Below, in pieces: positions 1 to 64,000 of a stretch of DNA of 64,000 nt. Position numbers and translations under genes: made by a program. The notes under the pieces are model-generated. The model was not told the origin of the DNA. It made no database searches and saw only the letters and a program-made list of their open reading frames with translations. The stretch is from Methanofollis liminatans DSM 4140 (lineage in GTDB: Archaea > Halobacteriota > Methanomicrobia > Methanomicrobiales > Methanofollaceae), in the NCBI RefSeq assembly GCF_000275865.1, contig NZ_CM001555.1, positions 1,577,099 to 1,641,098 on the forward strand, in the 5' to 3' direction. How positions within the stretch are numbered: the first letter of the stretch is position 1; every line of letters starts with the position of its first letter.

Positions 1-5
1 CAATT

Positions 6-12
6 ACCTCCT
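6..12 (-). promoter_or_regulatory. Shine-Dalgarno site of a minus-strand gene lying off the left edge
   Basis: Read on the minus strand, this site is AGGAGGT, a full match to the 3' end of archaeal 16S rRNA, and it sits 5 nt from the window edge. It implies a gene that starts just outside the window and is transcribed away from the PhoU/TrkA-C gene, so 1-129 is a divergent promoter region. The product of the neighbour cannot be seen. Confidence 0.5.
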
Positions 13-129
13 GTAGCCACAGATGGCCATCAGAGGTCACGCTTCACATTCAAAACGGCCGCAGCCTGCACAAAACTACCGGTTAATATACTCCCGATAC
101 CATACGTACATGAGAGACGGTACACAGAG

Positions 130-1323
130 ATGATGGAAGTCGAGTATCAGCCGACCAGCCTCAAGGATGTCCTCATCGAGATGAAGGACATCTCCGAGCT
201 GATGGTTGACCTTGCCTATTCTGCGATCCTCTTCGAGAGCCGGGAGATCGCCGGCGAAATCGAGAACCTCGAAGAGATCATGAACCGCCACACCTACCAG
301 GCGCGCATCTCCGGGATGCTCGGTGCCAGAAGGGTCGAAGAGGCGGAATCGATGAGCGGGCTCCTGCAGATCGCCGAGTCGGCTGAACGGATCGCCAACT
401 CGGCCACCGAGATCGCACGGATCATCAGGAGAGGGGCAAAGTTCCCGCAAAAACTGCGCGAAGCCCTTCCCGAGGCCGAAGAGGTGACCGTGCGGGTCGA
501 GGTCGCCCCCCACGCCCTGCTCGACGGAACGACCCTCGGCGAGGTGAAACTCCAGAGCCGTTCAGGGATGCGGGTGATCGCCATCAGGCGCGGAAACGGC
601 TGGATCTACGATCCCGACAAACGCTCCGTGATCAGAGGCGGGGACATCCTCCTTGCAAAGGGGATCGGTGCCGGCGTGGCGCCGCTCCATACGATGGCCG
701 GAGCCACCCCCGAGCCCCACCGCGAATGGGCGCGGGCCGGGTGCGTCGACGATCTCGACCGGGCCGTCGCCCTGATGATCGAGATGAAAAACCTCTCGGA
801 ACTCGCCGTTGGTCTCGCCTACACCGCCCTCCTCTTCACCAACGAAGACCTCGCACGTGAGGTCAGAGCCCTTGAAGGGCGGATGGAGGATATGCGCTAC
901 CAGTTCGACCTCTGGGTGCTGGAAGCAGCGAAACGCATCGAGAACGTGGAGTACCTCAGGGGCCTCCTCCACCTCTCCTCATTCGCAGAGACGATCGCAG
1001 AAGCGGCGTCTGCAATCGCCGACGTTCTCCTCCGCGATATCGAGATCCCCCCGGTGTTCAGGATGATCGTTCGGGAGTCCGACGAGATCATCACCCGTTT
1101 CGAGGTGGAAGAAGGATCAGCGCTTGCGAACCGAAGCCTGAAAGAGATGTCCCTCGCTACCGTCACCGGCATGGTCGTGCTTGCGATCAGGCGCGGCGGA
1201 GAGCGCTGGACATACAGGCCGGGCAGAGACGAGCGCCTCTTCGCCGGCGACCTCATCGTCGCGAAGGGGCGGCGGGACGGCGAAGAGCAACTCGCAACCC
1301 TCTGCTCGGGTAAAAATACATAA
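130..1323 (+). CDS. PhoU-like / TrkA-C (RCK_C) two-repeat regulatory protein
   Basis: The 397-residue protein has an internal duplication: a PhoU-like helical domain (about residues 9-110), a TrkA-C domain (about 117-185), a second PhoU-like domain (about 212-310) and a second TrkA-C domain (about 322-390). Both TrkA-C units carry the typical R-x-G ... Y-x-P ... GD-I/L-I/L-x-AKG pattern. Such proteins are annotated as potassium-channel-family regulators; TrkA-C domains bind small ligands such as nucleotides in transporters and channels. No membrane segment is present, so it is probably a cytosolic regulatory subunit. Two ATG codons (130 and 133) are possible. A TATA-like ttaatatac at about 93-101 fits a start near 122-133. 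The DHH gene begins 26 nt downstream and may be co-transcribed. The transporter it serves is unknown. Confidence 0.8.
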   Translation: MMEVEYQPTSLKDVLIEMKDISELMVDLAYSAILFESREIAGEIENLEEIMNRHTYQARISGMLGARRVEEAESMSGLLQIAESAERIANSATEIARIIRRGAKFPQKLREALPEAEEVTVRVEVAPHALLDGTTLGEVKLQSRSGMRVIAIRRGNGWIYDPDKRSVIRGGDILLAKGIGAGVAPLHTMAGATPEPHREWARAGCVDDLDRAVALMIEMKNLSELAVGLAYTALLFTNEDLAREVRALEGRMEDMRYQFDLWVLEAAKRIENVEYLRGLLHLSSFAETIAEAASAIADVLLRDIEIPPVFRMIVRESDEIITRFEVEEGSALANRSLKEMSLATVTGMVVLAIRRGGERWTYRPGRDERLFAGDLIVAKGRRDGEEQLATLCSGKNT

Positions 1324-1349
1324 GCATTATCATTCAAGAGAGTACGAAG

Positions 1350-3188
1350 ATGGCGAATCAAGAAGATACGATAATCTATTCCCTCGGCCCGAACTGCGGG
1401 ATCGGGGAGATCGAAGAAGGGAAAACCTATGCAGGGACCGTTCAGGGCTTTGCAAACTTCGGAACCTTCGTCCAGTTGAACGCCCGGCTCAAGGGACTGA
1501 TCCACAAGAGCAACATGGTCCAGGAGCACCAGGAGCGCGAGCAGATCTTTGTAAAGGTCATCAATATCAGGAACAACGGGAACATTGACCTTGCAGAGGT
1601 CCTGCCCCGGGTGTACCGGCTCGAGACCGTCACCAGGCAGGTTCGTGTGACAAAAATGGGCGATCTCTCATCGCAGGTCGGCAGGAGCGTCACCCTCGAA
1701 GCCTCGGTCGCCCAGATCAAGCAGACGAGCGGGCCGACGATCTTCACCCTCGTCGACGAGTCCGGGAGCGGCAACGCCGCCGCCTTCATCGAGGCCGGCG
1801 TCCGGGCATATCCAGAGATCGAACTCGGAAGCACCGTGATGGTCAGCGGAGAGGTGATGCGCCGGCAGAACCAGCTCCAGATCGAGGTCAGCTCCATGGA
1901 GGCGCTCACCGGCGAGGACGCACAGAGGGTGCACGACCGGATCGAGGCAGCCCTCGACGCCCGCGCCGAACCCGCAGATATCCCCCTCCTGATCGAGAGC
2001 GACGTCCTCGAACGCCTGCGCCCCGCGATGCGGACGGTTGCAAAGATGATCAGGCGGGCCGTCTTCGAGGCGCAGCCGATCATCCTCCGCCACCATGCAG
2101 ACGCCGACGGCATCTCGGCCGCCGTCGCCGTCGAGCAGGCGGTGATCGCCCTGATGCGCGAGGAAGGCGACGACCTGGACACCGCCTACTATCTCTTCAA
2201 GCGCTCCCCCTCAAAAGCGCCTTTCTATGAGATCGAGGACATCACCCGCGACCTCGACTTCGCCCTGAAGGACCACGAGCGGTTCGGGCAGAAGATGCCG
2301 CTGATCGTCCTGATGGACAACGGCTCCACCGAAGAGGACCTCCCCTCGATGAAGATGGCCAGGATCTACAGCCTCCCAATGATCGTCGTCGACCACCACC
2401 ACCCTGACGCAATCGTCGACGAGTATGTGATCGCCCATGTCAACCCCTACCACGTCGGCGGGGATTTCGGGGTCACGGCCGGCATGCTCGGGACCGAGGT
2501 GGCGCGGCTGATCAACCCGAAGGTCAGCGACGCAATCAGGCACCTTCCGGCCGTCGCAGGCGTCGGCGACCGGAGCGAAGCGCCGGAACGGCAGCGCTAC
2601 CTTGACCTGATCGCAGAGGATTATTCCGAGCAGGAGTGCAAGGACATTGCCCTCGCCCTGGACTACGAGCAGTTCTGGCTCAGGTTCAACGACGGCAGGG
2701 AACTGATCAAGGATATCCTCAACCTCAAGGGGAACCGCGACCTCCATAAGAACCTCATCGGTCTCCTGGTCGAATCGGCGAACGCGGCAATCGAAGAGCA
2801 GATGGCGGCGTCCATGCCCCATGTGGTCGAGGAGCGGCTCCCGAACGGGGCATATCTCTTCAGGATCGACGTGGAGATCTTCGCCCACCGCTTCACCTTC
2901 CCCCCGCCGGGCAAGACCTCGGGCGAGATCCACGACCGGCTCTGCCGGCAGCACCCGGGCGAACCGGTGGTCACCCTCGGTTTCGGTCCGGACTTTGCAG
3001 TGCTCCGCTCCCGCGGCGTGCTCATGAACATCCCGCGGATGGTCCGCGAGCTCCACGACGAGATCACCGGCGGCGGGATCAGCGGCGGCGGTCACCTGGT
3101 CGTCGGCTCGATCAAGTTCGTCGAGGGGATGCGCGAAGCCTCCCTGAACGGCCTTATCGAGAAGATCGGGCAGGCCCCGGTCGAATAA
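1350..3188 (+). CDS. DHH-family phosphoesterase with S1 and OB domains (archaeal RecJ-like)
   Basis: This 612-residue protein begins with an S1 RNA-binding domain (about residues 20-85). An OB-fold nucleic-acid-binding domain follows (about 95-180), then a DHH catalytic domain (from about 240). The DHH motifs seen are HHADADGIS, LMDNGS and VVDHHHPD. It ends in a DHHA1-like Gly-rich motif, GGGISGGGH. DHH proteins are Mn-dependent phosphoesterases that act on DNA, RNA or cyclic dinucleotides. This architecture matches the archaeal RecJ-like group (COG1107 type), but the DnaJ-type zinc finger found in some members is not visible. The S1 + OB arrangement suggests an RNA or single-strand nuclease. 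The substrate is inferred. Confidence 0.88.
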   Translation: MANQEDTIIYSLGPNCGIGEIEEGKTYAGTVQGFANFGTFVQLNARLKGLIHKSNMVQEHQEREQIFVKVINIRNNGNIDLAEVLPRVYRLETVTRQVRVTKMGDLSSQVGRSVTLEASVAQIKQTSGPTIFTLVDESGSGNAAAFIEAGVRAYPEIELGSTVMVSGEVMRRQNQLQIEVSSMEALTGEDAQRVHDRIEAALDARAEPADIPLLIESDVLERLRPAMRTVAKMIRRAVFEAQPIILRHHADADGISAAVAVEQAVIALMREEGDDLDTAYYLFKRSPSKAPFYEIEDITRDLDFALKDHERFGQKMPLIVLMDNGSTEEDLPSMKMARIYSLPMIVVDHHHPDAIVDEYVIAHVNPYHVGGDFGVTAGMLGTEVARLINPKVSDAIRHLPAVAGVGDRSEAPERQRYLDLIAEDYSEQECKDIALALDYEQFWLRFNDGRELIKDILNLKGNRDLHKNLIGLLVESANAAIEEQMAASMPHVVEERLPNGAYLFRIDVEIFAHRFTFPPPGKTSGEIHDRLCRQHPGEPVVTLGFGPDFAVLRSRGVLMNIPRMVRELHDEITGGGISGGGHLVVGSIKFVEGMREASLNGLIEKIGQAPVE

Positions 3189-3258
3189 GGCGCCCGGAAT
3201 CCATATCCTGCATCTCTTTTTCTCCGATTTTGCGAAAGGCATAAGTTTTCCAAACCGC

Positions 3259-4269
3259 ATGGGTAGGATCATTATGGAGGATCATACAGGGACAGGCATA
3301 TGCGTGCTCTGCTGCCTTGCACTGCTGCTCCTTGCGGCACTTGCTGCTCCGGTTTCGGCACGGGGCGCCACCATTTCCGATATCCTGCCGGGCGACACGA
3401 TATTTGTCTACGAGGAGGGGCTCGATATCACCGCCCTGCAGAAGACCGCGACCGGCAACCCGGTCACGGCCCTCAGGCGTTTCACCGACGACGACGTCAC
3501 AAAAGGGATCGTCAACGAGATCCCGGTGGCGGACGATACGAACCTTGACGTGCTGGACGCTTCGGTCAGGGGGTACACCGGGCTGTATTATGCCTACAGC
3601 CAGGCGGACGGCCTGACGACAAAGAGCGTCAACGTGCGTTATCCAGAAGTGAGCATCGAGGCGGTGCTCGCAAACCCGTATCATGCCGAGAGGATCGAAG
3701 GGATTACGATACCTGTCGGAACGTCGATCGCGATCAAGGTCGTCTCGCCGTTCGTGGGCACCGATTATGTCGCCGGAGCGACTCATGCCTCCGTCGACAT
3801 CGTCGTCACGACGCCGGGCGGCGCCGAGATGACCGCCTTCGGCGGGGCGAACCTTGCAAACCTTCCGGTCACGGCCCAGCAGTTCTACACCGACGACCTC
3901 GCCGCCCCGATCCTCCTCGACCGTCTTGAAGAGGGCACATACAGGGTTCAGGCGCGGTGGCGTTCTCCGCAGAGTTTTGCCGACTCCGCAGAGGACTCGA
4001 ATGTGATCACGTTCTCTGTGGGCGACCGGATAGGAGTGGACGTTACGGTGACGCCGGCGACGACGGAGACCACAGTGCCGCCGACGACGACACCTCCTGC
4101 ACCGACGGCCACGACACCGCCGGTGACGACCGCGACCACGGCCCTGCCGACCGCCACGGAGACCACAGAACCGCCGACGACGGCGCCGACGACGCAGGCG
4201 GCCGGAACAGCGCTCCTGCCCCTGATCGGTGCGGCGGCTGCACTCTTCCTGGTGTTGCGGCGGAAATAA
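3259..4269 (+). CDS. Secreted DUF3821-type surface protein with Thr-rich stalk and C-terminal anchor
   Basis: The 336-residue protein has an N-terminal signal peptide (hydrophobic stretch about residues 14-34, ending around VSARG), then an extracellular region opening with ATISDILPGDTIFVYEEGLD, which resembles the DUF3821 domain common in Methanomicrobia. Residues about 255-310 form a stalk made almost wholly of T, P and A, a likely O-glycosylation zone. It ends with a hydrophobic segment and RRK, a membrane anchor. Starts at 3259 or 3274 are both possible, and the second gives a more ordinary signal peptide. The exact role at the cell surface is unknown. Confidence 0.75.
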   Translation: MGRIIMEDHTGTGICVLCCLALLLLAALAAPVSARGATISDILPGDTIFVYEEGLDITALQKTATGNPVTALRRFTDDDVTKGIVNEIPVADDTNLDVLDASVRGYTGLYYAYSQADGLTTKSVNVRYPEVSIEAVLANPYHAERIEGITIPVGTSIAIKVVSPFVGTDYVAGATHASVDIVVTTPGGAEMTAFGGANLANLPVTAQQFYTDDLAAPILLDRLEEGTYRVQARWRSPQSFADSAEDSNVITFSVGDRIGVDVTVTPATTETTVPPTTTPPAPTATTPPVTTATTALPTATETTEPPTTAPTTQAAGTALLPLIGAAAALFLVLRRK

Positions 4270-4346
4270 CACCTTTTTCAGAGCAAACCTGCCGGAACCC
4301 TCCCTGCACCCTGTGTCGCCGATAAGCCAGAAATCAGTTTTCCCCT

Positions 4347-4742
4347 TCAGCGCGACTCAGGCCCGGACGCACACATCCCCTCCTCGATCCATCTCCATGC
4401 CTCCTGGCGGTGTTCGGGCCTGAAGAACCTGACATCGGTGCTGGAGAAGAGGAAGAACGCCGGCTGAACAGAGAGCAGACGGGTCTCCCACTCCTCCCCA
4501 CCGACGATCGCCTCACGCTCGACCGAGGAAACCTTGATGTCCTGAATGAGGTCGTCGGCCATCGCTCCGAAGTCTTCCCCCTTGAAATCGACGATATCGA
4601 CCAGCACGCGGACAGTGCCGTAGCGTTCGATCGCCAGGTCGATCGCCGGCATGAACACCTGCATGTAGTCCTCATCGGTCACGTCGCCGCTGATCAAAAA
4701 CCCGATGACGCCTCCCGTGCTTTCCGGCAGTATCTCTATCAT
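4347..4742 (-). CDS. SpoIIAA-like / STAS-type protein
   Basis: The gene encodes 131 residues, starting MIEILPESTGG and continuing with SGDVTDEDY, a regular alternation of strands and helices, and a C-terminal HRQEAWRWI. This is the pattern of the SpoIIAA-like family, small alpha/beta proteins of the STAS/SEC14-like fold. The open frame extends far upstream, but that part is antisense to the ACT gene. The ATG at 4742, preceded by the purine-rich GGGGAAG, is the sensible start. No partner kinase or sulfate transporter lies next to it. Function is not known. Confidence 0.72.
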   Translation of the reverse strand: MIEILPESTGGVIGFLISGDVTDEDYMQVFMPAIDLAIERYGTVRVLVDIVDFKGEDFGAMADDLIQDIKVSSVEREAIVGGEEWETRLLSVQPAFFLFSSTDVRFFRPEHRQEAWRWIEEGMCASGPESR

Positions 4743-5084
4743 CTTCCCCACCCCGTGCCTGTCCTTCCAGACAGATGACTGAGGATAAGGGGATCGTACT
4801 GATAAATAGGTTGCCGGTTCCTGCCAGCGTCCACCGTCACGGACCCGGAGAGCACGACCGCGAAGACGGGGAGCACCGGCATCACCGGAATGATGGTCAG
4901 GGACGGAAGATCTCCGGATGGAGCGCCGCACAGATCCCGGCACCGAAGATGAATCCTGCAGATAAGCGTGGCGCCGACTGAAAAGGGCTTGATGCGAAAG
5001 CCCGCAACGCCCCGCTCCAACCCGCACGCCCCCGCGAGTTAATCCCCAAAGAATGCCAATGGTACGCTGAGGGTGCGACAGAGC
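4743..5084. other. Divergent intergenic region with a possible small-membrane-gene relic
   Basis: These 342 nt separate the minus-strand SpoIIAA-like gene from the ACT gene. A candidate TATA (minus strand, near 4800-4808) could serve the SpoIIAA-like gene. On the minus strand at about 4850-4970 two overlapping frames read as parts of one hydrophobic peptide, joined by a one-base shift at about 4899. A C-rich block ending in ttaat lies at 5010-5042. No intact gene is supported. Confidence 0.35.
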
Positions 5085-5357
5085 ATGAAAAAAACCATCA
5101 TCACCGTCGTAGGCAAAGATGCAGTCGGGATCATTGCGAAGGTTTGCACATACCTGGCAGACAATCAGGTCAATGTTGAAGATATTTCCCAGACTATCGT
5201 GCAGGGCTATTTTAACATGATGATGATCGTCGATACCAGCGGGTCTTCCAGACCTTTTGGCGAGATGGTACGTGAACTGGAGAATCTCGGCGACGAAATC
5301 GGCGTAAAAATCAGATGCCAGCATGAAGACATTTTTACGAAAATGCACCGTATCTGA
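5085..5357 (+). CDS. ACT domain protein (UPF0237 family)
   Basis: The protein is 90 residues when started at the ATG 5085, which has GAGGGTG about 10 nt upstream; a GTG at 5073 is in frame but less likely. A single ACT domain fills it, with the opening [17 protein letters not shown] and NVEDISQ typical of UPF0237. ACT domains bind amino acids or similar small ligands. It lies 11 nt before a UPF0210 gene, a pairing seen widely in bacteria and archaea, so the two probably act together. The substrate is unknown. Confidence 0.88.
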
Positions 5358-5368
5358 GAGGAATTCCG

Positions 5369-6733
5369 ATGGTCACCCTATTTGAGGTAAATGAAACAAA
5401 CAAGATGATCGAGCAGGAAAAACTCGATGTCCGTACGATTACTATGGGCATCAGCCTTCTTGACTGCTGCGACGCTGATCTGGATATCTTGAACCAGAAC
5501 ATCTATGATAAAATCACCTGTGTAGCAAAGGATCTGGTCTCCACCGGCAGGGACATTGAACGTGAATATGGCATTCCCATCGTCAACAAACGCATCTCCG
5601 TCACCCCGATCGCACTGGTGGGTGGAAGGGCCTGCACGTGCCCCGAGGACTTTGTGACGATTGCCAGGACCCTGGATAAGGCTGCCAGAGCGACGCAGGT
5701 GAATTTTCTCGGAGGTTACTCCGCCCTCGTTTCCAAAGGCATGACCAGGACCGATGAAAATCTCATCCGCTCCATTCCCCTGGCCCTCTCTTCCACGGAA
5801 CGGGTATGTAGTTCCGTAAATATCGGCTCCACCAGGACCGGGATCAACATGGACGCCGTCAAATTGATGGGAGAGATTGTCAGGGAAACGGCGGAAGCGA
5901 CAAAAGAGCACAACTCCCTGGGCTGTGCAAAACTGGTCGTATTCTGCAACGCTCCCGACGACAATCCATTCATGGCCGGTGCCTTTCACGGCGTGACCGA
6001 AGCAGATGCCGTGATCAACGTGGGCGTCAGCGGTCCGGGAGTTGTGAAGCATGCCCTTGAGGGGGTCAGGGGCGCGAACTTTGAAGTCCTCTGCGAGACC
6101 GTGAAGAAAACGGCCTTTAAGGTCACCCGGGTCGGGCAGCTGGTGGCCCAGGAAGCCTCGGAGAGGCTCGGGGTTCCTTTCGGGATCGTCGATCTCTCTC
6201 TGGCGCCGACGCCCTCGGTGGGCGACAGTGTGGCAGAAATTTTAGAGGAAATGGGCCTGGAATCTGCAGGCGCTCCGGGAACCACCGCCGCCCTTGCCCT
6301 GTTGAACGACCAGGTAAAGAAAGGGGGCGTCATGGCAAGTTCCTTCGTCGGCGGACTCAGCGGCGCCTTTATCCCGGTCAGCGAGGACCAGGGCATGATC
6401 GATGCCGTCAACCGCGGGGCCCTGACGCTTGAAAAACTTGAGGCGATGACCTGCGTATGCTCGGTCGGCCTGGATATGATCGCCATCCCCGGAAACACGT
6501 CCGCCGCCACGATCTCCGGCATCATCGCCGACGAAGCGGCGATCGGCATGGTGAACCAGAAGACAACCGCCGTCCGCCTGATCCCGGTAATAGGAAAAGA
6601 CGTCGGCGATACGGTGGAGTTCGGAGGGCTGTTAGGGCATGCACCGGTTCAGCGGGTAAACACATTTGGCTGTGAAGATTTCATCAACCGTGGCGGCAGG
6701 ATACCTGCACCGATTCATAGTTTCAGGAACTGA
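5369..6733 (+). CDS. UPF0210 / PFL-family protein (DUF711)
   Basis: The 454-residue product matches the UPF0210 (DUF711) family in length and features: [13 protein letters not shown] near the N terminus, a conserved [15 protein letters not shown] block, [11 protein letters not shown], and the C-terminal [13 protein letters not shown] ending. The fold is related to pyruvate-formate-lyase-like barrels, but the reaction is not established. It probably forms an operon with the ACT gene 11 nt upstream, which may supply ligand control. Codon choice in the first third is more A/T-rich than in neighbouring genes, which could point to past transfer of the pair. Confidence 0.9.
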
Positions 6734-7276
6734 GAATCAAGGGGGTTTGGCCAGATGACGGCTGAAACCCTCATACCGAGTTTGATGTCTCTCCTGTAAT
6801 CGCAGGGAGGGAGCGCGGATCCCCTGCCTTCCCCCTCCTGCCTTGCCGGGGGTTTCACCCCCGGACTCCCCATTGCGATGGGGCCCGGGAAGAGCGAACA
6901 GGACATCCGGGGGGGGTAGTGCCGTATCCCCACCTATCCTGAGCAGGGGTCCGGGGGCAGCATTCCCCCGGCGCAGGAACGCCAGAATAAGATTTAAACA
7001 GAGCTAAGGCGCGGATATCTTCCGACCGGCCCGGAAGATCTCCCGCCACCCCTTTTCCGTTATCCCCGACGGGATCGAATGCCCCGTAATGACGGAGCAA
7101 GGGTGTCCGCGTCCAAGAGATACTATTTTGGCTTCACGAACGCCCCTCAATCACCCTTTCCCCATCGAACCGACTGGGCACTGGCATACCCGAGCACTCG
7201 CACAGACAAACCGGCCGTCAAAACAAAGACTATATATAATAATCGACTATTACATCTAACACGCCGAGGATTCGAG
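6734..7276. other. Gene-free region with clustered G/C hairpins
   Basis: These 543 nt hold no convincing gene. Three strong inverted repeats lie close together: 6846-6864 (CCGGGGG/CCCCCGG), 6868-6883 (CCCCAT/ATGGGG) and 6951-6971 (CCGGGGG/CCCCCGG). They could be intergenic palindromic repeats, structured RNA or termination signals for the UPF0210 operon. The right end carries the promoter of the winged-helix gene. Confidence 0.5.
7231..7240 (+). promoter_or_regulatory. TATA box of the small winged-helix gene (copy 1)
   Basis: The AT-only decamer tatatataat stands out in GC-rich surroundings. Its centre is about 26 nt before 7261, giving a leader of roughly 15 nt that contains a GAGGA ribosome-binding site (7266-7270) ahead of the ATG at 7277. 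Confidence 0.6.
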
Positions 7277-7528
7277 ATGGTCGATAAAAAAAGTATCCGG
7301 GATAAGTACAACGATACCCAGAGCCGGATTGTATATTATCTCAAAAACGGCATACAGCGAGGCAAACACTATTTCAAATCGAAATATATTGCCAACGATC
7401 TCGGCCTGTCGTCAAAGGAGGTCGGGACGAACCTCGCCATACTCGCTGAAATCTGCGAGGAGCTCGAGATCACCCGCTGGAGTTATTCGAACTCCACCAC
7501 CTGGCTGGTCAGCCCGCGAGCAGCATAA
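7277..7528 (+). CDS. Small winged-helix DNA-binding protein, copy 1
   Basis: This 83-residue protein contains a compact winged-helix pattern: YLKNGIQRGKHYFKSKYIA, then DLGLSSKEVGTNLAIL (recognition helix), then a wing-like end RWSYSNSTTW. It resembles short archaeal winged-helix proteins known mainly as uncharacterised families (I believe DUF7123 in haloarchaea, unchecked). The start at 7277 is fixed by the GAGGA site at 7266-7270 and by exact length agreement with the paralogue at 19235-19504. No partner gene shares its transcript, apart perhaps from the following 65-residue gene, which has its own TATA box. It is probably a transcription regulator. Confidence 0.75.
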   Translation: MVDKKSIRDKYNDTQSRIVYYLKNGIQRGKHYFKSKYIANDLGLSSKEVGTNLAILAEICEELEITRWSYSNSTTWLVSPRAA

Positions 7529-7556
7529 TTATTATATCACCCTTCGATTTTTAAGT

Positions 7557-7754
7557 ATGGAAAAGATCATATCGTTCGATTCTGAGATCGAGTTCGTCGC
7601 CAGGATCAATGAGGTCAAGGACTGCCTCATGCAGCAGGGGCCGGAAGGTTCGAGCAACGAAGACCCCGGGAAGCTCTGGTTCAATATCGATGTGCCAAAG
7701 GGCCACGGCTTCAGGGCCGGCGATCGGGTACGGATCACCATCGAAAAGATCTGA
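7557..7754 (+). CDS. Hypothetical 65-residue protein
   Basis: The product, beginning MEKIISFDSEIEF and ending GDRVRITIEKI, is acidic and soluble with no recognised domain. A TATA-like ttatatc at 7532-7538, about 25 nt before the ATG, suggests a leaderless transcript and supports this start. It lies 28 nt after the winged-helix gene. It may be a small beta-rich protein, as the last 25 residues alternate polar and hydrophobic residues around GHGFRAGDRV. Function unknown. Confidence 0.55.
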   Translation: MEKIISFDSEIEFVARINEVKDCLMQQGPEGSSNEDPGKLWFNIDVPKGHGFRAGDRVRITIEKI

Positions 7755-7906
7755 AAGGTACGATCCTTTCGCTCCCTCTTTTGCGCATCAACCGATCGGT
7801 CCATCCCCCTAAAAGATAGCAACAGAAACATATTCACGATTGCTCCACCCTGATCTAAAAAATCATAGAGAAACTATGAAATAGGGCGGTATCACACTAT
7901 CTGATA

Positions 7907-8389
7907 ATGGGAGAGGGGAAACTCAAACTCTGTGTCTTCGGCACCTTCAACGCCGGCAAATCCAGTTTCGTCCAGGCGCTCGATCCCCACACGCGGCATA
8001 TCGAAGCGAACTGCCCGGGCGGAACCACGACGGTCGCCCTTGATTTCGGCAGGGTGCGGATCGGAGAGCGGATGGTCTACCTCTTCGGGACCCCGGGCCA
8101 GGAACGCTACGAATTCGTCCGCCAGATCCTTGCGCGTGGGATGGACGGTGCGATCATCATCGTGGATTCAACGGCCGCCCCCGACGATATGACCAGAAAA
8201 CTCCTTGCCTGGCTGAAAGACCAGGGCGTGCCGGTGGTCCTGATGCTGAACAAATGCGACCTTCCCGGCTCCTCGCCCTCCCGTTTTGCGCATGAGATCG
8301 GGGATGCCGCCGTCCACCTCATTTCAGCAAAGAACGGCGAGAACGTGCACGAAGCGCTCTCGTCATTCGTGGGCACCATTGTCGGGTGA
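7907..8389 (+). CDS. Small Ras-like GTPase (COG2229 type)
   Basis: The 160-residue G domain is complete: P-loop GTFNAGKSS (about residues 13-21), a threonine-rich switch I (GGTTTVAL), switch II GTPGQER, base-specificity motif NKCD and SAK near the C terminus. It resembles the MglA/Arf-like group of prokaryotic small GTPases. These often act in polarity, motility or signalling and are commonly regulated by roadblock/LC7 proteins, but no roadblock gene is visible here. A short inverted repeat (CATAG/CTATG, 7864-7878) overlaps the promoter zone. With a weak TATA near 7876-7883 the ATG at 7907 would be nearly leaderless. Confidence 0.85.
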   Translation: MGEGKLKLCVFGTFNAGKSSFVQALDPHTRHIEANCPGGTTTVALDFGRVRIGERMVYLFGTPGQERYEFVRQILARGMDGAIIIVDSTAAPDDMTRKLLAWLKDQGVPVVLMLNKCDLPGSSPSRFAHEIGDAAVHLISAKNGENVHEALSSFVGTIVG

Positions 8390-8443
8390 AAACCCGGCGA
8401 AAACCAAATACTATATCTTTTCTGAGACGTCACCATTGATTTG

Positions 8444-8800
8444 ATGGCGACCAAAGGGACTGCAGTTTTTCCCACGATTCTCTGCCTCTGTATGCTGGCC
8501 TGTACCGGCGGCTGCACGGGCATCGGTTTTGGAGAGGTGACCTATAGCGGGGGGCAACTTGAGGTCATGGTGGACAACCCCGGCGAACCCGAGGAGGCGA
8601 CGCTGCAGGTGACCGTCTTCAGGACGGACAATTTCACCCAGACCGGGGTGGCGAACTTTGCAGAGGTGGTGACCTTCCAGCGGGGGTCAAACACGTTCAC
8701 CTTCCCGGTTGACCTCGAACCCGGCACCTATAAGCTCTACCTCTATATCTCGAAGGGGAGTGCCAGGACCGTTTCGGTGATCAGGGACATCACGGTGTAG
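8444..8800 (+). CDS. Predicted lipoprotein, unknown function
   Basis: The 118-residue protein has an N-terminal hydrophobic signal and a lipobox-like LACTGGC, followed by a beta-rich domain containing VDNPGEPEEATLQVTV and ending in a run of beta strands (about residues 60-118). This looks like an Ig-like or CARDB-like surface module. A TATA-like actatatc at about 8410-8417 places transcription start near 8440, so the ATG at 8444 is probably leaderless; the in-frame TTG at 8441 is unlikely. The adenine deaminase gene begins 3 nt after the stop. Confidence 0.62.
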   Translation: MATKGTAVFPTILCLCMLACTGGCTGIGFGEVTYSGGQLEVMVDNPGEPEEATLQVTVFRTDNFTQTGVANFAEVVTFQRGSNTFTFPVDLEPGTYKLYLYISKGSARTVSVIRDITV

Positions 8801-8803
8801 ACG

Positions 8804-10465
8804 ATGGAGAGAATGATAGAGGCGGCGCGGGGGCGCATCCCGGCCGACACCACATACACCGGAGGAGTCCTCTTCAACCCCTTCACCTGTTCGTGGGAGG
8901 AGACCGCATTTGCCGTCAGGGACGGGATCGTTGTCGGCCTGGGGGAATACGAAGCAGAAAAAACGGTCGACCTCGGCGGCGCCAGGGTCGTCCCCGGCCT
9001 CATCGACGCCCACGTCCATATCGAAAGCTCGCTCCTCACCCCATGCGAGTATGCGCGCTGCGTCGTTCCGCACGGGACGACGACGGTGATCGCCGATCCC
9101 CACGAGATCGCCAACGTCTCGGGAAAGGAGGGGGTCGAGTTCATCCTCGCCGAAGGGAGCAGATCAGGCATGTCCATCCTCGTCACCCTCCCCTCATGCG
9201 TCCCGGCCACGCCGCCTGACATGGGGGGTGCCGTCCTCTCTGCAGACGACCTCATCTCCTTCGCAGGGAGAAAAGGGGTCGTCGGCCTCGGCGAGATGAT
9301 GAACGTCCCCGGCGTCCTGGGCGGCGACCCTGAGGTCTGGAAAAAGCTCGGCATCTTCCCGGTCAGGGACGGGCACGCCCCGCTCCTCACCGGAAAAGAC
9401 CTCAACGCATACGTGCTTTCAGGGCTGCAGAGCGATCATGAATGCACCTCGTACGCCGAAGCCGCGGAGAAACTGCGCCTCGGCATGTACATCATGATGC
9501 GGGAGGGCTCGACCGAGCGGAACCTTGCGGCCCTCGCCCCCCTGCTCACGCCGTGCACGGCGTCGCGCTGCTGCCTTGCCACCGACGACCGGCACGCCGA
9601 TACGCTTGCCCGCGAGGGGCATATCGACGGCTGCATCAGGAAACTGGTGGGATACGGCGTCCCGCTCGAACTCGCCCTGCGTGCGGCGACCCTGACGGCT
9701 GCAGAGCGCTTCCGTCTGGCGGACAGGGGAGCGATCGCCCCGGGAAGAAGGGCCGATTTCTGCGTGCTTGCAGAAGGCGACGAGTTCAGGGTGAAGGAGA
9801 CCTATATCCTCGGCCGCCGCTACACGGACCCGGGCTACCGGGAAGCCTCCTGCCCGAAACCGCAGATCACCTGCCGTCTGCCCGGGCCCGAAGACCTCGC
9901 CCTGCACGGGACGGGGACGGCCCGGGTGATCGGGCTGGTGGAAGGCCAGATCGTCACCGAAACGATCGCCCTTCCTGTGGACGCGGCTGCGATCCCTGAC
10001 CTAGAGAGGGACATCCTCAAGGTGACGGTCTGCGACCGCTACCGCGGCGAGGGGGCAGGTGTCGGACTGGTCCATGGGTTCGGCCTGAAAGAAGGAGCCC
10101 TTGCCGCAAGCGTCTCCCACGACGCCCACAACATTGTGGCGATCGGCGTCTCGGACGCGGCGATCATCGCCGCCGTCGGCGCGGTGATCAGGAACAAGGG
10201 GGCGATGGTGGCGGTATCACAGGCCGGGACGACCGTTCTTCCCCTGCCATGCGGCGGGCTGATGGCGACGGCGCCGTATGGAGAGGTCGTCGCCGCTCTC
10301 GACCGCCTTGCAGAGCAGACACGTTCGATGGGGGCGATCGAGAACCCGTTCATGTACCTCTCGTTCCTGGCCCTCACCGTGATCCCGCACCTGCGCATCA
10401 CGCCCCGCGGCGTCTTTGACGGCGACGCCTTTGCCGACGTCCCCCTCTTTCAGGAGGAGCCATGA
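8804..10465 (+). CDS. ade: Adenine deaminase
   Basis: This 553-residue amidohydrolase converts adenine to hypoxanthine in purine salvage. The metal-binding motif DAHVHIES (about residues 68-75) is followed by HGTTTVIADPHEIANV. Later come ATDDRHAD and the C-terminal HDAHNIVAIGVSD characteristic of Ade-type enzymes rather than adenosine deaminases. Length and domain order (composite beta sandwich, TIM barrel, Ade C-terminal domain) fit the family. The next gene, DUF2099, overlaps its stop by 4 nt, so the two are probably translationally coupled, although no functional link is established. Confidence 0.93.
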   Translation: MERMIEAARGRIPADTTYTGGVLFNPFTCSWEETAFAVRDGIVVGLGEYEAEKTVDLGGARVVPGLIDAHVHIESSLLTPCEYARCVVPHGTTTVIADPHEIANVSGKEGVEFILAEGSRSGMSILVTLPSCVPATPPDMGGAVLSADDLISFAGRKGVVGLGEMMNVPGVLGGDPEVWKKLGIFPVRDGHAPLLTGKDLNAYVLSGLQSDHECTSYAEAAEKLRLGMYIMMREGSTERNLAALAPLLTPCTASRCCLATDDRHADTLAREGHIDGCIRKLVGYGVPLELALRAATLTAAERFRLADRGAIAPGRRADFCVLAEGDEFRVKETYILGRRYTDPGYREASCPKPQITCRLPGPEDLALHGTGTARVIGLVEGQIVTETIALPVDAAAIPDLERDILKVTVCDRYRGEGAGVGLVHGFGLKEGALAASVSHDAHNIVAIGVSDAAIIAAVGAVIRNKGAMVAVSQAGTTVLPLPCGGLMATAPYGEVVAALDRLAEQTRSMGAIENPFMYLSFLALTVIPHLRITPRGVFDGDAFADVPLFQEEP

Positions 10466-11313
10466 ACGACGAGCATATCATCGAGGCGATAGGAAGGACG
10501 CGGGTCGTCGTGCGGGACGGGCAGGTCGTGGAGGTCGGCGACCCCCTGATCCGCGCCTGCCCCCTGGCCGAGCGCTTCGGCAGACCGGTGCGTGAGATGA
10601 CGAAAGAGGCGATCCGGGAGAACATCGAGGAGCGGATCCGCTCGTTCGGGATGTGCACCCCTGACCGCCAGGTGCTCGCTGGCCCGGATTTCGTCCTTTT
10701 CGGGGCTTCTGAACTCATATCCTGCGCCATGCGCAGGGCTCTGCTCGACTGTGCCGTCATCGCCTGCGACGGTGCAGGCACGCTGGTCGCACAGAACCCC
10801 GCGCTCGTCCAGGGCATCGGCGGGAGAATGTCCGGTCTGGTGAAGACCTCACCGATCCTGGCGGTGATCAGGCGGATCGAGGAGAACGGCGGCCGCGTCC
10901 TCGACCCGGCGACGGCGGCGATCGACCAGGTGGGAGGCGCGGCCTTCGCCCGTGAACTCGGGTGCAGAAAGGCGGCGGTCACGGTCGCTGGCGCCGGCGA
11001 TGCAGAGAGGATCCGCCGCCTCTTCCCGGAAACCCTGATCGTCGGCGTCCACACCACCGGGCTCTCAGCAGAGGAGGCCGAACGCCTTGTCGCCGCCGCC
11101 GATATCGTCACCGTCTGCGCATCGCGGCACCTCCGCGAAGCGGCCGGAAAGGTGGCGCTCCTCCAGGGCGGGGCCGCGATCCCGGTCTTCGCCCTGACGC
11201 CGCGGGGTAAGGACGTCATTCTCGAGAAGATCCGGGAGACCGACGTCCCGGTGTTTATCAAAGCGGAGCGGCTCCCGGTCGCCGGGAAACGCGAACCCGA
11301 ACCCCTCATCTGA
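10462..11313 (+). CDS. Methanogenesis marker protein 8 (DUF2099 family)
   Basis: The 283-residue protein fits the DUF2099 family (putative methanogenesis marker 8), found in methanogens and relatives. Supporting features are the N-terminal RTRVVVRDGQVVEVGDP, the central CDGAGTLVAQNPALVQGIGGRMSG split around CDGAGT and QGIGGRMSG, and a Rossmann-like second half ending with FALTPRGKDVILEK. Conserved cysteines occur at CPLAERF, FGMCTP, ISCAMR and IACDGAG. Its biochemical role is not known. It overlaps the upstream ade stop by 4 nt. A T-rich stretch (11316-11321) follows and may terminate the transcript. Confidence 0.85.
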   Translation: MNDEHIIEAIGRTRVVVRDGQVVEVGDPLIRACPLAERFGRPVREMTKEAIRENIEERIRSFGMCTPDRQVLAGPDFVLFGASELISCAMRRALLDCAVIACDGAGTLVAQNPALVQGIGGRMSGLVKTSPILAVIRRIEENGGRVLDPATAAIDQVGGAAFARELGCRKAAVTVAGAGDAERIRRLFPETLIVGVHTTGLSAEEAERLVAAADIVTVCASRHLREAAGKVALLQGGAAIPVFALTPRGKDVILEKIRETDVPVFIKAERLPVAGKREPEPLI

Positions 11314-11448
11314 TCTTTTTTGAGTTGAACCGGCGGGTTCAGGGAATGCCCCCCGGAGTTCCAGGGCTGATCTCAGCCGATTTGGGCAATATATCTGCTG
11401 ATGCGCCCGAACATTTACCGGAACAGTATAACCCATCGGGGGTCATGC

Positions 11449-12723
11449 ATGAAAAAGATAGTTTCGATTGTTTTGATGATGTTCTGCCTGCTCACCGGCT
11501 CAGCCGCTGCGGCAGAAACGAGCAGTTACGATGCCGCAGCCATGGTGGCGGTTACCGATGTGCAGATCAGCCCTGACGTGCTGATGAACGGCGACACCGC
11601 CACGGTCGCCGTCACGGTAAAGAACACCGGGAGCGCAAGTGTCTCCATATCCCGGGCAACATTCTTCGGCACCGGGATCTCGGTCCAGAACACCCAGACC
11701 TACGACGCCGTCGGCGACCTGGGCCCCGGGACCACGAAGACGTTCACCTTCACCATCAAGGCCGACGGTTCGGAGACCGTCTATTACCCGACGTTCTACC
11801 TGGACTTCAGGGACGCCGGAAGCCTCCGCTACCCGGTCGCCGTGAAGGTGCAGGACGAAGAGGTGCAGATATCGGTCCAGGAGATGCCCGATGTCTTCGC
11901 CGCCGACAAGAAAGAAACAGTCACGCTCCTGATAGGAAACCCGCGCGAGAACGCCGTCAGCGGCGTGACCGTCGCCCCCGCGGGCGAGGCGATCCAGAGC
12001 ACCCAGTCGAGTTCCTTCATCGGCAACCTCGATCCCGACGGATCGGCGACTGTCTCATTTGACATTGCGGCATCGCACTCCACCGACCTCACCTTCACGG
12101 TCACCTACCGCAACGGCATGAACACGCACACCTCTACCATCACCGTCCCGATAGAGGTGGGGACGTCCAAAACGGCCCCGATCATGGTGGTCAACAACCT
12201 GGCCCTGAGCAGTTCAGGCAGTTCATACGAGATCAGCGGCGACCTGAGCAATGCCGGCCTCGAGGACGCCTATTCGGTGATCGTCACCGTCGGCAGCCCG
12301 GCCCAGGGGGCGGACCCGTACCCCTCCTACGTGATCGGCTCCCTGGATTCAGATGATTTCTCGAGTTTCGAGGTGACGTTCACCGGCCAGGGCCTCACAT
12401 CGGTGCCGGTCATCGTCCAGTACAAGGATGAAGACGGCAACGATTACACGACGGCCTATACCATGAAAATGAACGGCGCCACCGCCGCCACCGGCGATAC
12501 GAGTGCGTCAGCATCTGGTTCAGGGCGCATGAGCGCCGCACCCGGCGGCGGGGGCCCCGGCGGCATGGGGATGTTCGGCATGTCGGGCGGCGGCCTCGGG
12601 ACCATACCGTTCACCCAGATCGGCATCCTCCTCGTCGTCCTGGTCGTCGGCCTTGTCGGATGGCGCAAGGGCTACCTCGGGCGCGCCCGCACGGCCCTGA
12701 AGAACCGGATGAAGAAGGAGTGA
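11449..12723 (+). CDS. Surface accessory protein of an ABC exporter (CARDB-like, membrane anchored)
   Basis: Starting at the ATG 11449, the protein is 424 residues. It has a signal peptide (MKKIVSIVLMMFCLL..), at least three CARDB-like beta-sandwich repeats (for example VAVTDVQISPDVLMNGDTATV), a Gly/Met-rich linker (GGGGPGGMGMFGMSGGG) and one C-terminal transmembrane helix with a basic tail. This is the COG1361-like layout often found beside MacB-type ABC genes in archaea. The ABC ATPase starts 10 nt downstream, so the protein is probably the extracytoplasmic partner of that transporter. A TATA-like caatatatc lies near 11385-11393. An upstream in-frame ATG at 11401 would spoil the signal peptide. 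Confidence 0.75.
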   Translation: MKKIVSIVLMMFCLLTGSAAAAETSSYDAAAMVAVTDVQISPDVLMNGDTATVAVTVKNTGSASVSISRATFFGTGISVQNTQTYDAVGDLGPGTTKTFTFTIKADGSETVYYPTFYLDFRDAGSLRYPVAVKVQDEEVQISVQEMPDVFAADKKETVTLLIGNPRENAVSGVTVAPAGEAIQSTQSSSFIGNLDPDGSATVSFDIAASHSTDLTFTVTYRNGMNTHTSTITVPIEVGTSKTAPIMVVNNLALSSSGSSYEISGDLSNAGLEDAYSVIVTVGSPAQGADPYPSYVIGSLDSDDFSSFEVTFTGQGLTSVPVIVQYKDEDGNDYTTAYTMKMNGATAATGDTSASASGSGRMSAAPGGGGPGGMGMFGMSGGGLGTIPFTQIGILLVVLVVGLVGWRKGYLGRARTALKNRMKKE

Positions 12724-12733
12724 GTGGAGAGAG

Positions 12734-13411
12734 ATGAGCAGCGTTCCGGTCATCAGCCTGAAGAACGTCGTCAAGGTGTATCCCCTGCCTGCAGGGGACG
12801 TGACGGCGCTCAGGGGGATCTCGCTCGACATCATGGAGGGGGAGTTCGTGGCGATCATGGGGCCGTCGGGGTCAGGAAAGTCCACCCTGCTCAACCAGAT
12901 CGGCAGCCTGGACGTCCCGACCTCCGGCGACCTCTTCATCGCCGGGAGGAACATCAGGGAGATGAACGACGACGAACTCACCGATATGCGGCGGGACACG
13001 ATCGGCTACATCTTCCAGAAGTTCAACCTCATCCCCCTCCTCACCCTCTACGAGAACGTGGAATACCCGCTGATCCTGAAATACGGGAAGCGGGACACGA
13101 CCGGGAGACCGATCGAACTGCTGCGGATGGTCGGACTGGAGGGGTCGATGATCGAGCACAAACCCACCGAGATCTCGGGCGGGCAGCAGCAGCGGGTGGC
13201 GATCGCCCGAGCGCTTGCCAACGACCCGAAGATCCTCCTCTGCGACGAACCCACCGGAAACCTCGATTCAAAGACGAGCGAGCAGATCATGGATCTCCTC
13301 ACCGATCTGAACCGGCAGGGGCGCACGATCATCATGGTCACCCATAACCCGGAGACGGCAGAATACGCCCACCGCACGATCGTCATCAGGGACGGGAGGA
13401 TCGCCCTATGA
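12734..13411 (+). CDS. MacB/LolD-type ABC transporter ATP-binding protein
   Basis: The 225-residue ATPase has Walker A GPSGSGKS (about residues 39-46), a Q-loop, signature motif SGGQQQR, Walker B LLCDEP and a switch histidine in MVTHNPE. The spacing and the short length match the LolD/MacB (FtsE-like) family, which couples to FtsX-fold permeases rather than to classical importers. Its last codons overlap the permease start by 4 nt. The complex likely exports or extracts a lipid-linked or peptide substrate, or works as a mechanotransmitter; the substrate is not visible. Confidence 0.92.
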   Translation: MSSVPVISLKNVVKVYPLPAGDVTALRGISLDIMEGEFVAIMGPSGSGKSTLLNQIGSLDVPTSGDLFIAGRNIREMNDDELTDMRRDTIGYIFQKFNLIPLLTLYENVEYPLILKYGKRDTTGRPIELLRMVGLEGSMIEHKPTEISGGQQQRVAIARALANDPKILLCDEPTGNLDSKTSEQIMDLLTDLNRQGRTIIMVTHNPETAEYAHRTIVIRDGRIAL

Positions 13412-14619
13412 CCGGGAACGTGATCTTCGATCTCTCGGTCAGGAACGTGAGGCGGCACTTTCTCCGCTCGTTCCTCGCCGCCATCGGGATCGTCATCGGG
13501 GTCATCGCCATCACCTCCCTCGGGATCATGGGGGCGAACCTGACCCTCTCGGTCACGGCGACGCTCTCGGAGAACAGCGACATCATCAAGGTCTCGCCGG
13601 GCGGAGGGCCGGGAGGCGGCGGCGGACCCGGGTTCGGCGGCGGAGGAGGAAGTGACGAGGAGGAATATATCGACGAGAGCCAGTTCAAGGATATCAAACA
13701 GGCCGCAAGTCCGAACACCGTGATACCGGTGTATTCGGAGTCGGATACGATAACGGTCGGTGACCTGGAAGGCCGGGCGACGGTCTACGGTCTTGACCCG
13801 GACGATATCGCCACCCTGCTCACCGTGGCGAACGGCACCTTCCTGAAGAGCACGTCGACGGCGCTGGTGGGCCCCACCCTGGCCGAGCGCTACGAACTCA
13901 AGATCGGGAGCCGGATCACGATCGGCGACGAAGACAGCGACGAGGGCACGAGCACGGTCAGGGTCGCAGGGATTCTCGAAGAGCGCGGCATGACCTACGA
14001 TATCTCCACCGACAACGCGATCGTCGTTTCCGATCGCTGGTTCACCGGGTTCTACGGCGGCGAGGGGGAATACAGCGAGGTCATCGTAAAACTCGACGAT
14101 ATCAACGATGTCGATGCGGTCGAAGAGGCGATCGACGACCAGTTGAACCGTAAAGAGGACGAGGTCACGATCTCGGACGCATCGCGGATGATGGACTCGA
14201 TCACCTCGTCGATCTCGACGATCATCTCTATGATGATGGGCATCGGGGCGATATCGCTTCTTGTCGCCTCGGTGAGCATCTTCAACGTGATGATGATGTC
14301 GGTGACCGAACGGATCAAGGAGATCGGGATCCTGCGGAGCATCGGCACCCGCCGGAGCGTGGTGCGCCGGATGTTCCTGTACGAGGCGTTCATCCTGGGG
14401 ATGCTCGGGGCGGTCGTCGGCGGGATCCTGAGCATGATCATCGGGTATCTCGTCGTCCTCGTCATGATCGGGACGACGGATTACTTCTTCACGTTCGACA
14501 GTCTGATCTATATCCCGTACGGCATAGCGGTCGGGATCGTCGTCTGCGTGCTCTCCGGGGTGTACCCGGCGTGGAGTGCGGCGAACCTCGATCCGATCGA
14601 GGCGCTGGCGACCGAGTAG
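13408..14619 (+). CDS. MacB/FtsX-like ABC transporter permease
   Basis: The 403-residue protein has one N-terminal membrane helix (SFLAAIGIVIGVIAITSLG), a large extracytoplasmic domain (about residues 55-270) and three C-terminal helices, the FtsX/MacB plan. An unusual Gly-rich insertion (about residues 64-83) sits at the start of the external domain, ahead of an acidic DEEEY patch. The conserved cytoplasmic motif ERIKEIGILRSIGTRR precedes the helices. It is coupled to the ATPase gene. A T-run at 14641-14646 follows. Confidence 0.9.
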   Translation: MTGNVIFDLSVRNVRRHFLRSFLAAIGIVIGVIAITSLGIMGANLTLSVTATLSENSDIIKVSPGGGPGGGGGPGFGGGGGSDEEEYIDESQFKDIKQAASPNTVIPVYSESDTITVGDLEGRATVYGLDPDDIATLLTVANGTFLKSTSTALVGPTLAERYELKIGSRITIGDEDSDEGTSTVRVAGILEERGMTYDISTDNAIVVSDRWFTGFYGGEGEYSEVIVKLDDINDVDAVEEAIDDQLNRKEDEVTISDASRMMDSITSSISTIISMMMGIGAISLLVASVSIFNVMMMSVTERIKEIGILRSIGTRRSVVRRMFLYEAFILGMLGAVVGGILSMIIGYLVVLVMIGTTDYFFTFDSLIYIPYGIAVGIVVCVLSGVYPAWSAANLDPIEALATE

Positions 14620-14690
14620 GGGGAGGGGGAAACGACCCCATTTTTTATTGTGGCATGGTGCAATGACTACATTGATCAGGTAGAGGGAGG

Positions 14691-15488
14691 ATGAGCATGG
14701 AGCAGGAAGAAGGGCAGCATACCCTCGTGATGGAGAAGGACCAGGACTTTCTCGACGAACTCTCGGATTATCTCGATGTCCTCGGGAACGCCACGCGGCT
14801 GCGGATCCTGAAGTCCATCGAGCGGACGCCCAAGGACATGAGGACGATCTCGCGGGAGATCGAGACGAGTTACGAGAACACGAAAAAACATATCGACAAA
14901 CTCCTCCTTGCCGGTGTGATCAGGAAAGAAGCCGGAATGAGCGCTCCAACCTCGAAAGGGATCCACCCGGTCTGGAAGTATTCGGTGATCCCGGGCGGGC
15001 TTGAGGCGATCATCCAGAACCTCGGGCTGTTCTCGAATCTTCAGGTCAGTTTCGGGGATCTCGGCCTCTCCAGACGGATCGAGGATGTTCTCGGGCAGGT
15101 ATCGGAAAAACTCGGGACGGCGGCACCGGTCGTCGTGCTCCTCGGCGGCCCGGATGACGGAAAGATCTTTGCGCTTGGAGCGGAGATCATCAGCATCGGG
15201 AGGGAGGACGCGGCGGCCGTGCCATCTGATCCGGAGCGGGAGATCGTCCTCTCAGAGGAGTATGCAGCGGTCACGCGGGTCTCCCGGCCGCACTGCCGTC
15301 TCATTCATTCGTCGGGGCTGTGGCAGATCGAGGACTGCGGCAGCACCGGCGGGACGTTCGTGAACAATACCCGTCTGGCCGTCCATACAAGGACAGCGAT
15401 CCGCGACGGCGATATCATCGATCTTGGAAAAGGTGTCAGGGGGGCCAGGCTTGTCTTCAGGGTTCCAAAAGAGGAGGAAAAAGCCTGA
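14691..15488 (+). CDS. Winged-helix / FHA domain protein
   Basis: This 265-residue cytosolic protein joins an ArsR-like winged helix (about residues 20-105; LGNATRLRILKSIE, then a recognition helix near SYENTKKHIDKL) to a C-terminal FHA domain (about 147-258). All key FHA residues are present: GR at 170-171, S198 and H201 (VSRPHCRL), and GSTGGTFVNN near 217-226. FHA domains bind phosphothreonine, so this looks like a transcription factor that reads a phosphorylation signal. A membrane Ser/Thr kinase gene begins 183 nt downstream, which makes the kinase the natural writer. The ABC operon ends 71 nt upstream. Two starts, ATG 14691 and 14697, are possible; GAGGGAGG (14681-14688) favours the first. 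Confidence 0.88.
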   Translation: MSMEQEEGQHTLVMEKDQDFLDELSDYLDVLGNATRLRILKSIERTPKDMRTISREIETSYENTKKHIDKLLLAGVIRKEAGMSAPTSKGIHPVWKYSVIPGGLEAIIQNLGLFSNLQVSFGDLGLSRRIEDVLGQVSEKLGTAAPVVVLLGGPDDGKIFALGAEIISIGREDAAAVPSDPEREIVLSEEYAAVTRVSRPHCRLIHSSGLWQIEDCGSTGGTFVNNTRLAVHTRTAIRDGDIIDLGKGVRGARLVFRVPKEEEKA

Positions 15489-15670
15489 AACCATCAATTT
15501 TTCTGATCCCTGCTTCATGCACGCCTGCATGTGAACTCCACCGCGCCTGTGGGGCGTGGCTTCCCGCTCCGCCTGAACGCCCCCGCAAGATAAATAGTGA
15601 GCAGAAAAATAGTACCGACTGAAGCGGGACATGCCGGGGATGCAGGCCCACGGACAGCGGAGAACAACGT
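15489..15670. promoter_or_regulatory. Promoter region of the kinase gene
   Basis: These 182 nt separate the FHA and kinase genes. A C-rich block at 15563-15586 followed by aagataaat (15587-15595) resembles a TFB/TATA element. A similar block occurs at 5010-5042. A palindrome-like GC stretch (15541-15560) precedes it. The leader to the ATG at 15671 would be about 50 nt. Confidence 0.4.
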
Positions 15671-17398
15671 ATGAAGATGCATAAAAGAGGAGCAGCAGTA
15701 TGGATTCTTGTTCTCCTCACCCTCTTCTGCAGCGTTTGTGGATCTGCTGCCGGGGACGGGAGTGCGGGCGCTTCCAACGAGACAGTCCAGAGCGATCAGT
15801 ATCCGCATTTCCGCCCGGACACCAGCCTGAGGGAAGATGGATCCTCCGTGATCAGGAGCGTGCTGCAGTCGCTCACCCAGAGATCGCTCTACCTGCCCGA
15901 TCCTCCGGTACTCGATACGATCGATGCCAATGCCACGATCACTCCTTTCCCTGACCGGATGCCCGAGCGAATGGAGAATGAGACAGAACGGGATCGATCA
16001 TTCGGCCCGATCCCGGCGCTGGAAATCACGGGGGCGTACGTGATATTTTTGCTCACCTTCGGGCTCTCGGCGCTGCTGCTCATCCTGCTCTCAAGGGCAG
16101 GGAGGCGGATATCGGCAGGCTACGTCCTTGACTGTCCGCGATCGGTCTCCATCGCTCTTGCAGGGGGTTATCTCATCCTCGGGCTCACCGCGGGATTTTT
16201 GTCCATACCTGTGCTCTCTTTGTTCAGCGCATCCGTTCTGATGGGGAACCAGATCTGGGCCACCGGCGCGGCGGCGTTTCTGCTGGTCTACCTCCTCCTC
16301 GCATCGCTTCTTCTCTCGTATGCCGTATTCAACCGGAAGTCTTTTGTGCTCGTCCAGGCCGCCCACCCGATCCCGGCCATCGCTCTCCTCGTGACGCTCT
16401 GGATCGTCACAGAGCCCCTGTCCGGCGTGAACAGCCCGGTGCTGCTCCCGGGGTTCATGATCGCTTCGGCGCTCCTGCCCGGGATCCACGGGTATTGCAT
16501 GAGGAAAGGGACCGCTCCTGTCCCGAATGCCGGCGGATCTTCCTCGGCGCCGACGATGGTCAGCGGCGGCATCTCTGCGCCGGTGAGAACCGGGAACGGA
16601 TTCCCTCCCGAGCTGGACGACCGGTACATGGATGCCGAACTGGTGGGCAGGGGCGGGATGGCGCTGGTGTTCAGGGCGCAACGACGCGAGGACGGCGCAA
16701 CGGTGGCGGTCAAGGTGCCGACGCGCTATGACGAGATGACCGGCCACTGCTTCATGAAGGAGATGCAGATCTGGAAGGGGCTCTCGCATAAAAATATCGT
16801 CGAGGTCTACGCCTACAACATCCTCCCGGTTCCGTACGTGGAGATGGAGTACGTCGGCCCGTCTCTTGCCGATATGAATAAGCCCATCCCGCCGGATGAA
16901 GCGGTCAGGATCATCAGGGGTGTCGCGGAAGGGCTTGCCTGCGCCCATGCGGCCGGGCTGATCCACCGGGATATCAAGCCCGGCAACATCCTGATCGCCC
17001 CTGACGGGACACCCAGGATCACGGACTGGGGGCTCGGCAAGGAGGTAGCCGACCGCAAGGAAACCCGTTTCATTGCATTTTCCCTGGATTATGCCGCTCC
17101 CGAACAGATCTCGCCCGGGACCTACGGGCGCGGGGACGCACGGACCGACATCTTCCAGCTCGGGGTGGTATTCTACGAACTGCTGACCGGGAGACTGCCC
17201 TTTGCCGGGGAAGGCGTGGGAGAGGTGAGCGTCGGGATCCTCACCGCCGAACCGGTCCCGCCCTCGGGGATCATAGACACGCTCGGTGCTTTTGACGGCA
17301 TCGTCCTCAGATGCCTCGAGAAAAAACCTGACCGGCGGTATCAGTCCATCCAGGATCTTCTTTTCGACCTCGATGACGTCGAGGACAGGTCATTCTGA
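15671..17398 (+). CDS. Membrane-anchored eukaryote-type Ser/Thr protein kinase
   Basis: The 575-residue protein has a signal-like N terminus (about 8-27) and an extracytoplasmic segment of about 90 residues. Four or so membrane helices follow (about 118-275), then a cytoplasmic Hanks-type kinase domain (about 318-570). Motifs are: Gly loop GRGGMALVF (326-334), catalytic lysine in VAVKV (K348), HRDIKPGN (D434), D452-W-G in place of DFG, and APE (476-478). The Trp in DWG is unusual but keeps the Mg-binding Asp. The kinase should phosphorylate Ser/Thr on partners such as the FHA protein upstream, in response to an envelope signal. A PP2C phosphatase lies 3 kb downstream. Part of its 3' end is duplicated as a relic at 18296-18490. 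Confidence 0.9.
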   Translation: MKMHKRGAAVWILVLLTLFCSVCGSAAGDGSAGASNETVQSDQYPHFRPDTSLREDGSSVIRSVLQSLTQRSLYLPDPPVLDTIDANATITPFPDRMPERMENETERDRSFGPIPALEITGAYVIFLLTFGLSALLLILLSRAGRRISAGYVLDCPRSVSIALAGGYLILGLTAGFLSIPVLSLFSASVLMGNQIWATGAAAFLLVYLLLASLLLSYAVFNRKSFVLVQAAHPIPAIALLVTLWIVTEPLSGVNSPVLLPGFMIASALLPGIHGYCMRKGTAPVPNAGGSSSAPTMVSGGISAPVRTGNGFPPELDDRYMDAELVGRGGMALVFRAQRREDGATVAVKVPTRYDEMTGHCFMKEMQIWKGLSHKNIVEVYAYNILPVPYVEMEYVGPSLADMNKPIPPDEAVRIIRGVAEGLACAHAAGLIHRDIKPGNILIAPDGTPRITDWGLGKEVADRKETRFIAFSLDYAAPEQISPGTYGRGDARTDIFQLGVVFYELLTGRLPFAGEGVGEVSVGILTAEPVPPSGIIDTLGAFDGIVLRCLEKKPDRRYQSIQDLLFDLDDVEDRSF

Positions 17399-17553
17399 AG
17401 TCAGGAAGACCCACTACAACCACCCGGTTCAACCATGGCCCTGAGCCGTATCACACCTTAAATGGATGTATTCTGGGAATAGATATACTGAAAGGCCGAT
17501 TTTTGATCAGGGTACACGGAAAGGCTACCGGTACCACCAGAGAGGTATGAGAC

Positions 17554-18156
17554 ATGACAACGAAAACACGCATCGCGGGGATCACGGCAATGCTCTGCAT
17601 CTGTGCCCTGATCGCCGTCCCGGTAAGCGCCGCTCTGACCACCGGTCAGGGTGCGGGCGCTGGCCCCATGAAGGGCCATGGAGGCAACGGTCCGGGCACC
17701 GGGCTCCTTGACGCCCTTGCAGAACAGGGTTATGACACCACGGCACTCCAGGCGCTCCTCGACACCGCAAAGAGCGCACGGGAGAATGGAGACACCGAAG
17801 CCGCACAGGCGGCAATGGAGGAGTTCAGGGAGGCAGTGAAGAACGCAGTCGAGGAGACCGGCATTCAGGTCAGACCAATGGACAGGGAAGGACACGGCGC
17901 CGGGATCCTTGACGCCCTTGCAGAACAGGGTTATGACACCACGGCACTCCAGGCGCTCCTCGACACCGCAAAGACCGCCCATGAGAGCGGTGACACCGAA
18001 GCTGCACAGGCGGCAATGGAGGAGTTCAGGGAGGCGGTGAAGACCGCAGTCGAGGAGACCGGCATTCAGGTCGGACCCATGAACGGAGAAGACCGCGGCC
18101 AGCACCGAGCAGGCATGGGGCCGGGGGAACGGCAGAACCAGATGGAATCAGCCTGA
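17554..18156 (+). CDS. Secreted protein with two 67-residue tandem repeats
   Basis: The 200-residue protein has a clear signal peptide (MTTKTRIAGITAMLCIC..., cleavage near VSA). Two repeats follow, each containing LDALAEQGYDTTALQALLD, GDTEAAQAAMEEFREAV and EETGIQV. The repeats are offset by exactly 201 bp (17704 onward and 17905 onward) and are nearly identical in DNA, so the duplication is recent or is being homogenised. Each unit is predicted mostly helical. The tail is Gly/Arg/Gln-rich. No known domain is recognised. It sits just after the kinase gene, and relics of both genes recur together at 18.3-18.8 kb, which suggests a functional partnership, for example a ligand or substrate of the sensor kinase. 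Confidence 0.8.
   Translation: MTTKTRIAGITAMLCICALIAVPVSAALTTGQGAGAGPMKGHGGNGPGTGLLDALAEQGYDTTALQALLDTAKSARENGDTEAAQAAMEEFREAVKNAVEETGIQVRPMDREGHGAGILDALAEQGYDTTALQALLDTAKTAHESGDTEAAQAAMEEFREAVKTAVEETGIQVGPMNGEDRGQHRAGMGPGERQNQMESA
17704..18080 (+). repeat. 201-bp direct tandem repeat (two units)
   Basis: Unit 1 (about 17704-17880) and unit 2 (about 17905-18080) differ at few positions over about 175 bp; for example, gcattcaggt occurs at 17861 and again at 18062. The offset is 201 bp, or 67 codons, so both units stay in frame inside the secreted protein gene. Confidence 0.9.
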
Positions 18157-18295
18157 GCATCGGCATTGGATAGAGCAGCATCGTGATGGAGAAAAGGGAG
18201 GGGAAAGACACCTGACACCAAGGATCACTCTCTTCCCCACCTCCTGGACGCTGTCCAGGACCGAGATCAGGAACGCAGGATACCACAAGAGTGGG

Positions 18296-18490
18296 TGCTC
18301 GGCACGATCATTTACAAACGTTTGACCGGAAGACTGCCTTTTGCCGGAGAATGCGTGGGCTAAATGAGCGTTTCGATCCTCTCCGCCGAACCTGCCCCTC
18401 CGTCCAGCATTACAGAAACACTCAAACATCTTTGATGGGACTGTCCTGAGATGCCTTGAAAAAACCGGACCGGCGGTATAACATCAGGAA
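18296..18490 (+). pseudogene. Relic of the 3' end of the Ser/Thr kinase gene
   Basis: This stretch aligns with 17158-17352 of the kinase gene at an offset of 1138-1139 bp. Shared landmarks are the sequence around gactgcc (TGRLPFAGE at the protein level), the ILxAEPxPPS segment and accggcggta at 18469 versus 17331. The copy has an in-frame TAA (18361-18363) where the kinase has a Glu codon, plus frameshifting indels after it. It lacks everything before subdomain IX, so it cannot be active. Confidence 0.82.
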
Positions 18491-18633
18491 ACAGAAATCC
18501 CGCCGTCTGGTCACGCTCCCGTTCATTTCAGTTCGTGCAGGCAACGACGGCAGTGTCCCACGCTCAAACCGATCGGTTCAACGATCATCCTGAACCGTCC
18601 CTCGCATGAAGCCCGGGTATTTTAGAAATATAT

Positions 18634-18816
18634 ATGCTCGCCGGGAGATTTTTGATCAGGGTTCCCGAAAGGGGCCCGATACGATTTAGGGAGGTCATCA
18701 GAACCGTCGCCAATGAGACAGGGATTGAAATAGAGATGAAGAACGGTGAAACGCTTCTGTCAACAACAAGGATCCGGCATGGGGGCCAGGATCGACAAGC
18801 AGACCCAGACGCATAA
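18634..18816 (+). pseudogene. Relic of the secreted repeat protein gene
   Basis: A 60-residue open frame remains. Bases 18628-18662 match the promoter-leader block before the intact repeat protein (17480-17513), and 18687-18755 match the repeat tail (FREVIRTVANETGIEIE against FREAVKTAVEETGIQVG). The signal peptide and most of the repeat are missing. Together with the kinase relic it shows one duplicated block with a large internal deletion. Expression of the short frame as a peptide cannot be excluded. Confidence 0.7.
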
Positions 18817-19234
18817 ACCAGAACACCAGAGTAGCATCATGGTGGAACAGGGAGGACAATGTTACCCGTGTCAGGGGGGTTCCTGTCTTCCCGTCCTTTA
18901 CACCTGAGTTTTGACAGCATTCCCGATCTATCGATACACCTGACGTTCAGGGTGAAAACACCTATGGAAAAAAATCAGGACTCCGACCCGTTAACATCCC
19001 GGCGATCAGAAAAAGATCCGCAAACCCGGGAAAAAGAAGAGACGTTCTCCCTCTCCCGCTATCTGATCTCAATACTCGAGAAGCGGCGGTGACAACTCAC
19101 ATTCCTCTCGTCCGGGGCATCAGGATGAGAGCGACCGCGAGACGACCATCATGAAGAGCGAAATGCCTGAGGCATGCAGGTGCGGACCCATGCCATGCGA
19201 GACCGCCCACACACACCGGAGGTACGGTGAGACC
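18817..19234. other. Gene-poor stretch after the relics
   Basis: About 420 nt follow the relics. One weak candidate gene is a polar 42-residue frame from the ATG at 18964 to 19092 (MEKNQDSDPLTSRRSEK...), with no family resemblance and no good ribosome-binding site. Base composition is more AT-rich than the surrounding genes, as is the whole of 17.4-20.2 kb. The promoter of the second winged-helix gene should lie at the right end, but no clear TATA box was found. Confidence 0.35.
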
Positions 19235-19504
19235 ATGATCCAGGACGGACAATTCCGGAGGCAGTACACGACCACCCAGCAAAAAGTGCTGACCTATCTC
19301 AAAAACGGCATAAAAAAAGGCGATCGCTATTTCAAGTCCAGGTATATTGCAAAAGACCTCGGGCTGTCATCCAAGGAGGTCGGGATGAACCTTGCGATTC
19401 TTGCAGAGACCTGCGAGGAGCTCGAGATCATCCGCTGGAGTTATTCGAACTCGACCACATGGATGATCCGCCAGCAGGCGAACGCACCGGATGGTGTCGG
19501 GTAA
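19235..19504 (+). CDS. Small winged-helix DNA-binding protein, copy 2
   Basis: The 89-residue protein is a close paralogue of the one at 7277-7528. The shared core includes YLKNGI, YFKS, YIA, DLGLSSKEVG, NLAIL, CEELEI and RWSYSNSTTW, and the two start codons align without gaps. The start at 19235 is supported by GGAGGT at 19218-19223; an ATG at 19151 would add 28 unmatched residues. The recognition-helix region is almost unchanged between copies, so both probably bind the same DNA site, while the first 20 residues differ. It lies between the kinase relics and the PP2C gene. Confidence 0.75.
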   Translation: MIQDGQFRRQYTTTQQKVLTYLKNGIKKGDRYFKSRYIAKDLGLSSKEVGMNLAILAETCEELEIIRWSYSNSTTWMIRQQANAPDGVG

Positions 19505-20185
19505 GAGCATGTCCGATCGCCAGTGAGAGGGCTTTCCCTGGGGAAAAAGCAACCATTTCTTCAAAAAAATCGTTCCTCATCAGGCAGGACAGTGCCGGTT
19601 CAGCACCAGAGGTGCAATTTCTCTTCGATGATCTCCGACCGCACCGGGCCTGGTACATCTGCGAAAAACCATTGATGCCCGATCCCTTCCTGGTGCCGCC
19701 CACCAGAGGATAGAACAGAATGGTTCAACCCATTTCCTGTCGTGTTTAATCAATAGAGCAAAGGCATTATGGAAATATATAACCTCAGAGGTCCATTTTT
19801 TCTTCGGGTGCTGGAAACGGCATCCACACACGAATCGGAGGGATCACCTGAAGAAAACGAGAAAGTGTCCTCAGGAGAGCGCCGCACGATACTCAAAACA
19901 GGTGGGCCTGATCTGAAGGCAGGTCCCTGAACTGCTACGAGTATAAAAGCTGCCTCCTCAACAACGGGAGGAGAAGGGAAGGAAGGATACCGCCTCATTC
20001 ACCCTCCTCCCCACCAGGCGTCGGGGACCTGCGGGCCTGATCGTACGCACCGCCAGAGGTCAGGTGCAAAGGACATCCTGATAATGCCGTCGCAGGCCTG
20101 TTTCAGAGGATATGCCTACCTTTCGATTTTTAATCCCTATTCCCAACGAATTTAATAGACAACCCGGAGAAAAGAGGAACACACC
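19505..20185. other. Long intergenic region with a third promoter-like block
   Basis: About 680 nt contain no firm gene. At 19769-19815 a block with a strong TATA (aaatatataacc) followed by a T-run and a cggg motif resembles those at 17480 and 18628. An ATG at 19769 opens a 53-codon frame whose start (LRGPFFLRV) recalls the LAGRFLIRV of the relic at 18634. It may be a further, more decayed copy. A hairpin (CTCCTC/GAGGAG) lies near 19952-19974. Confidence 0.35.
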
Positions 20186-20386
20186 GTGCAAAAACTGAAA
20201 GAAGAATTCTCACGATCACGGACCGCCTTTTTCGAGGAGGTGCGCACCCTCCATGAAGCATACGTACTGTCGCAGCCGGCACCCTCCGCAGGTGAGGAGG
20301 CACCGGCCGATTCAATCCTCGCTGCACTGGCGTCGGTGCTGGGGTATACCTGCCGGTCCTGCGAAGAGACCTCTGCATCCGGCTAA
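20186..20386 (+). CDS. Small 66-residue protein in front of the PP2C phosphatase
   Basis: A GTG-initiated frame with AGAGGA about 10 nt upstream encodes an acidic protein: a helical first half (KEEFSRSRTAFFEEVRTLHEAYVL) and a C-terminal CRSCEE motif. It ends 18 nt before the phosphatase start, so the two are probably co-transcribed. It has no recognised family. It might be a small regulator of the phosphatase. Confidence 0.5.
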   Translation: MQKLKEEFSRSRTAFFEEVRTLHEAYVLSQPAPSAGEEAPADSILAALASVLGYTCRSCEETSASG

Positions 20387-20404
20387 AAAAAGAGGAAGAG
20401 AGGG

Positions 20405-21118
20405 GTGAGAGTGGTCAGGTACGATATCTGCGGCATGACGCACGCCGGCCAGAAAGGCCGGAATGAAGATGCGTACGCCGTGATAGAGATCGCCGACGCA
20501 TCCCTTCTCGCCGTTGCCGACGGGGTGGGCGGGGAGGTGCACGGCGACCGGGCGGCGCAGATCGCGATCGAGAGTGTCACCGCTGCCTTCACCGGGACAT
20601 ACCGGCGGGGGATGGAAAGGGGAGAGATCAAGGATCTTCTGGCGTCCGCCTTTGCCGAAGCGGACCTGCGGATCAGGGAGACGGCGAAGAGCGAGGGAAG
20701 AATGGGAACGACCCTTGTCGCCGCCATCATCACAAACCGCTGCGTCGTGATCGCAAACTGCGGAGACAGCCGGGCGTTTGTCACCGGGACCGGCATGAGA
20801 TTCAGGACGCGGGAACACACGTTGGTACAGATGCTGCTCGAACAGGGGTCCATCGACGCCGCGGAGGCGAGGCATCACCCCCTCAGGAACGTGATCGTCC
20901 ATGCGCTCGGCATCACGATGACGGTTGACCTCTATGAAGAGGATCTCCGGCCAGGAGAGATCCTGGTCCTCTGCAGCGACGGCCTTCCAGACGAAGCGGC
21001 CCGGGAGATCCTCTCTTCAGGGGCTGAAAGGGGGAGCGAGGAGATCGCGCGGGAACTCCTGCAGGGGGGCATCGCCAGATCAGACGACGACGTGACTGTT
21101 GTCGTCTTGAAAGAATAG
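20405..21118 (+). CDS. PP2C-family Ser/Thr protein phosphatase
   Basis: The 237-residue protein is a stand-alone PP2C catalytic domain. Metal-binding and core motifs are all present: GRNEDAY (D22), ADGVGGE (D39, G40), MGTTLVAA, NCGDSRAF, LCSDGLPDEA and the final DDVTVVVL. It removes phosphate from Ser/Thr in a Mn/Mg-dependent reaction and is the likely antagonist of the Hanks-type kinase at 15.7-17.4 kb. The start is GTG at 20405 behind a purine-rich site (20388-20403); GTG 20411 is an alternative. It ends 7 nt from the stop of the convergent membrane protein gene. Confidence 0.92.
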   Translation: MRVVRYDICGMTHAGQKGRNEDAYAVIEIADASLLAVADGVGGEVHGDRAAQIAIESVTAAFTGTYRRGMERGEIKDLLASAFAEADLRIRETAKSEGRMGTTLVAAIITNRCVVIANCGDSRAFVTGTGMRFRTREHTLVQMLLEQGSIDAAEARHHPLRNVIVHALGITMTVDLYEEDLRPGEILVLCSDGLPDEAAREILSSGAERGSEEIARELLQGGIARSDDDVTVVVLKE

Positions 21119-21125
21119 GTCTATT

Positions 21126-21917
21126 TTATGCGATCAGCGCCAGCCAGGCGAGGAGCAGGGCGACGATCACCGGCTGGTGGATGAGATAGATCAGGAGCGA
21201 GTTTCGTCCCATTGCGCAGACGATCTCAGACCCGGCCAGATTGAACGCAGGCAGAAAAAACCGTCTTTTACCGCCGGGATAGAGGAGGAACCCGGCGCCC
21301 ATCCCGATCAGCGCAACCCCGAGCCAGGGGATCAGCGGCACATAGTCCACGCTGTAAAAGACAGCCGGATGGATGCCGAGGGGCACGAGCCAGTACGGTC
21401 CGGTCACCCTGTCGAGGGGGAGGGCCGCAAGCACGATCCCTGCCCCCATGAGAAGGTTCCACCTCCCGAACCTGAGGAAGAAGGGGGCGAGGATGATCGC
21501 GGTCCCGATGAGGTGGAGGATGCCGAAGACGATGAACCCGTCGCCGATGAAGAGCCAGGTGGCAATGGTGGCGAGCAGCCCGAACGCGAAGATCTTTGCG
21601 CCCCTCCGCCCATAGTCCAGCCAGAGAGAGAGGCCGGTTTCCCGGTCTTTTCGTCTGGCATAGCTGATCGGCAGGGACAGACCGGCAAGGGCGATGAAGA
21701 GGGTGGCGGTGGCAAGGGCAAATGAGCGCCAGAACCCGCCCAGCACATCGATCGCCGCGACGCCGAAGAAGGCGAGATCGAAGAGGAGATGGTAGACGAC
21801 CATCATGATGATGGCGACGCCCCGCAGGAAGTCGATCTCCCGGAACCGACGGGGGGAGGTGTGGGTGGAGATTAGGCCCAGCACCCGTGCTGAAAGGGTG
21901 GGGAGGTGCTGGATCAT
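21126..21917 (-). CDS. DUF1624 / heparan-alpha-glucosaminide N-acetyltransferase-like membrane protein
   Basis: The 263-residue integral membrane protein starts with RFREIDFLRGVAIIMMVVYHLLFDL, in which an R-x-x-x-x-D-x-x-R-G motif and a His in the first helix are hallmarks of the HGSNAT/DUF1624 acyltransferase group. Seven or so hydrophobic helices follow. Members move acyl groups across membranes or act on glycans; the substrate here is unknown. It is monocistronic, convergent with the phosphatase gene and divergent from the receiver protein gene. Confidence 0.8.
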   Translation of the reverse strand: MIQHLPTLSARVLGLISTHTSPRRFREIDFLRGVAIIMMVVYHLLFDLAFFGVAAIDVLGGFWRSFALATATLFIALAGLSLPISYARRKDRETGLSLWLDYGRRGAKIFAFGLLATIATWLFIGDGFIVFGILHLIGTAIILAPFFLRFGRWNLLMGAGIVLAALPLDRVTGPYWLVPLGIHPAVFYSVDYVPLIPWLGVALIGMGAGFLLYPGGKRRFFLPAFNLAGSEIVCAMGRNSLLIYLIHQPVIVALLLAWLALIA

Positions 21918-22225
21918 CGGATCTCTTCCCCCTTCATGCCCCTATCCCGCCAAGCCATCGTTTGCGCACCGTTCCAGGTACTCTTTGGAGAGGGGGGGCA
22001 TCAACATATCTCACCCGGACGCCATATCCAGGCCCTGCCGGAGAGAACGCTCCCTGACGCTTTCCGCGCCGCACGGCTCCCTTGGCCGGGGGGGCGGGAA
22101 CAATCGGAGACGATCGCTCCGTCCGGATAAATACAGATATTAGATATCTTATCGTGGATCAATGTTATCGAAATGAATCGTTTCGAAGAGACGGGATCCA
22201 ACCGGCAGACGGTGAGGAGCCGGCG
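21918..22225. other. Divergent promoter region
   Basis: This 308-nt gap lies between the membrane acyltransferase (minus) and the receiver-PAS gene (plus). AT-rich ggataaatacagatattagatatc at 22125-22150 is the likely TATA zone for the plus gene, and GGTGAGGAG at 22211-22219 is its ribosome-binding site. No ORF in the gap looks like a gene. Confidence 0.45.
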
Positions 22226-23386
22226 ATGATCCGCCTGCTTCTTGTGGACGACGATCCCTCCTTGCTCGATATCGGGAAACTATTCCTCAAAAAATCGGGA
22301 GCGTTCAGTATAGAAACGGCAGAATCTGCCGTAACGGCGCTGGAGATGCTGGCAGTGCACCCGTTCGACGCCGTCATATCGGACTACGAGATGCCGGTGA
22401 CGGACGGCATCGCATTTCTCAGGGAGGTCAGGCGGCGATACCGGGACCTTCCGTTCATTCTCTTCACCGGCCGAGGGCGTGAAGAAGTGGTGATCGAGGC
22501 GCTGAACAGCGGTGCGGATTTTTATGTCCAGAAAGGAGGGGACCCGGTTTCGCAGTTCGCCGACCTGACGCACAAGATCATGCAGGCCACAGAAAAGAAA
22601 AAAACAACGGACGCACTTGAAAGAGCGGAAGAACGTTACCGCCTCATCATGGAAGGCATCTTCGACGGCATCACCACCGCGAGCCCGGACGGCATCATCA
22701 CGTACGCCTCGCCATCAATGACGCGGATCACCGGTTACCCCACCGAAGAGATCGTCGGACACTCCTTTCTGGAGTTTGTCTCGGCAGGGGACAGGGAACG
22801 GCTGATGAGCCATTTCGTCCGCACACTGGCAGGAGAAACTGCAGAGGGGCTTCAGATCGCTCTTTGCCAAAAGAGCGGAGATATCGCCCACGTTGAAATG
22901 AACGGAGGCCCTTTGATCCGCAAAGGGAACGTAGTCGGCGCCCAGAGCGCCATGCGCGATATCACCAGCCAGAAAAAAGCAGAAATGTCCCTGAAGGAAG
23001 AAAAAAAGCGGCTCGAATGCATTATCAATGGGGCGGGGCTTGCGATCTGGAACTGGAACCTGGAGACGGGGGAAGTCTATTACAACGATTATTATCTGGA
23101 GATGCTCGGTTACGCGCCCGGAGACGCTCCGTCAGGGGATCTGGAATGGATTATGCTCGTCCACCCCGACGACCGGACAGAGATGGCGAGGGGCATGAGC
23201 GAACACCTCGAGGGAAAGACCCCCTATTATTCCTGCGAGTTCAGGCTCAGGGGAAAAGACAACTCCTGGATACGGGTGCACAGCGCGGGAAGAGTGGTGG
23301 CGGAGGACAGTGCCGGCCGACCGCTGCGCGTGAGCGGCGTCCACCAGGTGATCAGGAAACCCGGCACGAACAGCACCTCATCCTGA
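22226..23386 (+). CDS. Response-regulator receiver protein with two PAS domains and no kinase output
   Basis: The 386-residue protein starts with a receiver domain (1-120; acidic residues DDD 8-10, phospho-acceptor D53 in ISDYEMP, and the signalling Thr in LFTGRG). Two PAS domains follow (about 140-260 and 270-380, the second PAS_3-like with WNWNLETGEVYYN). No histidine kinase, GGDEF or DNA-binding domain is present. It probably acts through protein contact, for example with the histidine kinase at 26508-28673, whose receiver closely resembles it. The start is fixed by GGTGAGGAG at 22211-22219; a longer frame reaching back to 22082 is rejected. Confidence 0.85.
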   Translation: MIRLLLVDDDPSLLDIGKLFLKKSGAFSIETAESAVTALEMLAVHPFDAVISDYEMPVTDGIAFLREVRRRYRDLPFILFTGRGREEVVIEALNSGADFYVQKGGDPVSQFADLTHKIMQATEKKKTTDALERAEERYRLIMEGIFDGITTASPDGIITYASPSMTRITGYPTEEIVGHSFLEFVSAGDRERLMSHFVRTLAGETAEGLQIALCQKSGDIAHVEMNGGPLIRKGNVVGAQSAMRDITSQKKAEMSLKEEKKRLECIINGAGLAIWNWNLETGEVYYNDYYLEMLGYAPGDAPSGDLEWIMLVHPDDRTEMARGMSEHLEGKTPYYSCEFRLRGKDNSWIRVHSAGRVVAEDSAGRPLRVSGVHQVIRKPGTNSTSS

Positions 23387-23395
23387 CGGCGAGGA

Positions 23396-23950
23396 TCAGG
23401 CAACCGGAATAAGGGTGAGGGCGGCGCCGACGACCAGCGGGACGACAAGGTTGTCGTCTATCGGGGAGATCAGTTCGGCGACGGCGGCGACGGCGGAGGC
23501 GGTCAGGGCGGCGACCGGCCCGGTGAACGTCAGGAGGACCGCACACAGGACGGCAAAACCGGAGAGCGATCCTTCAAGCGTCCTGCCGTTCACAATCCGG
23601 TGCCTGCCGAAGCGGATGCCTGCAACGGTGGCGACAGCGTCGAGGATGGCAAGAGAGAGGACGGCGACGAACGCCACGTCTGGCCTGAATACGATCGAGC
23701 AGAAAAGCGCACTCGCCACAAAATAAAACGAACCTTTTCCCGGGAAGGCGCCGTCTCTCTCGAAGGCGCCGACCAGTTCGGCGATGACCGGGACATACCA
23801 TCCTTTCAGGTGTGCTTCAAGACAGACGAGACCGCCGAGGAGACCGGCGGCGTAGATCATCGAGGCCATCCGGGGATCAGGGATGAGGAGGACGGCTGCA
23901 ATGGCGGTGCCGAAGATGAGATGGACGGCCTGGCGCCCGTATTCATCCAT
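23396..23950 (-). CDS. CTP-dependent diacylglycerol/polyprenol kinase-like membrane protein
   Basis: The 184-residue protein has about six hydrophobic helices. It shows the family motif LAILDAVATVAGIRFGRHRI...GRTLEGSLSGF, as in DGK1/SEC59-like kinases and phosphatidate cytidylyltransferase relatives. Such enzymes phosphorylate isoprenoid alcohols or diacylglycerol, so a role in archaeal lipid or dolichol recycling is likely. The stop lies 10 nt from that of the convergent receiver-PAS gene. Confidence 0.8.
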   Translation of the reverse strand: MDEYGRQAVHLIFGTAIAAVLLIPDPRMASMIYAAGLLGGLVCLEAHLKGWYVPVIAELVGAFERDGAFPGKGSFYFVASALFCSIVFRPDVAFVAVLSLAILDAVATVAGIRFGRHRIVNGRTLEGSLSGFAVLCAVLLTFTGPVAALTASAVAAVAELISPIDDNLVVPLVVGAALTLIPVA

Positions 23951-24036
23951 GCGTGCTGATGGTATGCGATAGGATAATAGCCCTGCGGTTTTCCCTCTTC
24001 GAAGGATTAATCCATCTGCTGACGAAAATGAAGGGC

Positions 24037-24225
24037 ATGGACAGTGAGATCTACGAGGAAGTCGTCTGCAGGCATTGCGACGGTGCCGGATGCACCTATT
24101 GCGATAAATCGGGCCGGGTGTCTGCCAGAAAGCCCGCCTGTCTCTGCAAGAGGTGCGGCGGCGTCGGCTGCATCTATTGCGGATATACCGGATGGGCAGA
24201 CGTCAAAGGAAAATATGAGCAGTGA
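24037..24225 (+). CDS. Small DnaJ-type zinc-ribbon protein
   Basis: A 62-residue protein with two CxxC-x-G-x-GCxYC units (CRHCDGAGCTYC and CKRCGGVGCIYC), similar to the Cys-rich domain of DnaJ, which binds two zinc ions. The best start is uncertain: ATG 24037, ATG 24028 or one further upstream. It stands alone between the divergent polyprenol-kinase-like gene and the convergent PEGA protein. It may act in protein folding or as a metal-binding adaptor. Confidence 0.65.
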   Translation: MDSEIYEEVVCRHCDGAGCTYCDKSGRVSARKPACLCKRCGGVGCIYCGYTGWADVKGKYEQ

Positions 24226-24228
24226 TCC

Positions 24229-24981
24229 TCATCTCTTTCTGAGGGCGAGGAGTATCAGGGGAATAAAGGCGGCAGGGAGGGGGGAGGCCGCCGCCGGCGT
24301 GTTCGCCGGGGTGGTGGGAACCGTTGTCTCTACAGTCGTCAACGGGATCAGGTCGGCGCTGATCTCCGTCGTCCCGTTCTCATTCACCACCGCCACTCCA
24401 GACCAGGGTTCATAACCGCTTGCGTTGACGCCGACCCGATATTCGCCCGGCCCAAGCCCCTTCAGGGTCAGAGGGGCGGCGCCGATCTCTTCTCCGTTCA
24501 CGGCAACCCGGGCACCGTCCACCGATGCGCCGATTGCCAGCGTTCCCCCGGTGTCAAGGGTGAGACCGGGGCTGCGAAGACTGATCCCGACCGTGCCGTA
24601 CACGGCATTGCGTGCGCCGAGGTCTCCCCTCGCCGCCGGCGTGTCTGAGGCGTACAGCGTGTACACGCCAGGGTCAAGGGCGAGTCCGGCTGTCTTCCAG
24701 CGGTAGTTCCAGCGGTTGTCGTCACCGGTGGAGACGACGGTGAAGGACGATTTCGACCCGGTCGCGACCGGAGCGAGGCGGTCAAGGCTGACGCCGCCGG
24801 CGGCGAGGTTCGGCCCGGTGAGGAAGAGATATACGTCGCCGCCCCCGGTCGAGGTCCCTGAAAGTGGGATGTCTTCACCGAGTACGGCCTCGATCGTCGC
24901 TGCGGAGACTGCCGGAGTCCCGAGGAGAAAGAGGGCGACGATCGTCCATACCGTGCACCTGAACAGAGGACACCATCTCAT
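24229..24981 (-). CDS. Secreted surface protein with PEGA domain and C-terminal anchor
   Basis: The 250-residue protein has a signal peptide (cleavage near AVSAA) and a beta-rich extracellular domain of a type common in Methanomicrobiales surface proteins (VLGEDIPLSGTSTGG, VYLFLTGPNL). A PEGA-like domain follows (about residues 143-208; VDGARVAVNGEEIGAAPLTL, GEYRVGVNASGYEPW). A short Thr/Pro linker leads to a final hydrophobic segment ending LRKR. It is probably attached to the cell envelope. The stop is 3 nt from the convergent zinc-ribbon gene. Confidence 0.72.
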   Translation of the reverse strand: MRWCPLFRCTVWTIVALFLLGTPAVSAATIEAVLGEDIPLSGTSTGGGDVYLFLTGPNLAAGGVSLDRLAPVATGSKSSFTVVSTGDDNRWNYRWKTAGLALDPGVYTLYASDTPAARGDLGARNAVYGTVGISLRSPGLTLDTGGTLAIGASVDGARVAVNGEEIGAAPLTLKGLGPGEYRVGVNASGYEPWSGVAVVNENGTTEISADLIPLTTVETTVPTTPANTPAAASPLPAAFIPLILLALRKR

Positions 24982-25083
24982 GTCCTGAGATTATATGCCG
25001 ATACCGTGATAAAGCCCCGGTTTTTTGTTCCCGGAGGGATCGCTCGGCCCTGCACACCGGGGGGTAACCGGATCCAGACAGCA

Positions 25084-25090
25084 TTATATA
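25084..25090 (+). promoter_or_regulatory. TATA box of the rubredoxin gene
   Basis: The core ttatata is centred about 38 nt before the ATG at 25125, giving a leader of roughly 12 nt that holds the GGAG site at 25114-25117. Confidence 0.6.
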
Positions 25091-25124
25091 GTACGCGGTA
25101 CGCATCCACCTCTGGAGAACACCT

Positions 25125-25508
25125 ATGCAGAAAGCACGGCGATACATCTGCAAGTACTGCGGGTATATCTACTCGCCCCTGCGGGGTGAGCCGCACCGCG
25201 GTATACCGGCCGGAACAGAGTTTGAAGATCTACCCGAAGATTATATCTGCCCGGTCTGCGGCGCCACAGGAAAAGGGCCCATCGGAACCTGGGGGTTCGA
25301 GTTATGGGAGCCGACCCGTTTTGTCTGCAAGATCTGCGGCTACGTGTATGACGAAAAACGGGGAGAACCTCACCGCGGCATACCGCCGGGAACAAAATTC
25401 GACGACCTTGCCGAGGATTACACCTGCCCGGTCTGCGGCCTGGACCCAAAGATCACCGAGCATTATGGAAAAGTGGGGAAGAGTCAGTTCGAACCACTGG
25501 AGTACTGA
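25125..25508 (+). CDS. Two-domain rubredoxin
   Basis: The 127-residue protein contains two complete rubredoxin domains. Domain 1 has C9, C12, C42 and C45; domain 2 has C68, C71, C101 and C104, each with the CxxCGY and CPVCG motifs that bind one iron. Both domains share [17 protein letters not shown], so they arose by duplication. Most rubredoxins have one domain. It is an electron carrier, probably cytosolic and involved in oxygen or peroxide detoxification, but no rubrerythrin, desulfoferrodoxin or flavodiiron gene is adjacent. It overlaps the 3' end of the convergent small gene by 25 nt. Confidence 0.93.
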
Positions 25509-25753
25509 CTTCTATTCAGGTTTGTGAAGACGACTCTGTCGATGATCTCCACAAACCTCCTCGATTCGGTATCACCCATTCCCACATCGCCATTTTCTTC
25601 GATTCTCAGGTCCACATCGCCATCGGCAAACTCCGCAATGACAAGGAGGCGACCGGCGACCGGTTCCCCAAAAATATTTCTCAACTCCTCGTTTTTATTC
25701 AGATCCTCGATGATCTGTGCAAGGGCGTCCATTCTGATGCCCACCCGCTTCAC
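25484..25753 (-). CDS. Hypothetical 89-residue protein
   Basis: The frame starts at GTG 25753 (GGGGGGAG just upstream) or at ATG 25732 ([19 protein letters not shown]). The protein is acidic with a helical N terminus and a beta-rich middle ([20 protein letters not shown]). A symmetrical TATA (gatatataaa, 25808-25817) lies about 60 nt upstream on its strand. The 3' end overlaps the rubredoxin gene by 25 nt tail to tail. No family recognised. Confidence 0.55.
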
Positions 25754-26086
25754 GCTCCCCCCCTGTCAACGCACTCACGTGGTGACCTGACGGCATATTG
25801 TAATACTGATATATAAAATAGGAGGGGACCGCAGGTACCTTTTCTCTGCCGACCATCCCTCAGGCCTCCTGCGGCCTGAATAAGAGGGGATGAGACCATA
25901 TCCCGGGAAAAAGCCGAGATATTCTCAAAGCCAATCCGAAACAGACGGAATATCCCATAGGAGCCACCAGGACGAAAAAGCCGAAATTCATGCAATATTA
26001 TGAGTTTTTTAACAAAAAACATTGAAAATCCGTAAAATAAATATCAGTAAGAATATATGCCACAAGATCCTACCGGAGATCGGCAC
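25754..26086. other. AT-richer intergenic region
   Basis: These 333 nt hold the TATA box (25808-25817) of the minus-strand 89-residue gene. A purine-rich block aggagggg (25820-25827) follows, and an AT-rich promoter zone ahead of the small gene at 26087 includes aaataaatatcagtaag. A 37-codon frame from the ATG at 25890 shows no convincing features. Confidence 0.35.
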
Positions 26087-26239
26087 ATGAAAATAAAAAT
26101 GATGATGTATCAGGATTCGATGGACGACTGGTACAACGGAGAGTTCAGGGAGTGTGTACGCAATGTCAATCTCTACCGCGCCGTCGCACTGAAACTGAAC
26201 GCGGTTCAAAAAACCCATCTCGAAATCAGGGATCTCTGA
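26087..26239 (+). CDS. Possible small 50-residue protein
   Basis: The frame from the ATG at 26087 (MKIKMMMYQDSMDDWYNGEFRE...) has a GGAGAT site 9 nt upstream and an AT-rich promoter zone, and ends with LEIRDL. It is amphipathic and contains one Cys. No family was recognised and it may not be a gene. The 268 nt between it and the histidine kinase gene show no further coding signal. Confidence 0.35.
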   Translation: MKIKMMMYQDSMDDWYNGEFRECVRNVNLYRAVALKLNAVQKTHLEIRDL

Positions 26240-26507
26240 AGGAAGGAAATCCCGCGCCGCCAGTACTCTTTTTTGCCGTTCCCCCCTGAAGAGGGCACAC
26301 CTGTTTTCAACCCGATCGGCAAAGAGTTTCTGGCCCCCTCGATCGTCACGGTGGTGATCGGATCTTTTGCCGGGAGCACATACCAGGAGATCGAACGCTC
26401 GGTCCGGGTTCCACGACAGGAGAGTACAGGGAAAGGGCAAACGGCAACGGTAGGGCATGACCGCACAGGACGAACCCATTCATCGTGAACCCGGCCGAAA
26501 AAAAGAT

Positions 26508-28673
26508 TCACCGGGTTCGGTCCGCTCTGACACACGATTCAACCGAACAAAGGTATCGCCCGGGGGGGACCAGGATCTCAAACCGCGCCCCTTTTCCTGA
26601 CGTCCCGGTCTCCCGAATGCTGATCTCGGTGATCCCGAGGATCTCCCGCGCCAGAAAAAGGCCGTAGCCGGTGTTTTTTCCAACGCCCTTCAGGAAGATC
26701 CGCTCCTTCATATCCTCAGACAGACCGACGCCATCGTCCTCGACGCTCCAGATCAGTCCATCGGGAGTGAGCCTGAAAGAGGCGGTAATCGAGGTGACCG
26801 CGCCGCCGTGTCTGAGAGCGTTGTCGATGAGATTGGAGATCACCTTTCCGAGCATGGGATCGGCGTACACGGCAACGCCTTCGAGGTCTGCATGCAATGT
26901 CACATTCCCCGAGGCTATGAACTGCCATGCCTGCTCCAGAAGTTTTTGCGGTTCCTGCCACTCCGGAGCATGCACCCCGAGGTCCTGATAATCACGGGTG
27001 AAATCGATCTCAGACCTGATCTTTTTGACCTGTTCAATGGCCTTCCCGATAAAAACCGTCTTTTCTCCCTCGTCGCCGGACGTGGACGCGAGATCAAGGT
27101 AGCCATAGAGCACATGAAGCGAGTTCAGGATGTCATGGCGGGTAATCGAGGAGAGCAGATTGAGTTTTCTGTTGGCCTGCGAGAGGGCGGTTTCTGTCCT
27201 CTTGAGCTCGGTAACGTCGTTCACCATCAGGACGACTCCGGCCACCCTCCCGTCGGAGCCGGTTATCGGAGTGTATGAACCGATATCGTACTTCGGCCCT
27301 TTTACCCAGTCAGGACTTTCATCGGCGAAGTGGACGGTCTCACCGTTAAGACAGGCCTCTACCAGCGGCATGTGACGTTCGAGGATATGCGGCGGAAGAA
27401 GATCCCTGCCGTCCATTCCCACGATTTCAGAAGTTGTCAGGTTGAATGTCTCGCAAAAATTGCGGTTTGCAAGCAGGTACCTGCCATCGCGATCGACACA
27501 GGCGATCCACGCCGGGTTGTTGTCGATGATCGCCCTGAGCAACTGACGACCTTTTATCAACTCCTCCTCGGCCTTCTTTTTTTCCGTGATATCGCGGGCG
27601 ATGATGACAAGTCCGGAGCGGCTACCGTCGTCTTTAAAAATGGGCGTCCTGATAATGTCAAAGGTACGCTCGCAGCCGTCAGGCCCGACAAATGTCTGGT
27701 CTTCCCTCAGGCCGCCGGCCGACTGCCATGCACGGGAGTCGCTTTCCCCTGACTGGACCAGGATCTTGCGGTAAAAAGAACTGTATTCCGCAATTTCGTC
27801 GTCGGTCAGGCCCTTGTAATCGAGGCCTTCGATCCGGAGGAACGTCAGACTACGTTCGTTCGTCTCAATCCAGCGGCCCTCGCCATCCTTGAAGCAGAAC
27901 AGATCGGGCATTGAGTGGATCAATGTCCTGAGAAGCGCTTCATTCTCCATCTGGACGGTCAGATCAACGATCAAACCCCTGATACAGATCGTATTTCCGT
28001 CCTGCAGCACCGGGTTCACATACAGGGTGCCGGGAAAAGAAGACCCATCTTTGCGTTGAAAGATATAATTGGACTGTGAATGAGGCAGATCACGGGATAT
28101 AACCGTTTCGATATCCCTGCAGGCGCGCACCCGTTCCCGAGGAAGGATCAGCTGCAGGTGGTGAACGCCCCGTTCGATATCCTCTCGAGAGTACAGGAAA
28201 GCCTCATGAGCGGCCCTGTTCATGCGCAGGATATTTCCCTTTATATCGATCTCAAAAAAAGGAAGAGGGAGGGAGTTTTCAAGGTCTTCATGACCACCGC
28301 GCCGCCGCACCGCCTGCCTGATCCTGAGAGAAAGAGTTGAAAAACACTCTTCCTGGTCTCCCTCTTTCAGGAGGTAAAACTGTGCTCCACTGTTGAACGC
28401 CTCGATGACTGCTTCTTCCCGGCTTCGCTCGGCAAAAAGTATGAAAGGTATTTCATTCCCGGCAGCCCGGATTTGTTTCAGGAATGCAATCCCATCGGTG
28501 CCCGACATCTGATAATCAGAGACGATGACGTCGAACCTCTGATCGACAAGAAGAACGTGTGCACCATCCGCTGAGTCTGCGGTCAGAACCGAGACCTCAC
28601 CGCCAGCCTCAAGGAAGAATTTGACACGTCCACGGGTATCTGGATCGTCGTCAACATAAAGCACCGAAATCAT
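26508..28673 (-). CDS. Hybrid sensor: receiver + three PAS + histidine kinase
   Basis: The 721-residue protein has an N-terminal receiver (1-120; D53 in VSDYQM), three PAS domains (about 130-245, 250-375, 385-495), a phospho-acceptor helix (SSITRHDILNSLHVL) and a HATPase domain (about 605-700; N-box NLIDNALRHGG, G1 DDGVGL, G2 GYGLFLA). There are no membrane helices, so it senses internal signals or relays from another kinase. The architecture is typical of Methanomicrobia. Its receiver closely resembles that of 22226-23386, which suggests a shared phosphodonor. No dedicated DNA-binding regulator is adjacent. An AT-rich box near 28701-28712 should be the promoter. Confidence 0.92.
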   Translation of the reverse strand: MISVLYVDDDPDTRGRVKFFLEAGGEVSVLTADSADGAHVLLVDQRFDVIVSDYQMSGTDGIAFLKQIRAAGNEIPFILFAERSREEAVIEAFNSGAQFYLLKEGDQEECFSTLSLRIRQAVRRRGGHEDLENSLPLPFFEIDIKGNILRMNRAAHEAFLYSREDIERGVHHLQLILPRERVRACRDIETVISRDLPHSQSNYIFQRKDGSSFPGTLYVNPVLQDGNTICIRGLIVDLTVQMENEALLRTLIHSMPDLFCFKDGEGRWIETNERSLTFLRIEGLDYKGLTDDEIAEYSSFYRKILVQSGESDSRAWQSAGGLREDQTFVGPDGCERTFDIIRTPIFKDDGSRSGLVIIARDITEKKKAEEELIKGRQLLRAIIDNNPAWIACVDRDGRYLLANRNFCETFNLTTSEIVGMDGRDLLPPHILERHMPLVEACLNGETVHFADESPDWVKGPKYDIGSYTPITGSDGRVAGVVLMVNDVTELKRTETALSQANRKLNLLSSITRHDILNSLHVLYGYLDLASTSGDEGEKTVFIGKAIEQVKKIRSEIDFTRDYQDLGVHAPEWQEPQKLLEQAWQFIASGNVTLHADLEGVAVYADPMLGKVISNLIDNALRHGGAVTSITASFRLTPDGLIWSVEDDGVGLSEDMKERIFLKGVGKNTGYGLFLAREILGITEISIRETGTSGKGARFEILVPPGRYLCSVESCVRADRTR

Positions 28674-28865
28674 AACGATGATGAGATGGTTCGATGGGAA
28701 ACGATATTTATCAATCGATCTGCTCCCTTTTTCCGGCGAAGATCACGATAGAGGTCGGGAGGAGCGAGCCCGCAATGCGAGTTTAAAGGGTGGAGGAAAA
28801 CGCAGAAACGTGCGATGGCAGAATATCGGAGCGAAAATACACGAGAAAGAGACCCATAAAAGAAG

Positions 28866-28950
28866 TGCGAGGGAGGCGATTCGAACGCCCGAACACCTGC
28901 GTGACAAGGCCCTCAACCTTGCGCCTTTGACCTAGCTCGGCAACCCTCGC
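28866..28950 (-). tRNA. tRNA-Leu (anticodon GAG)
   Basis: Read on the minus strand, acceptor stem GCGAGGG (28950-28944) pairs with CCCTCGC (28873-28867), and the discriminator is A (28866). A D-arm with GCCGAGC...GGTCAAAGGC, an anticodon arm CAAGG-TTGAGGG-CCTTG giving GAG, a long class II variable arm and a T-arm with TTCGAAT complete an 85-nt leucine tRNA. There is no intron and no encoded CCA. A TATA-like AGTATATC (minus strand, 28977-28970) is placed about 24 nt before the 5' end. Confidence 0.95.
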
Positions 28951-29132
28951 CTGTTACCCTATAAACAATGATATACTGGTTAAATAATCTATCGCTCGAT
29001 CCGGCCCCAGGATGCCCCTCGTCCAGGATCAGAGAGGAAAAACCCCGGAATATGGGCATATTTCAGACGCCAGAGCGCACACGGATAGGACCCCAGGATT
29101 AATATGCACCACAGATGTACATTCTGGCAGAT

Positions 29133-29633
29133 ATGTGGGCAACACTCATGCGGGAGTTCTCCGATTCGCCCGCTCAGAGCAGAGTAGTTCGTTTTCTCCT
29201 TGAAAACGGTTTCGGGGTCTCGGCTGAAGGCAAAATCACCTGCAACGGCATCGAAATACCGGCCACCCATATCGCCCGCGCCATCGGCATCGACCGCAGG
29301 GTCGTGGACGCCACAGCACGGCGGATCACGTCCATGGGGGAGACGGGCGACATCTTCGCGCGCATGAGGGCCACCCCCGACCTCTCTGAGGTGGCCGGAT
29401 ACCTCAACCTCACGGTCATCACCATTATCCCGACCGATGCCCAGCAGAAAGGGATCGTCGGAGCGGCGGTCAGGGTGCTCTCCAGGCACGACCTTGCCAT
29501 CAGGCAGATCTTCGTCACCGACCCCTACTTCGCCGAGGAGCCCAGACTGGTCATCATCCTGGACGAGGCACTGCCCACCGGCGTGCTCGAAGAGCTGCGG
29601 GCCCTCCCGCAGGTAAAACAGTTGATCATCTGA
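29133..29633 (+). CDS. ACT-domain regulator of amino acid metabolism (COG2150 type)
   Basis: The protein has an N-terminal helix-turn-helix-like half (ATHIARAIGIDRRVVDATARRI) and a C-terminal ACT domain (LTVITIIPTDAQQKGIVGAAVRVLSRHDLAIRQIFVTDP). This matches the archaeal COG2150 family. A TATA-like attaatatg at about 29097-29105 puts transcription start near 29127, so the ATG at 29133 (166 residues) is favoured over 29115. It probably senses an amino acid and controls transcription. Its stop overlaps that of the convergent HD-domain gene by 8 nt. Confidence 0.8.
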   Translation: MWATLMREFSDSPAQSRVVRFLLENGFGVSAEGKITCNGIEIPATHIARAIGIDRRVVDATARRITSMGETGDIFARMRATPDLSEVAGYLNLTVITIIPTDAQQKGIVGAAVRVLSRHDLAIRQIFVTDPYFAEEPRLVIILDEALPTGVLEELRALPQVKQLII

Positions 29634-30108
29634 GGTGGCGGAGAGGTTCGAGGTCGAGACCGAGCCTGAACGCCCGCACCAGATATTTTCTTCCAAGGGC
29701 GACCGAGCGGTCCCACCGCTCTTCGGCGGTGATCTCCCGCGTCCCTTTCACCAGATTGTCGGCATGAGCGACAATCCGCTCCTCAAGGCGTTCCGGCATG
29801 GCGTCGACCGGCAGAAGGCCAAGAAGCGCTGATTCCTCAAGGGTCAGGCCGGCGCCGAGGTGCCGGCCGACGATGCGGACCACCCCGTCGGGACATCCCA
29901 TCGCCGCCGCCAGATCGGCCCCGACCCCGGCATGGTCGAGTGCATGCGTCTCTGAACGCCCGAGATCGTGGAGCATCGCCCCTGCCTCGAGGAGAGGCCG
30001 GTCAACGACCGATGAACGCGCATACGCCCGGGTCGCCCCGGCCACGGTCAGGCAATGGGCGATCACTCCCGGATCGCAGCCTGCTTTTTTGAGAAAACGC
30101 TCATACAT
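29626..30108 (-). CDS. HD (HDIG-type) domain protein
   Basis: The 160-residue protein carries H38-like [10 protein letters not shown], then [21 protein letters not shown], which gives the H...HD...D metal-binding set of HD phosphohydrolases. It may act on a nucleotide or modified RNA. The start ATG at 30108 overlaps the tfe stop by 8 nt, making it the last gene of a coupled five-gene operon; the frame upstream of 30108 is antisense overlap with tfe and is rejected. Confidence 0.8.
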
Positions 30109-30619
30109 GCCCGGTAGATTTCCGTATCGCCTCGATCCTCCGCTTGAGTGCGCCGAGAAGCATCTCATTATCGAAGTGCTTCAGGGGCTCTCCGCACTGG
30201 GGACAGGCGAAATCGGTGGCGAACACGTCATTGAAGGTGAAGATGCCGCACTCGTCGCAGATGAAGAAATCGTTCTCCTCCTCGTATTTCTCCCTCTTCA
30301 CCAGGAGTTCGAGGACGTGCTCAAGCTCCTCTTTCAGCACCGGATATACCTGGTCTGTCCTCAGCATCCAGAGATAGGTCAGCCATCCAGTGTCGGGATC
30401 TTTGATACGCCGGTATTCGGCAAGCCTCCTCTCGTAAAGCGTATATAACGTATGCCGAACAGAGTTGAGGTTGATGCCGGTTTTTTCCGCAAGTTCCTCA
30501 TCGGAAAACTCCCCATCGGGCGGGAACCGTTCCATGAGGTTGATTCCCTCGTTCCCGATCAGACGGAGAAGATAGGCCCGGATCGCCGGGTCTGCCAGCA
30601 TCTCGTCTTTGCCAACCAT
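30101..30619 (-). CDS. tfe: Transcription factor E (TFE alpha)
   Basis: The 172-residue protein has an N-terminal winged helix ([40 protein letters not shown]), a coiled linker and a C-terminal zinc ribbon (FFICDECG...[10 protein letters not shown]). This is archaeal TFE, homologous to TFIIE-alpha, which helps RNA polymerase open promoters. ATG 30619 overlaps the ATP-grasp stop (TGATG); GTG 30622 is also in frame. It lies fourth in a coupled operon with trm56 and an ATP-grasp gene. Confidence 0.95.
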
Positions 30620-31692
30620 CACGAGATATATGTACGGACGCGTGTTATAATTCTATCCAGCATGGCGCAGGCGGCGGCGCGGTCCGGGCCCTGCCCGTAG
30701 ACGCTGACCACGGCGCCCCCTTCTTCTATCTCGGTCCCGGGCCAGGGAATATCGGCGCAGACATCAGAGAGGCGCGAAAGATCTGCATGCACGGTGAGAT
30801 CGCGGTCTGCAAAGAGTATTGCCCGTGCGCACACCTGCCCGGCCCGAGGCCTGGCGGCGGGAAGCACGCCCGTGCAGGCGTCGACGTGCAGGCCGAATAT
30901 GCTCTGCCCGGTTGCCGCCTCCACAGTGTCGAGGGTGCCCTGAAACCGCGGGTTGATCTCGATCGCCCATGCATCGTCGCCGGCGACAAAGTCCACCCCG
31001 ACCGAACCGACACAGCCGCTGAGGGCCACCGCACGCTCGGCGATATCGGCCATGCGTGCCGAGAGGGGGTGGTTGAAGGGGGTGATCGAGCCGGAGAAAC
31101 CATATGCCCGATCACCCTCCCCGCCCCGCAGGATCTGCTCGTTGACGGCGACGGCCACCGCCCGGCGCCCGTCTGCGATGCAGGAGACGCTTGCAGGTGT
31201 GCCGGTGACGCATTCCTGCACCAGATAGGGGACGTCGGGCCACTCCTCTTCCCATGCCCGCAGGTCGCCCTCCGACGACGCCACCCGGTTCCGCCAGCCG
31301 CCGGCGCCGCGGCGCGGCTTGACCATCGCCGGGTAGGCCCCGGCCCGGCACGCCGGCACCGGGATCGCATTTTCCTCGAAGAACCGCTGGATCTCGTATT
31401 TGTCCAGGAACCTGGCCGAGACCTCAGGCGGCGTGCCGGCCCTGCGGAACGGGACGGTCATGCCCTCGGCCCCTGATGTGGCGACAAACCAGTCGATGCT
31501 GCGGCCGGCAGAGATCTCCTCGACCAGATCGGGGATCTCGTCGAGTTCGTCAAAACGGCGGTGCACGCGTGCGTCCCGGCAGAGGTCCTGGTCACAGAAA
31601 TGGTCGACAGCGTAGACCTCATAGCCGGCCCTTTTTGCAGAACTGACCACATGCCTGGTCGCAAAACCCGCGACAAGCACCCGACCCTTCAC
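30619..31692 (-). CDS. ATP-grasp enzyme (COG2232-like carboligase)
   Basis: The 357-residue protein starts at GTG with a Rossmann-like domain ([28 protein letters not shown]). It contains the ATP-grasp fold: [10 protein letters not shown] phosphate loop, VQECVTG adenine-binding hinge, and metal ligands in SVGVDFV...WAIEINPR. It resembles predicted archaeal carboligases of COG2232, a group that includes MptN (the ligase that adds glutamate to tetrahydromethanopterin), so it may join an amino acid to a cofactor or peptide. The substrate is not certain. GTGA overlaps link it to the genes on both sides. Confidence 0.82.
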
Positions 31693-32216
31693 AGCTCGAT
31701 CACCCGCTTCCCGACCTTACAGGGCTCGACACGGATCTTCGCGTCGGGGAAGTCCTGCTCGATCTCCCTGCCCATGAACAGGCGGTCGAGAAATACGGCC
31801 AGGCTCGAGATCTCGGAGTGGGGCTGGTTTGTGACCGAAACATTGTAGTCGACCATGCCGTAGACGTCGCCGGGGACCTTCTCGGCGCCGACGATGATGA
31901 GCAGGTCTTCGGGGCGCTCCCGCACCGCGGCGACGACCTCGCCGACCTCAAGCCCGTACATCGTAAGGTGGGCGACGATCCCGCCGCGCTCTTTCCACTC
32001 CCTGATGCACTTCTTCCATTTCACATCGTTTTCAACAAAGAAGTTCCCGCCCCAGCGTTCCACGACGTCGCCGATGGATGTGACGATGCCGATGTCGTTT
32101 GCGGCCAGGTACATACCGTTCGCACCCAGTGCCCGAGCCGTGAGCCCGACATGGGTGGTGACCCGCTGATCCCGCTCAGGCCGGTGGCCGAGTCTGAGGA
32201 TACATACTTTCCTCAT
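31689..32216 (-). CDS. trm56: tRNA (cytidine(56)-2'-O)-methyltransferase
   Basis: The 175-residue SPOUT-family enzyme uses S-adenosylmethionine to methylate C56 in the T-loop of archaeal tRNAs. Family features are the N-terminal [30 protein letters not shown], the [20 protein letters not shown] knot region and [14 protein letters not shown]. Length matches archaeal Trm56. Its ATG overlaps the stop of the upstream small gene (ATGA) and its stop overlaps the ATP-grasp start. Confidence 0.93.
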
Positions 32217-32530
32217 CTGTTCTCTCCCTTCCGTGCATAGTCAGGTATTTTTATGACGCCGTTCTCGATCTCCAGGGGGGTGCCGCTGCCGTGCCTGATC
32301 TGGCACGTGAGAAGCGACTCCTCGATCGAGAGGGTGCGGAGATCGTCTCCTCTCTGTTCGATCAGAAGATATGAAGTGAGTCTCCGAACAGAAGATTCGA
32401 CTGCCGCCGCATCGCCGCCCATATAGTCGATCAGGGCGGGAAGGGTCGCAGCCCTGTTCCAGGCGATCGCATGATAGACCGCCCAGTCGAATTCTTCGGT
32501 TTTCACACCCAGATCTGTGCCGGGAGCCAC
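32213..32530 (-). CDS. Small helix-turn-helix-like protein, first gene of the trm56 operon
   Basis: The 105-residue product contains a helical region ([44 protein letters not shown], helix-turn-helix-like) and a C-terminal beta hairpin. It may be a winged-helix regulator of the tfe operon. The ATG at 32530 is the best start. The minus-strand TATA is uncertain but the divergent plus-strand gene starts 38 nt away, so the two promoters overlap around 32531-32541. The stop overlaps trm56. Confidence 0.65.
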
Positions 32531-32567
32531 AATATACTTTTGTACCCGGAGAGAGCATCATGTTTCA

Positions 32568-32963
32568 ATGACCGATTATGAGCACCTTGCGGCGATAGCG
32601 GACGATCTTCTTGAGCGGGCCGATGAAGACGATACGCGCCTCGCCCGCCTCCTTGACGGCATCGACCCGGAGGTGAAGGCAGAACTCCTCACGTCCGACC
32701 TCCTCAACGCCTATCAGGTCTATTACTACTATTTCAGGGAAGATCCCGGGGAACTCCCCGCGGAACGGCTCATGCTCACGCCCGCCTCAGAGACCCTCAG
32801 AGGGGTTCTCCTGGACGAGGTCGAACTCTTCAGCCTCGTCTTCCTCTGTGAAAAGGGCAGGGCCGAGATCGTCGTCACCGACGGGGAGCAGGAGTACAGG
32901 CGGTTCGCCGGGAAAAATGCCAGGACCGCGGCGGAAAACTACGTCCTCGAAGAACTGGCATGA
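32568..32963 (+). CDS. Hypothetical acidic protein
   Basis: From the ATG at 32568 (TATA-like aatatactt at 32531-32539 puts it close to the expected transcription start) the gene encodes 131 acidic residues. The N-terminal half is helical (MTDYEHLAAIADDLLERADEDD) and the C-terminal half mixed. No domain was recognised. Its stop abuts that of the convergent UPF0280 gene. Confidence 0.65.
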   Translation: MTDYEHLAAIADDLLERADEDDTRLARLLDGIDPEVKAELLTSDLLNAYQVYYYYFREDPGELPAERLMLTPASETLRGVLLDEVELFSLVFLCEKGRAEIVVTDGEQEYRRFAGKNARTAAENYVLEELA

Positions 32964-33674
32964 TCAGGGGTCGCCGCGCGTGATCAGGGAGGGGTCGACG
33001 CTCGCCCCGGCGATCGGCGGGAGGTCGCCCCACGTCATGACCGCTTCCCCGATGATCGCGAGCGCTCCCCTAACGCCGGTGCCCTCAAGGGCGGTGAAAG
33101 GCTCCTCCTCACCGGGCAGGAGGGTGTTGCAGAGGGCGGTCGCCCATGCGTCGGCGAGCGAGACGTCGCGGGAGAAGATGCAGACGGCGTCTGCAACCCC
33201 GAAGGAGATGGAGGGGCCGACCGTCGCCGACGAGGTGCAGATGCCCAGGATCTCCTCCTGCGGCCGGACGAGAAAGGCAAGTCGGTCCGAGAACGGCGAG
33301 GCCCCGGCATGGATCCCGACCCGTACCTCCCGGTCCGAGAAGAGGGCGATGTCCCCGCCGTTGTCCACGACCCCGAACGAGGCCCCGGCCTCCTGCATCG
33401 CCTCGGCTCCGGCCCACGCAATCGTCCCGGCGACGGCCGCCATCGGCCCGACGCCGGCGGAGACCGACGCCGCCCCCATCCTCCGCACCGTCCGGCTCTC
33501 AGCCGGCGGGTCGTAGGGCTCGAAGGTAACGCCGAAGTAGGGGTCTTTAAGGAGGAAGGCTTCGAGATCATGACGGGCGGCGAGCATGCCCGCCTTTGCC
33601 GCCTCGATATGGGCCTGTTCGTCGGCCAGGATCGTCGTGATCGTCTGTTTGTGCTCGAAATGCTCGCGGATCAT
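32964..33674 (-). CDS. UPF0280 (COG2122, ApbE-like) protein of homocysteine biosynthesis
   Basis: The 236-residue protein starts MIREHFEHKQTITTI; the frame upstream of 33674 is antisense and rejected. It contains MAAVAGTIAW and VVDNGGDIAL, motifs shared with the ApbE-like fold. COG2122 proteins are linked genetically to sulfide-dependent homocysteine synthesis in methanogens, together with DUF39 and the NIL/ferredoxin protein. It lies 22 nt after the NIL/ferredoxin gene in the same transcript, which strongly supports that role. Its exact step is not settled. Confidence 0.85.
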   Translation of the reverse strand: MIREHFEHKQTITTILADEQAHIEAAKAGMLAARHDLEAFLLKDPYFGVTFEPYDPPAESRTVRRMGAASVSAGVGPMAAVAGTIAWAGAEAMQEAGASFGVVDNGGDIALFSDREVRVGIHAGASPFSDRLAFLVRPQEEILGICTSSATVGPSISFGVADAVCIFSRDVSLADAWATALCNTLLPGEEEPFTALEGTGVRGALAIIGEAVMTWGDLPPIAGASVDPSLITRGDP

Positions 33675-33696
33675 TCCTGGCTCCGGCAAAAAAGAG

Positions 33697-34083
33697 TTAT
33701 TTCTGGAGGGAGAGCGCCCCGTGCGGGCAGGCCTGAATGCACCTGCCGCAGAGGACGCAGCGCGGCTTGTCGAGGCTGAGTTTCCAGTCTTCGTCGAAGG
33801 AGAAGACGTCCTGCGGGCAGATCGATATACAGGCGCCGCAGTCCACGCACTCGTTCTCGTCATGGATGATCGCATCCTTCAGAACGCTGACCGTCGCCCC
33901 GAGGTCACGCATCTTCATGCAGACAATGCGCGCGCTCTCGTCAGGGACGTCGATGAGGACGTCGCCCTCGCTCGGTTCGATCCGCGCCCGTTCGACGTTG
34001 ATCAGCACCCCGGTGTCCATCACCACCCGGGCGATGATCGGTTCCCTGACCTTTTTGCGCGAGAACGAGACCATCAGTTTCAT
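33697..34083 (-). CDS. NIL domain / 4Fe-4S ferredoxin partner of L-aspartate semialdehyde sulfurtransferase
   Basis: The 128-residue protein has an N-terminal NIL domain (about 1-70) and two [4Fe-4S] motifs (CVDCGACISICP and CVLCGRCIQACP). It corresponds to the MA1822 type, which works with the DUF39-CBS enzyme to make homocysteine from aspartate semialdehyde and a sulfur source. ATG 34083 overlaps the DUF39 stop (ATGA) and has GGGAGG upstream; GTG 34092 is less likely. Confidence 0.92.
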   Translation of the reverse strand: MKLMVSFSRKKVREPIIARVVMDTGVLINVERARIEPSEGDVLIDVPDESARIVCMKMRDLGATVSVLKDAIIHDENECVDCGACISICPQDVFSFDEDWKLSLDKPRCVLCGRCIQACPHGALSLQK

Positions 34084-35588
34084 GCCTTCCACCTCCCACC
34101 GAGGAGTTTACCGAGATTGAGGGCCGTAAGCATCCCGATGACCCGGTTCTGCGGGTCGACCACCGGCAGGGCGCTGATGTTGTGACGCTCCAGTTTCTGG
34201 GCGGCGATATCCACCGCCTCCTCGGGGGTCGTGCGCACGACCTTCCTGGTCATGATGTCCCGCACGCAGAGGCGGTCGCCAGGCCGCGCCACCGCCTTGG
34301 TGACGTCGTAGGTGGTCACGATCCCGACCAGGCGGTGGTCGCCGTCCAGGATCGGGAGATGGTTGGTCTCTCCCCTGAGCAATTTCAGGGCCGCCTCGGT
34401 GATCGGTTCGTCCTCGGTGATGCAGACGACCTTCGTCTCCATCACCTCCCGCACCCGCGGCACGAGTTTGGTCTCGCGCATCGGGCGCGTCCGCCTGGTG
34501 GCGTCCACCCGGCGGGTCGGGAGAGAGAGTGCGATCGATCCCATCTCCACCCAGCCCTTCAGGGCCTCGGCGACCTGCCGGGCCTTCCGGTAACTCGAAA
34601 GCGAGGACGTCCTCACCTCCTCGCCGTTGATTTCGATCCTGCCGCTCTTCAGCTCAGCGTAGGTGACGCGCCTGAGCGTCGGGCGGTCGCGGGAGGGTAC
34701 GCCGTAGTCGACGACGCCGGTCGTCAGGTCCTCGTCCCGCACGGCCGTGCTCCGCACGACCGTCAGATCGGTCACCGGCAGGGGGACGCCGAGGCCGACG
34801 TACATCGTCACGCCGTAGCCCTGGAAGGTTGCGGCCCTGATATAGTCAGGGCTCATGTGCGTGAGGTCTCCGGTCGTCATCAAGGTGGCAAACCCGGTGG
34901 CAGGGGACGATTGCGTCCCTTCGCCGACGACCATCCCCTGCGCCCCGCCAAGAAAGATCGGGACGCCGCTGCCTATCACATGGTAGGTCGGATCGTTTGC
35001 AAGCGGCGATAAGGCCCCGGCGCCCGAATACGAGACGTTCCCGCAGTTCGGGAGGAGGGTGCCCATATAGGTGTGGAGGACGCGGTCGGTGGAGTTGGCC
35101 GCCGCATTGTAGCACTGGTATGCGTTTCTGGGATTCAGCATCGTAGCGGTGTTGAAGTCTTCAAGGAGGAGGTTCGTGGTGACCGTCCGCAACGGGTAGC
35201 AGTCGGTGCCTCGCGACATCGCCCGCAGTTCCACCGAACGGCCGGAAATGAGATCCTCGATCACATGCGCACCGCCATAGCGGTCGCCCTGTGTCGTCGA
35301 CTGCTGGGTTGCGCCAAGATAGGCGTCGACCGCCGCAACGCCGGCATAGGCCTCGACGTCGTTGAGCCAGACCCTCTCCATCCGTATCGGCGGGTCTGCA
35401 TGACCGAAGTTAAAAAAGGCGCCTGAGGAGCACATGGCGCCGAAGGTCCCGGTGGTGACGACGTCCACCTCTCTCAGCGCCGCCTCCTCGCCCAGTTCGG
35501 CGACGATGTCAGGCATCTCCTCGGCCGTGACAACGCGCGCATTGCCATCGCGTATTCTTATATTGATCTCGTCTATGGATTTCTCCAT
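34080..35588 (-). CDS. L-aspartate semialdehyde sulfurtransferase (DUF39 + two CBS domains)
   Basis: The 502-residue protein has a DUF39 (COG1900) domain (about 1-365), which forms homocysteine from aspartate semialdehyde in methanogens. Two CBS domains follow (about 385-500; RDIMTRKVVRTTPEEAVDIAAQKL and DPQNRVIGMLTALNL). The segment VVTTGTFGAMCSSGAFFNFGH contains the conserved catalytic Cys. A minus-strand TATA (TATAAATA, 35616-35609) is about 24 nt from the ATG at 35588, so the transcript is probably leaderless there; the longer frame to 35609 would overlap the TATA. CBS domains may sense adenosyl ligands such as SAM, giving feedback control. It heads the three-gene operon. Confidence 0.92.
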   Translation of the reverse strand: MEKSIDEINIRIRDGNARVVTAEEMPDIVAELGEEAALREVDVVTTGTFGAMCSSGAFFNFGHADPPIRMERVWLNDVEAYAGVAAVDAYLGATQQSTTQGDRYGGAHVIEDLISGRSVELRAMSRGTDCYPLRTVTTNLLLEDFNTATMLNPRNAYQCYNAAANSTDRVLHTYMGTLLPNCGNVSYSGAGALSPLANDPTYHVIGSGVPIFLGGAQGMVVGEGTQSSPATGFATLMTTGDLTHMSPDYIRAATFQGYGVTMYVGLGVPLPVTDLTVVRSTAVRDEDLTTGVVDYGVPSRDRPTLRRVTYAELKSGRIEINGEEVRTSSLSSYRKARQVAEALKGWVEMGSIALSLPTRRVDATRRTRPMRETKLVPRVREVMETKVVCITEDEPITEAALKLLRGETNHLPILDGDHRLVGIVTTYDVTKAVARPGDRLCVRDIMTRKVVRTTPEEAVDIAAQKLERHNISALPVVDPQNRVIGMLTALNLGKLLGGRWKA

Positions 35589-35608
35589 AGTGGTGTATTT
35601 ATCCCGCA

Positions 35609-35616
35609 TATTTATA
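35609..35616 (-). promoter_or_regulatory. TATA box of the homocysteine biosynthesis operon
   Basis: Minus-strand TATAAATA centred at about 35612 is 24-25 nt ahead of the ATG at 35588, which points to a leaderless mRNA and decides the start of the DUF39 gene. Confidence 0.65.
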
Positions 35617-35677
35617 GGTCTTTCTTATTACTAATAGTAATACGTGCCTTCATTAGCGGAGAGCGAGACCTGTGAAT

Positions 35678-36385
35678 ATGCACATTGCAGACCTGATCGC
35701 CCACCTCGAGGAGATCGCCCCCCCTGAACTCGCCGAAGACTATGACACCGGCAGGATCGGACGCATCATCGAAGGACGGGATGAGGTCGAGACCGTCTGT
35801 TGCGCCCTCGACGCCACACCGGCCGTTGCCGCGGCCGCCGCCAGTATGGGGGCCGGACTCCTTATCGTCCACCACACCCCCCTCTGGGAGCCGCTGACCG
35901 CGATCACCGGCCGCACCGCCGCGGTCCTCCGCCCACTCTTTGCCGGGGAGGTCAATCTCTATGTGATGCACACGAACTTCGACCGCGCCCCGGGCGGAGT
36001 GAACGACACCCTTGCCGATATCCTCGGCCTCGCCGATCCGGTGCCGATGACGATCGGGCTTGTCGGCAGGTGCACCGCAGGACTCGACGAGATGGCGGCA
36101 CGGATCGGCGGCAACGTGCGGGTCTGGGGAGAGATCAACGACCCCGACCGTCTTGCCGTCGTCGGCGGGAGCGGGTTCGACCCCGCCCTGATCGCAGAGG
36201 CAGTCGCCCTCGGTGCCGACGCCTTCCTCTCGGCAGAACTGAAGCACCATGTGGCCCGGACATCCCCGCTCCCCTGCATCGAGTCGACGCACTACGCCCT
36301 CGAAGCCCCGGCGATGCGGGCGCTCGCCGAACGGTCAGGGTGGGAGTACCTCGAAGACCGGCCGGCAGTCCGCACGATCGCATGA
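35678..36385 (+). CDS. NIF3-like dinuclear metal protein
   Basis: From the ATG at 35678 the protein has 235 residues and ends with the NIF3 signature. LLIVHHTPLW and MHTNFDRAPGGVNDTLA hold the metal-binding His/Asp, and late SAELKHHVARTSPLPCIESTHYALE holds the second His/Glu set. NIF3 proteins form hexameric toroids with two metals; their substrate is debated. The in-frame GTG at 35672 is an alternative start. Its stop overlaps the SWIM gene start (ATGA). Confidence 0.9.
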   Translation: MHIADLIAHLEEIAPPELAEDYDTGRIGRIIEGRDEVETVCCALDATPAVAAAAASMGAGLLIVHHTPLWEPLTAITGRTAAVLRPLFAGEVNLYVMHTNFDRAPGGVNDTLADILGLADPVPMTIGLVGRCTAGLDEMAARIGGNVRVWGEINDPDRLAVVGGSGFDPALIAEAVALGADAFLSAELKHHVARTSPLPCIESTHYALEAPAMRALAERSGWEYLEDRPAVRTIA

Positions 36386-36735
36386 AAGAACTGTTTGACC
36401 GGATCAGAAGTGAGGACCTTACCGCGGCCCTCAGGGAGGAGGTCGTCAGGACGTACCGCGACCGGGGGCGAAAAGCCCTGGCCGCCGTGGACGCCGGGGC
36501 GGTGAGGCGGTACCTCGATTTTTTCGTGGTCAGCGGGCGGACGGCGGAGTACGTCGTCGAGGACGATTTCTGCACCTGCAAGGACTTCACCTACCGCGGG
36601 GGGTGCTGCTGGCATATCCTCGCCGTCAGGATCGCTCTTGCATCAGACTGCTTTGAACGGCGGGAGGAGTGGTATATCGATCATCTGCAGGGAGACGGTA
36701 TCACAACAAACAATATAATGAACAATTCCGAATAA
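36382..36735 (+). CDS. SWIM zinc-finger protein
   Basis: The 117-residue protein contains a SWIM motif (FCTCKDFTYRGGCCWH, CxC...CxH) after a basic helical N terminus (LREEVVRTYRDRGRKALA). SWIM domains bind nucleic acid or protein and occur in recombination and helicase factors. It is translationally coupled to NIF3 by an ATGA overlap, a pairing I cannot explain from known pathways. alaS starts 24 nt after its stop. Confidence 0.82.
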   Translation: MKELFDRIRSEDLTAALREEVVRTYRDRGRKALAAVDAGAVRRYLDFFVVSGRTAEYVVEDDFCTCKDFTYRGGCCWHILAVRIALASDCFERREEWYIDHLQGDGITTNNIMNNSE

Positions 36736-36759
36736 TAGATTATTAAGACGTGGTTTTGA

Positions 36760-39504
36760 ATGCTCGAAGAAGAGTATCAACTTGAATATTTCAAATCCCA
36801 GGGACTGGTTCGGAAGGTCTGCAGCAAGTGCGGGGCGGCGTACTGGACACGCGACCCGTCCAGAGAGACCTGCGGGGACGCACCCTGCGAGCCGTACTCC
36901 TTTATTGCAAACCCGGTCTTCGCACCGCACTCCCTGGATGAGATGAGGGAGGCCTATCTTTCGTTTTTCGAGCGGCACGGCCACACGCGGATCGAACGCT
37001 ACCCGGTCGTCGCACGCTGGCGCGACGATATCTACCTGACCATCGCCTCGATCGCCGATTTCCAGCCCTTCGTGACGAACGGCCTTGTGCCGCCGCCGGC
37101 AAACCCCCTGACCATCTCGCAGCCCTGCATCAGGCTCAACGACCTCGACTCGGTGGGACGGTCCGGCCGGCACCTGACCCTCTTCGAGATGATGGCCCAT
37201 CACGCCTTCAACTCGCCGGGTGAGGATATCTACTGGAAAGACCGGACCGTCGAACTCTGCGACGAGTTCCTCAGTTCGATCGGGGCCGACCTGAAACGGG
37301 TCACCTACAAGGAGCACCCCTGGATGGGCGGCGGCAACGCCGGCCCGTCGGTCGAAGTCCTGATCGGGGGCCTCGAGGTGGCGACCCTCGTCTTCATGAG
37401 CCTGACCAGGGTGCCAAACGACCAGGAACCGGTCGAACTCGAAGGCGTGCTCTACTATCCGATGAAGATGCGGATCGTCGACACCGGTTACGGGCTGGAG
37501 AGGCTCACCTGGGCCTCAAAAGGCTCTCCGACCGTTTACGACGCCGTGTTTCCCGAGATGGTCAGCCGCCTGATGCACGCCGCGGGCCTCGAACATCTCC
37601 TGGACAACAAGGAGTTCACGAAGATCCTGGGGCTCAACGCCAGGTTCGCCGGTCTCATGGACATCAGCGGCCCCAACCTCTTCCAGCTCCGCCGGAAGGT
37701 GGCGGCGGCGATCGACGTCCCGCAGGAGAAGCTCGACAAACTGATCACTCCGATCGAGAAGATCTACGCCATCGCCGACCACACCCGCTGCCTTGCCTAT
37801 ATGCTCGGCGACTGCGTCGTGCCCTCCAACGTGCGGGAAGGATACCTCGCCCGCCTCGTTCTGCGCCGAACCCTGCGGATGATGGCCGACCTCGACCTCA
37901 AGGACAACCTTGCCGACCTGGTCGAGATGCAGATCCGGATCATCGGCACCGACTCCTTCGAGCAGAGCATCGCCGGCGTGCGCGAGATCATCGACCGCGA
38001 GGTGGAGAAGTACGCCGCAACCCTCGCCCGCGGGGCGCGGATCGTCCAGCGGATCGCCCGCACCTACAAGAAGAAGAGCGAGCGCATCCCCCTGCAGGAA
38101 GTCGTCACCCTGTACGACTCCCACGGCATCCCGCCCGAGATGGTGAAGGACATCGCCGCACAGGAAGGGGCGGTCGTCGAGATCCCGGACAACTTCTACT
38201 CGCAGATCGCCGACCTTCACTCCGAGAACCTCCCGGAGAAGGCGGCCGAAGACCCGCTCGCAAAGTACCGCGAGCGGATCGCCGGCCTCCCGCCCACGAA
38301 GAAGGCCTACTACGATCAGCCGGCCGAAGTGGAGTTCGAGGCGATGGTCATCGACTACTTCGACGGCTGCGCCGTCCTCGACCAGACGCTCTTCTACCCT
38401 GAGGGCGGCGGTCAGCCGGCCGACACCGGCACGCTCGTCACCACCGAGACGATGGTCAGGGTCGAGGACACGATCAAGCTCGGCGAGGTGATCCTCCACC
38501 GCGTGAAAGGGGGCACCCTGAAGCGGGGCGACCGGGTGAAGGGGATCGTCGACGAAGAGCGGCGCTGGTCCTTAATGCGCCACCACACGGCGACGCACCT
38601 GATCCTCCGCGCCGCAAAGGAGGTGCTCGGCGCCCATATCCACCAGGCCGGCGCCCAGAAGGGGAGCGAGAGCGCCCGTATCGATATCAGGCACTTCAAG
38701 CACATCACCCCTGAGGAGATGAAGCGGATCGAGATCCGGGCGAACCAGATGGTGATGGAGAACGCCCCGGTCTATGTCTCCTGGGAGAACCGCACAAAGG
38801 CCGAGCAGAAGTACGGCTTCGGGCTCTACCAGGGAGGCGTCCCGCCGGGCCGGCAGATTCGGATCGTGCAGGTCGCAGGCGATATCGAGGCCTGCGCCGG
38901 CACCCACTGCCGCTCCACCGGCGAGATAGGCCCGATTGCCCTGCTCAAAGTCGAGCATATCCAGGACGGGATCGAGCGCCTTGAGTTCTCGGCCGGGATC
39001 GCGGCGATCACCGCGATACAGCACCTCAAGGATCTCATCGCCGTATCGGCCGAGACCCTTTCGGTCCAGCAGGAGAACCTCCCCGCGAGCGTGAACCGGT
39101 TCTTCACCGAGTGGAAGGAGCAGAGGAAAGAGATCGAGCGCCTCCAGCAGAAGGTCGTCGACCTCGAAGTCCAGCAGCTGGTCGCCGAGGAGATCGGCGG
39201 CTTTGGCGTCGTGATCAGGGAGGTCGACCTCCCGCCGCAGGAACTCGTCGCCCTCGCCTCGCGGATCTCGGAGGGCGGCGATATCGCGCTGCTCGCCGGG
39301 GGCAGAGAGCGCGTCCACGCCGTGATGGCCTCGCCGGTCGAGAGCCTGAACGCCGTCGAGGTGATCAGGGAGGTCTGTGAAGTCCTCGGCGGGAAAGGTG
39401 GCGGAAAACCACAGATTGCACAGGGCGGCGGCCCTGAGGTCGGGCGGATCGGAGAAGCCCTCGCCCGCGGCCGCGCCCTTATCGAGTCGAACCTGAATGG
39501 CTGA
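36760..39504 (+). CDS. alaS: Alanyl-tRNA synthetase, archaeal type
   Basis: The 914-residue protein has the archaeal N-terminal Cys-containing domain (CSKCGAAYWT...CGDAPC), the class II catalytic core (GRSGRHLTLFEMM...), a C-terminal editing domain with HHTATH (HxxxH) and CAGTHC, and a final C-Ala region with a Gly-rich end (GGKGGGKPQIAQGGG). It attaches alanine to tRNA-Ala and removes serine or glycine mischarged products. The start at 36760 is close to the position expected from the AT-rich TATA zone at 36731-36742. A membrane regulator gene overlaps its stop by 8 nt. Confidence 0.97.
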   Translation: MLEEEYQLEYFKSQGLVRKVCSKCGAAYWTRDPSRETCGDAPCEPYSFIANPVFAPHSLDEMREAYLSFFERHGHTRIERYPVVARWRDDIYLTIASIADFQPFVTNGLVPPPANPLTISQPCIRLNDLDSVGRSGRHLTLFEMMAHHAFNSPGEDIYWKDRTVELCDEFLSSIGADLKRVTYKEHPWMGGGNAGPSVEVLIGGLEVATLVFMSLTRVPNDQEPVELEGVLYYPMKMRIVDTGYGLERLTWASKGSPTVYDAVFPEMVSRLMHAAGLEHLLDNKEFTKILGLNARFAGLMDISGPNLFQLRRKVAAAIDVPQEKLDKLITPIEKIYAIADHTRCLAYMLGDCVVPSNVREGYLARLVLRRTLRMMADLDLKDNLADLVEMQIRIIGTDSFEQSIAGVREIIDREVEKYAATLARGARIVQRIARTYKKKSERIPLQEVVTLYDSHGIPPEMVKDIAAQEGAVVEIPDNFYSQIADLHSENLPEKAAEDPLAKYRERIAGLPPTKKAYYDQPAEVEFEAMVIDYFDGCAVLDQTLFYPEGGGQPADTGTLVTTETMVRVEDTIKLGEVILHRVKGGTLKRGDRVKGIVDEERRWSLMRHHTATHLILRAAKEVLGAHIHQAGAQKGSESARIDIRHFKHITPEEMKRIEIRANQMVMENAPVYVSWENRTKAEQKYGFGLYQGGVPPGRQIRIVQVAGDIEACAGTHCRSTGEIGPIALLKVEHIQDGIERLEFSAGIAAITAIQHLKDLIAVSAETLSVQQENLPASVNRFFTEWKEQRKEIERLQQKVVDLEVQQLVAEEIGGFGVVIREVDLPPQELVALASRISEGGDIALLAGGRERVHAVMASPVESLNAVEVIREVCEVLGGKGGGKPQIAQGGGPEVGRIGEALARGRALIESNLNG

Positions 39505-40096
39505 AGAGATCGTGGTGATGGAGCCCGGCGACGAGCGGGCGCAGCGGATCGCAAAGGCGATGGCGAGTCAGACGGCAAGCGATATCCTGTCTGCCCTCAG
39601 GGACGCACCCCTGAGCGCGGCCGAGATCGCCGACCGCCTCGCGATCCCCCTCACCACCCTGAAGTATCATGTCGAGAACCTGGCCGACGCCGGCCTGATC
39701 GAGGTCGTCAGGACGCGGTGGAGTTCGAAGGGGCGGGAGGTGAAGGTCTACGGCCTCACCTCACGGCTGATCATCGTCACGCCACCGGTGAAGGATATCA
39801 GGGCGATCCTGCTCAAGTATGCATCGCTCTTTGCGGTGGTCATCTTTGCGAGCATCGTCGTCGCCATGCTCATGCCCCTTCTGGGGGGCGGCGCCCCGGC
39901 GCAGGAGCCGCGGCTGATGGCCTTCGATGCAAAGGAGGCCATGGCCCCGACCGCTGGCGCCGGTGCTGTCCCGTCGGTCGCCCTCGATGCGGTCACCGCC
40001 TTCTTCCTGGGCGGGAGCACCGTGGTGCTGGCGCTGATGGTCTACGAGGTCTATCTCTATTTCACCTATTACCGGCGGAGAAGAGCGAGGGACTGA
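39497..40096 (+). CDS. Membrane-bound ArsR-like winged-helix protein
   Basis: The 199-residue protein has a winged helix (about 25-90; LSAAEIADRLAIPLTTLKYHVENLADAGLIEV, with wing GREVKVYGLT) and two C-terminal transmembrane helices (about 105-130 and 165-190) flanking an extracellular loop. It could couple an envelope signal to transcription directly. It overlaps alaS by 8 nt but is unlikely to be specific to that enzyme. Confidence 0.78.
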   Translation: MAEEIVVMEPGDERAQRIAKAMASQTASDILSALRDAPLSAAEIADRLAIPLTTLKYHVENLADAGLIEVVRTRWSSKGREVKVYGLTSRLIIVTPPVKDIRAILLKYASLFAVVIFASIVVAMLMPLLGGGAPAQEPRLMAFDAKEAMAPTAGAGAVPSVALDAVTAFFLGGSTVVLALMVYEVYLYFTYYRRRRARD

Positions 40097-40324
40097 TGCG
40101 GGGGAGATGACTCTTTTCTCCTGCTTTCTATTCTCATAGAAAACCCGAATTCTGCTTTTTTTCTCTTTGCCCTTTCACGCGGGTGATCCCCGGGGAGTCG
40201 TGCATACCCGACATAATCGTGACAGGGTGAATCATACAAAACCAAAAATAATCGGCGAGCCATAATAAGATTACAGGAGTAAAACGCCGGGGCAAAACCA
40301 GATCGCCGTGTGGGGGGGACGCAC

Positions 40325-42118
40325 ATGATGGAAAAGAGCAGATGGACCAGAGATCAGCCGTCAGATCATGGCCACAACAGAACCGGCGGCACAGAAAGCC
40401 TGATCTTCAGGTATCGGGGGATCATTCTGGCATGTGCAGTGCTATGTGCCGGAGCGTTTCTGACCCTGACTGTTCAGGCCGGAACCATCGCAGGCAACCG
40501 TGAGATCGCTCTTCATGATGAACCCCTCCTCAAAACGCCCGATTTCCCGGGCAACAGACAGCATCTGATCGGCCCCGTACATGCCGGGGCAGCAGGTGAA
40601 CCGATCTCCCGGGATCTCCCTGCAGTATCAGACGCCGTCTTTGAGGGGCAGGATCAGGACGGTCCCGTTTCGATCGCCTGGCAGCGGTGTCTCGGGGGTT
40701 CGGACGATGAGCGGGCAAAATCCGTCCTTCAGACGGACGACGGCGGATATATCCTCATCGGAGAGACGGGGTCCACCGACGGCGATGTGAGCGGCAACCA
40801 TGGCGGCTCTGATGTATGGGTGGTGAAACTGGATGCCACCGGAGCGATAGAGTGGGAGAGATGCCTCGGGGGAAGCGACCAGGACACCGCCTCCAGCATA
40901 CAGCAGACCGACGACCGGGGGTACATCATTGCGGCGACCACCAGGTCCACTGACGGCGATGTGATCGGGCATCACGGCGGCACCAGTCCGGGAGGTATCA
41001 TCGAGCGTGACGGATGGGTGATAAAACTCAACACCACAGGTGCGATAGAATGGCAGAGATGTCTCGGCGGGACCGGCGACGACAGAGCCGAATATGTACA
41101 ACAGACGGCTGACGGAGGATATATTATTGCAGGATACGCAGCGTCATCTGATGGGGATCTGACCGGATCGTCGTCTGATACCTGCTGGGTGCTGAAGATT
41201 GGCCCTGAAGGGAAGATAGAGTGGCAGAAGCTCTTTGGCACCCTCATGTTCAACACGTGCGTACAGCAGACCGAGAACGGCGGGTATGTCGTATGCGGGT
41301 GGACGGCACTCGGGACACAGGGTATATTCGACGGATACGTGCTGAACCTCACTAGCACCGGTGCCGCCCGGTGGCAATCCGATATCGGGGGGATCCGCAG
41401 AGACTATGCCTACAGCATCAGGCAGACCGGCGATGGCGGATATATTGCTGCAGGGTCCACCACATCTGAGGACCTGGAGGGATATCACGGGAGCCCTGAA
41501 CTCGACTCTCTGCCTGACGGGATGGCGGTCAAACTCAGTGCCGCCGGTACGGTAGATTGGCTGAGATGCCTCGGAGGGTCTGGCGATGACGGGTGTTCCA
41601 GCGTGGAGCAGACCGACGAAGGCGGATATATCCTCGCCGGGAGCACCGCATCGGACGACGGCGACGTGAGCGGCAACCACGGCGGCTATGATCTTTGGGT
41701 GGTGAAGGCGGATGCCGACGGCGGGATCGAATGGCAGCGGTGCCTGGGAGGATCGGCGGATGAGCGTGCCGGCAGCGCAGAGCAAACTGCGGACGGCGGA
41801 TATATCCTCGCCGGGAGCACGGCATCGGACGACGGCGATGTGAGCGGCAACCACGGCGGCCATGACATCTGGGTGGTGAAACTGGAGAGCGCCGGCCCGC
41901 TGGCCTTTCCAGGGCAGAGAGATCCCCCCACCGACCCGGACGGCGACGGGCTGTACGAGGACGTCGACGGAAACGGCCTGATCGAATTCAATGACGTCAT
42001 CGTCTACTACGAAAACATGGCGTTCATCAGGGAACACCAGCCCGTTGCAGCCTTCGATTACGACGGCAACAGGATGATCGGCTACAATGACGTGGTCACG
42101 CTGTACCAGATGGTGTGA
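40325..42118 (+). CDS. Surface protein with seven propeller-like repeats and a C-terminal dockerin
   Basis: The protein (about 597 residues from ATG 40325, after the purine-rich GGGGGGAC) has a cytoplasmic N-terminal segment, then a signal-like helix (about 30-55). Seven repeats follow, each with WxRCLGG-like and GGYIxAGSTAS-like elements and DGDVSGNHGG-like Ca-binding turns. Seven repeats of about 58 residues predict a seven-bladed beta propeller. Two EF-hand-like loops close the protein (DPDGDGLYEDVDGNG and DYDGNRMIGYNDV), the pattern of a type I dockerin. This suggests attachment to a cohesin-bearing partner, but no cohesin was seen in the window. Blades 6 and 7 are near-identical in DNA (174 bp apart). 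Confidence 0.82.
   Translation: MMEKSRWTRDQPSDHGHNRTGGTESLIFRYRGIILACAVLCAGAFLTLTVQAGTIAGNREIALHDEPLLKTPDFPGNRQHLIGPVHAGAAGEPISRDLPAVSDAVFEGQDQDGPVSIAWQRCLGGSDDERAKSVLQTDDGGYILIGETGSTDGDVSGNHGGSDVWVVKLDATGAIEWERCLGGSDQDTASSIQQTDDRGYIIAATTRSTDGDVIGHHGGTSPGGIIERDGWVIKLNTTGAIEWQRCLGGTGDDRAEYVQQTADGGYIIAGYAASSDGDLTGSSSDTCWVLKIGPEGKIEWQKLFGTLMFNTCVQQTENGGYVVCGWTALGTQGIFDGYVLNLTSTGAARWQSDIGGIRRDYAYSIRQTGDGGYIAAGSTTSEDLEGYHGSPELDSLPDGMAVKLSAAGTVDWLRCLGGSGDDGCSSVEQTDEGGYILAGSTASDDGDVSGNHGGYDLWVVKADADGGIEWQRCLGGSADERAGSAEQTADGGYILAGSTASDDGDVSGNHGGHDIWVVKLESAGPLAFPGQRDPPTDPDGDGLYEDVDGNGLIEFNDVIVYYENMAFIREHQPVAAFDYDGNRMIGYNDVVTLYQMV
41622..41860 (+). repeat. Near-identical propeller-blade direct repeats
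   Basis: The blade segment at 41622-41686 recurs at 41796-41860 with only two or so changes, 174 bp apart, in frame. Related copies occur at 40742-40806 and, more weakly, elsewhere in the gene. Blades 6 and 7 were therefore duplicated or homogenised recently. Confidence 0.85.
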
Positions 42119-42166
42119 GGACCATGAGTGTCAGGCCCATGCCAGAGCGCAAAAAAAAGATGAGGT

Positions 42167-42769
42167 TCAGACCAGATCGATATAATTTTTCAGCAGGCGC
42201 AGCCCCACCGCACCGCTCTTTTCCGGGTGGAACTGCACCCCATAGACCGACCCGTTCCGCACCGACGAGGCGAAGGGGCAGATGTATTCTGTCGTGGTCA
42301 TCGTATGCGCCGGCGCCGCCGAAGCATAGTACGAGTGGACGAAATAGACGTACGAGCCGTCCGCAATCCCCTCGAAGAGCGGTTCGCCCTCCCGGACCTC
42401 GAGGGTGTTCCAGCCCATGTGCGGGACCTTCATCCCGGGCACCCGCGGGAACCGCCGGACATCGCCCGGGATCAGGCCGAGACCGGCCTGGAGCCCGCCC
42501 TCGTCAGAACTCTCCATGAGCATCTGCATCCCGAGACAGATCCCGAGCACCGGGACCTCCCGCGCCGCCGCCCGCACCGTGCCTTCGAGGGGGCCGAGCA
42601 TCCCCATGCCGTCGCGAAAGGCCCCCACGCCCGGAAGGACCAGGGCGTCTGCCGCGGCGATCGCGGAGGTGTCGGCCGAGACCACCGCGCGGGCGCCGGC
42701 CTTTTCCAGGCCGCGCAGCACGCTGCGGAGGTTTCCAAGCCCGTAATCAATTATAACTATCGTCTTCAT
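42167..42769 (-). CDS. hisH: Imidazole glycerol phosphate synthase, glutaminase subunit
   Basis: The 200-residue class I amidotransferase supplies ammonia to HisF in histidine synthesis. The triad is visible: C78 in LGICLGMQ, H181 and E183 in VQFHPEKSG. The start is MKTIVIIDYGLGN at 42769. The gene overlaps the preceding PAPS-reductase-like gene by 23 nt. No other his genes are nearby. Confidence 0.93.
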   Translation of the reverse strand: MKTIVIIDYGLGNLRSVLRGLEKAGARAVVSADTSAIAAADALVLPGVGAFRDGMGMLGPLEGTVRAAAREVPVLGICLGMQMLMESSDEGGLQAGLGLIPGDVRRFPRVPGMKVPHMGWNTLEVREGEPLFEGIADGSYVYFVHSYYASAAPAHTMTTTEYICPFASSVRNGSVYGVQFHPEKSGAVGLRLLKNYIDLV

Positions 42770-44156
42770 CTGATCCCGATCCTCTTCTTCTCCAGCCGTC
42801 GTCACTGACCCATGTCCCGGGAAGGCCGTGCTCCCCCTGCCATGAGCGCAGCTTCTCTTCCCAATCCTTCCAGAGGTCAGGATATGCCGCCCGGATCCGT
42901 TTCAGCACCGCGCGGTCGCTGGACGGACACATAAAGCATCCGATCCGATCGAGCCCTTCTGTGTAGAGACAGTTATAGGGGGCTCCCTCCCTGAAGATGT
43001 AGAGCCAGACGTGCAGGGCCGTCCAGTGCTGGATCGGGGCGGCCGAGATCTGGTTGCCGACGACCCGGTTCCGCCATATCCGCGGGCTGTTTTTTCTGGA
43101 GAGCGACTCGTACTTCCGCTGGCCGATGAAGGAGAGCGATTCGCCCCACCGTTCGGCAATGATCTTACTGACCGGCAGGAGCTTTGCGACGCTACAGCAC
43201 CAGCGCGCGTCCACCGCCGGAGGGCCTTCTTTTCTGAAGTGCTCCCAGAACGTGTCTCCGGTCTCGGCCCGCACCACCTCGAGGCCGTAGCGCGCCGCCA
43301 CCTCCCTCACGTTCGCATCGGTCTCCGGGAACTCAAGGCCGGTATCGGCGTAGAGGATCGGGACCGGCCCCATCTCCCTGAGCACCAGCAGGAGCGTCGC
43401 CAGACTGTCCTTGCCCCCGGAGTACGAGACGTTTATCGGGAGATGGGTGTGGCTCGCCCGGACGTTCCTGATGAAATCGAGCGATGCGCCCTCATACGTG
43501 TCCAGGATCTGTCTGTTGGCGGCGACGGCGTCGTCCCAGGATGCAGGCCCGGGACTGGCGTCGGCCGGTGCGGCTTTACGCGTCCTGACGATGGCCCCCC
43601 GTGTCATCGTCCTCGCCTCTGCAGCGTCCACCTTCGCCCTGCCGACGCCGATGCATTCTCCGCTCTTCGAGAGGATGAACACCTCGTCGCCGGCCCGGAC
43701 GGCGTCTTCGATCTCGACGAGGCCGGGGGCGAGGAGGCTTGAACCCTCCCTGATTGAGGCTACGGCGCCGTCATCGGCGACGACATACCGCTTTGTCGGG
43801 ACAAGATAGCGGGCGGCGGCCGGCCGCGGCAGGGGCTCCCATTCGCCTTTTTCCGGGAGATACCGGATCGCCGCAACAATGGCGCCGCCGAGAACGATCT
43901 CCTCCATCCTGTCGATCTCGGGCACCTTGTTCAGGACGGCGAGATGCCCTTCGGGGATGAGGGGGGCGCCGAAGTGGTCGGTGAAGATCTCGTTGACGAG
44001 ATCGATGTCCGCCCTGAACGCTGGGCGTGCGTCGCCCGGCGGGGTGATGGCGACCGGACGTGTCTCTGATCCGCAGGCGCAGGTTGTGCCGAGAACGGGA
44101 GTGTGGCAGGTATCGCACCAGTTCAGATGTATTTTTCCCAGATATGACGGACGCAT
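42747..44156 (-). CDS. PUA domain-containing PAPS reductase-like protein
   Basis: The 469-residue protein has an N-terminal zinc-ribbon-like motif (CDTCHTPVLGTTCAC), a PUA domain (about 130-205) and a PAPS-reductase/ATP-pyrophosphatase core (SYSGGKDSLATLLL) ending in FMCPSSD. The PUA domain binds RNA, so an RNA thiolation or modification role is more likely than sulfate reduction. The ATG at 44156 is near the promoter of the divergent ech operon. It shares 23 nt with hisH downstream. Confidence 0.82.
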   Translation of the reverse strand: MRPSYLGKIHLNWCDTCHTPVLGTTCACGSETRPVAITPPGDARPAFRADIDLVNEIFTDHFGAPLIPEGHLAVLNKVPEIDRMEEIVLGGAIVAAIRYLPEKGEWEPLPRPAAARYLVPTKRYVVADDGAVASIREGSSLLAPGLVEIEDAVRAGDEVFILSKSGECIGVGRAKVDAAEARTMTRGAIVRTRKAAPADASPGPASWDDAVAANRQILDTYEGASLDFIRNVRASHTHLPINVSYSGGKDSLATLLLVLREMGPVPILYADTGLEFPETDANVREVAARYGLEVVRAETGDTFWEHFRKEGPPAVDARWCCSVAKLLPVSKIIAERWGESLSFIGQRKYESLSRKNSPRIWRNRVVGNQISAAPIQHWTALHVWLYIFREGAPYNCLYTEGLDRIGCFMCPSSDRAVLKRIRAAYPDLWKDWEEKLRSWQGEHGLPGTWVSDDGWRRRGSGSDEDDSYN

Positions 44157-44356
44157 TGGCAGTACTGTTTGACGGATCAGGTCAAAAAGATCGGGGTATG
44201 TATAGACGGTGCGTACGAAAAGAAAGGATTACGACGCCGGCAGGATCGGCCTTCGGGCGAGCGATGCAAAATCCGCCCTGCTGCCGGTCATGGTGGGCGC
44301 CGCTTTCGCATGGTTAATAAACCAATAATTATCATGGATCATCATGAGGGATTTGG
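44157..44356. promoter_or_regulatory. Divergent promoter region of the ech operon
   Basis: These 200 nt lie between the PUA/PAPS-reductase-like gene and echA. The AT-rich ttaataaacc at 44314-44323 is a likely TATA for the ech operon, about 35-40 nt before the GTG at 44357, and GAGGG (44346-44350) is the echA ribosome-binding site. A short TTG-initiated frame (44169-44360) has no coding features. Confidence 0.5.
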
Positions 44357-46261
44357 GTGAATGAACTAATATTCCTGATAGCGTTTCCAACGATAATCGC
44401 ATTCATCCTGTTATTGTTGTCGAATAACCGGATTAGATATGCAATCGTTGCACTCGCCGCACTGGTCATCTCTGCGGCGTCCATCTATCTTCTCGCAACC
44501 TCATATGCGCGGGGTACGGTCTATTACACCGTTCCCTTTGAGCCAGCGAGTCAGATGATGTTCGCCATCGAGATGGGGATCGCACTCCTGCTTCTCTGGC
44601 TCGGGATCAGGTTCAAACAATATATTGCCGTTCTCCTGGTGCTTGCACAGTCGGCCCTGATGGTCTACTACGAGTTTGCGATGAGCCATGGAATGGACCC
44701 GGTCAAAAACCTCTTTTTCGACCAGTTCTCCATCATCATGGCGATGATCATCGGGATCATCGGCAGTCTCATCGCCGTCTACGCCGTCAGCTACATGCAG
44801 ACCTACCACGGCCATCACCCCGAAGTTCGGGACCGGCGGCGGTTCTTCTTCTTCGTGACGTTCATCTTCCTTGCGGCGATGTTCGGCCTTGTCTTCTCGA
44901 ACAACCTCCTATGGGTCTTTTTCTTCTGGGAGCTCACGACGCTGGCGTCGTTCCTTCTCATCGGCTACGCCGAGAGCGAGGAAGCGACGAACAACGCCTT
45001 CCTTGCCCTGAAGATGAACCTGCTCGGAGGGATCGCCTTTGCCGGTGCCATCATATATCTCGCCTCGGCCGATCCTGCCGGCGGTCTGCTCGAACTCGAT
45101 ACCCTCATCGCTTCGGGCCAGGCAGTGGCAATCGTCCCTGCCGTGCTGATCAGCTTTGCGGGGCTGACGAAAGCCGCACAGATGCCCTTTTCCGGATGGC
45201 TTGTCGGGGCGATGGTCGCCCCGACGCCGGTCTCGGCCCTCCTGCACTCGAGCACGATGGTCAAGGCCGGTGTGTATATCATCGTCCGTTTCGCTCCTGT
45301 GCTCGCCGGCAGTCTCGCCGGGGTCTCGATCGCCATGGTCGGCGCCGTCACGTTCCTTGTGGCGTCCGGGATCGCAATCTCCCAGAGCAATGCAAAGAAA
45401 GTGCTGGCATACTCGACGATTGCAAACCTCGGGCTGATCGTCGCCTGCGCGGGCGTCGGCACCTACAAACTCGTCTGGGCCGCGATCCTCCTGATCATCT
45501 TCCACGCCATCGCAAAATCCCTCCTCTTCCTCTGCGTCGGGACGGTGGAGCACCGCACCGGCAGCCGGGACATCGAGGACATGGACGGACTCATCGTCCG
45601 CATGCCGCGGCTCGCCGCCATGATGTTCGTCGGCATCGCCGGCATGTTCCTCGCCCCGTTCGGCATGCTCATATCGAAGTGGGCGGCGATCGAGGGGTTC
45701 ATCGATGCACCCTTCGGCCTGATCTTCGTCACCATCCTCGCCTTCGGCGGTGCCGTGACGGTCTTCTTCTGGTCGAAGTGGATGGGCAAGATCATCTCGG
45801 TCACGCCGTACGGCGAGAATATCGAGGGGACGATCTCGCGCCAGAAGTGGGTCGTGCTCACCACCCTCACGGCGCTGACCGTGCTCGCCGCACTCTTCTT
45901 CCCGCTCATCTCGTCAGGGCTTATCGAGCCCTATCTCCTCGGGACATTCGGCGAGACGGCGCGGCTTGCGCAGGACAACATCATCATCATGGCCCTGATG
46001 ATCTCGCTCCTGCTGATACTGCCGTTCTCCCTCCCGTTTTACGCAAAGGGAGGAAAAAAGATGCCCGCATACATGTGTGGACGGCCGGTGACGACCGACC
46101 TGAAATTTGCCGGTTCTGCCGGCATTGAGCGGACGATGACAACGCGCAACTACTACTTCACCGAGTACTTCGGCGAGGGCAAACTCCTGCGTGTGGCAAA
46201 TCCGCTCTGCATCCTGCTGATCCTGCTCGCAGGGGCGATCCTGGCGGGGGCGATCCTGTGA
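44357..46261 (+). CDS. echA: Energy-converting hydrogenase subunit EchA
   Basis: The 634-residue membrane protein is a NuoL/MrpA-like antiporter subunit with about 16 hydrophobic helices, and the central motif with lysine-bearing helices typical of ion-translocating subunits (for example FAGLTKAAQMPFSGWL and SSTMVKAGVYII). It starts at GTG 44357 behind GAGGG. It is the first gene of echABCDEF and should move protons or sodium ions across the membrane while the complex exchanges electrons between ferredoxin and H2. Confidence 0.93.
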   Translation: MNELIFLIAFPTIIAFILLLLSNNRIRYAIVALAALVISAASIYLLATSYARGTVYYTVPFEPASQMMFAIEMGIALLLLWLGIRFKQYIAVLLVLAQSALMVYYEFAMSHGMDPVKNLFFDQFSIIMAMIIGIIGSLIAVYAVSYMQTYHGHHPEVRDRRRFFFFVTFIFLAAMFGLVFSNNLLWVFFFWELTTLASFLLIGYAESEEATNNAFLALKMNLLGGIAFAGAIIYLASADPAGGLLELDTLIASGQAVAIVPAVLISFAGLTKAAQMPFSGWLVGAMVAPTPVSALLHSSTMVKAGVYIIVRFAPVLAGSLAGVSIAMVGAVTFLVASGIAISQSNAKKVLAYSTIANLGLIVACAGVGTYKLVWAAILLIIFHAIAKSLLFLCVGTVEHRTGSRDIEDMDGLIVRMPRLAAMMFVGIAGMFLAPFGMLISKWAAIEGFIDAPFGLIFVTILAFGGAVTVFFWSKWMGKIISVTPYGENIEGTISRQKWVVLTTLTALTVLAALFFPLISSGLIEPYLLGTFGETARLAQDNIIIMALMISLLLILPFSLPFYAKGGKKMPAYMCGRPVTTDLKFAGSAGIERTMTTRNYYFTEYFGEGKLLRVANPLCILLILLAGAILAGAIL

Positions 46262-47118
46262 CCTCGGTTGTCATGGCAATCGTCTACCTGATCCTCGCTC
46301 CCGTTCTCGGCGGGCTGATCGCCGGGATCGACCGGAAGATCACCGCACGGATGCAGGGGAGAGTCGGGCCGCCGATCCTCCAGCCCTTCTATGACGTGGC
46401 AAAGCTCTTCGAGAAGGAGGACGTCACCGTCACCCCCTCGCAGAACTTCTACATCCTCTCGTACCTGGTCTTCATGGCCGTGACAGGCGCCCTCTTCTTT
46501 GCCGGAGAGGACCTGCTGCTCGTGATCTTCGCCTTTACCCTGGCCCACATCTTCATCGTGCTCGGGGCGTACGCCGCCTACTCGCCGTACAGCTATGTGG
46601 GGGCCGAGCGGGAGCTGATCACCCTGATGGCCTATGAGCCGATGATCATCCTCACCGCCATCGGGCTCTATCTGGTCACCGGGAGCTTCTATGTGGAGAC
46701 GATCGCCACATCGCAGGTGCCGGTGATCCTCTACCTGCCGGGCGTCTTCCTGGGCTTCCTGACGGTGCTGACGATCAAACTGAGAAAATCGCCCTTCGAC
46801 ATCTCGACCTCGCACCACGCCCACCAGGAACTGGTGAAGGGGCTGACCACGGAGTTCTCCGGGGCGACCCTGGGGAAGATCGAGATCGCCCACTGGTACG
46901 AGACGGTGGTGCTCCTCGGGATTGTGTACCTCTTCTTCGGGTTCAACCCGCTGCTGGGGCTCGCCGTCATCGTTGTCGCCTACATCCTGGAGATCTTCAT
47001 CGACAACACCTTCTCGCGGATGAAGTGGCAGATGACCATGAAGAGCGGATGGGGTTCTGCCGCAATACTCGGGTTCCTTAACCTCGTCGTCCTTTATTAC
47101 TTCTATCTGGGGGTGTGA
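46258..47118 (+). CDS. echB: Energy-converting hydrogenase subunit EchB
   Basis: The 286-residue integral membrane protein is NuoH-like, with about eight helices and the conserved GxxxExELIT-like segment (GAERELITLMAYEPM) and KSPFDISTSHHAHQELV. It starts at GTG 46258 overlapping echA (GTGA) and links the peripheral arm to EchA. Confidence 0.93.
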   Translation: MTSVVMAIVYLILAPVLGGLIAGIDRKITARMQGRVGPPILQPFYDVAKLFEKEDVTVTPSQNFYILSYLVFMAVTGALFFAGEDLLLVIFAFTLAHIFIVLGAYAAYSPYSYVGAERELITLMAYEPMIILTAIGLYLVTGSFYVETIATSQVPVILYLPGVFLGFLTVLTIKLRKSPFDISTSHHAHQELVKGLTTEFSGATLGKIEIAHWYETVVLLGIVYLFFGFNPLLGLAVIVVAYILEIFIDNTFSRMKWQMTMKSGWGSAAILGFLNLVVLYYFYLGV

Positions 47119-47122
47119 AACG

Positions 47123-47566
47123 ATGGCATATCTGAAAAAATCACCATGGCTCCTCCATTATGACGCCTCAAGCTGCAACGGCTGCGATATCGAGGTGCTC
47201 GCCTGTCTCACCCCGCTGTACGACGTGGAGCGGTTCGGGATCATCAACACCGGCAACCCGAAACACGCCGATGTCTTCGTGATCACCGGCGGGGTCAACG
47301 AGATGAACCGGCAGGTCGTGAAAAACATCTACGAACAGATGCCCGACCCGAAGGTCGTCGTCGCCGTGGGCATCTGCGCCGCGACCGGCGGCGTCTTCAG
47401 GGAGTGCTACAACGTCGCCGGGGGCGTCGACGAGGTGATCCCGGTGGACGTCTATGTGCCGGGCTGCGCCGCGCGTCCCGAGTCGATCATCGACGGGATC
47501 GTGAAGGCGCTCGGGATTCTTGAGGAGAAACGAGCGAAAATGAAGGGACAGGAGGGATCGGCATGA
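47123..47566 (+). CDS. echC: Energy-converting hydrogenase small subunit EchC
   Basis: The 147-residue protein is NuoB-like, with cysteines for a single proximal [4Fe-4S] cluster: CNGCDIE, ICAATGG and PGCAARPE. It passes electrons between the NiFe site of EchE and the EchF ferredoxin. It lies 4 nt after echB. Confidence 0.93.
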   Translation: MAYLKKSPWLLHYDASSCNGCDIEVLACLTPLYDVERFGIINTGNPKHADVFVITGGVNEMNRQVVKNIYEQMPDPKVVVAVGICAATGGVFRECYNVAGGVDEVIPVDVYVPGCAARPESIIDGIVKALGILEEKRAKMKGQEGSA

Positions 47567-47940
47567 TAGAAGACGAACCGATAACGACGATCGACCAGGG
47601 CGACCTGCTTGCACGGGTCAGGACATACCGCGAGGCAGGTTTCCGCCTGGTCCAGGTCAGCTGCACAAAAATCGAAGAGACCTTCGAGATCACCTACTGT
47701 TTCGACAAAGACAACCGTCTCGAGAGCCTGCGCATCACCGTCCCGGTCGGGACGACGCTCCCGAGCATCTCAGGGATCTACTGGGGGGCGTTCATCTACG
47801 AGAACGAGATGCACGACTTCTTCGGGGTCGAGGTCACCGGTATAAACGTCGATTACAAGGGGAACCTGCTGAAGACGGCGAAAAAGTACCCGTTCAGCAA
47901 CGTCACCTTCAGGGGGGAGGTCACATGTCAAAAGAAATAG
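47563..47940 (+). CDS. echD: Energy-converting hydrogenase subunit EchD
   Basis: The 125-residue NuoC-like protein has the family core (LRITVPVGTTLPSISGIYWGAFIYENEMHDFFGVEVTG). Its role is structural within the hydrogenase arm. It overlaps echC by 4 nt and echE by 16 nt. Confidence 0.9.
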   Translation: MIEDEPITTIDQGDLLARVRTYREAGFRLVQVSCTKIEETFEITYCFDKDNRLESLRITVPVGTTLPSISGIYWGAFIYENEMHDFFGVEVTGINVDYKGNLLKTAKKYPFSNVTFRGEVTCQKK

Positions 47941-49004
47941 TCATGCCCTTTGGCCCGCAGCACCCGGTCCTTCCTGAGCCGATCCATCTCGACCTCGTCA
48001 TCGAGGACGAGAAGGTGAAGGAGGCCCTGCCCTCCATCGGGTATATCCATCGCGGTCTTGAGACCCTCGTTGAGAAGAGAGAGTATCCCGAATACGTCTA
48101 TATCGCCGAACGGATCTGCGGGATCTGCAGTTTCATCCACGGCGCCACCTACTGCCAGGGCGTCGAGGCGGTGATGAACGTCGAGGTGCCCGAACGCGCC
48201 CTCTACCTCCGGACGATCTGGTCGGAGTACTCGAGGCTCCACTCCCATCTCCTCTGGCTCGGGCTCTTTGCCGACGGCATGGGGTTCGAGAACCTCTTCA
48301 TGGACGCCTGGCGGCTGCGCGAGCATATCCTGGACGACCTCGAGGCGACCACCGGCGGCCGCGTGATCCAGGGGAGTTGCAAGGTGGGCGGGGTCCGGCG
48401 GGACATCGACGCCGAGAAACTCGACGAGATGGCGAACGGCCTCGAAACGATGAGAGGGGAACTCACCGATATGGTGGGCGTCTTTTTGAACGACAGCTCG
48501 GTGAAGTCCAGGCTGAGAAACATCGGCATCCTCTCGAAAGAGGATGCCTATGCAGACGGGGCGGTCGGCCCGGTGCTCAGGGCGAGCGGAGTCGCTTCCG
48601 ACGCCCGGATGCTCGGCTACGCCGCCTACGACCGCCTCCATTTCACGCCGGTGGTCGAGGACGGCTGCGACTGTTATGCCCGCTGCGCCGTCAGGGCAAA
48701 GGAGATGTACGCTTCGATCGACCTGATCAAAGAGGCGGTCCAGAAGATACCTGACGGCCCGATCGAGGTGAAGGTGACCGGGAAGCCCGACGGCGAGTAC
48801 TTCGCCAGGGCCGAACAGCCCCGCGGCGAGGTGGTCCATTACGTGAAGGGGAACGGCACGCGCAACCTCGCCCGCCACCGGGTGCGCACCCCGACGATCA
48901 CGAACATCCCGCCGATGGTGAAGATGCTGGCCGGCTGCGAACTCGCCGACGTCCCGGTGATCGTGCTCTCGATCGACCCGTGCATCGGCTGCTGCGAGAG
49001 GTGA
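47925..49004 (+). CDS. echE: Energy-converting hydrogenase large subunit EchE
   Basis: The 359-residue NiFe large subunit has both metal-binding motifs intact: RICGICSFIH near the N terminus and DPCIGCCER at the very C terminus. The protein ends two residues after the last cysteine, so no C-terminal peptide is available for endopeptidase removal. It catalyses H2 formation or oxidation. The ATG at 47925 lies inside the end of echD. Confidence 0.95.
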   Translation: MSKEIVMPFGPQHPVLPEPIHLDLVIEDEKVKEALPSIGYIHRGLETLVEKREYPEYVYIAERICGICSFIHGATYCQGVEAVMNVEVPERALYLRTIWSEYSRLHSHLLWLGLFADGMGFENLFMDAWRLREHILDDLEATTGGRVIQGSCKVGGVRRDIDAEKLDEMANGLETMRGELTDMVGVFLNDSSVKSRLRNIGILSKEDAYADGAVGPVLRASGVASDARMLGYAAYDRLHFTPVVEDGCDCYARCAVRAKEMYASIDLIKEAVQKIPDGPIEVKVTGKPDGEYFARAEQPRGEVVHYVKGNGTRNLARHRVRTPTITNIPPMVKMLAGCELADVPVIVLSIDPCIGCCER

Positions 49005-49010
49005 TCTGAT

Positions 49011-49415
49011 ATGGCATACTTTGAGATGGCAAAAACGGTGTTGAAATCGGTCCTCCACGGCCCGGCCACCATCCGCTACCCGGCACAGCCCGCGAAGATC
49101 ACCCCGATCTCGCGGGGCCACGTAACGATCGATCCGTCGACGTGCATCTCCTGCGGGATGTGCATGCGCAAGTGCCCGTCGGACGCGATCTGCGTCTCGC
49201 GCGAGGAGAAGACCTGGGAGATCGATGTGCTCCGCTGCCATGTCTGCAACTGCTGCGTGGAGGTCTGCCCGGTGCACTGCCTCACGATGGAGACGCAGTA
49301 CTCCTCTGCGGTCACGGTCCATGAGGGGCGCCATCTGGTGAAGATCACCTACGTGAAGCCCGAGCGGCCCGCGAAGCCCGAAGCCGGTCCGAAGGAATCG
49401 GCCGGATCTTCGTGA
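49011..49415 (+). CDS. echF: Energy-converting hydrogenase ferredoxin subunit EchF
   Basis: The 134-residue polyferredoxin has two [4Fe-4S] motifs (CISCGMCMRKCP and CHVCNCCVEVCP) that feed electrons from soluble ferredoxin to the NiFe site through EchC. It is the last ech gene; T-run 49430-49436 follows the stop. The complete ABCDEF order, in one direction with short overlaps, indicates a functional operon. Confidence 0.93.
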   Translation: MAYFEMAKTVLKSVLHGPATIRYPAQPAKITPISRGHVTIDPSTCISCGMCMRKCPSDAICVSREEKTWEIDVLRCHVCNCCVEVCPVHCLTMETQYSSAVTVHEGRHLVKITYVKPERPAKPEAGPKESAGSS

Positions 49416-49429
49416 GCAAACCCTCCATC

Positions 49430-49436
49430 TTTTTTT
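49430..49436 (+). terminator. Oligo-T terminator of the ech operon
   Basis: Seven Ts lie 14 nt after the echF stop. Archaeal RNA polymerase terminates at such T-runs without a strict need for a hairpin. Confidence 0.55.
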
Positions 49437-49484
49437 CACCGTTGTTCTGGTCTGCCGGTGCCCGCGGCCCTAGATGATCAACCA

Positions 49485-49489
49485 TATAT
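49485..49489 (+). promoter_or_regulatory. TATA box of the FAD oxidoreductase/glycosyltransferase operon
   Basis: The AT-rich core catatatg, centred at 49487, is 26-27 nt before the GTG at 49514, so the transcript probably begins at or next to that codon and is leaderless with a GTG start. Confidence 0.6.
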
Positions 49490-49513
49490 GAACTCACCGC
49501 ACACCTATATGCC

Positions 49514-50830
49514 GTGAAAACGGCGATACTGGGCGGCGGGCTGACCGGGGTGACGCTTGCCCGGGGCTTGCACGAGCGGGGGGAGGACGTGGTCGTCCTG
49601 GAGGCGGAACCCGATTACGGCGGGCTCTGCCGCTCGAAGAGGAGGGAGGGGTTCACCTTCGACACCGGCGGTTCGCACATCATCTTCTCCCGCGACGCCG
49701 CCGTGCTCTCCTTCATGAAGGAGGCGCTCGGCGAGAACCGCACCGAGCGGGACCGTCTGACCAAGATCTTCTACAAGGGGCGCTATGTCAAATATCCGTT
49801 TGAAAACGGTCTTTCCGACCTGCCGAAAGAGGATCTCTTCTTCTGCATCAACGAGTTCGTCAAAAACCTGATCGCGGTCGAGAAAGGGGCTGCCGCCCCG
49901 CCGGAAAACTTCAGGGACTGGATCGTCGCCACCTTCGGGGCAGGGATTGCCGGGTGCTATATGATCCCGTACAACCGGAAGATCTGGAAGTTCCCGCCCG
50001 AGCAGATGTCGGCGCACTGGATGGAAGGAAGAGTCCCGATGCCGCCGGTCGAAGACGTGATCAGGTCGGCGATCGGGATCGAGACCGAGGGCTACACCCA
50101 CCAGTCGGTCTTCTCGTACCCGCAGAGCGGCGGGATCGAGGCGCTCGTGCAGGCGATCGCCGCCCCGGTCGAGGACGCCATCAGGACCGGCTTCGTCGTC
50201 CGTTCGGTGCGGCGGCAGGAGGACGGGAAGTGGGTGATCGGCGACGGAAACGAAGAGATCGTCGCCGACCGGTGCGTCGCCACCATTCCCCTGCAGGCCC
50301 TTCTCCCCTGCCTCGAAGAGGTGCCGGCGGAGGTGGCTGCGGCATGTGCGGCACTGAAATATAACGCGGTCGCCTGTGTCTGCATCGGGATCAGGGGCGC
50401 GACAAAGCCGTATTCCTGGGTGTACGTCCCGCAGGAGGAGATCGGACTCTTCAACCGCATCTCGTTCCCCTCCGGCTACAGCGACGGCAACGCCCCTGCC
50501 GGGTGCAGTTCGGTCCTTGCCGAAATCACCTACCGGGAGGGCGACGAGGCGGCACGGATGAGCGACGACGCCCTCGTCGAACACACGGTCGAAGGGCTCA
50601 TGAAGATGGAGGTGATCGCCTCTGCCGACGATGTCGTCTACGCCGCAGTCGAGCGGCAGCGATACGCCTACGTCATCTACGACCTTGCCTATCTGGAGAA
50701 TATCAGGGTCATCAGGGAGTTTGTCGAGGGAACCGGGATCGACCTCCTGGGCCGTTTCGCCGAGTTCGAGTACCTGAACATGGACGGGTGCATCCGCCAC
50801 GTCCTCGATTATCTCGGAGCGAGCAGATGA
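49514..50830 (+). CDS. FAD-dependent oxidoreductase (amine-oxidase/UDP-galactopyranose-mutase-like)
   Basis: The 438-residue flavoprotein has a classical FAD motif (ILGGGLTGVTLARGL...VVLEAE), a conserved FDTGGSHIIF and a C-terminal FAD-binding end. It resembles protoporphyrinogen-oxidase-like and UDP-galactopyranose-mutase-like proteins encoded beside glycosyltransferases. It starts GTG 49514. The ATGA overlap with the GT4 gene suggests a sugar-processing role in glycan synthesis. Confidence 0.82.
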   Translation: MKTAILGGGLTGVTLARGLHERGEDVVVLEAEPDYGGLCRSKRREGFTFDTGGSHIIFSRDAAVLSFMKEALGENRTERDRLTKIFYKGRYVKYPFENGLSDLPKEDLFFCINEFVKNLIAVEKGAAAPPENFRDWIVATFGAGIAGCYMIPYNRKIWKFPPEQMSAHWMEGRVPMPPVEDVIRSAIGIETEGYTHQSVFSYPQSGGIEALVQAIAAPVEDAIRTGFVVRSVRRQEDGKWVIGDGNEEIVADRCVATIPLQALLPCLEEVPAEVAAACAALKYNAVACVCIGIRGATKPYSWVYVPQEEIGLFNRISFPSGYSDGNAPAGCSSVLAEITYREGDEAARMSDDALVEHTVEGLMKMEVIASADDVVYAAVERQRYAYVIYDLAYLENIRVIREFVEGTGIDLLGRFAEFEYLNMDGCIRHVLDYLGASR

Positions 50831-51801
50831 AGGTGAACTTTTTCGTCGAGGATATGCTTTTTTTCAAGTATATCGGGTGCGCCACCCTTGCACGGATGCT
50901 CGCCGGAAAACTCGCCGAGAATGCGGACCTGGACCTCGCCTGGAACGCTCACGGCTACGATTACGATGTGGTCCACTACCATACCTTCGGACCCCTGGCC
51001 CTGGCGAACAAGAAGTACAGCCGCGGCGTCAAGGTGCTCACCGCCCACTCCACTCCCCGCCTCAACAACGGCAACCTCGCCTTCTCGGATACGGTGAACC
51101 GCCTCTATCCGGGGATATACCGGGGCTTCGACCACATCATCACGATCTCCGGCCCGAACGACCAGGAGGTGCGCGAGATGGCGCCCGACGTGCCGGTGAC
51201 CCTCATCCCGAACGGCGTAAACCGGGACCGTTTCAGGCCTGAACCGGAAAAACGCGCCGCATTCCGCAGGGAACACGGCATCGGCGACGAAGAGATGGTG
51301 GTGCTCACGGTGGCGCAGCAGACGCCGCGGAAAGGGATCTACGATTTCATCGCCCTTTCAAAGGAGCACCCGGACATCAAATTCGTCTGGGTCGGAGGGT
51401 TCCCGTACGGCTCCTTCTCCAAGGACTACAGACGGATCGAAGAGGAGAAGAAAGGGTGCGGCAAGAACGTCATCTTCACCGGATTTGTCAGGGACATCAC
51501 GGCGGCCTACTGCAGCGCCGACCTCTTCTTCATGCCGTCGTTTGCCGAGGGCCTGCCGATGGTCATCCTTGAATCGATGGCGACCGGCGTTCCCGTCCTC
51601 GCCCGCAGGATACCGGAGTTCGTCGAGAACTTCGAGGGCGCCGCCCTCTTCTTCGACGACCTTGAGGAGGCCGGGGCGGTCGTCGAGGACGAAACCGTCA
51701 TCAGGCGGCACGCCGCCCTTTCGCGCCCCTTCACCGATCGTTTCGACATCGGGAGGGTGGCCGACCTCCATGTGAATCTCTATAAGGAGTTGATACCGTG
51801 A
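50827..51801 (+). CDS. Glycosyltransferase family 4
   Basis: The 324-residue GT-B-fold enzyme has an N-terminal domain with HTFGPLALANKK and a C-terminal nucleotide-sugar domain with IPNGVNRDRF, QQTPRKGIYDF and the acidic end FAEGLPMVILE (EX7E-like). It should add a sugar to a glycan acceptor. ATG 50827 overlaps the preceding stop; the next gene starts at GTG 51798 inside its end. Confidence 0.9.
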   Translation: MKVNFFVEDMLFFKYIGCATLARMLAGKLAENADLDLAWNAHGYDYDVVHYHTFGPLALANKKYSRGVKVLTAHSTPRLNNGNLAFSDTVNRLYPGIYRGFDHIITISGPNDQEVREMAPDVPVTLIPNGVNRDRFRPEPEKRAAFRREHGIGDEEMVVLTVAQQTPRKGIYDFIALSKEHPDIKFVWVGGFPYGSFSKDYRRIEEEKKGCGKNVIFTGFVRDITAAYCSADLFFMPSFAEGLPMVILESMATGVPVLARRIPEFVENFEGAALFFDDLEEAGAVVEDETVIRRHAALSRPFTDRFDIGRVADLHVNLYKELIP

Positions 51802-52499
51802 TCTCGGTGATTGTGCCGACCTACAACGAGGAGGAGAGCATCGCCTCCTGCCTCGAATCCCTCTGCAACCAGACCATCCCCAGGGGCGCCTACGAGATCA
51901 TCGTCGTAGACGGGAACTCGAAGGACCGGACACGCGAGATCGCCGCGAAATATGCCGACCAGGTCTTTGTCCAGACGAGCAAAAAGGTCGGCGGGGCGAG
52001 AAACGACGGTGCCGTGGCGGCGAAGGGCGAGATCGTCGCCACCACCGATGCCGACTGTTACCTCCCGCCCGACTGGCTGGAGGGGATCGAGCGGACCTTT
52101 GCCGACCACCCCGACGCCGTCCAGGTCTACGGCCTCGTTTTCCCGAAGGAGAAGGGGATCAAGAATACGGTCTCCCTCTGGCTTGCAAACTTCTTCTCGC
52201 GCCTGGGCTACCTGACGCACACGATCTACTACACCCTGGGCTGCAACACCGCCTTTCGGCGGGACGCCTTCATGGCGATCGGGATGTACCACACCATCGA
52301 CGCCGGCGACGACCTGGAGATCGCACGGCGGGCGCGGAAGGCCGGAAAGGTCGTGCTCGTTCCTGCCCTGAAGGTCGGGTTTTCCATGCGCCGCTACGAG
52401 CAGTTCGGCACGTTAAAGTCCCTCTGGGAGTGGGTGTATATCGTGGTGAAGGGCGGCGAGTCTGAGAAGTACTCGTATTCAAAGCGCGAATACAAGTGA
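51798..52499 (+). CDS. Glycosyltransferase family 2
   Basis: The 233-residue GT-A enzyme starts at GTG 51798. It has the N-terminal ISVIVPTYNEEESI, the DXD-like ATTDADCYL and a C-terminal acidic DAGDDLEIARR motif. There is no membrane helix, so it works with membrane or soluble partners. Together with the GT4 and FAD genes it forms a small glycan operon ending at the terminator at 52501-52534. Confidence 0.92.
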   Translation: MISVIVPTYNEEESIASCLESLCNQTIPRGAYEIIVVDGNSKDRTREIAAKYADQVFVQTSKKVGGARNDGAVAAKGEIVATTDADCYLPPDWLEGIERTFADHPDAVQVYGLVFPKEKGIKNTVSLWLANFFSRLGYLTHTIYYTLGCNTAFRRDAFMAIGMYHTIDAGDDLEIARRARKAGKVVLVPALKVGFSMRRYEQFGTLKSLWEWVYIVVKGGESEKYSYSKREYK

Positions 52500-52500
52500 A

Positions 52501-52534
52501 GGGTGCCACGCCCGCACCCCTTCACCTTTTTTTT
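52501..52534 (+). terminator. Intrinsic-like terminator of the glycosyltransferase operon
   Basis: A short hairpin, GGGTGC (52501-52506) against GCACCC (52514-52519), is followed by eight Ts (52527-52534), directly after the GT2 stop. Confidence 0.65.
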
Positions 52535-52630
52535 GGGAGAGAGGTTTGCTCCAGATAGCCCGGAGGGATCGCCTTCCCCCCTCGCGCGAAGGTGCACATC
52601 CCCAAACCCCCCTATCCCCGCACACTCCCC

Positions 52631-53668
52631 TCAAAACGCAAACAGCGTGGTCTGCACATCCCTCTCCTCGAACACCAGATACTCGACCGCCCTGTGTGCA
52701 ACACCGCACCGCCGCAGGTCGGCGCCCGAGTGGAGCGGCCTTCTCCGGCGGGCATCCAGGATCCGCCTGGCGCCCTCAGGCCCGATCCCGGGCACCCGGA
52801 GGAGATCGGCGTACGGGGCGGCGTTGACGTCGACCGGCGGCATCTCCCGTGCAAGGAGAATCTTCGGGTCGGCGTCCGTAAGAAAACCGTCTCCGTCCAG
52901 CACCTCCGCGACGCGGTCAGGACGCCAGCCGTACGCCCGCACCAGGGCGTCGAGCTGGTAGAGCCGGTTCTGGCGCCAGAGCGTGGCGGCCGGGCGGCCC
53001 TGCAGAGGCGTGCCGGCGAGGGGAGTGAACGCCGAGTAATACACCCTGGCCGTGCCGAGGCGGCGGTACTGCCGTTCCATGCACGTGAGGATCTCGGCGT
53101 CGCTTTCCCCGGCCGCCCCGACGACGACCTGGGTGGTGTGCCGTCCCGGCATCGCATCGGCGATCCATGCCTGCCGTTTTTCGATGTCCTGCCGGTAGTC
53201 CTTCACGCCGGCGACCTCGGAGAGCCGCGAGGCCGAGGGCGCCTCCAGGTTGATCGAGATCCGGTCGGCCAGCCGTGCCGCCTCGGCGATGTCGGCCCGC
53301 GCGGCGCCGGGGAGGACCTTTAAGTGGAGGTAGCCGGTATATCCGCTCCTCCTCAGGATCTCGCCGGTCTCCAGGATCCCGGCCATCGTCTCGTCCACGT
53401 CGCGGGGGATGCCCGAGGAGAGGAAGAGCCCGTCGGCCCGGCCCTCGCGGTGCATCGTCAGAAAGGCCCGGGCGAGGTCGGCCGGGGCAAGGGCGTAGGC
53501 CTCCCGCTTTGTCCTGACCGCGCAGTAGGCGCAGTCGAACGAGCACTTCCCGCAGAGGAGGACCTTGAGCAGGCGCCCGCACCGGGCGCGAACCGGGCGT
53601 TCAGAGCGCGGGCTCATGTCGAAGCCGGCCGCTTCGGTGAGCACCGCAAGGGTTTCTCCCAGGGACAT
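52631..53668 (-). CDS. Radical SAM protein with C-terminal helix-hairpin-helix
   Basis: The 345-residue protein contains the radical SAM cluster motif CSFDCAYC (CxxxCxxC) and a TIM-barrel-like body. At the C terminus is a helix-hairpin-helix DNA-binding domain (VNAAPYADLLRVPGIGPEGARRILDARRR) ending in VAHRAVEYLVFEERDVQ. This arrangement is known from a COG4277-like group thought to act on DNA or RNA. The start is ATG 53668 (MSLGETL); the frame beyond is antisense to the DUF2148 gene. Confidence 0.88.
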   Translation of the reverse strand: MSLGETLAVLTEAAGFDMSPRSERPVRARCGRLLKVLLCGKCSFDCAYCAVRTKREAYALAPADLARAFLTMHREGRADGLFLSSGIPRDVDETMAGILETGEILRRSGYTGYLHLKVLPGAARADIAEAARLADRISINLEAPSASRLSEVAGVKDYRQDIEKRQAWIADAMPGRHTTQVVVGAAGESDAEILTCMERQYRRLGTARVYYSAFTPLAGTPLQGRPAATLWRQNRLYQLDALVRAYGWRPDRVAEVLDGDGFLTDADPKILLAREMPPVDVNAAPYADLLRVPGIGPEGARRILDARRRRPLHSGADLRRCGVAHRAVEYLVFEERDVQTTLFAF

Positions 53669-53762
53669 AATCGATCCTCTGTGGCCAGAGAAGGAAGATA
53701 AGAGGGCGCCGTGCAGGGCGAAAGTGAGAGGATATATGTGTCCGGGGGCGGTACATACACCC

Positions 53763-54314
53763 ATGACTGCGGAATACGATGCAGTACAGACCGTCGCCTC
53801 CTTAATGGCGCTCTCAGCACGAACGGCGCCGAAGGGGAAGGGCGTCGACACCATCCGCGTGGAGGTGGTCGGCAGGGCCGATATGGGGCGGCTCGCCGAT
53901 GCGATGCGCACCTACGGGGAAGCGCACACACTCGGCTTTTTCTCAAGGGACGCGAAAGGAATCGAACAGTCAGATGCCTGCGTCCTGATCGGGTGCCGGG
54001 GGCAGGAGGTGGCCGGGATCAACTGCGGCGGATGCGGGTATCAGACCTGCGCCGGGATGACGGCTTCGGTGGCTGACGCACCCGAAAGCGGCGGCGCCCC
54101 CTTCAAAGGCCCCAACTGCGTGATCAGGATGGCCGATCTCGGCATCGCCGTCGGTTCGGCGGCGCGGACCGCCGCCATCCACAACGTCGACAACCGGATC
54201 CTCTACTCAGGCGGGGTCGGCGCCCTCTCCCTCGGCATGATGGAGGATTGCAGCGTGGTCTATGCGATTCCGCTCAAAGCATCCGGGAAAAATATCTTCT
54301 TTGACCGCACATAG
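53763..54314 (+). CDS. DUF2148 ferredoxin-domain protein
   Basis: The 183-residue protein has the DUF2148 cysteine set (LIGCRGQEVAGINCGGCGYQTCAGM) likely to bind an iron-sulfur cluster, plus a later NCVIRMADLGIAVGSA segment. The ATG at 53763 lies about 25 nt after the AT-rich gatatatgtg (53731-53740), so it is nearly leaderless. The GHMP gene begins 9 nt after its stop. Such pairs suggest a redox step in cofactor synthesis, which is inference. Confidence 0.8.
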   Translation: MTAEYDAVQTVASLMALSARTAPKGKGVDTIRVEVVGRADMGRLADAMRTYGEAHTLGFFSRDAKGIEQSDACVLIGCRGQEVAGINCGGCGYQTCAGMTASVADAPESGGAPFKGPNCVIRMADLGIAVGSAARTAAIHNVDNRILYSGGVGALSLGMMEDCSVVYAIPLKASGKNIFFDRT

Positions 54315-54323
54315 GAACAGACC

Positions 54324-55397
54324 ATGCCAACGATGATGATCAGGGGCGGGGACCTCGACCTCGTCGAGTACGAGTTCGAGCCCTTCGCCGCAGGCGAGGG
54401 GATCAGGCCCCTGGATATCGGGAGGGAGGTGATCCCGAGGCCGCAGGCCGGCGTCTTCACCGTGCAGGCCCCGGCCCGGATCCACGCCACCGTCCTGGAC
54501 ATGAACAGGTTCGCTCCAGGTCAGCCCGGCGGCGGCGGGTTCGGGTTTGCCGTGAAGGTCTACTGCACGGCGAGCGCAGAATGCACGGACGGAAGCGTCG
54601 AGATCGACTACGACCGCGTGCCGATCGTCAGGCATATCGTCGAGGCGTTCAGGGCGACGGTGGGATACGGGGGCGGGTTCCACATCGTCGCCCGGGACCA
54701 CCGCTACAAGCACGTCGGCCTCGGTTCGACCGGGACGATCCTCCTCTCGGTCTGCCACGCGATGAACGCCGCCCTCGGGTCGCCCCTCACCGCCGAGGAA
54801 CTCCGCATCCTCGTCGGCAGAAATTTCGTGGAGGAGACGGCCGACGATCGGGTCGCCTTCGGGTTCGAGACCGGCGTCGGCCCGGCCGCCAGCACCTATG
54901 GCGGGTTTGTCGTGCTGGGCGACGACCTCAGCCTCGCCTACCGCCACCCCTTTGCCGGGGACAAGAACGTCTTTATCATCATCCCCTCCAGCGAGATCTC
55001 CTCGTCCGGGACGTCGGAGTTCAACGTCCTGATGAACCGGGCACGCGACCTCGATTACCGCGACCGTCCGCTCAAGGCCTACATGGTCCTGATGGACCTG
55101 ATCCCGGCGATAGAGGCGGGCAACCTCAAACGAGCCGGAGAGGTGATGTGGGAGATCGAGTTTAGGGGCTCGAAACGGGCCGAGATCGAGCACCACAGCT
55201 TTGCGATCTATACCATGATGAGCGGCCTGCGGGACGCCGGGATCGAATTCGTGGGCATGAGTTCGGTCGGGCCGTCGATTGCGGTGATCACGGAGAAAAC
55301 AGAGGAGGAGGTCAGAGCGATTGCAAAACGTCTCGGGCTTTCGATCGCCCTCGCCACCGCCGTCGACAACGAGGGGATCAGGATCACGGGGCCGTGA
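54324..55397 (+). CDS. GHMP-type beta-ribofuranosylaminobenzene 5'-phosphate synthase homologue
   Basis: The 357-residue protein resembles COG1907, whose characterised member (MptG) condenses PRPP with 4-aminobenzoate in methanopterin synthesis. Features are APARIHATVLDMN, the GHMP ATP-loop GLGSTGTILLSVCHAMNAALG and a C-terminal STxGPSIAVI-like end. Its N terminus has an extra 45 or so residues compared with typical MptG, so it may be a paralogue with another substrate. It probably shares a transcript with the DUF2148 gene. Confidence 0.78.
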   Translation: MPTMMIRGGDLDLVEYEFEPFAAGEGIRPLDIGREVIPRPQAGVFTVQAPARIHATVLDMNRFAPGQPGGGGFGFAVKVYCTASAECTDGSVEIDYDRVPIVRHIVEAFRATVGYGGGFHIVARDHRYKHVGLGSTGTILLSVCHAMNAALGSPLTAEELRILVGRNFVEETADDRVAFGFETGVGPAASTYGGFVVLGDDLSLAYRHPFAGDKNVFIIIPSSEISSSGTSEFNVLMNRARDLDYRDRPLKAYMVLMDLIPAIEAGNLKRAGEVMWEIEFRGSKRAEIEHHSFAIYTMMSGLRDAGIEFVGMSSVGPSIAVITEKTEEEVRAIAKRLGLSIALATAVDNEGIRITGP

Positions 55398-55694
55398 GAT
55401 CGCACTTCACCGTCACACTTTTTCCCGGTCGAACACCCACCTGCTGACGGTCGGGGCAACGTTTCCGCACCGGCGGCAGCGGCGATGGGAAACGCCCCGT
55501 GCGCAGGAATTATAGAGACCGCAGCTGCATGGGGGGATGCGCAGGACTATATACCGCCATCGCCTCTCTCCTGCATGGTCGGGGCGAGATCTGCGGCGCG
55601 GGTGCCGGATGCAAGAGGGACCTTCGAGGGAGCCGGTTCTATCGCGAGGAACACCCGGGAAGAACAGGGACAGGACGTTCGTGAAGCCCGGGCG
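55398..55694. other. Intergenic region with a possible TATA and long leader
   Basis: These 297 nt precede the lipoprotein gene. The TATA-like actatatacc at 55548-55557 is about 140 nt from the most sensible start codon (GTG 55695), implying a leader of roughly 115 nt. An ATG at 55575 is in frame but would put 40 residues before the signal peptide. No separate gene seen. Confidence 0.35.
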
Positions 55695-56132
55695 GTGACC
55701 GCGACGAAGTGCATCCCCATAGCCATACTTCTTCTCTGCCTCGCCGCACCGCTCCTTGCGGCGGGATGCGTCTCCGGGGGAGACGACGACGTGGCGGTCG
55801 TCGAGTATCACCGCACCGGCGGGATCGCCGGTTTCGACGATCGCCTGGTGATCTACGAGAACGGGACGGCAACCGTTTCCAGGCACGGAACCTTCACAAC
55901 CTTCTCTCCGGATCCGCAGGCCCTCGCCCGGGTCCGCGCCATCGTTGCGTCCGAAGCCTTCCAGTCCCTTGAAGAATCGTATCTGCCGCAGCAGCAGGGC
56001 TATGACCTCATCTCCTATGAGGTGACGGCAGGGGGGAAGCGCGTGCGGGCGGAGGACGGAGCGGTCCCGGCGGCACTGGAGCCGCTGATCACCGAACTTA
56101 ACGAGATCATCCGGGAGAGCACGGCGCCCTGA
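55695..56132 (+). CDS. Predicted lipoprotein
   Basis: From GTG 55695 the protein has 145 residues: a signal peptide with lipobox (LLAAGCVSGG), then a small beta-rich domain (VVEYHRTGGIAGFDDRLVIYENGTATVSRHG) and a helical tail (EPLITELNEIIRES). It is typical of short archaeal surface proteins of unknown function. The start is the least certain feature: no good ribosome-binding site is visible. Confidence 0.6.
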   Translation: MTATKCIPIAILLLCLAAPLLAAGCVSGGDDDVAVVEYHRTGGIAGFDDRLVIYENGTATVSRHGTFTTFSPDPQALARVRAIVASEAFQSLEESYLPQQQGYDLISYEVTAGGKRVRAEDGAVPAALEPLITELNEIIRESTAP

Positions 56133-56252
56133 CTCTTTTTTTCCTTCATCCCGCAACACGCGCCGGATAGAAAAGCGATCGGCAGTTTTGAGAGAAAAAC
56201 TCCTCGTCCTGCACTCCGGGCCGAATATTTAATGCTCGCCCAAAGACCATAA

Positions 56253-56259
56253 TATATAA
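56253..56259 (+). promoter_or_regulatory. TATA box of the alpha/beta hydrolase gene
   Basis: The core tatataa is centred at 56256, so transcription should begin near 56282. This rules out ATG codons at 56268 and 56271 and favours a nearly leaderless start at 56289. Confidence 0.6.
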
Positions 56260-56288
56260 CCACCCATATGATGCGGTCAGACGAGATC

Positions 56289-57089
56289 ATGAGAACCGAG
56301 CAGACGCCGGTCGTCCTGGTGCACGGATGGAAGAGCCATCCAGGCATCTGGAACCACCTCACGCCGCAGCTTGAGCGTGCATCCATACCGTACTGGAACT
56401 TCGACCATACCTCCATGGGAGATACCCCACCGGCAGCGATCGCTCTGGCCCTGCAGGAGTTCATCCGAACGATGCGGGATGAAAACGCATATCCCGGACC
56501 GGTCGACGTCGTATGCCATTCCGTAGGGACGTGTATCGCCCGGTACCTCCTCGAAGTCCTCGACGGCCGGAAGCGGGAAGAGCAGGTCAGGCACCTGATC
56601 GGGATCGGGCCGCCGAACAACGGTTCCGCTCTGGCCGAACTCTTCAACGATCCGGTCTATGGGCCGCAGATCCTCGATCAGCTCGCCGGTGTATTTGTGC
56701 CGCGGCGCTACGATCCGGCAGACGACGTCATCGCCCAGGAGGTCAGGCCGGGAAGCCGGACGATGGCCGCCCTGCGGTCTGCGGGCGTCCGCCAGGACGT
56801 GGCGTACCGGTTCATCCTGAGCGCCAACCTCACCGCCACCCCGGATCTCTTTCCCTGTTTTGACGGAAAAACCTGGGAGCGCTCCGCGGATGGTGAGTGG
56901 CAGATGACCTATGCAGGCGATGGGATCGTGCCGCATACCGATTCGTACCTGCCCGGCGCGGGCATCGAGATCCTGCCGGCCGAGCCGGCGGCGCTGAGGT
57001 GCAACCCCGATCACTACGGCCATATCAGGCTGCCGCGGAACGCCGAGGTGGTGGACCGGGTGATGGCGCACCTCATGGGCTCTCCCTGA
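56289..57089 (+). CDS. Alpha/beta hydrolase (lipase-like)
   Basis: The protein (266 residues from ATG 56289) has an oxyanion-hole HGWKS, a nucleophile motif VVCHSVGT (the usual GxSxG has Cys in place of the first Gly) and a late catalytic His in CNPDHYGHIRLP. It resembles esterase/lipase proteins and is probably cytosolic, since no signal peptide is present. The start is set by the TATA box at 56253-56259; the ATG at 56268 lies upstream of the predicted transcription start. Confidence 0.82.
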   Translation: MRTEQTPVVLVHGWKSHPGIWNHLTPQLERASIPYWNFDHTSMGDTPPAAIALALQEFIRTMRDENAYPGPVDVVCHSVGTCIARYLLEVLDGRKREEQVRHLIGIGPPNNGSALAELFNDPVYGPQILDQLAGVFVPRRYDPADDVIAQEVRPGSRTMAALRSAGVRQDVAYRFILSANLTATPDLFPCFDGKTWERSADGEWQMTYAGDGIVPHTDSYLPGAGIEILPAEPAALRCNPDHYGHIRLPRNAEVVDRVMAHLMGSP

Positions 57090-57156
57090 AATTTTTCGGG
57101 AGAGGCTCACGCGAAGCCGCAAAAGGCGCGAAGGTGCCGGGGTTAGCGCCGTAAAA

Positions 57157-57177
57157 GGGCAAAAGCCCGGAAAAAAG
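57157..57177 (-). terminator. Terminator-like hairpin after the secreted protein gene
   Basis: GGGCAAAAGCCC (57157-57168) forms a small hairpin. On the minus strand a six-T run lies between the stop codon of the secreted protein gene and this hairpin, a plausible termination zone. The 90 nt before it have no gene. Confidence 0.4.
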
Positions 57178-57178
57178 A

Positions 57179-57685
57179 TCAGGGGGTGGCGGGGATGGTC
57201 CGCGACACCTTCGGGATCTCGGCGACATTCTCAAGCGTCTCGACCGAGCCGTCAGGGAAGGTGACGGTGGTCACCGCCGGGGAGAAATCGGCCTGGACAA
57301 GGGGCGCAAACCAGTAACTGTTCAATGCCTGCTCTGCATCACGCAGGTCGATGGCAGGGGTAGTATAGGTCGTCTCGTTCCCGGACCGTGAGATCTTCGC
57401 GAAATGTTCGACCCTGAAGGAGGCCGCGTGATCGTCCAGGGCCACTGACTCGACACTCTGGCCGGAAAAAGTCTCGAGTGCTTTTTTAAACTCGTCAGAG
57501 GGATCGGCGATCTTGAAGAAGACCGCAATCCGTTCAATCCACGAGAGGGTGTAGTCGAAGGTGACGATCGCCGCTCCGTTTTCATCGATTGACATATCCA
57601 GCCTGTCTGCGGTGAACGCTCCTGCAGGCAGAGTTAGGCCGGCGACAAGGAGCAGCACGACCCCGATGCGAACCCATATATCCAT
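57179..57685 (-). CDS. Secreted protein of unknown function
   Basis: The 168-residue protein has a signal peptide (MDIWVRIGVVLLLVAGLTLPAGAF) and a beta-rich mature part with a helical insert. The start at 57685 agrees with a minus-strand TATA (TTTATATG near 57717-57726); the longer frame to 57751 is rejected. It is divergent from the MoxR/DUF58 operon, with the two promoters packed into about 110 nt, so they may be co-regulated. No domain recognised. Confidence 0.65.
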   Translation of the reverse strand: MDIWVRIGVVLLLVAGLTLPAGAFTADRLDMSIDENGAAIVTFDYTLSWIERIAVFFKIADPSDEFKKALETFSGQSVESVALDDHAASFRVEHFAKISRSGNETTYTTPAIDLRDAEQALNSYWFAPLVQADFSPAVTTVTFPDGSVETLENVAEIPKVSRTIPATP

Positions 57686-57765
57686 ACTCTCAACTCCAGA
57701 TATACATCTGGCTTTCCTCATATAAACATACTGAACAGGATGCCTGTCCACCAGAAATATAGAAA

Positions 57766-57774
57766 ATATATTTA
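57766..57774 (+). promoter_or_regulatory. TATA box of the MoxR/DUF58 operon
   Basis: An AT-only stretch (57763-57778, core atatattta) is centred 26-30 nt before the ATG codons at 57798 and 57801, predicting a leaderless transcript. Confidence 0.6.
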
Positions 57775-57797
57775 TATTAGAATTGTCATCGGTGGTG

Positions 57798-58067
57798 ATG
57801 ATGGGCTATCCGAAGAAACACTTCGCCGCCGCAGGGCTGATGGGGTGGCTTTTTATGATCATTTTTTTTCTGATCTTCATAAGAAGCATCGATCTCACCA
57901 TCTTCCTCCTGCTCGTTTCCCTGGGGCTGTTCGTACTCATAGAAGTACTGGACACGTCCTTCGCCAAACCCTCCCATATCATGTATCTTAAATACTGGGT
58001 CGCTGTCGGGCTTGTGTTTTTCGTCACCGTCATCGTCGATAAAGTGGTGAGGGTCGTTCAGGCATGA
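57798..58067 (+). CDS. Small membrane protein, first gene of the MoxR/DUF58 operon
   Basis: The protein (89 residues from ATG 57798, 88 from 57801) has three hydrophobic helices (WLFMIIFFLIFI, FLLLVSLGLFVLIEV and VGLVFFVTVIV). It is probably a membrane partner of the downstream machinery. Its stop overlaps the start of the next gene (ATGA). Confidence 0.7.
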   Translation: MMGYPKKHFAAAGLMGWLFMIIFFLIFIRSIDLTIFLLLVSLGLFVLIEVLDTSFAKPSHIMYLKYWVAVGLVFFVTVIVDKVVRVVQA

Positions 58068-59797
58068 AGAGGAGACACATGCAATGGGTTCTGGCAGGGG
58101 TATCCCTGGCGATCATCCTCATCTGCGGGAGCATGATCACCTCGCCGATACTGTACTCGGCCGAAAACGCCTCTTCCACGGCGCATCATGCCGACCCGTC
58201 CCTCATCTCCAGAACGGCGGAGAACAGGGCAGGATCGGTCGTGCCTGCCATGGACAACCTTATCGAGAGCACGGGAACAATTGTTCTGAACATTAAAAAC
58301 AAGGATTTTAAAGCGGCACAGGCCGATCTGGAAGCCTATATGGCCGCCTCGAGGTCATTCAACAGCCTCGTCGTCAACCTGGACCTGTCCGAGAGCGAGA
58401 TCGGGGAGTTCGTGGAGATCAACAGGGAAAACATTGAATCCCTTTCCACCCTCTTTGAGGAGAGCAAACGCTTTGAGGAGATCTCCAGCCTTGAGGTGGT
58501 ATACCGGGACGAGGAGAACCCTGAAGCGCTCTACTCGGTTGCCTACGAGGGAGAAGCGCTCAGGATGAAAATGGAAGAGGCGTATCAGCGCTACGCCGCA
58601 CAGCAGTCGTCCCTTCAGAGTGTGAGCAGCCGCTACGGCCTCTCCACCGCCTCATACAACCAGAGCGTGACCGAGTTTGCCGCGGTCGTCGGCGAGACCG
58701 ACGCCGCACAGGAGAGCCGGCTGGATGCAATCCCGAAAAACGATGTCTTTCCTCTCACCCTCGGGATAGAACCGACCACCGCCACCTTCGGCGATCGGAT
58801 CCTGATCGCGGGCACCCTGTACCGGAGCCCGGGGCAGGAGGTCGGGATCTCTATCGACAGCCGCCTGTGGGGGACGGCGATCACCGACATCAACGGCAGA
58901 TATACGGCCTATTATCCGGTAACAGCGATCGGCACGGGAAAACACCTGATCTATACCTCCCGGGGCAGCAGGTATTCAGATGTGATCGAGTTCACCATCG
59001 TGCCGGCGCCGGCCGCCCTGACACTCGAGGCCACGCAGGGGGATTACGGGGCCGGGGAAAACGTCCTTTTCACCGGCACCCTCTCAAGCCTTGACAGACC
59101 GGTCTCAAACGCCCTGGTCTCCATCGTGCCCGACGAAGGGGCGGCGATCCAGGTGCTCACCGACGAGAAGGGAGTTTACTCCTGCACCGGCCTGCTGGAT
59201 CCGGGGATCAGAGAGGTGAAGGCAGTCGTTTCGGGCGAGTCCCTCCCCTTTGCATATACCGCCAGCAGCCCGGTCACCGTGGACGTACCCCATGCATGGA
59301 TGGGGTTTGCCTCCCTTGTGATGAAGGGTGCGGTAATCCTGGTCCTCGGGCTCGGGCTGGAGTTCATGGTCAGGAGCATACGGGAACAGCGTTCAAAGAG
59401 GCGTGCCACTCCCATCAGCCGTCACGAAATTCCTGTCCTCAGGCAGCCCGCCCTGCCACCCGCACCAATAGCCGAGCCGCTGTCTCCCGCCGAGGTGGCG
59501 CGGCAGTATGCGCTCCACGTTGGAAACGGCGACTACAGAGAGGCGATCAGGACCCTGTACCTCGCCCTCGCAGACAGGATCGGACGAAAGGCAGAGATCA
59601 GGAATTATATCGCATGGACGCCGCGGGAGATTCTTGGCGCTACATCGGGCGCGAGCGAGGCCAAAAACCTCGCCGAATTTATCGGGAAGTACGAACATTC
59701 CCATTACGGCACCACGGAAACCTCGCACGGACAGGCTGAGGCGCTGCTGCGGTGGTACGGCAGCGTCACCGAGGCCATGGGTGGTGGTCAGGATTAA
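58064..59797 (+). CDS. Membrane protein with C-terminal DUF4129-like domain
   Basis: The 577-residue protein has an N-terminal signal-anchor, a long helical extracytoplasmic region (about 50-230), and Ig/carboxypeptidase-regulatory-like repeats (about 240-405; LTLGIEPTTATFGDRILIAGTL, ALTLEATQGDYGAGENVLFTG). One transmembrane helix (about 412-435) leads to a cytoplasmic tail with a DUF4129-like domain (YALHVGNGDYREAIRTLYLALADRIG...). DUF4129 proteins occur with MoxR and DUF58 proteins and sometimes transglutaminases. It may be the sensor/scaffold part of the complex. GTG of the next gene lies 14 nt inside its end. Confidence 0.75.
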   Translation: MKRRHMQWVLAGVSLAIILICGSMITSPILYSAENASSTAHHADPSLISRTAENRAGSVVPAMDNLIESTGTIVLNIKNKDFKAAQADLEAYMAASRSFNSLVVNLDLSESEIGEFVEINRENIESLSTLFEESKRFEEISSLEVVYRDEENPEALYSVAYEGEALRMKMEEAYQRYAAQQSSLQSVSSRYGLSTASYNQSVTEFAAVVGETDAAQESRLDAIPKNDVFPLTLGIEPTTATFGDRILIAGTLYRSPGQEVGISIDSRLWGTAITDINGRYTAYYPVTAIGTGKHLIYTSRGSRYSDVIEFTIVPAPAALTLEATQGDYGAGENVLFTGTLSSLDRPVSNALVSIVPDEGAAIQVLTDEKGVYSCTGLLDPGIREVKAVVSGESLPFAYTASSPVTVDVPHAWMGFASLVMKGAVILVLGLGLEFMVRSIREQRSKRRATPISRHEIPVLRQPALPPAPIAEPLSPAEVARQYALHVGNGDYREAIRTLYLALADRIGRKAEIRNYIAWTPREILGATSGASEAKNLAEFIGKYEHSHYGTTETSHGQAEALLRWYGSVTEAMGGGQD

Positions 59798-60683
59798 GTT
59801 CATCAGACTGGCAGCGGCCGCCATCGCTCTTCTGGCCGTTTCTGTCCTTTTCCTCCACCTCTCCACGACCGACCACGAGTTCAGCAGATACAATATCGGG
59901 TGGAACGGCACCTCGGTCTTTGCCGGGAACCTGGAGGATGCCGGCGGCGTGGTCCTGCACGAGACTGCGGACCTGCCGAACTACCAGGACGCCGTCCTTC
60001 TTCTGATCGCGCCGGAGGGAGAGATCCCTGATAGCGAGATCGGCGATTATAGAGCATTTCTTAAGCGTAACAACACGCTTTTTATTTCTGACGAGTCAGG
60101 GGCGTCAAACAAACTGCTCAAAGAAATCGGTTCGGATATCAGAGTTATTCCAGGCAAAATCGCAGGTTTCGACTCGGGATATGCGGATCCGCTCCTTCCG
60201 AACGGCTATCCAGAGGGCGATCATCCGCTGCTCGAAGGCGTGGCGTCGATCGCCTTCAACCACCCTGCACAGGTGATGGGAGGCGAGGCCCTCGTCAGTT
60301 CTGGCATCTTTAGTTGGTACGACCTGGACGGGAACGGGCGGATGGAGGTGGGAGAGCCTTCAGGAAGGTTCGTCTTCATCTCCAGCCAGCCGGTCGGCGG
60401 GGGTGAGGTGATCGTCTGCGCGGACCCGAGCATCCTGATCAACACAATGCTGGGGCGGGGCGTGCCCGGGGACGGCGCCATCTTCGCCGACAATCTGCTT
60501 TCGTACAGGAATACCGCAATTCTGGAGAGTGCCCACTCCGCAACCGCCGCGACCGGGGGCATCGGGCAGGCTCTGGCGCACCTGAAGGCGTCGCCTCCCC
60601 TGCAGGCAGGCATCATGGGTGCCTGCCTTCTGGTGGCCGGGATTGCGTGGAGAAGAAGAGTATGTCCAGGGGGTCAATCATGA
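59784..60683 (+). CDS. DUF4350 domain membrane protein
   Basis: The protein (299 residues) has an N-terminal helix (LAAAAIALLAVSVLFL), an extracytoplasmic DUF4350-like glutaminase-fold domain (AVLLLIAPEGEIPDSEIGDYRAFLKRNNTLFI, IFADNLLSY) and a C-terminal helix. GTG 59784 or 59781 starts it, overlapping the DUF4129 gene. This family accompanies MoxR/DUF58/DUF4129 in many prokaryotes. The longer upstream frame is a shadow. Confidence 0.72.
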   Translation: MVRIKFIRLAAAAIALLAVSVLFLHLSTTDHEFSRYNIGWNGTSVFAGNLEDAGGVVLHETADLPNYQDAVLLLIAPEGEIPDSEIGDYRAFLKRNNTLFISDESGASNKLLKEIGSDIRVIPGKIAGFDSGYADPLLPNGYPEGDHPLLEGVASIAFNHPAQVMGGEALVSSGIFSWYDLDGNGRMEVGEPSGRFVFISSQPVGGGEVIVCADPSILINTMLGRGVPGDGAIFADNLLSYRNTAILESAHSATAATGGIGQALAHLKASPPLQAGIMGACLLVAGIAWRRRVCPGGQS

Positions 60684-61654
60684 CAGGCGAAACAATCGAG
60701 CGTGAACTCAAAGCGATATCGAAGTCTTATACCAGGATTGCAGAGCAGGTTGGAAAATTCGTGGTGGGCAACACACCCCTCATCGAGATGATCTTCGTCA
60801 GCATGCTCAGCGAGGGGCATATCCTTCTTGAAGGAGTGCCGGGCACGGCCAAGACCGTCATTGCAAAGACGGTAGCAGCCCTTTCAGGCTGTGATTTCAG
60901 ACGCATTCAATGCGCCGTCGATATGCAGCCAGCCGACATCGTCGGGGTGCGGATGTATGATACGGAGCGGAAGGATTTTGTCCTGAAAAAAGGGCCGATC
61001 TTCTCCAATTTCATTCTGGTCGACGAGATCAACCGGGTCAGCCCGCGCACGCAGAGCGCCTTCATCGAGGCAATGAGCGAGCGGCAGACCACGATCGACG
61101 GGATTACGCACCCGTTTACCGATCCGTTCTTCGTGATCGCCACCCAGAACCCGTACGAGTTCGAGGGCACCTTCCCCCTCATCGAGGCCCAGAAGGACCG
61201 GTTCATGTTCAGCACAAAACTCAGGTACCTTGACGCCGACGAGGAACTTGAGATCATCAGACGGGAGAGCACCGGCTATCTCGACTGGGACGCCTACCGG
61301 TCGGCGATCGCCCCGGTGCTTACGCCCGATATGATCCGGCATTTCATCGGGACGGTCAGGAGTGTGCGGGCTGAAGAGCCGATCCTCAGGTATATCAGGG
61401 ACATCGTCCTCGAAACGCGGAAACACGACGATATCTGGCTCGGCGCCAGCCCCAGGGCGTCAATCGCCTTTGTGCGCGGCAGCAAGGCCCTTGCTGCACT
61501 GAACGGGAGAGAATATGTTATTCCTGACGATGTAAAGCGGATCGCACGGCTCGCCCTGCCCCATCGCCTGATCTTGAGACGAGAGTCCGATCTCGGCGGT
61601 GTGACGACCGGCGAGGTCACCGAAGATATCCTTGCGGCGGTCGAGGTGCTGTAA
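60680..61654 (+). CDS. MoxR-family AAA+ ATPase
   Basis: The 324-residue ATPase has Walker A GVPGTAKT, Walker B ILVDEINR, sensor 1 IATQNPYEFEGTFPL and the MoxR-typical ARXSPRAS segment (LGASPRASIAFV). MoxR ATPases act as chaperones for vWA- or DUF58-containing partners. ATG 60680 overlaps the DUF4350 stop (ATGA). It is adjacent to the DUF58 gene with no gap. Confidence 0.93.
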   Translation: MTGETIERELKAISKSYTRIAEQVGKFVVGNTPLIEMIFVSMLSEGHILLEGVPGTAKTVIAKTVAALSGCDFRRIQCAVDMQPADIVGVRMYDTERKDFVLKKGPIFSNFILVDEINRVSPRTQSAFIEAMSERQTTIDGITHPFTDPFFVIATQNPYEFEGTFPLIEAQKDRFMFSTKLRYLDADEELEIIRRESTGYLDWDAYRSAIAPVLTPDMIRHFIGTVRSVRAEEPILRYIRDIVLETRKHDDIWLGASPRASIAFVRGSKALAALNGREYVIPDDVKRIARLALPHRLILRRESDLGGVTTGEVTEDILAAVEVL

Positions 61655-62962
61655 GTGGAGGTCGGCCGGAGTGTGCAGGCCGCGCTCCTCTTCACCGTCA
61701 TACTTGCAGGGTTCTCGATCCTCGCCGACAGCGTTGCCGCCGCTCTTGGCGCCTGCACCCTCGGGGCGTTTCTGGTCTCGCGCTCTGCCGTAGCATCGTT
61801 TCATTTCAGGACGGTTGCCGGATCGCTCTCCATCGAACGCACGCTGGAAAAAAAAGTGGTAAAACAGGACGCCTCGATCGAGGTCGGGATAAAGGTCAGG
61901 GTCAGGGTGCCGCAGGGGGTCGCCCTGCTGATCGAGGATCTCCCGCCGGTCGGGGCGCGGGTTATAGAGGGGGTCTGCTCCCTTCAGATCCAGGGGCCGT
62001 TTGATGGTGAAGAGACGACCACCTACCGCATGACGGTGCCGACAGAGGGACGTGTCAGGTTCGCCGGGGTGAGGGTCGATATACCCGACCACTTTTTCCC
62101 GAAATCGGCAACATTTGCCGGGGAATCCATGCAGATGCCCGGTTTTATGGTCAAACCAAACAGGCTGTTTCTGACGCACCGTGGAGGGCACGAGACGCGG
62201 GGGCCTGAAGAGCGCCGACTCTACTCGGCGTCTTCGGACCTTGTCAGGTCGTTCAGAGAATTTGTCGACGGCGACGATTACCGGAACGTCGACTGGAAAA
62301 TGACGGCAAAACACGATGCCCTCTATATAAAGGAATATTCAGCAGAGATCGCTGCACCCCCCCTGATCCTGGTCGATATCCCGCAGGTGCCGGTGGATCC
62401 CTCGGTGCGCTCGGCATTTCTCGATACCGTGCAGGCGGCGGTCGCCACCTGGATGCAGGAGTCGGGATCAGTCTCCCTCATGATCATAAAAGGGCCGGCA
62501 GTCCTCTCGTTTCTCCCTAAAGATACCGATTACGCCGGGGTGCTGCGTGCCATTCCGGCTTCATGGGACACGATTCAAGAGACATGGTTCTACCGTTCAC
62601 GCCCTGCATCAGGTCTGCAGATGGAGATCGCCGCCCTTTCAAAGATGGCGAAAAAAGAGGGGGAGGAAAGCGACTCTAAAAAATACTTTGCCAACCTCTC
62701 GGCATATTACACCGCGGTTCTGGCCGGAAGAAGCCTCTCGGTCTTTGAAGAGCAGGTCGCCAGAGCGCTCTGGAGGCTCAACCCCGGACGCATCGATATT
62801 TTCTCGTGCAACACAGGAGATCAGAGTCATATTCGTCTGGTGACCAGCATCGCAGAGCACCAGGGAATAGCGGTGGAGGTCTGGGCACAGAAGGGCCAGG
62901 AGAAGACGGCGGTGTTCGAGCGGATCGGGTTCGATCAGAGAGCGGGGGCGGAGGCGGCATGA
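61655..62962 (+). CDS. DUF58 domain protein
   Basis: The 435-residue protein has two N-terminal membrane helices, a beta-rich domain and the DUF58 signature (SDLVRSFREFVDGDDYRNVDWKMTAKHDALYIKEY), then a vWA-like region. DUF58 proteins work with MoxR ATPases, perhaps in secretion or envelope assembly. It starts at GTG 61655, directly after the moxR stop. The next gene overlaps its end. Confidence 0.88.
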   Translation: MEVGRSVQAALLFTVILAGFSILADSVAAALGACTLGAFLVSRSAVASFHFRTVAGSLSIERTLEKKVVKQDASIEVGIKVRVRVPQGVALLIEDLPPVGARVIEGVCSLQIQGPFDGEETTTYRMTVPTEGRVRFAGVRVDIPDHFFPKSATFAGESMQMPGFMVKPNRLFLTHRGGHETRGPEERRLYSASSDLVRSFREFVDGDDYRNVDWKMTAKHDALYIKEYSAEIAAPPLILVDIPQVPVDPSVRSAFLDTVQAAVATWMQESGSVSLMIIKGPAVLSFLPKDTDYAGVLRAIPASWDTIQETWFYRSRPASGLQMEIAALSKMAKKEGEESDSKKYFANLSAYYTAVLAGRSLSVFEEQVARALWRLNPGRIDIFSCNTGDQSHIRLVTSIAEHQGIAVEVWAQKGQEKTAVFERIGFDQRAGAEAA

Positions 62963-63426
62963 ACGCCGGGGCCGGTGCATGGGCCGTCCTGATCCTGCCG
63001 GCAATTGTTGCAGCCGGTATCGCTGCATATGCCAATCTGGGGATCTATTCGGGTATATTTTCAATCGTGTACCTTTTCGCCGCCATTTATTCGATAAAAT
63101 GGGGGTCTGAAGGCTGGATACTGGTCTTCGCCGCAGGAGAGCCGCTTGTGCTGGCGACGGCGGCGGCGTCCCCCATCTTCATCGTCCCGGTCCAGGTTAC
63201 CGTGCTCTGGGCGGCGATGCTGAGCGGCTGGGGAGGGGAAGGCCGGATTTCGATTCTCAAATGGGTGGTTCTGGGAGGGGCGATCGTCGGGATCGCAGGC
63301 ATAGGGGCGATCCGCACCGTTCATGCCCTGCCGCTTCTTTCCGGCGCGGCGTGTGCAGGGATCGCTGCCGTCGCAATCGTGTGGCTTGGCGAACTCCGCC
63401 TGAAGAAAAAGGTCGGGATACAATGA
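62959..63426 (+). CDS. Hypothetical multi-helix membrane protein
   Basis: The 155-residue protein is almost entirely hydrophobic, with about five helices (WAVLILPAIVAAGIAAY, SIVYLFAAIY, GWILVFAAGEPLVLATAA, TVLWAAMLSGW, ALPLLSGAACAGIAAVAIV). It is coupled to the DUF58 gene by an ATGA overlap and to the next gene likewise. No family recognised. Confidence 0.7.
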   Translation: MNAGAGAWAVLILPAIVAAGIAAYANLGIYSGIFSIVYLFAAIYSIKWGSEGWILVFAAGEPLVLATAAASPIFIVPVQVTVLWAAMLSGWGGEGRISILKWVVLGGAIVGIAGIGAIRTVHALPLLSGAACAGIAAVAIVWLGELRLKKKVGIQ

Positions 63427-64000
63427 TGAGAAAACAGGAGTACAATGACTATTTCCTCAGCGGTGCAGTCCTGATCGGGCTCTCTGCCCTGGTGATCGTC
63501 GTCGCCCTCGTCATGGGGAGGGGCGACATGACCGGAGCCGTCCTGGTCGTGAGCGGGATCGCGTGTTTCGTCGGTGGGCTCTTTGTCCTGACGCTTTCGA
63601 AAGGTGAGCCTGTGGACCCGGCATATGTGGGCATTCTCCCTGCTGCCGGGACGATCAACCTCAGCCGGGTGGCATCGGACCTCGGCCTGATGGGCGACGG
63701 GATCTATATCCCGCAGAAAGGCGGTTCACCCTCGGTTCTCCAGCTCGTCCCGGCCGGATCGTTTGAGGGCGCGGATCTGAAGGGCGATTTTTCCTTTGCG
63801 ACGGAAAAAGGTTCGACCGGACTGGTCATGATCCCGCAGGGGCTGCCCCTCCTCGAACAGATCCGGAGAGATGCCGGACTGGTCGTGCCGTCCAGCGAAC
63901 CCAAGGTGCTTGCTTCACTCAAGGAGGTCTGCTCAGAGATACTGGAGATAGCCGAGAGCACGACTGCCGTGAGAAGCGGGGAGAGCATCGTCGTGAGGCT
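63423..64000 (+). CDS. Hypothetical membrane protein, truncated by the window edge
   Basis: From ATG 63423 an open frame runs to the end of the window: MMRKQEYNDYFLSGAVLIG with two N-terminal helices, then a soluble domain (YVGILPAAGTINLSRVASDLGLMGDGIYIPQKGGS split over residues about 67-101). This resembles proteins of the DUF7982 type, but I am not certain. It is coupled to the preceding gene (ATGA) and is the seventh gene of the operon, which continues beyond the right edge. Confidence 0.65.
   Translation, partial: MMRKQEYNDYFLSGAVLIGLSALVIVVALVMGRGDMTGAVLVVSGIACFVGGLFVLTLSKGEPVDPAYVGILPAAGTINLSRVASDLGLMGDGIYIPQKGGSPSVLQLVPAGSFEGADLKGDFSFATEKGSTGLVMIPQGLPLLEQIRRDAGLVVPSSEPKVLASLKEVCSEILEIAESTTAVRSGESIVVR

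Follow-up and report, generated by a model that had tools for sequence, protein, structure and literature searches.

A co-evolving kinase and FHA-winged-helix regulator in Methanomicrobiales, with a predicted operator at exporter and secreted-protein genes

Does a methanogen carry a eukaryote-style route of signalling, of a kind seldom described in archaea, from the cell envelope to transcription? To our knowledge, the Arn network of Sulfolobus aside, little is known of archaeal coupling between Hanks-type kinases and gene expression, and a literature search, outside of which most subscription journals fell, returned no paper on a kinase–FHA-winged-helix module in methanogens, which is weak evidence. 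The question is raised by the 64,000-nucleotide stretch of Methanofollis liminatans DSM 4140 analysed here (the window), in which the initial annotation placed an FHA-winged-helix protein, a membrane kinase, a secreted repeat protein and a PP2C phosphatase on the plus strand, in one operon and downstream of a MacB-like exporter. All four genes were confirmed at their positions and on that strand. Specifically, the FHA-winged-helix transcription regulator (14691–15488), identified by Pfam, predicted structure and family profile, would serve as reader and output, and the membrane Hanks-type Ser/Thr kinase (15671–17398; PF00069, E = 1.9e-38, with invariant catalytic residues and a structure model) as writer. 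They are followed by the gene of a secreted helical two-repeat protein (17554–18156), with a signal peptide recognised by inspection and two 67-residue repeats (a 201-nt tandem repeat, 90% identical), and by a PP2C-type phosphatase gene (20405–21118; PF13672, E = 2.8e-15), a candidate eraser. The exporter upstream is likewise present, as a plus-strand cassette of a CARDB-domain secreted or membrane-anchored protein (11401–12723; Pfam CARDB, E = 2.3e-8), a MacB/LolD-like ABC transporter ATPase (12734–13411; PF00005, E = 8e-35) and a MacB/LolC-type permease (13408–14619; MacB_PCD, E = 9.5e-24; FtsX, E = 1.3e-20), which stops 71 bp 5' of the FHA gene.

The claim of a single operon did not hold. 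The intergenic gaps are 182 bp between the FHA and kinase genes, 155 bp between the kinase and repeat-protein genes, and 2248 bp between the repeat-protein and PP2C genes. Because the repeat-protein gene has its own predicted operator and TATA box, and because 2.2 kb of DNA containing a decayed duplication sets PP2C apart, the four genes are not one operon. The 2248-bp gap contains a DUF7123 gene, a small ORF and the decayed duplicate, in which a plus-strand copy of the kinase C-terminus (18322–18479; found by repeat search, 76% nucleotide identity, in-frame stop) is followed by a decayed operator/promoter copy, TCAAACCGATCGGTTCAA (18564–18581; palindrome and repeat comparison), and then a remnant of the repeat-protein gene.

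Is the association of reader and writer more than a local accident? In a genome-wide profile search, M. liminatans proved to have exactly two proteins with an FHA domain, two strong Pkinase matches and a single PP2C, and the second FHA-kinase pair, elsewhere in the genome, has an identical layout. Members of the Methanomicrobiales, including Methanofollis, Methanoculleus and Methanoregula, carry one to several such pairs per genome. In particular, a kinase gene lies directly 3' of the FHA-winged-helix gene on the same strand in 116 of the 123 cases examined (57/61 in the discovery set and 59/62 at further loci); of the seven exceptions, four run off the end of a contig and two have the genes in convergent orientation. 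The idea would have been undermined had homologues of the two proteins never co-occurred, and the opposite was found: of 134 genomes that encode the FHA protein, 132 encode the kinase as well (Fisher p 6e-34, a nominal value since the genomes are related). Additionally, the kinase and regulator trees correlate with a mirror-tree r of 0.68, a value that none of 2000 permutations approached (maximum 0.28), and in all 13 genomes with multiple pairs the true pairing gave the best fit. In Methanomicrobiales, then, the FHA-winged-helix protein and the kinase co-evolve as an obligate pair; this conservation excludes a chance arrangement.

The regulator combines an ArsR-type winged helix (residues 18–99) with an FHA domain (residues 146–257; PF00498, E = 1.6e-13), joined by a linker of only about 40 helical residues in the structure model. 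The winged helix falls under Pfam cut-offs in the M. liminatans protein and is modelled there with confidence, ArsR HTH_5 is matched in 24 of 28 family members, and profiling of these 28 gave no match to a BTAD or SARP domain. The FHA ligand residues R171, S198 and H201 are retained, with G220 at the position of the canonical Asn; across the family, R171 and H201 are invariant, S198 is Ser or Thr, and Gly replaces the Asn after Ser-Thr in most members, which may make ligand binding atypical. Preceding the winged helix is a predicted disordered N-terminal tail (pLDDT <50) with Thr11 (codon 14721–14723, plus strand), which conservation and the model mark as a candidate phospho-acceptor and FHA ligand. 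Thr11 is conserved in 120 of 121 regulators (57/58 discovery, 63/63 validation), is never Ser, and is followed by I, V or L at +1 and mostly by aliphatic residues at +2 and +3, hydrophobic residues at +2 and +3 being recognised features (PMC6733907). A structure search returned GarA, OdhI and DgcB, the last in complex with its own phosphorylated N-terminal tail, as the nearest FHA folds, and the regulator shares with proteins of this type the disordered tail, the conserved Thr and the hydrophobic +2 and +3 residues.

FHA proteins such as GarA work through protein binding alone, and the presence of GarA-like proteins among the nearest structures would suit a regulator that is mainly a scaffold or anti-regulator of the kinase or of a MacB exporter protein, its winged helix being vestigial. 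We regard this as very improbable: the recognition-helix region (S60, Y61, N63, T64, K66, H67) is nearly invariant across the family, which argues that the winged helix is not vestigial, and predicted operators are present, as described below.

The kinase domain (residues 319–575) is cytosolic and PknB-like, with PknB as its best fold match. K348, HRD and APE are intact in the M. liminatans kinase, and DWG replaces DFG; DWG occurs in 58 of 58 kinases, which conserve the Gly-rich loop, catalytic Lys, HRD and APE and retain the metal-binding Asp and the Gly. The predicted architecture comprises an N-terminal signal or TM segment, a disordered outer segment of about 90 residues, five TM helices and the kinase domain. 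The extracytoplasmic segment claimed at the outset therefore exists as an outer stretch of that length, but it is modelled with low confidence, is probably disordered and leads into the five predicted membrane helices; a folded extracytoplasmic sensor domain was rejected (pLDDT <50 at residues 24–113). A full-length NCBIfam match indicating extracellular PASTA repeats was sought in the kinase and not found, the PASTA-kinase profile NF033483 scoring 203 bits versus a cut-off of 450 and covering the kinase domain only.

What, then, might the regulator control? A palindrome, AACC-N4-GGTT, marks the promoters of the locus. Predicted operator 1, TTGAACCGGCGGGTTCAG (11325–11342, core 11328–11339), lies upstream of the CARDB-MacAB-FHA transcription unit, 48 bp before a plus-strand TATA-like box, AATATATC (11388–11395), a distance that fits a 46–50 bp class seen elsewhere. 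From this placement, CARDB would start after about 11420, and its true start is likely 11449, MKKIVSIVLMMFCLLTG.... Predicted operator 2, TACAACCACCCGGTTCAA (17415–17432), occupies the interval between the kinase stop and the repeat-protein gene, 50 bp before a second plus-strand TATA-like box recognised by sequence, TAGATATA (17480–17487). The initial annotation listed the secreted protein as a component of the module; it is present in the locus, but the operator at its promoter makes it a putative target. A third, more degenerate operator-like site, TAGAACAGAATGGTTCAA, also found by palindrome match, lies at 19711–19728. By pattern matching rather than a weight matrix, operator 1 is the top match to TTGAACC-N4-GGTTCAA in the 2.475-Mb genome, and four of the ten genomic sites with ≤2 mismatches fall within the 8.4-kb locus. 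Another motif, TTGATCAGG, upstream of the FHA and repeat-protein genes, was dropped as local to duplicated promoters and not generally conserved in relatives.

The palindrome recurs across the order. Module flanks contain 26 palindromes in the discovery set versus 0.56 in simulations (maximum 3) and 18 in the validation set versus 0.64 (maximum 4), and in the combined sets spacer 4 yields 44 sites versus a mean of 1.9 over 12 other spacers. De novo enumeration with 6-base half-sites gave weak matches outside Methanofollis until the half-sites were cut to the AACC/GGTT core. A perfect core stands in the immediate flanks of 24/57 and 16/59 loci, about one third overall. The core precedes 8 of 10 linked MacB cassettes from three families (3/4 in the validation set) and occurs at 7 of 8 linked repeat-protein promoters, and most Methanofollis FHA-kinase pairs, of both paralogue types, have an intact or slightly decayed site after the kinase. 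Depending on the family, the site lies 5' of FHA, PP2C or CARDB, or 3' of the kinase; of five Methanoculleus-family loci that were inspected, four lack it before FHA. Perfect TGAACC-N4-GGTTCA sites in Methanoculleus, together with 16 copies in genome G001, were considered as a regulon and rejected, being away from FHA modules and in many cases at gene ends or sharing one spacer.

Among the genes profiled, only the FHA-winged-helix protein and the kinase are common to all families, which makes the former the parsimonious binder. The claim of a direct transcriptional output has thus gained a conserved candidate operator; the binding itself we infer. An unrelated regulator might instead read the palindrome and merely share these promoters while the kinase-FHA pair acts elsewhere, as sites away from FHA loci (in Methanoculleus, and as near-identical copies in G001) and palindromes in genome G062, which lacks a strong FHA-winged-helix or kinase match, would allow. 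This seems improbable, for the G001 sites resemble a repeat family, the palindrome shifts its gene position between families yet stays with the FHA-kinase module, and 13 of 25 perfect Methanofollis sites fall at FHA loci covering some 1–2% of the genome (binomial p about 3e-16, assuming 2% coverage).

The position of the palindrome bears on the sign of control. Downstream of kinases and upstream of CARDB, distances to the TATA box cluster at 25–30 and 46–50 bp, two classes separated by some two turns of DNA, and before FHA they cluster at 35–38 and 47–50 bp; the 35–38 bp distances, seen in Methanoregulaceae, mean that the two-class phasing is not universal. Archaeal activators usually sit upstream of the TATA box, and on the basis of the fixed distances we propose that the regulator probably activates rather than represses. 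ArsR-family winged helices are often repressors, and the best structure match of the winged-helix profile is 2p4w, an archaeal ArsR-family regulator; a repressor released by phosphorylation, so that exporter and secreted protein are de-repressed, would also agree with the conserved autoregulation, which fits either sign. Since most palindromes lie 25–50 bp 5' of the TATA box and overlap neither it nor the start site, we consider repression unlikely.

We therefore favour, as the probable account, a PknH–EmbR-like phospho-threonine switch built from archaeal parts and acting from kinase through regulator and palindrome on exporter and secreted-protein genes. In this mechanism, the membrane kinase would phosphorylate the regulator encoded just upstream, most likely at Thr11, and the FHA domain would dock the phosphorylated tail in cis or on a partner, in the manner of OdhI, GarA and DgcB, with a resulting change in dimer or DNA-binding state. 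The ArsR-like winged helix would then bind AACC-N4-GGTT upstream of TATA boxes and activate the MacB-like exporter unit and the small secreted-protein gene; the shared palindrome suggests that the pair switches both on. The FHA gene is probably co-transcribed with the exporter unit, which would create a feedback loop. PP2C, where present, may reset the switch. Its sequence contains the motifs RNED, DGVGG, GDSRAF, CSDG and DDDVT, in keeping with a PP2C fold and its metal-binding Asp motifs, and scores above the cut-off for PF13672 and, at E = 1.5e-46, below that of NCBIfam Stp1. The proposal of a closed reader-writer-eraser set does not hold as a rule and the eraser is optional, since 19 of the 132 genomes that have FHA protein and kinase, among them 6 of 11 Methanofollis, yielded no PP2C. 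More tentatively, and with slightly more doubt than belief, the pair may be a Methanomicrobiales-specific Ser/Thr counterpart of the two-component system: a dedicated membrane kinase and a single-protein reader/transcription factor toggled by a phosphorylated N-terminal tail on its own FHA domain, autoregulated via AACC-N4-GGTT at fixed TATA distances, duplicated together into several parallel pairs in a genome, with MacB-type exporters and secreted proteins under its control. These pairs come with a predicted phospho-site, operator and targets, and each step is testable.

Known systems share parts of this design. The Sulfolobales ArnA/ArnB-ArnC/ArnD-PP2A system likewise joins archaeal Hanks-type kinases to an FHA protein affecting transcription, but ArnA has no winged-helix fusion, its partner is a vWA protein, the eraser is PP2A and the phylum is another. 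Archaeal FHA proteins have been said to be conserved only in Crenarchaeota (PMC10470591), a statement that the Methanomicrobiales family contradicts. Compared with the PknB/PASTA and PstP/Stp1 systems, the methanogen kinase fold is closest to PknB and the PP2C is of Stp1 type, whereas the kinase has no PASTA repeats and an inverted topology and the PP2C is not obligately linked. OdhI, GarA and Bdellovibrio DgcB resemble the regulator in FHA fold, disordered tail and conserved Thr followed by hydrophobic residues; their output is enzyme inhibition or diguanylate cyclase activity, whereas that of the methanogen protein, with its presumed tail docking, would be DNA binding. The closest parallel is Mycobacterium tuberculosis EmbR, which has an N-terminal winged DNA-binding domain and a C-terminal FHA domain and is encoded in the same operon as, and just upstream of, the membrane kinase PknH, its in vivo phosphorylation and control of embCAB being disputed (PMC9239209). 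Both regulators fuse a DNA-binding domain to a C-terminal FHA domain, both genes lie directly 5' of a kinase gene, and envelope-related targets are proposed for both. Unlike EmbR, with its OmpR/SARP-type domain and BTAD, the methanogen protein has an ArsR-like domain and no BTAD, its phospho-site is probably the invariant N-terminal tail Thr, and its kinase carries the catalytic domain C-terminally, behind five TM helices. The module looks as if the PknH–EmbR design had been put together independently, from ArsR-type parts.

The FHA–winged-helix (FHA–wHTH) gene (14691-15488, plus strand), the membrane Hanks-type Ser/Thr kinase gene (15671-17398, plus strand), the secreted two-repeat protein gene (17554-18156, plus strand) and the PP2C phosphatase gene (20405-21118, plus strand) are all present where the initial annotation had placed them, with Pfam scores above cut-off for the FHA domain, the kinase and PP2C. 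The winged helix scores under the Pfam cut-off in this single protein; ArsR HTH_5 is matched in 24 of 28 relatives, and the profile matches of the winged helix are archaeal and bacterial ArsR-family structures. In the predicted model, the winged helix is confident, consisting of helices 18-31, 34-42, 50-57 and 61-74 and a two-strand wing, and its recognition region is nearly invariant among relatives. The kinase retains the Gly-rich loop, K348, H432-R-D434, N439 and APE, and each of the 58 family kinases aligned has DWG instead of DFG. Its outer segment (residues 24-113), modelled with low confidence, is probably disordered, and its membrane bundle may act as the sensor. None of the curated NCBIfam models covers these module proteins at its cut-off.

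The reader and the writer form a conserved pair in Methanomicrobiales. Among 199 Methanomicrobiales genomes surveyed, a Hanks kinase occurs in 132 of the 134 that encode a strong FHA–wHTH protein. Specifically, 57 of 61 FHA–wHTH genes (60 fetched neighbourhoods and the window) have a same-strand kinase within 450 bp, the exceptions being two genes cut by contig ends, one convergent arrangement and one cluster (L072) with a second, divergent FHA gene. The pairing recurs in 59 of 62 genes from a second set of separate loci; of the remaining three, contig ends truncate two and one is convergent. The regulator tree correlates with the kinase-domain tree (r 0.68; permutation maximum 0.28), and the true pairing beats any swap in 13/13 genomes carrying two or three pairs. 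The full-length FHA–wHTH family, searched against 393 genomes of the phylum, was found only in Methanomicrobiales. FHA proteins and strong kinases number exactly two each in the Methanofollis genome, with a single PP2C, and the second kinase directly follows the second FHA protein, as in the first pair.

Disorder is predicted for the regulator's N-terminal tail, whose sequence varies apart from one threonine, Thr11 in the window protein. This residue is kept in 57/58 (first set) and 63/63 (second set) proteins, is never substituted by Ser, and is followed by I, V or L at +1 and, in most cases, aliphatic residues at +2 and +3. Phospho-threonine is the ligand of FHA domains. The folds nearest to the regulator FHA domain by structure match are GarA, OdhI and Bdellovibrio DgcB with its own phosphorylated N-terminal peptide; in DgcB, hydrophobic +2 and +3 residues are reported as recognised features (PMC6733907). 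By analogy with these folds, and given the conservation of Thr11 and the nature of the FHA ligand, we propose that phospho-Thr11 could dock on the FHA domain, with the caution that most family members have Gly at the position after Ser-Thr where FHA loops canonically carry Asn.

Comparison of upstream regions in Methanofollis reveals a palindrome, TTGAACC-N4-GGTTCAA, before the CARDB–MacAB cassette (MacB-like exporter genes for a CARDB protein, an ATPase and a permease) and before the repeat-protein gene. Allowing up to two mismatches, there are ten sites in the whole genome, four of which, including the single best, lie in this 8.4-kb locus. The AACC-N4-GGTT core is also found in other families. 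It occurs 26 times in the regions flanking FHA–kinase pairs of the first set, versus 0.56 expected from simulation, and 18 times versus 0.64 in the validation set; in the pooled sets, the 4-base spacer gives 44 matches and twelve other spacers average 1.9. The core lies upstream of 8/10 linked MacB cassettes, 7/8 repeat-protein genes and 3/4 further MacB cassettes. A perfect core is absent from the immediate flanks in about two-thirds of loci and is missing at most Methanoculleus-family loci inspected. The palindrome keeps to the module, but its place depends on the family: in Methanoregulaceae it precedes FHA, in Methanofollis and family f2 it follows the kinase, and at some f2 loci it precedes PP2C. 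For this reason, we assigned FHA–wHTH as its candidate binder among the neighbouring genes profiled. Where a site follows a kinase or precedes CARDB, its distance to the TATA box falls into two clusters, 25-30 and 46-50 bp. These differ by roughly two turns of the helix, a spacing that favours an activator; before FHA genes there is a 35-38 bp class as well.

Related sites lie elsewhere. The second Methanofollis FHA–kinase pair is followed by the same palindrome and then by a small Cys-rich secreted protein, which stands in place of the helical repeat protein, as seen in L040 (9890-10170), L047 and L037 (G000:C1 ~2124600). Extra AACC-N4-GGTT sites are located ~1 kb beyond the kinase in three neighbourhoods (L079 12713, L082 12330 and L087 12236), each preceding a small lipoprotein-like gene (SGCT lipobox). 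In one genome (G001, L181-L195), the palindrome TGAACC-N4-GGTTCA occurs sixteen times at scattered positions, usually with the same spacer (TGCG/CGCA); this set has the look of either a repeat family or a broader regulon.

The initial annotation had read the genes as one operon, with the secreted repeat protein as a signalling component. The genes do not form one operon: an operator and a TATA box of its own precede the repeat gene, and PP2C begins 2.2 kb further downstream. The secreted protein is more plausibly a target than a component. Inside the repeat gene, directly adjacent copies of a 201-nt tandem repeat (17695-18096; 90% identity) suggest a recent expansion. The stretch between this gene and PP2C contains a DUF7123 gene, a small conserved ORF and a decayed tandem duplicate (18322-18752) comprising the kinase 3' end (76% nucleotide identity, in-frame stop), the operator/promoter and a remnant of the repeat-protein gene; the promoter occurs a third time, in degenerate form, at about 19711-19790. 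A 66-aa ORF (20186-20386) directly precedes PP2C; it has close homologues ahead of PP2C in L054, and L038 and L039 carry a similar sequence. On the other side, an HGSNAT-type acyltransferase gene (21126-21917, minus strand) is convergent with PP2C, and its place beside PP2C is conserved in Methanofollis (L038, L039 and L054). PP2C linkage is looser than that of FHA and kinase: PP2C is a neighbour in several lineages, in differing gene orders, and in others it is encoded elsewhere in the genome; it was not detected in 19 of the 132 genomes with both FHA–wHTH and kinase, including 6 of 11 Methanofollis. In L072, which has two FHA–wHTH genes, PP2C follows the first and a kinase follows the second, divergent one, which lacks Thr11.

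Taken together, we propose that the module probably works as a chain from membrane signal to transcription, in which the signal would activate the kinase, the kinase would phosphorylate Thr11 of FHA–wHTH, and phospho-Thr11 would cause tail docking and thereby DNA binding at AACC-N4-GGTT. DNA-bound FHA–wHTH would then control, presumably positively, transcription of the secreted protein and of the exporter unit, of which the regulator's own gene is probably part. PP2C, as candidate eraser, would reset the switch. The exporter, first described as a neighbour lying directly upstream, falls within the predicted regulon of the module.

The closest design among known systems is PknH–EmbR, which has the same gene order (PMC9239209) but a different DNA-binding domain, and whose physiology is disputed (PMC9239209). 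Apart from the Sulfolobus Arn network, the literature searched gave no description of an archaeal FHA–kinase system. FHA proteins have been stated to be conserved only in Crenarchaeota (PMC10470591), and the FHA–wHTH family in Methanomicrobiales shows otherwise.
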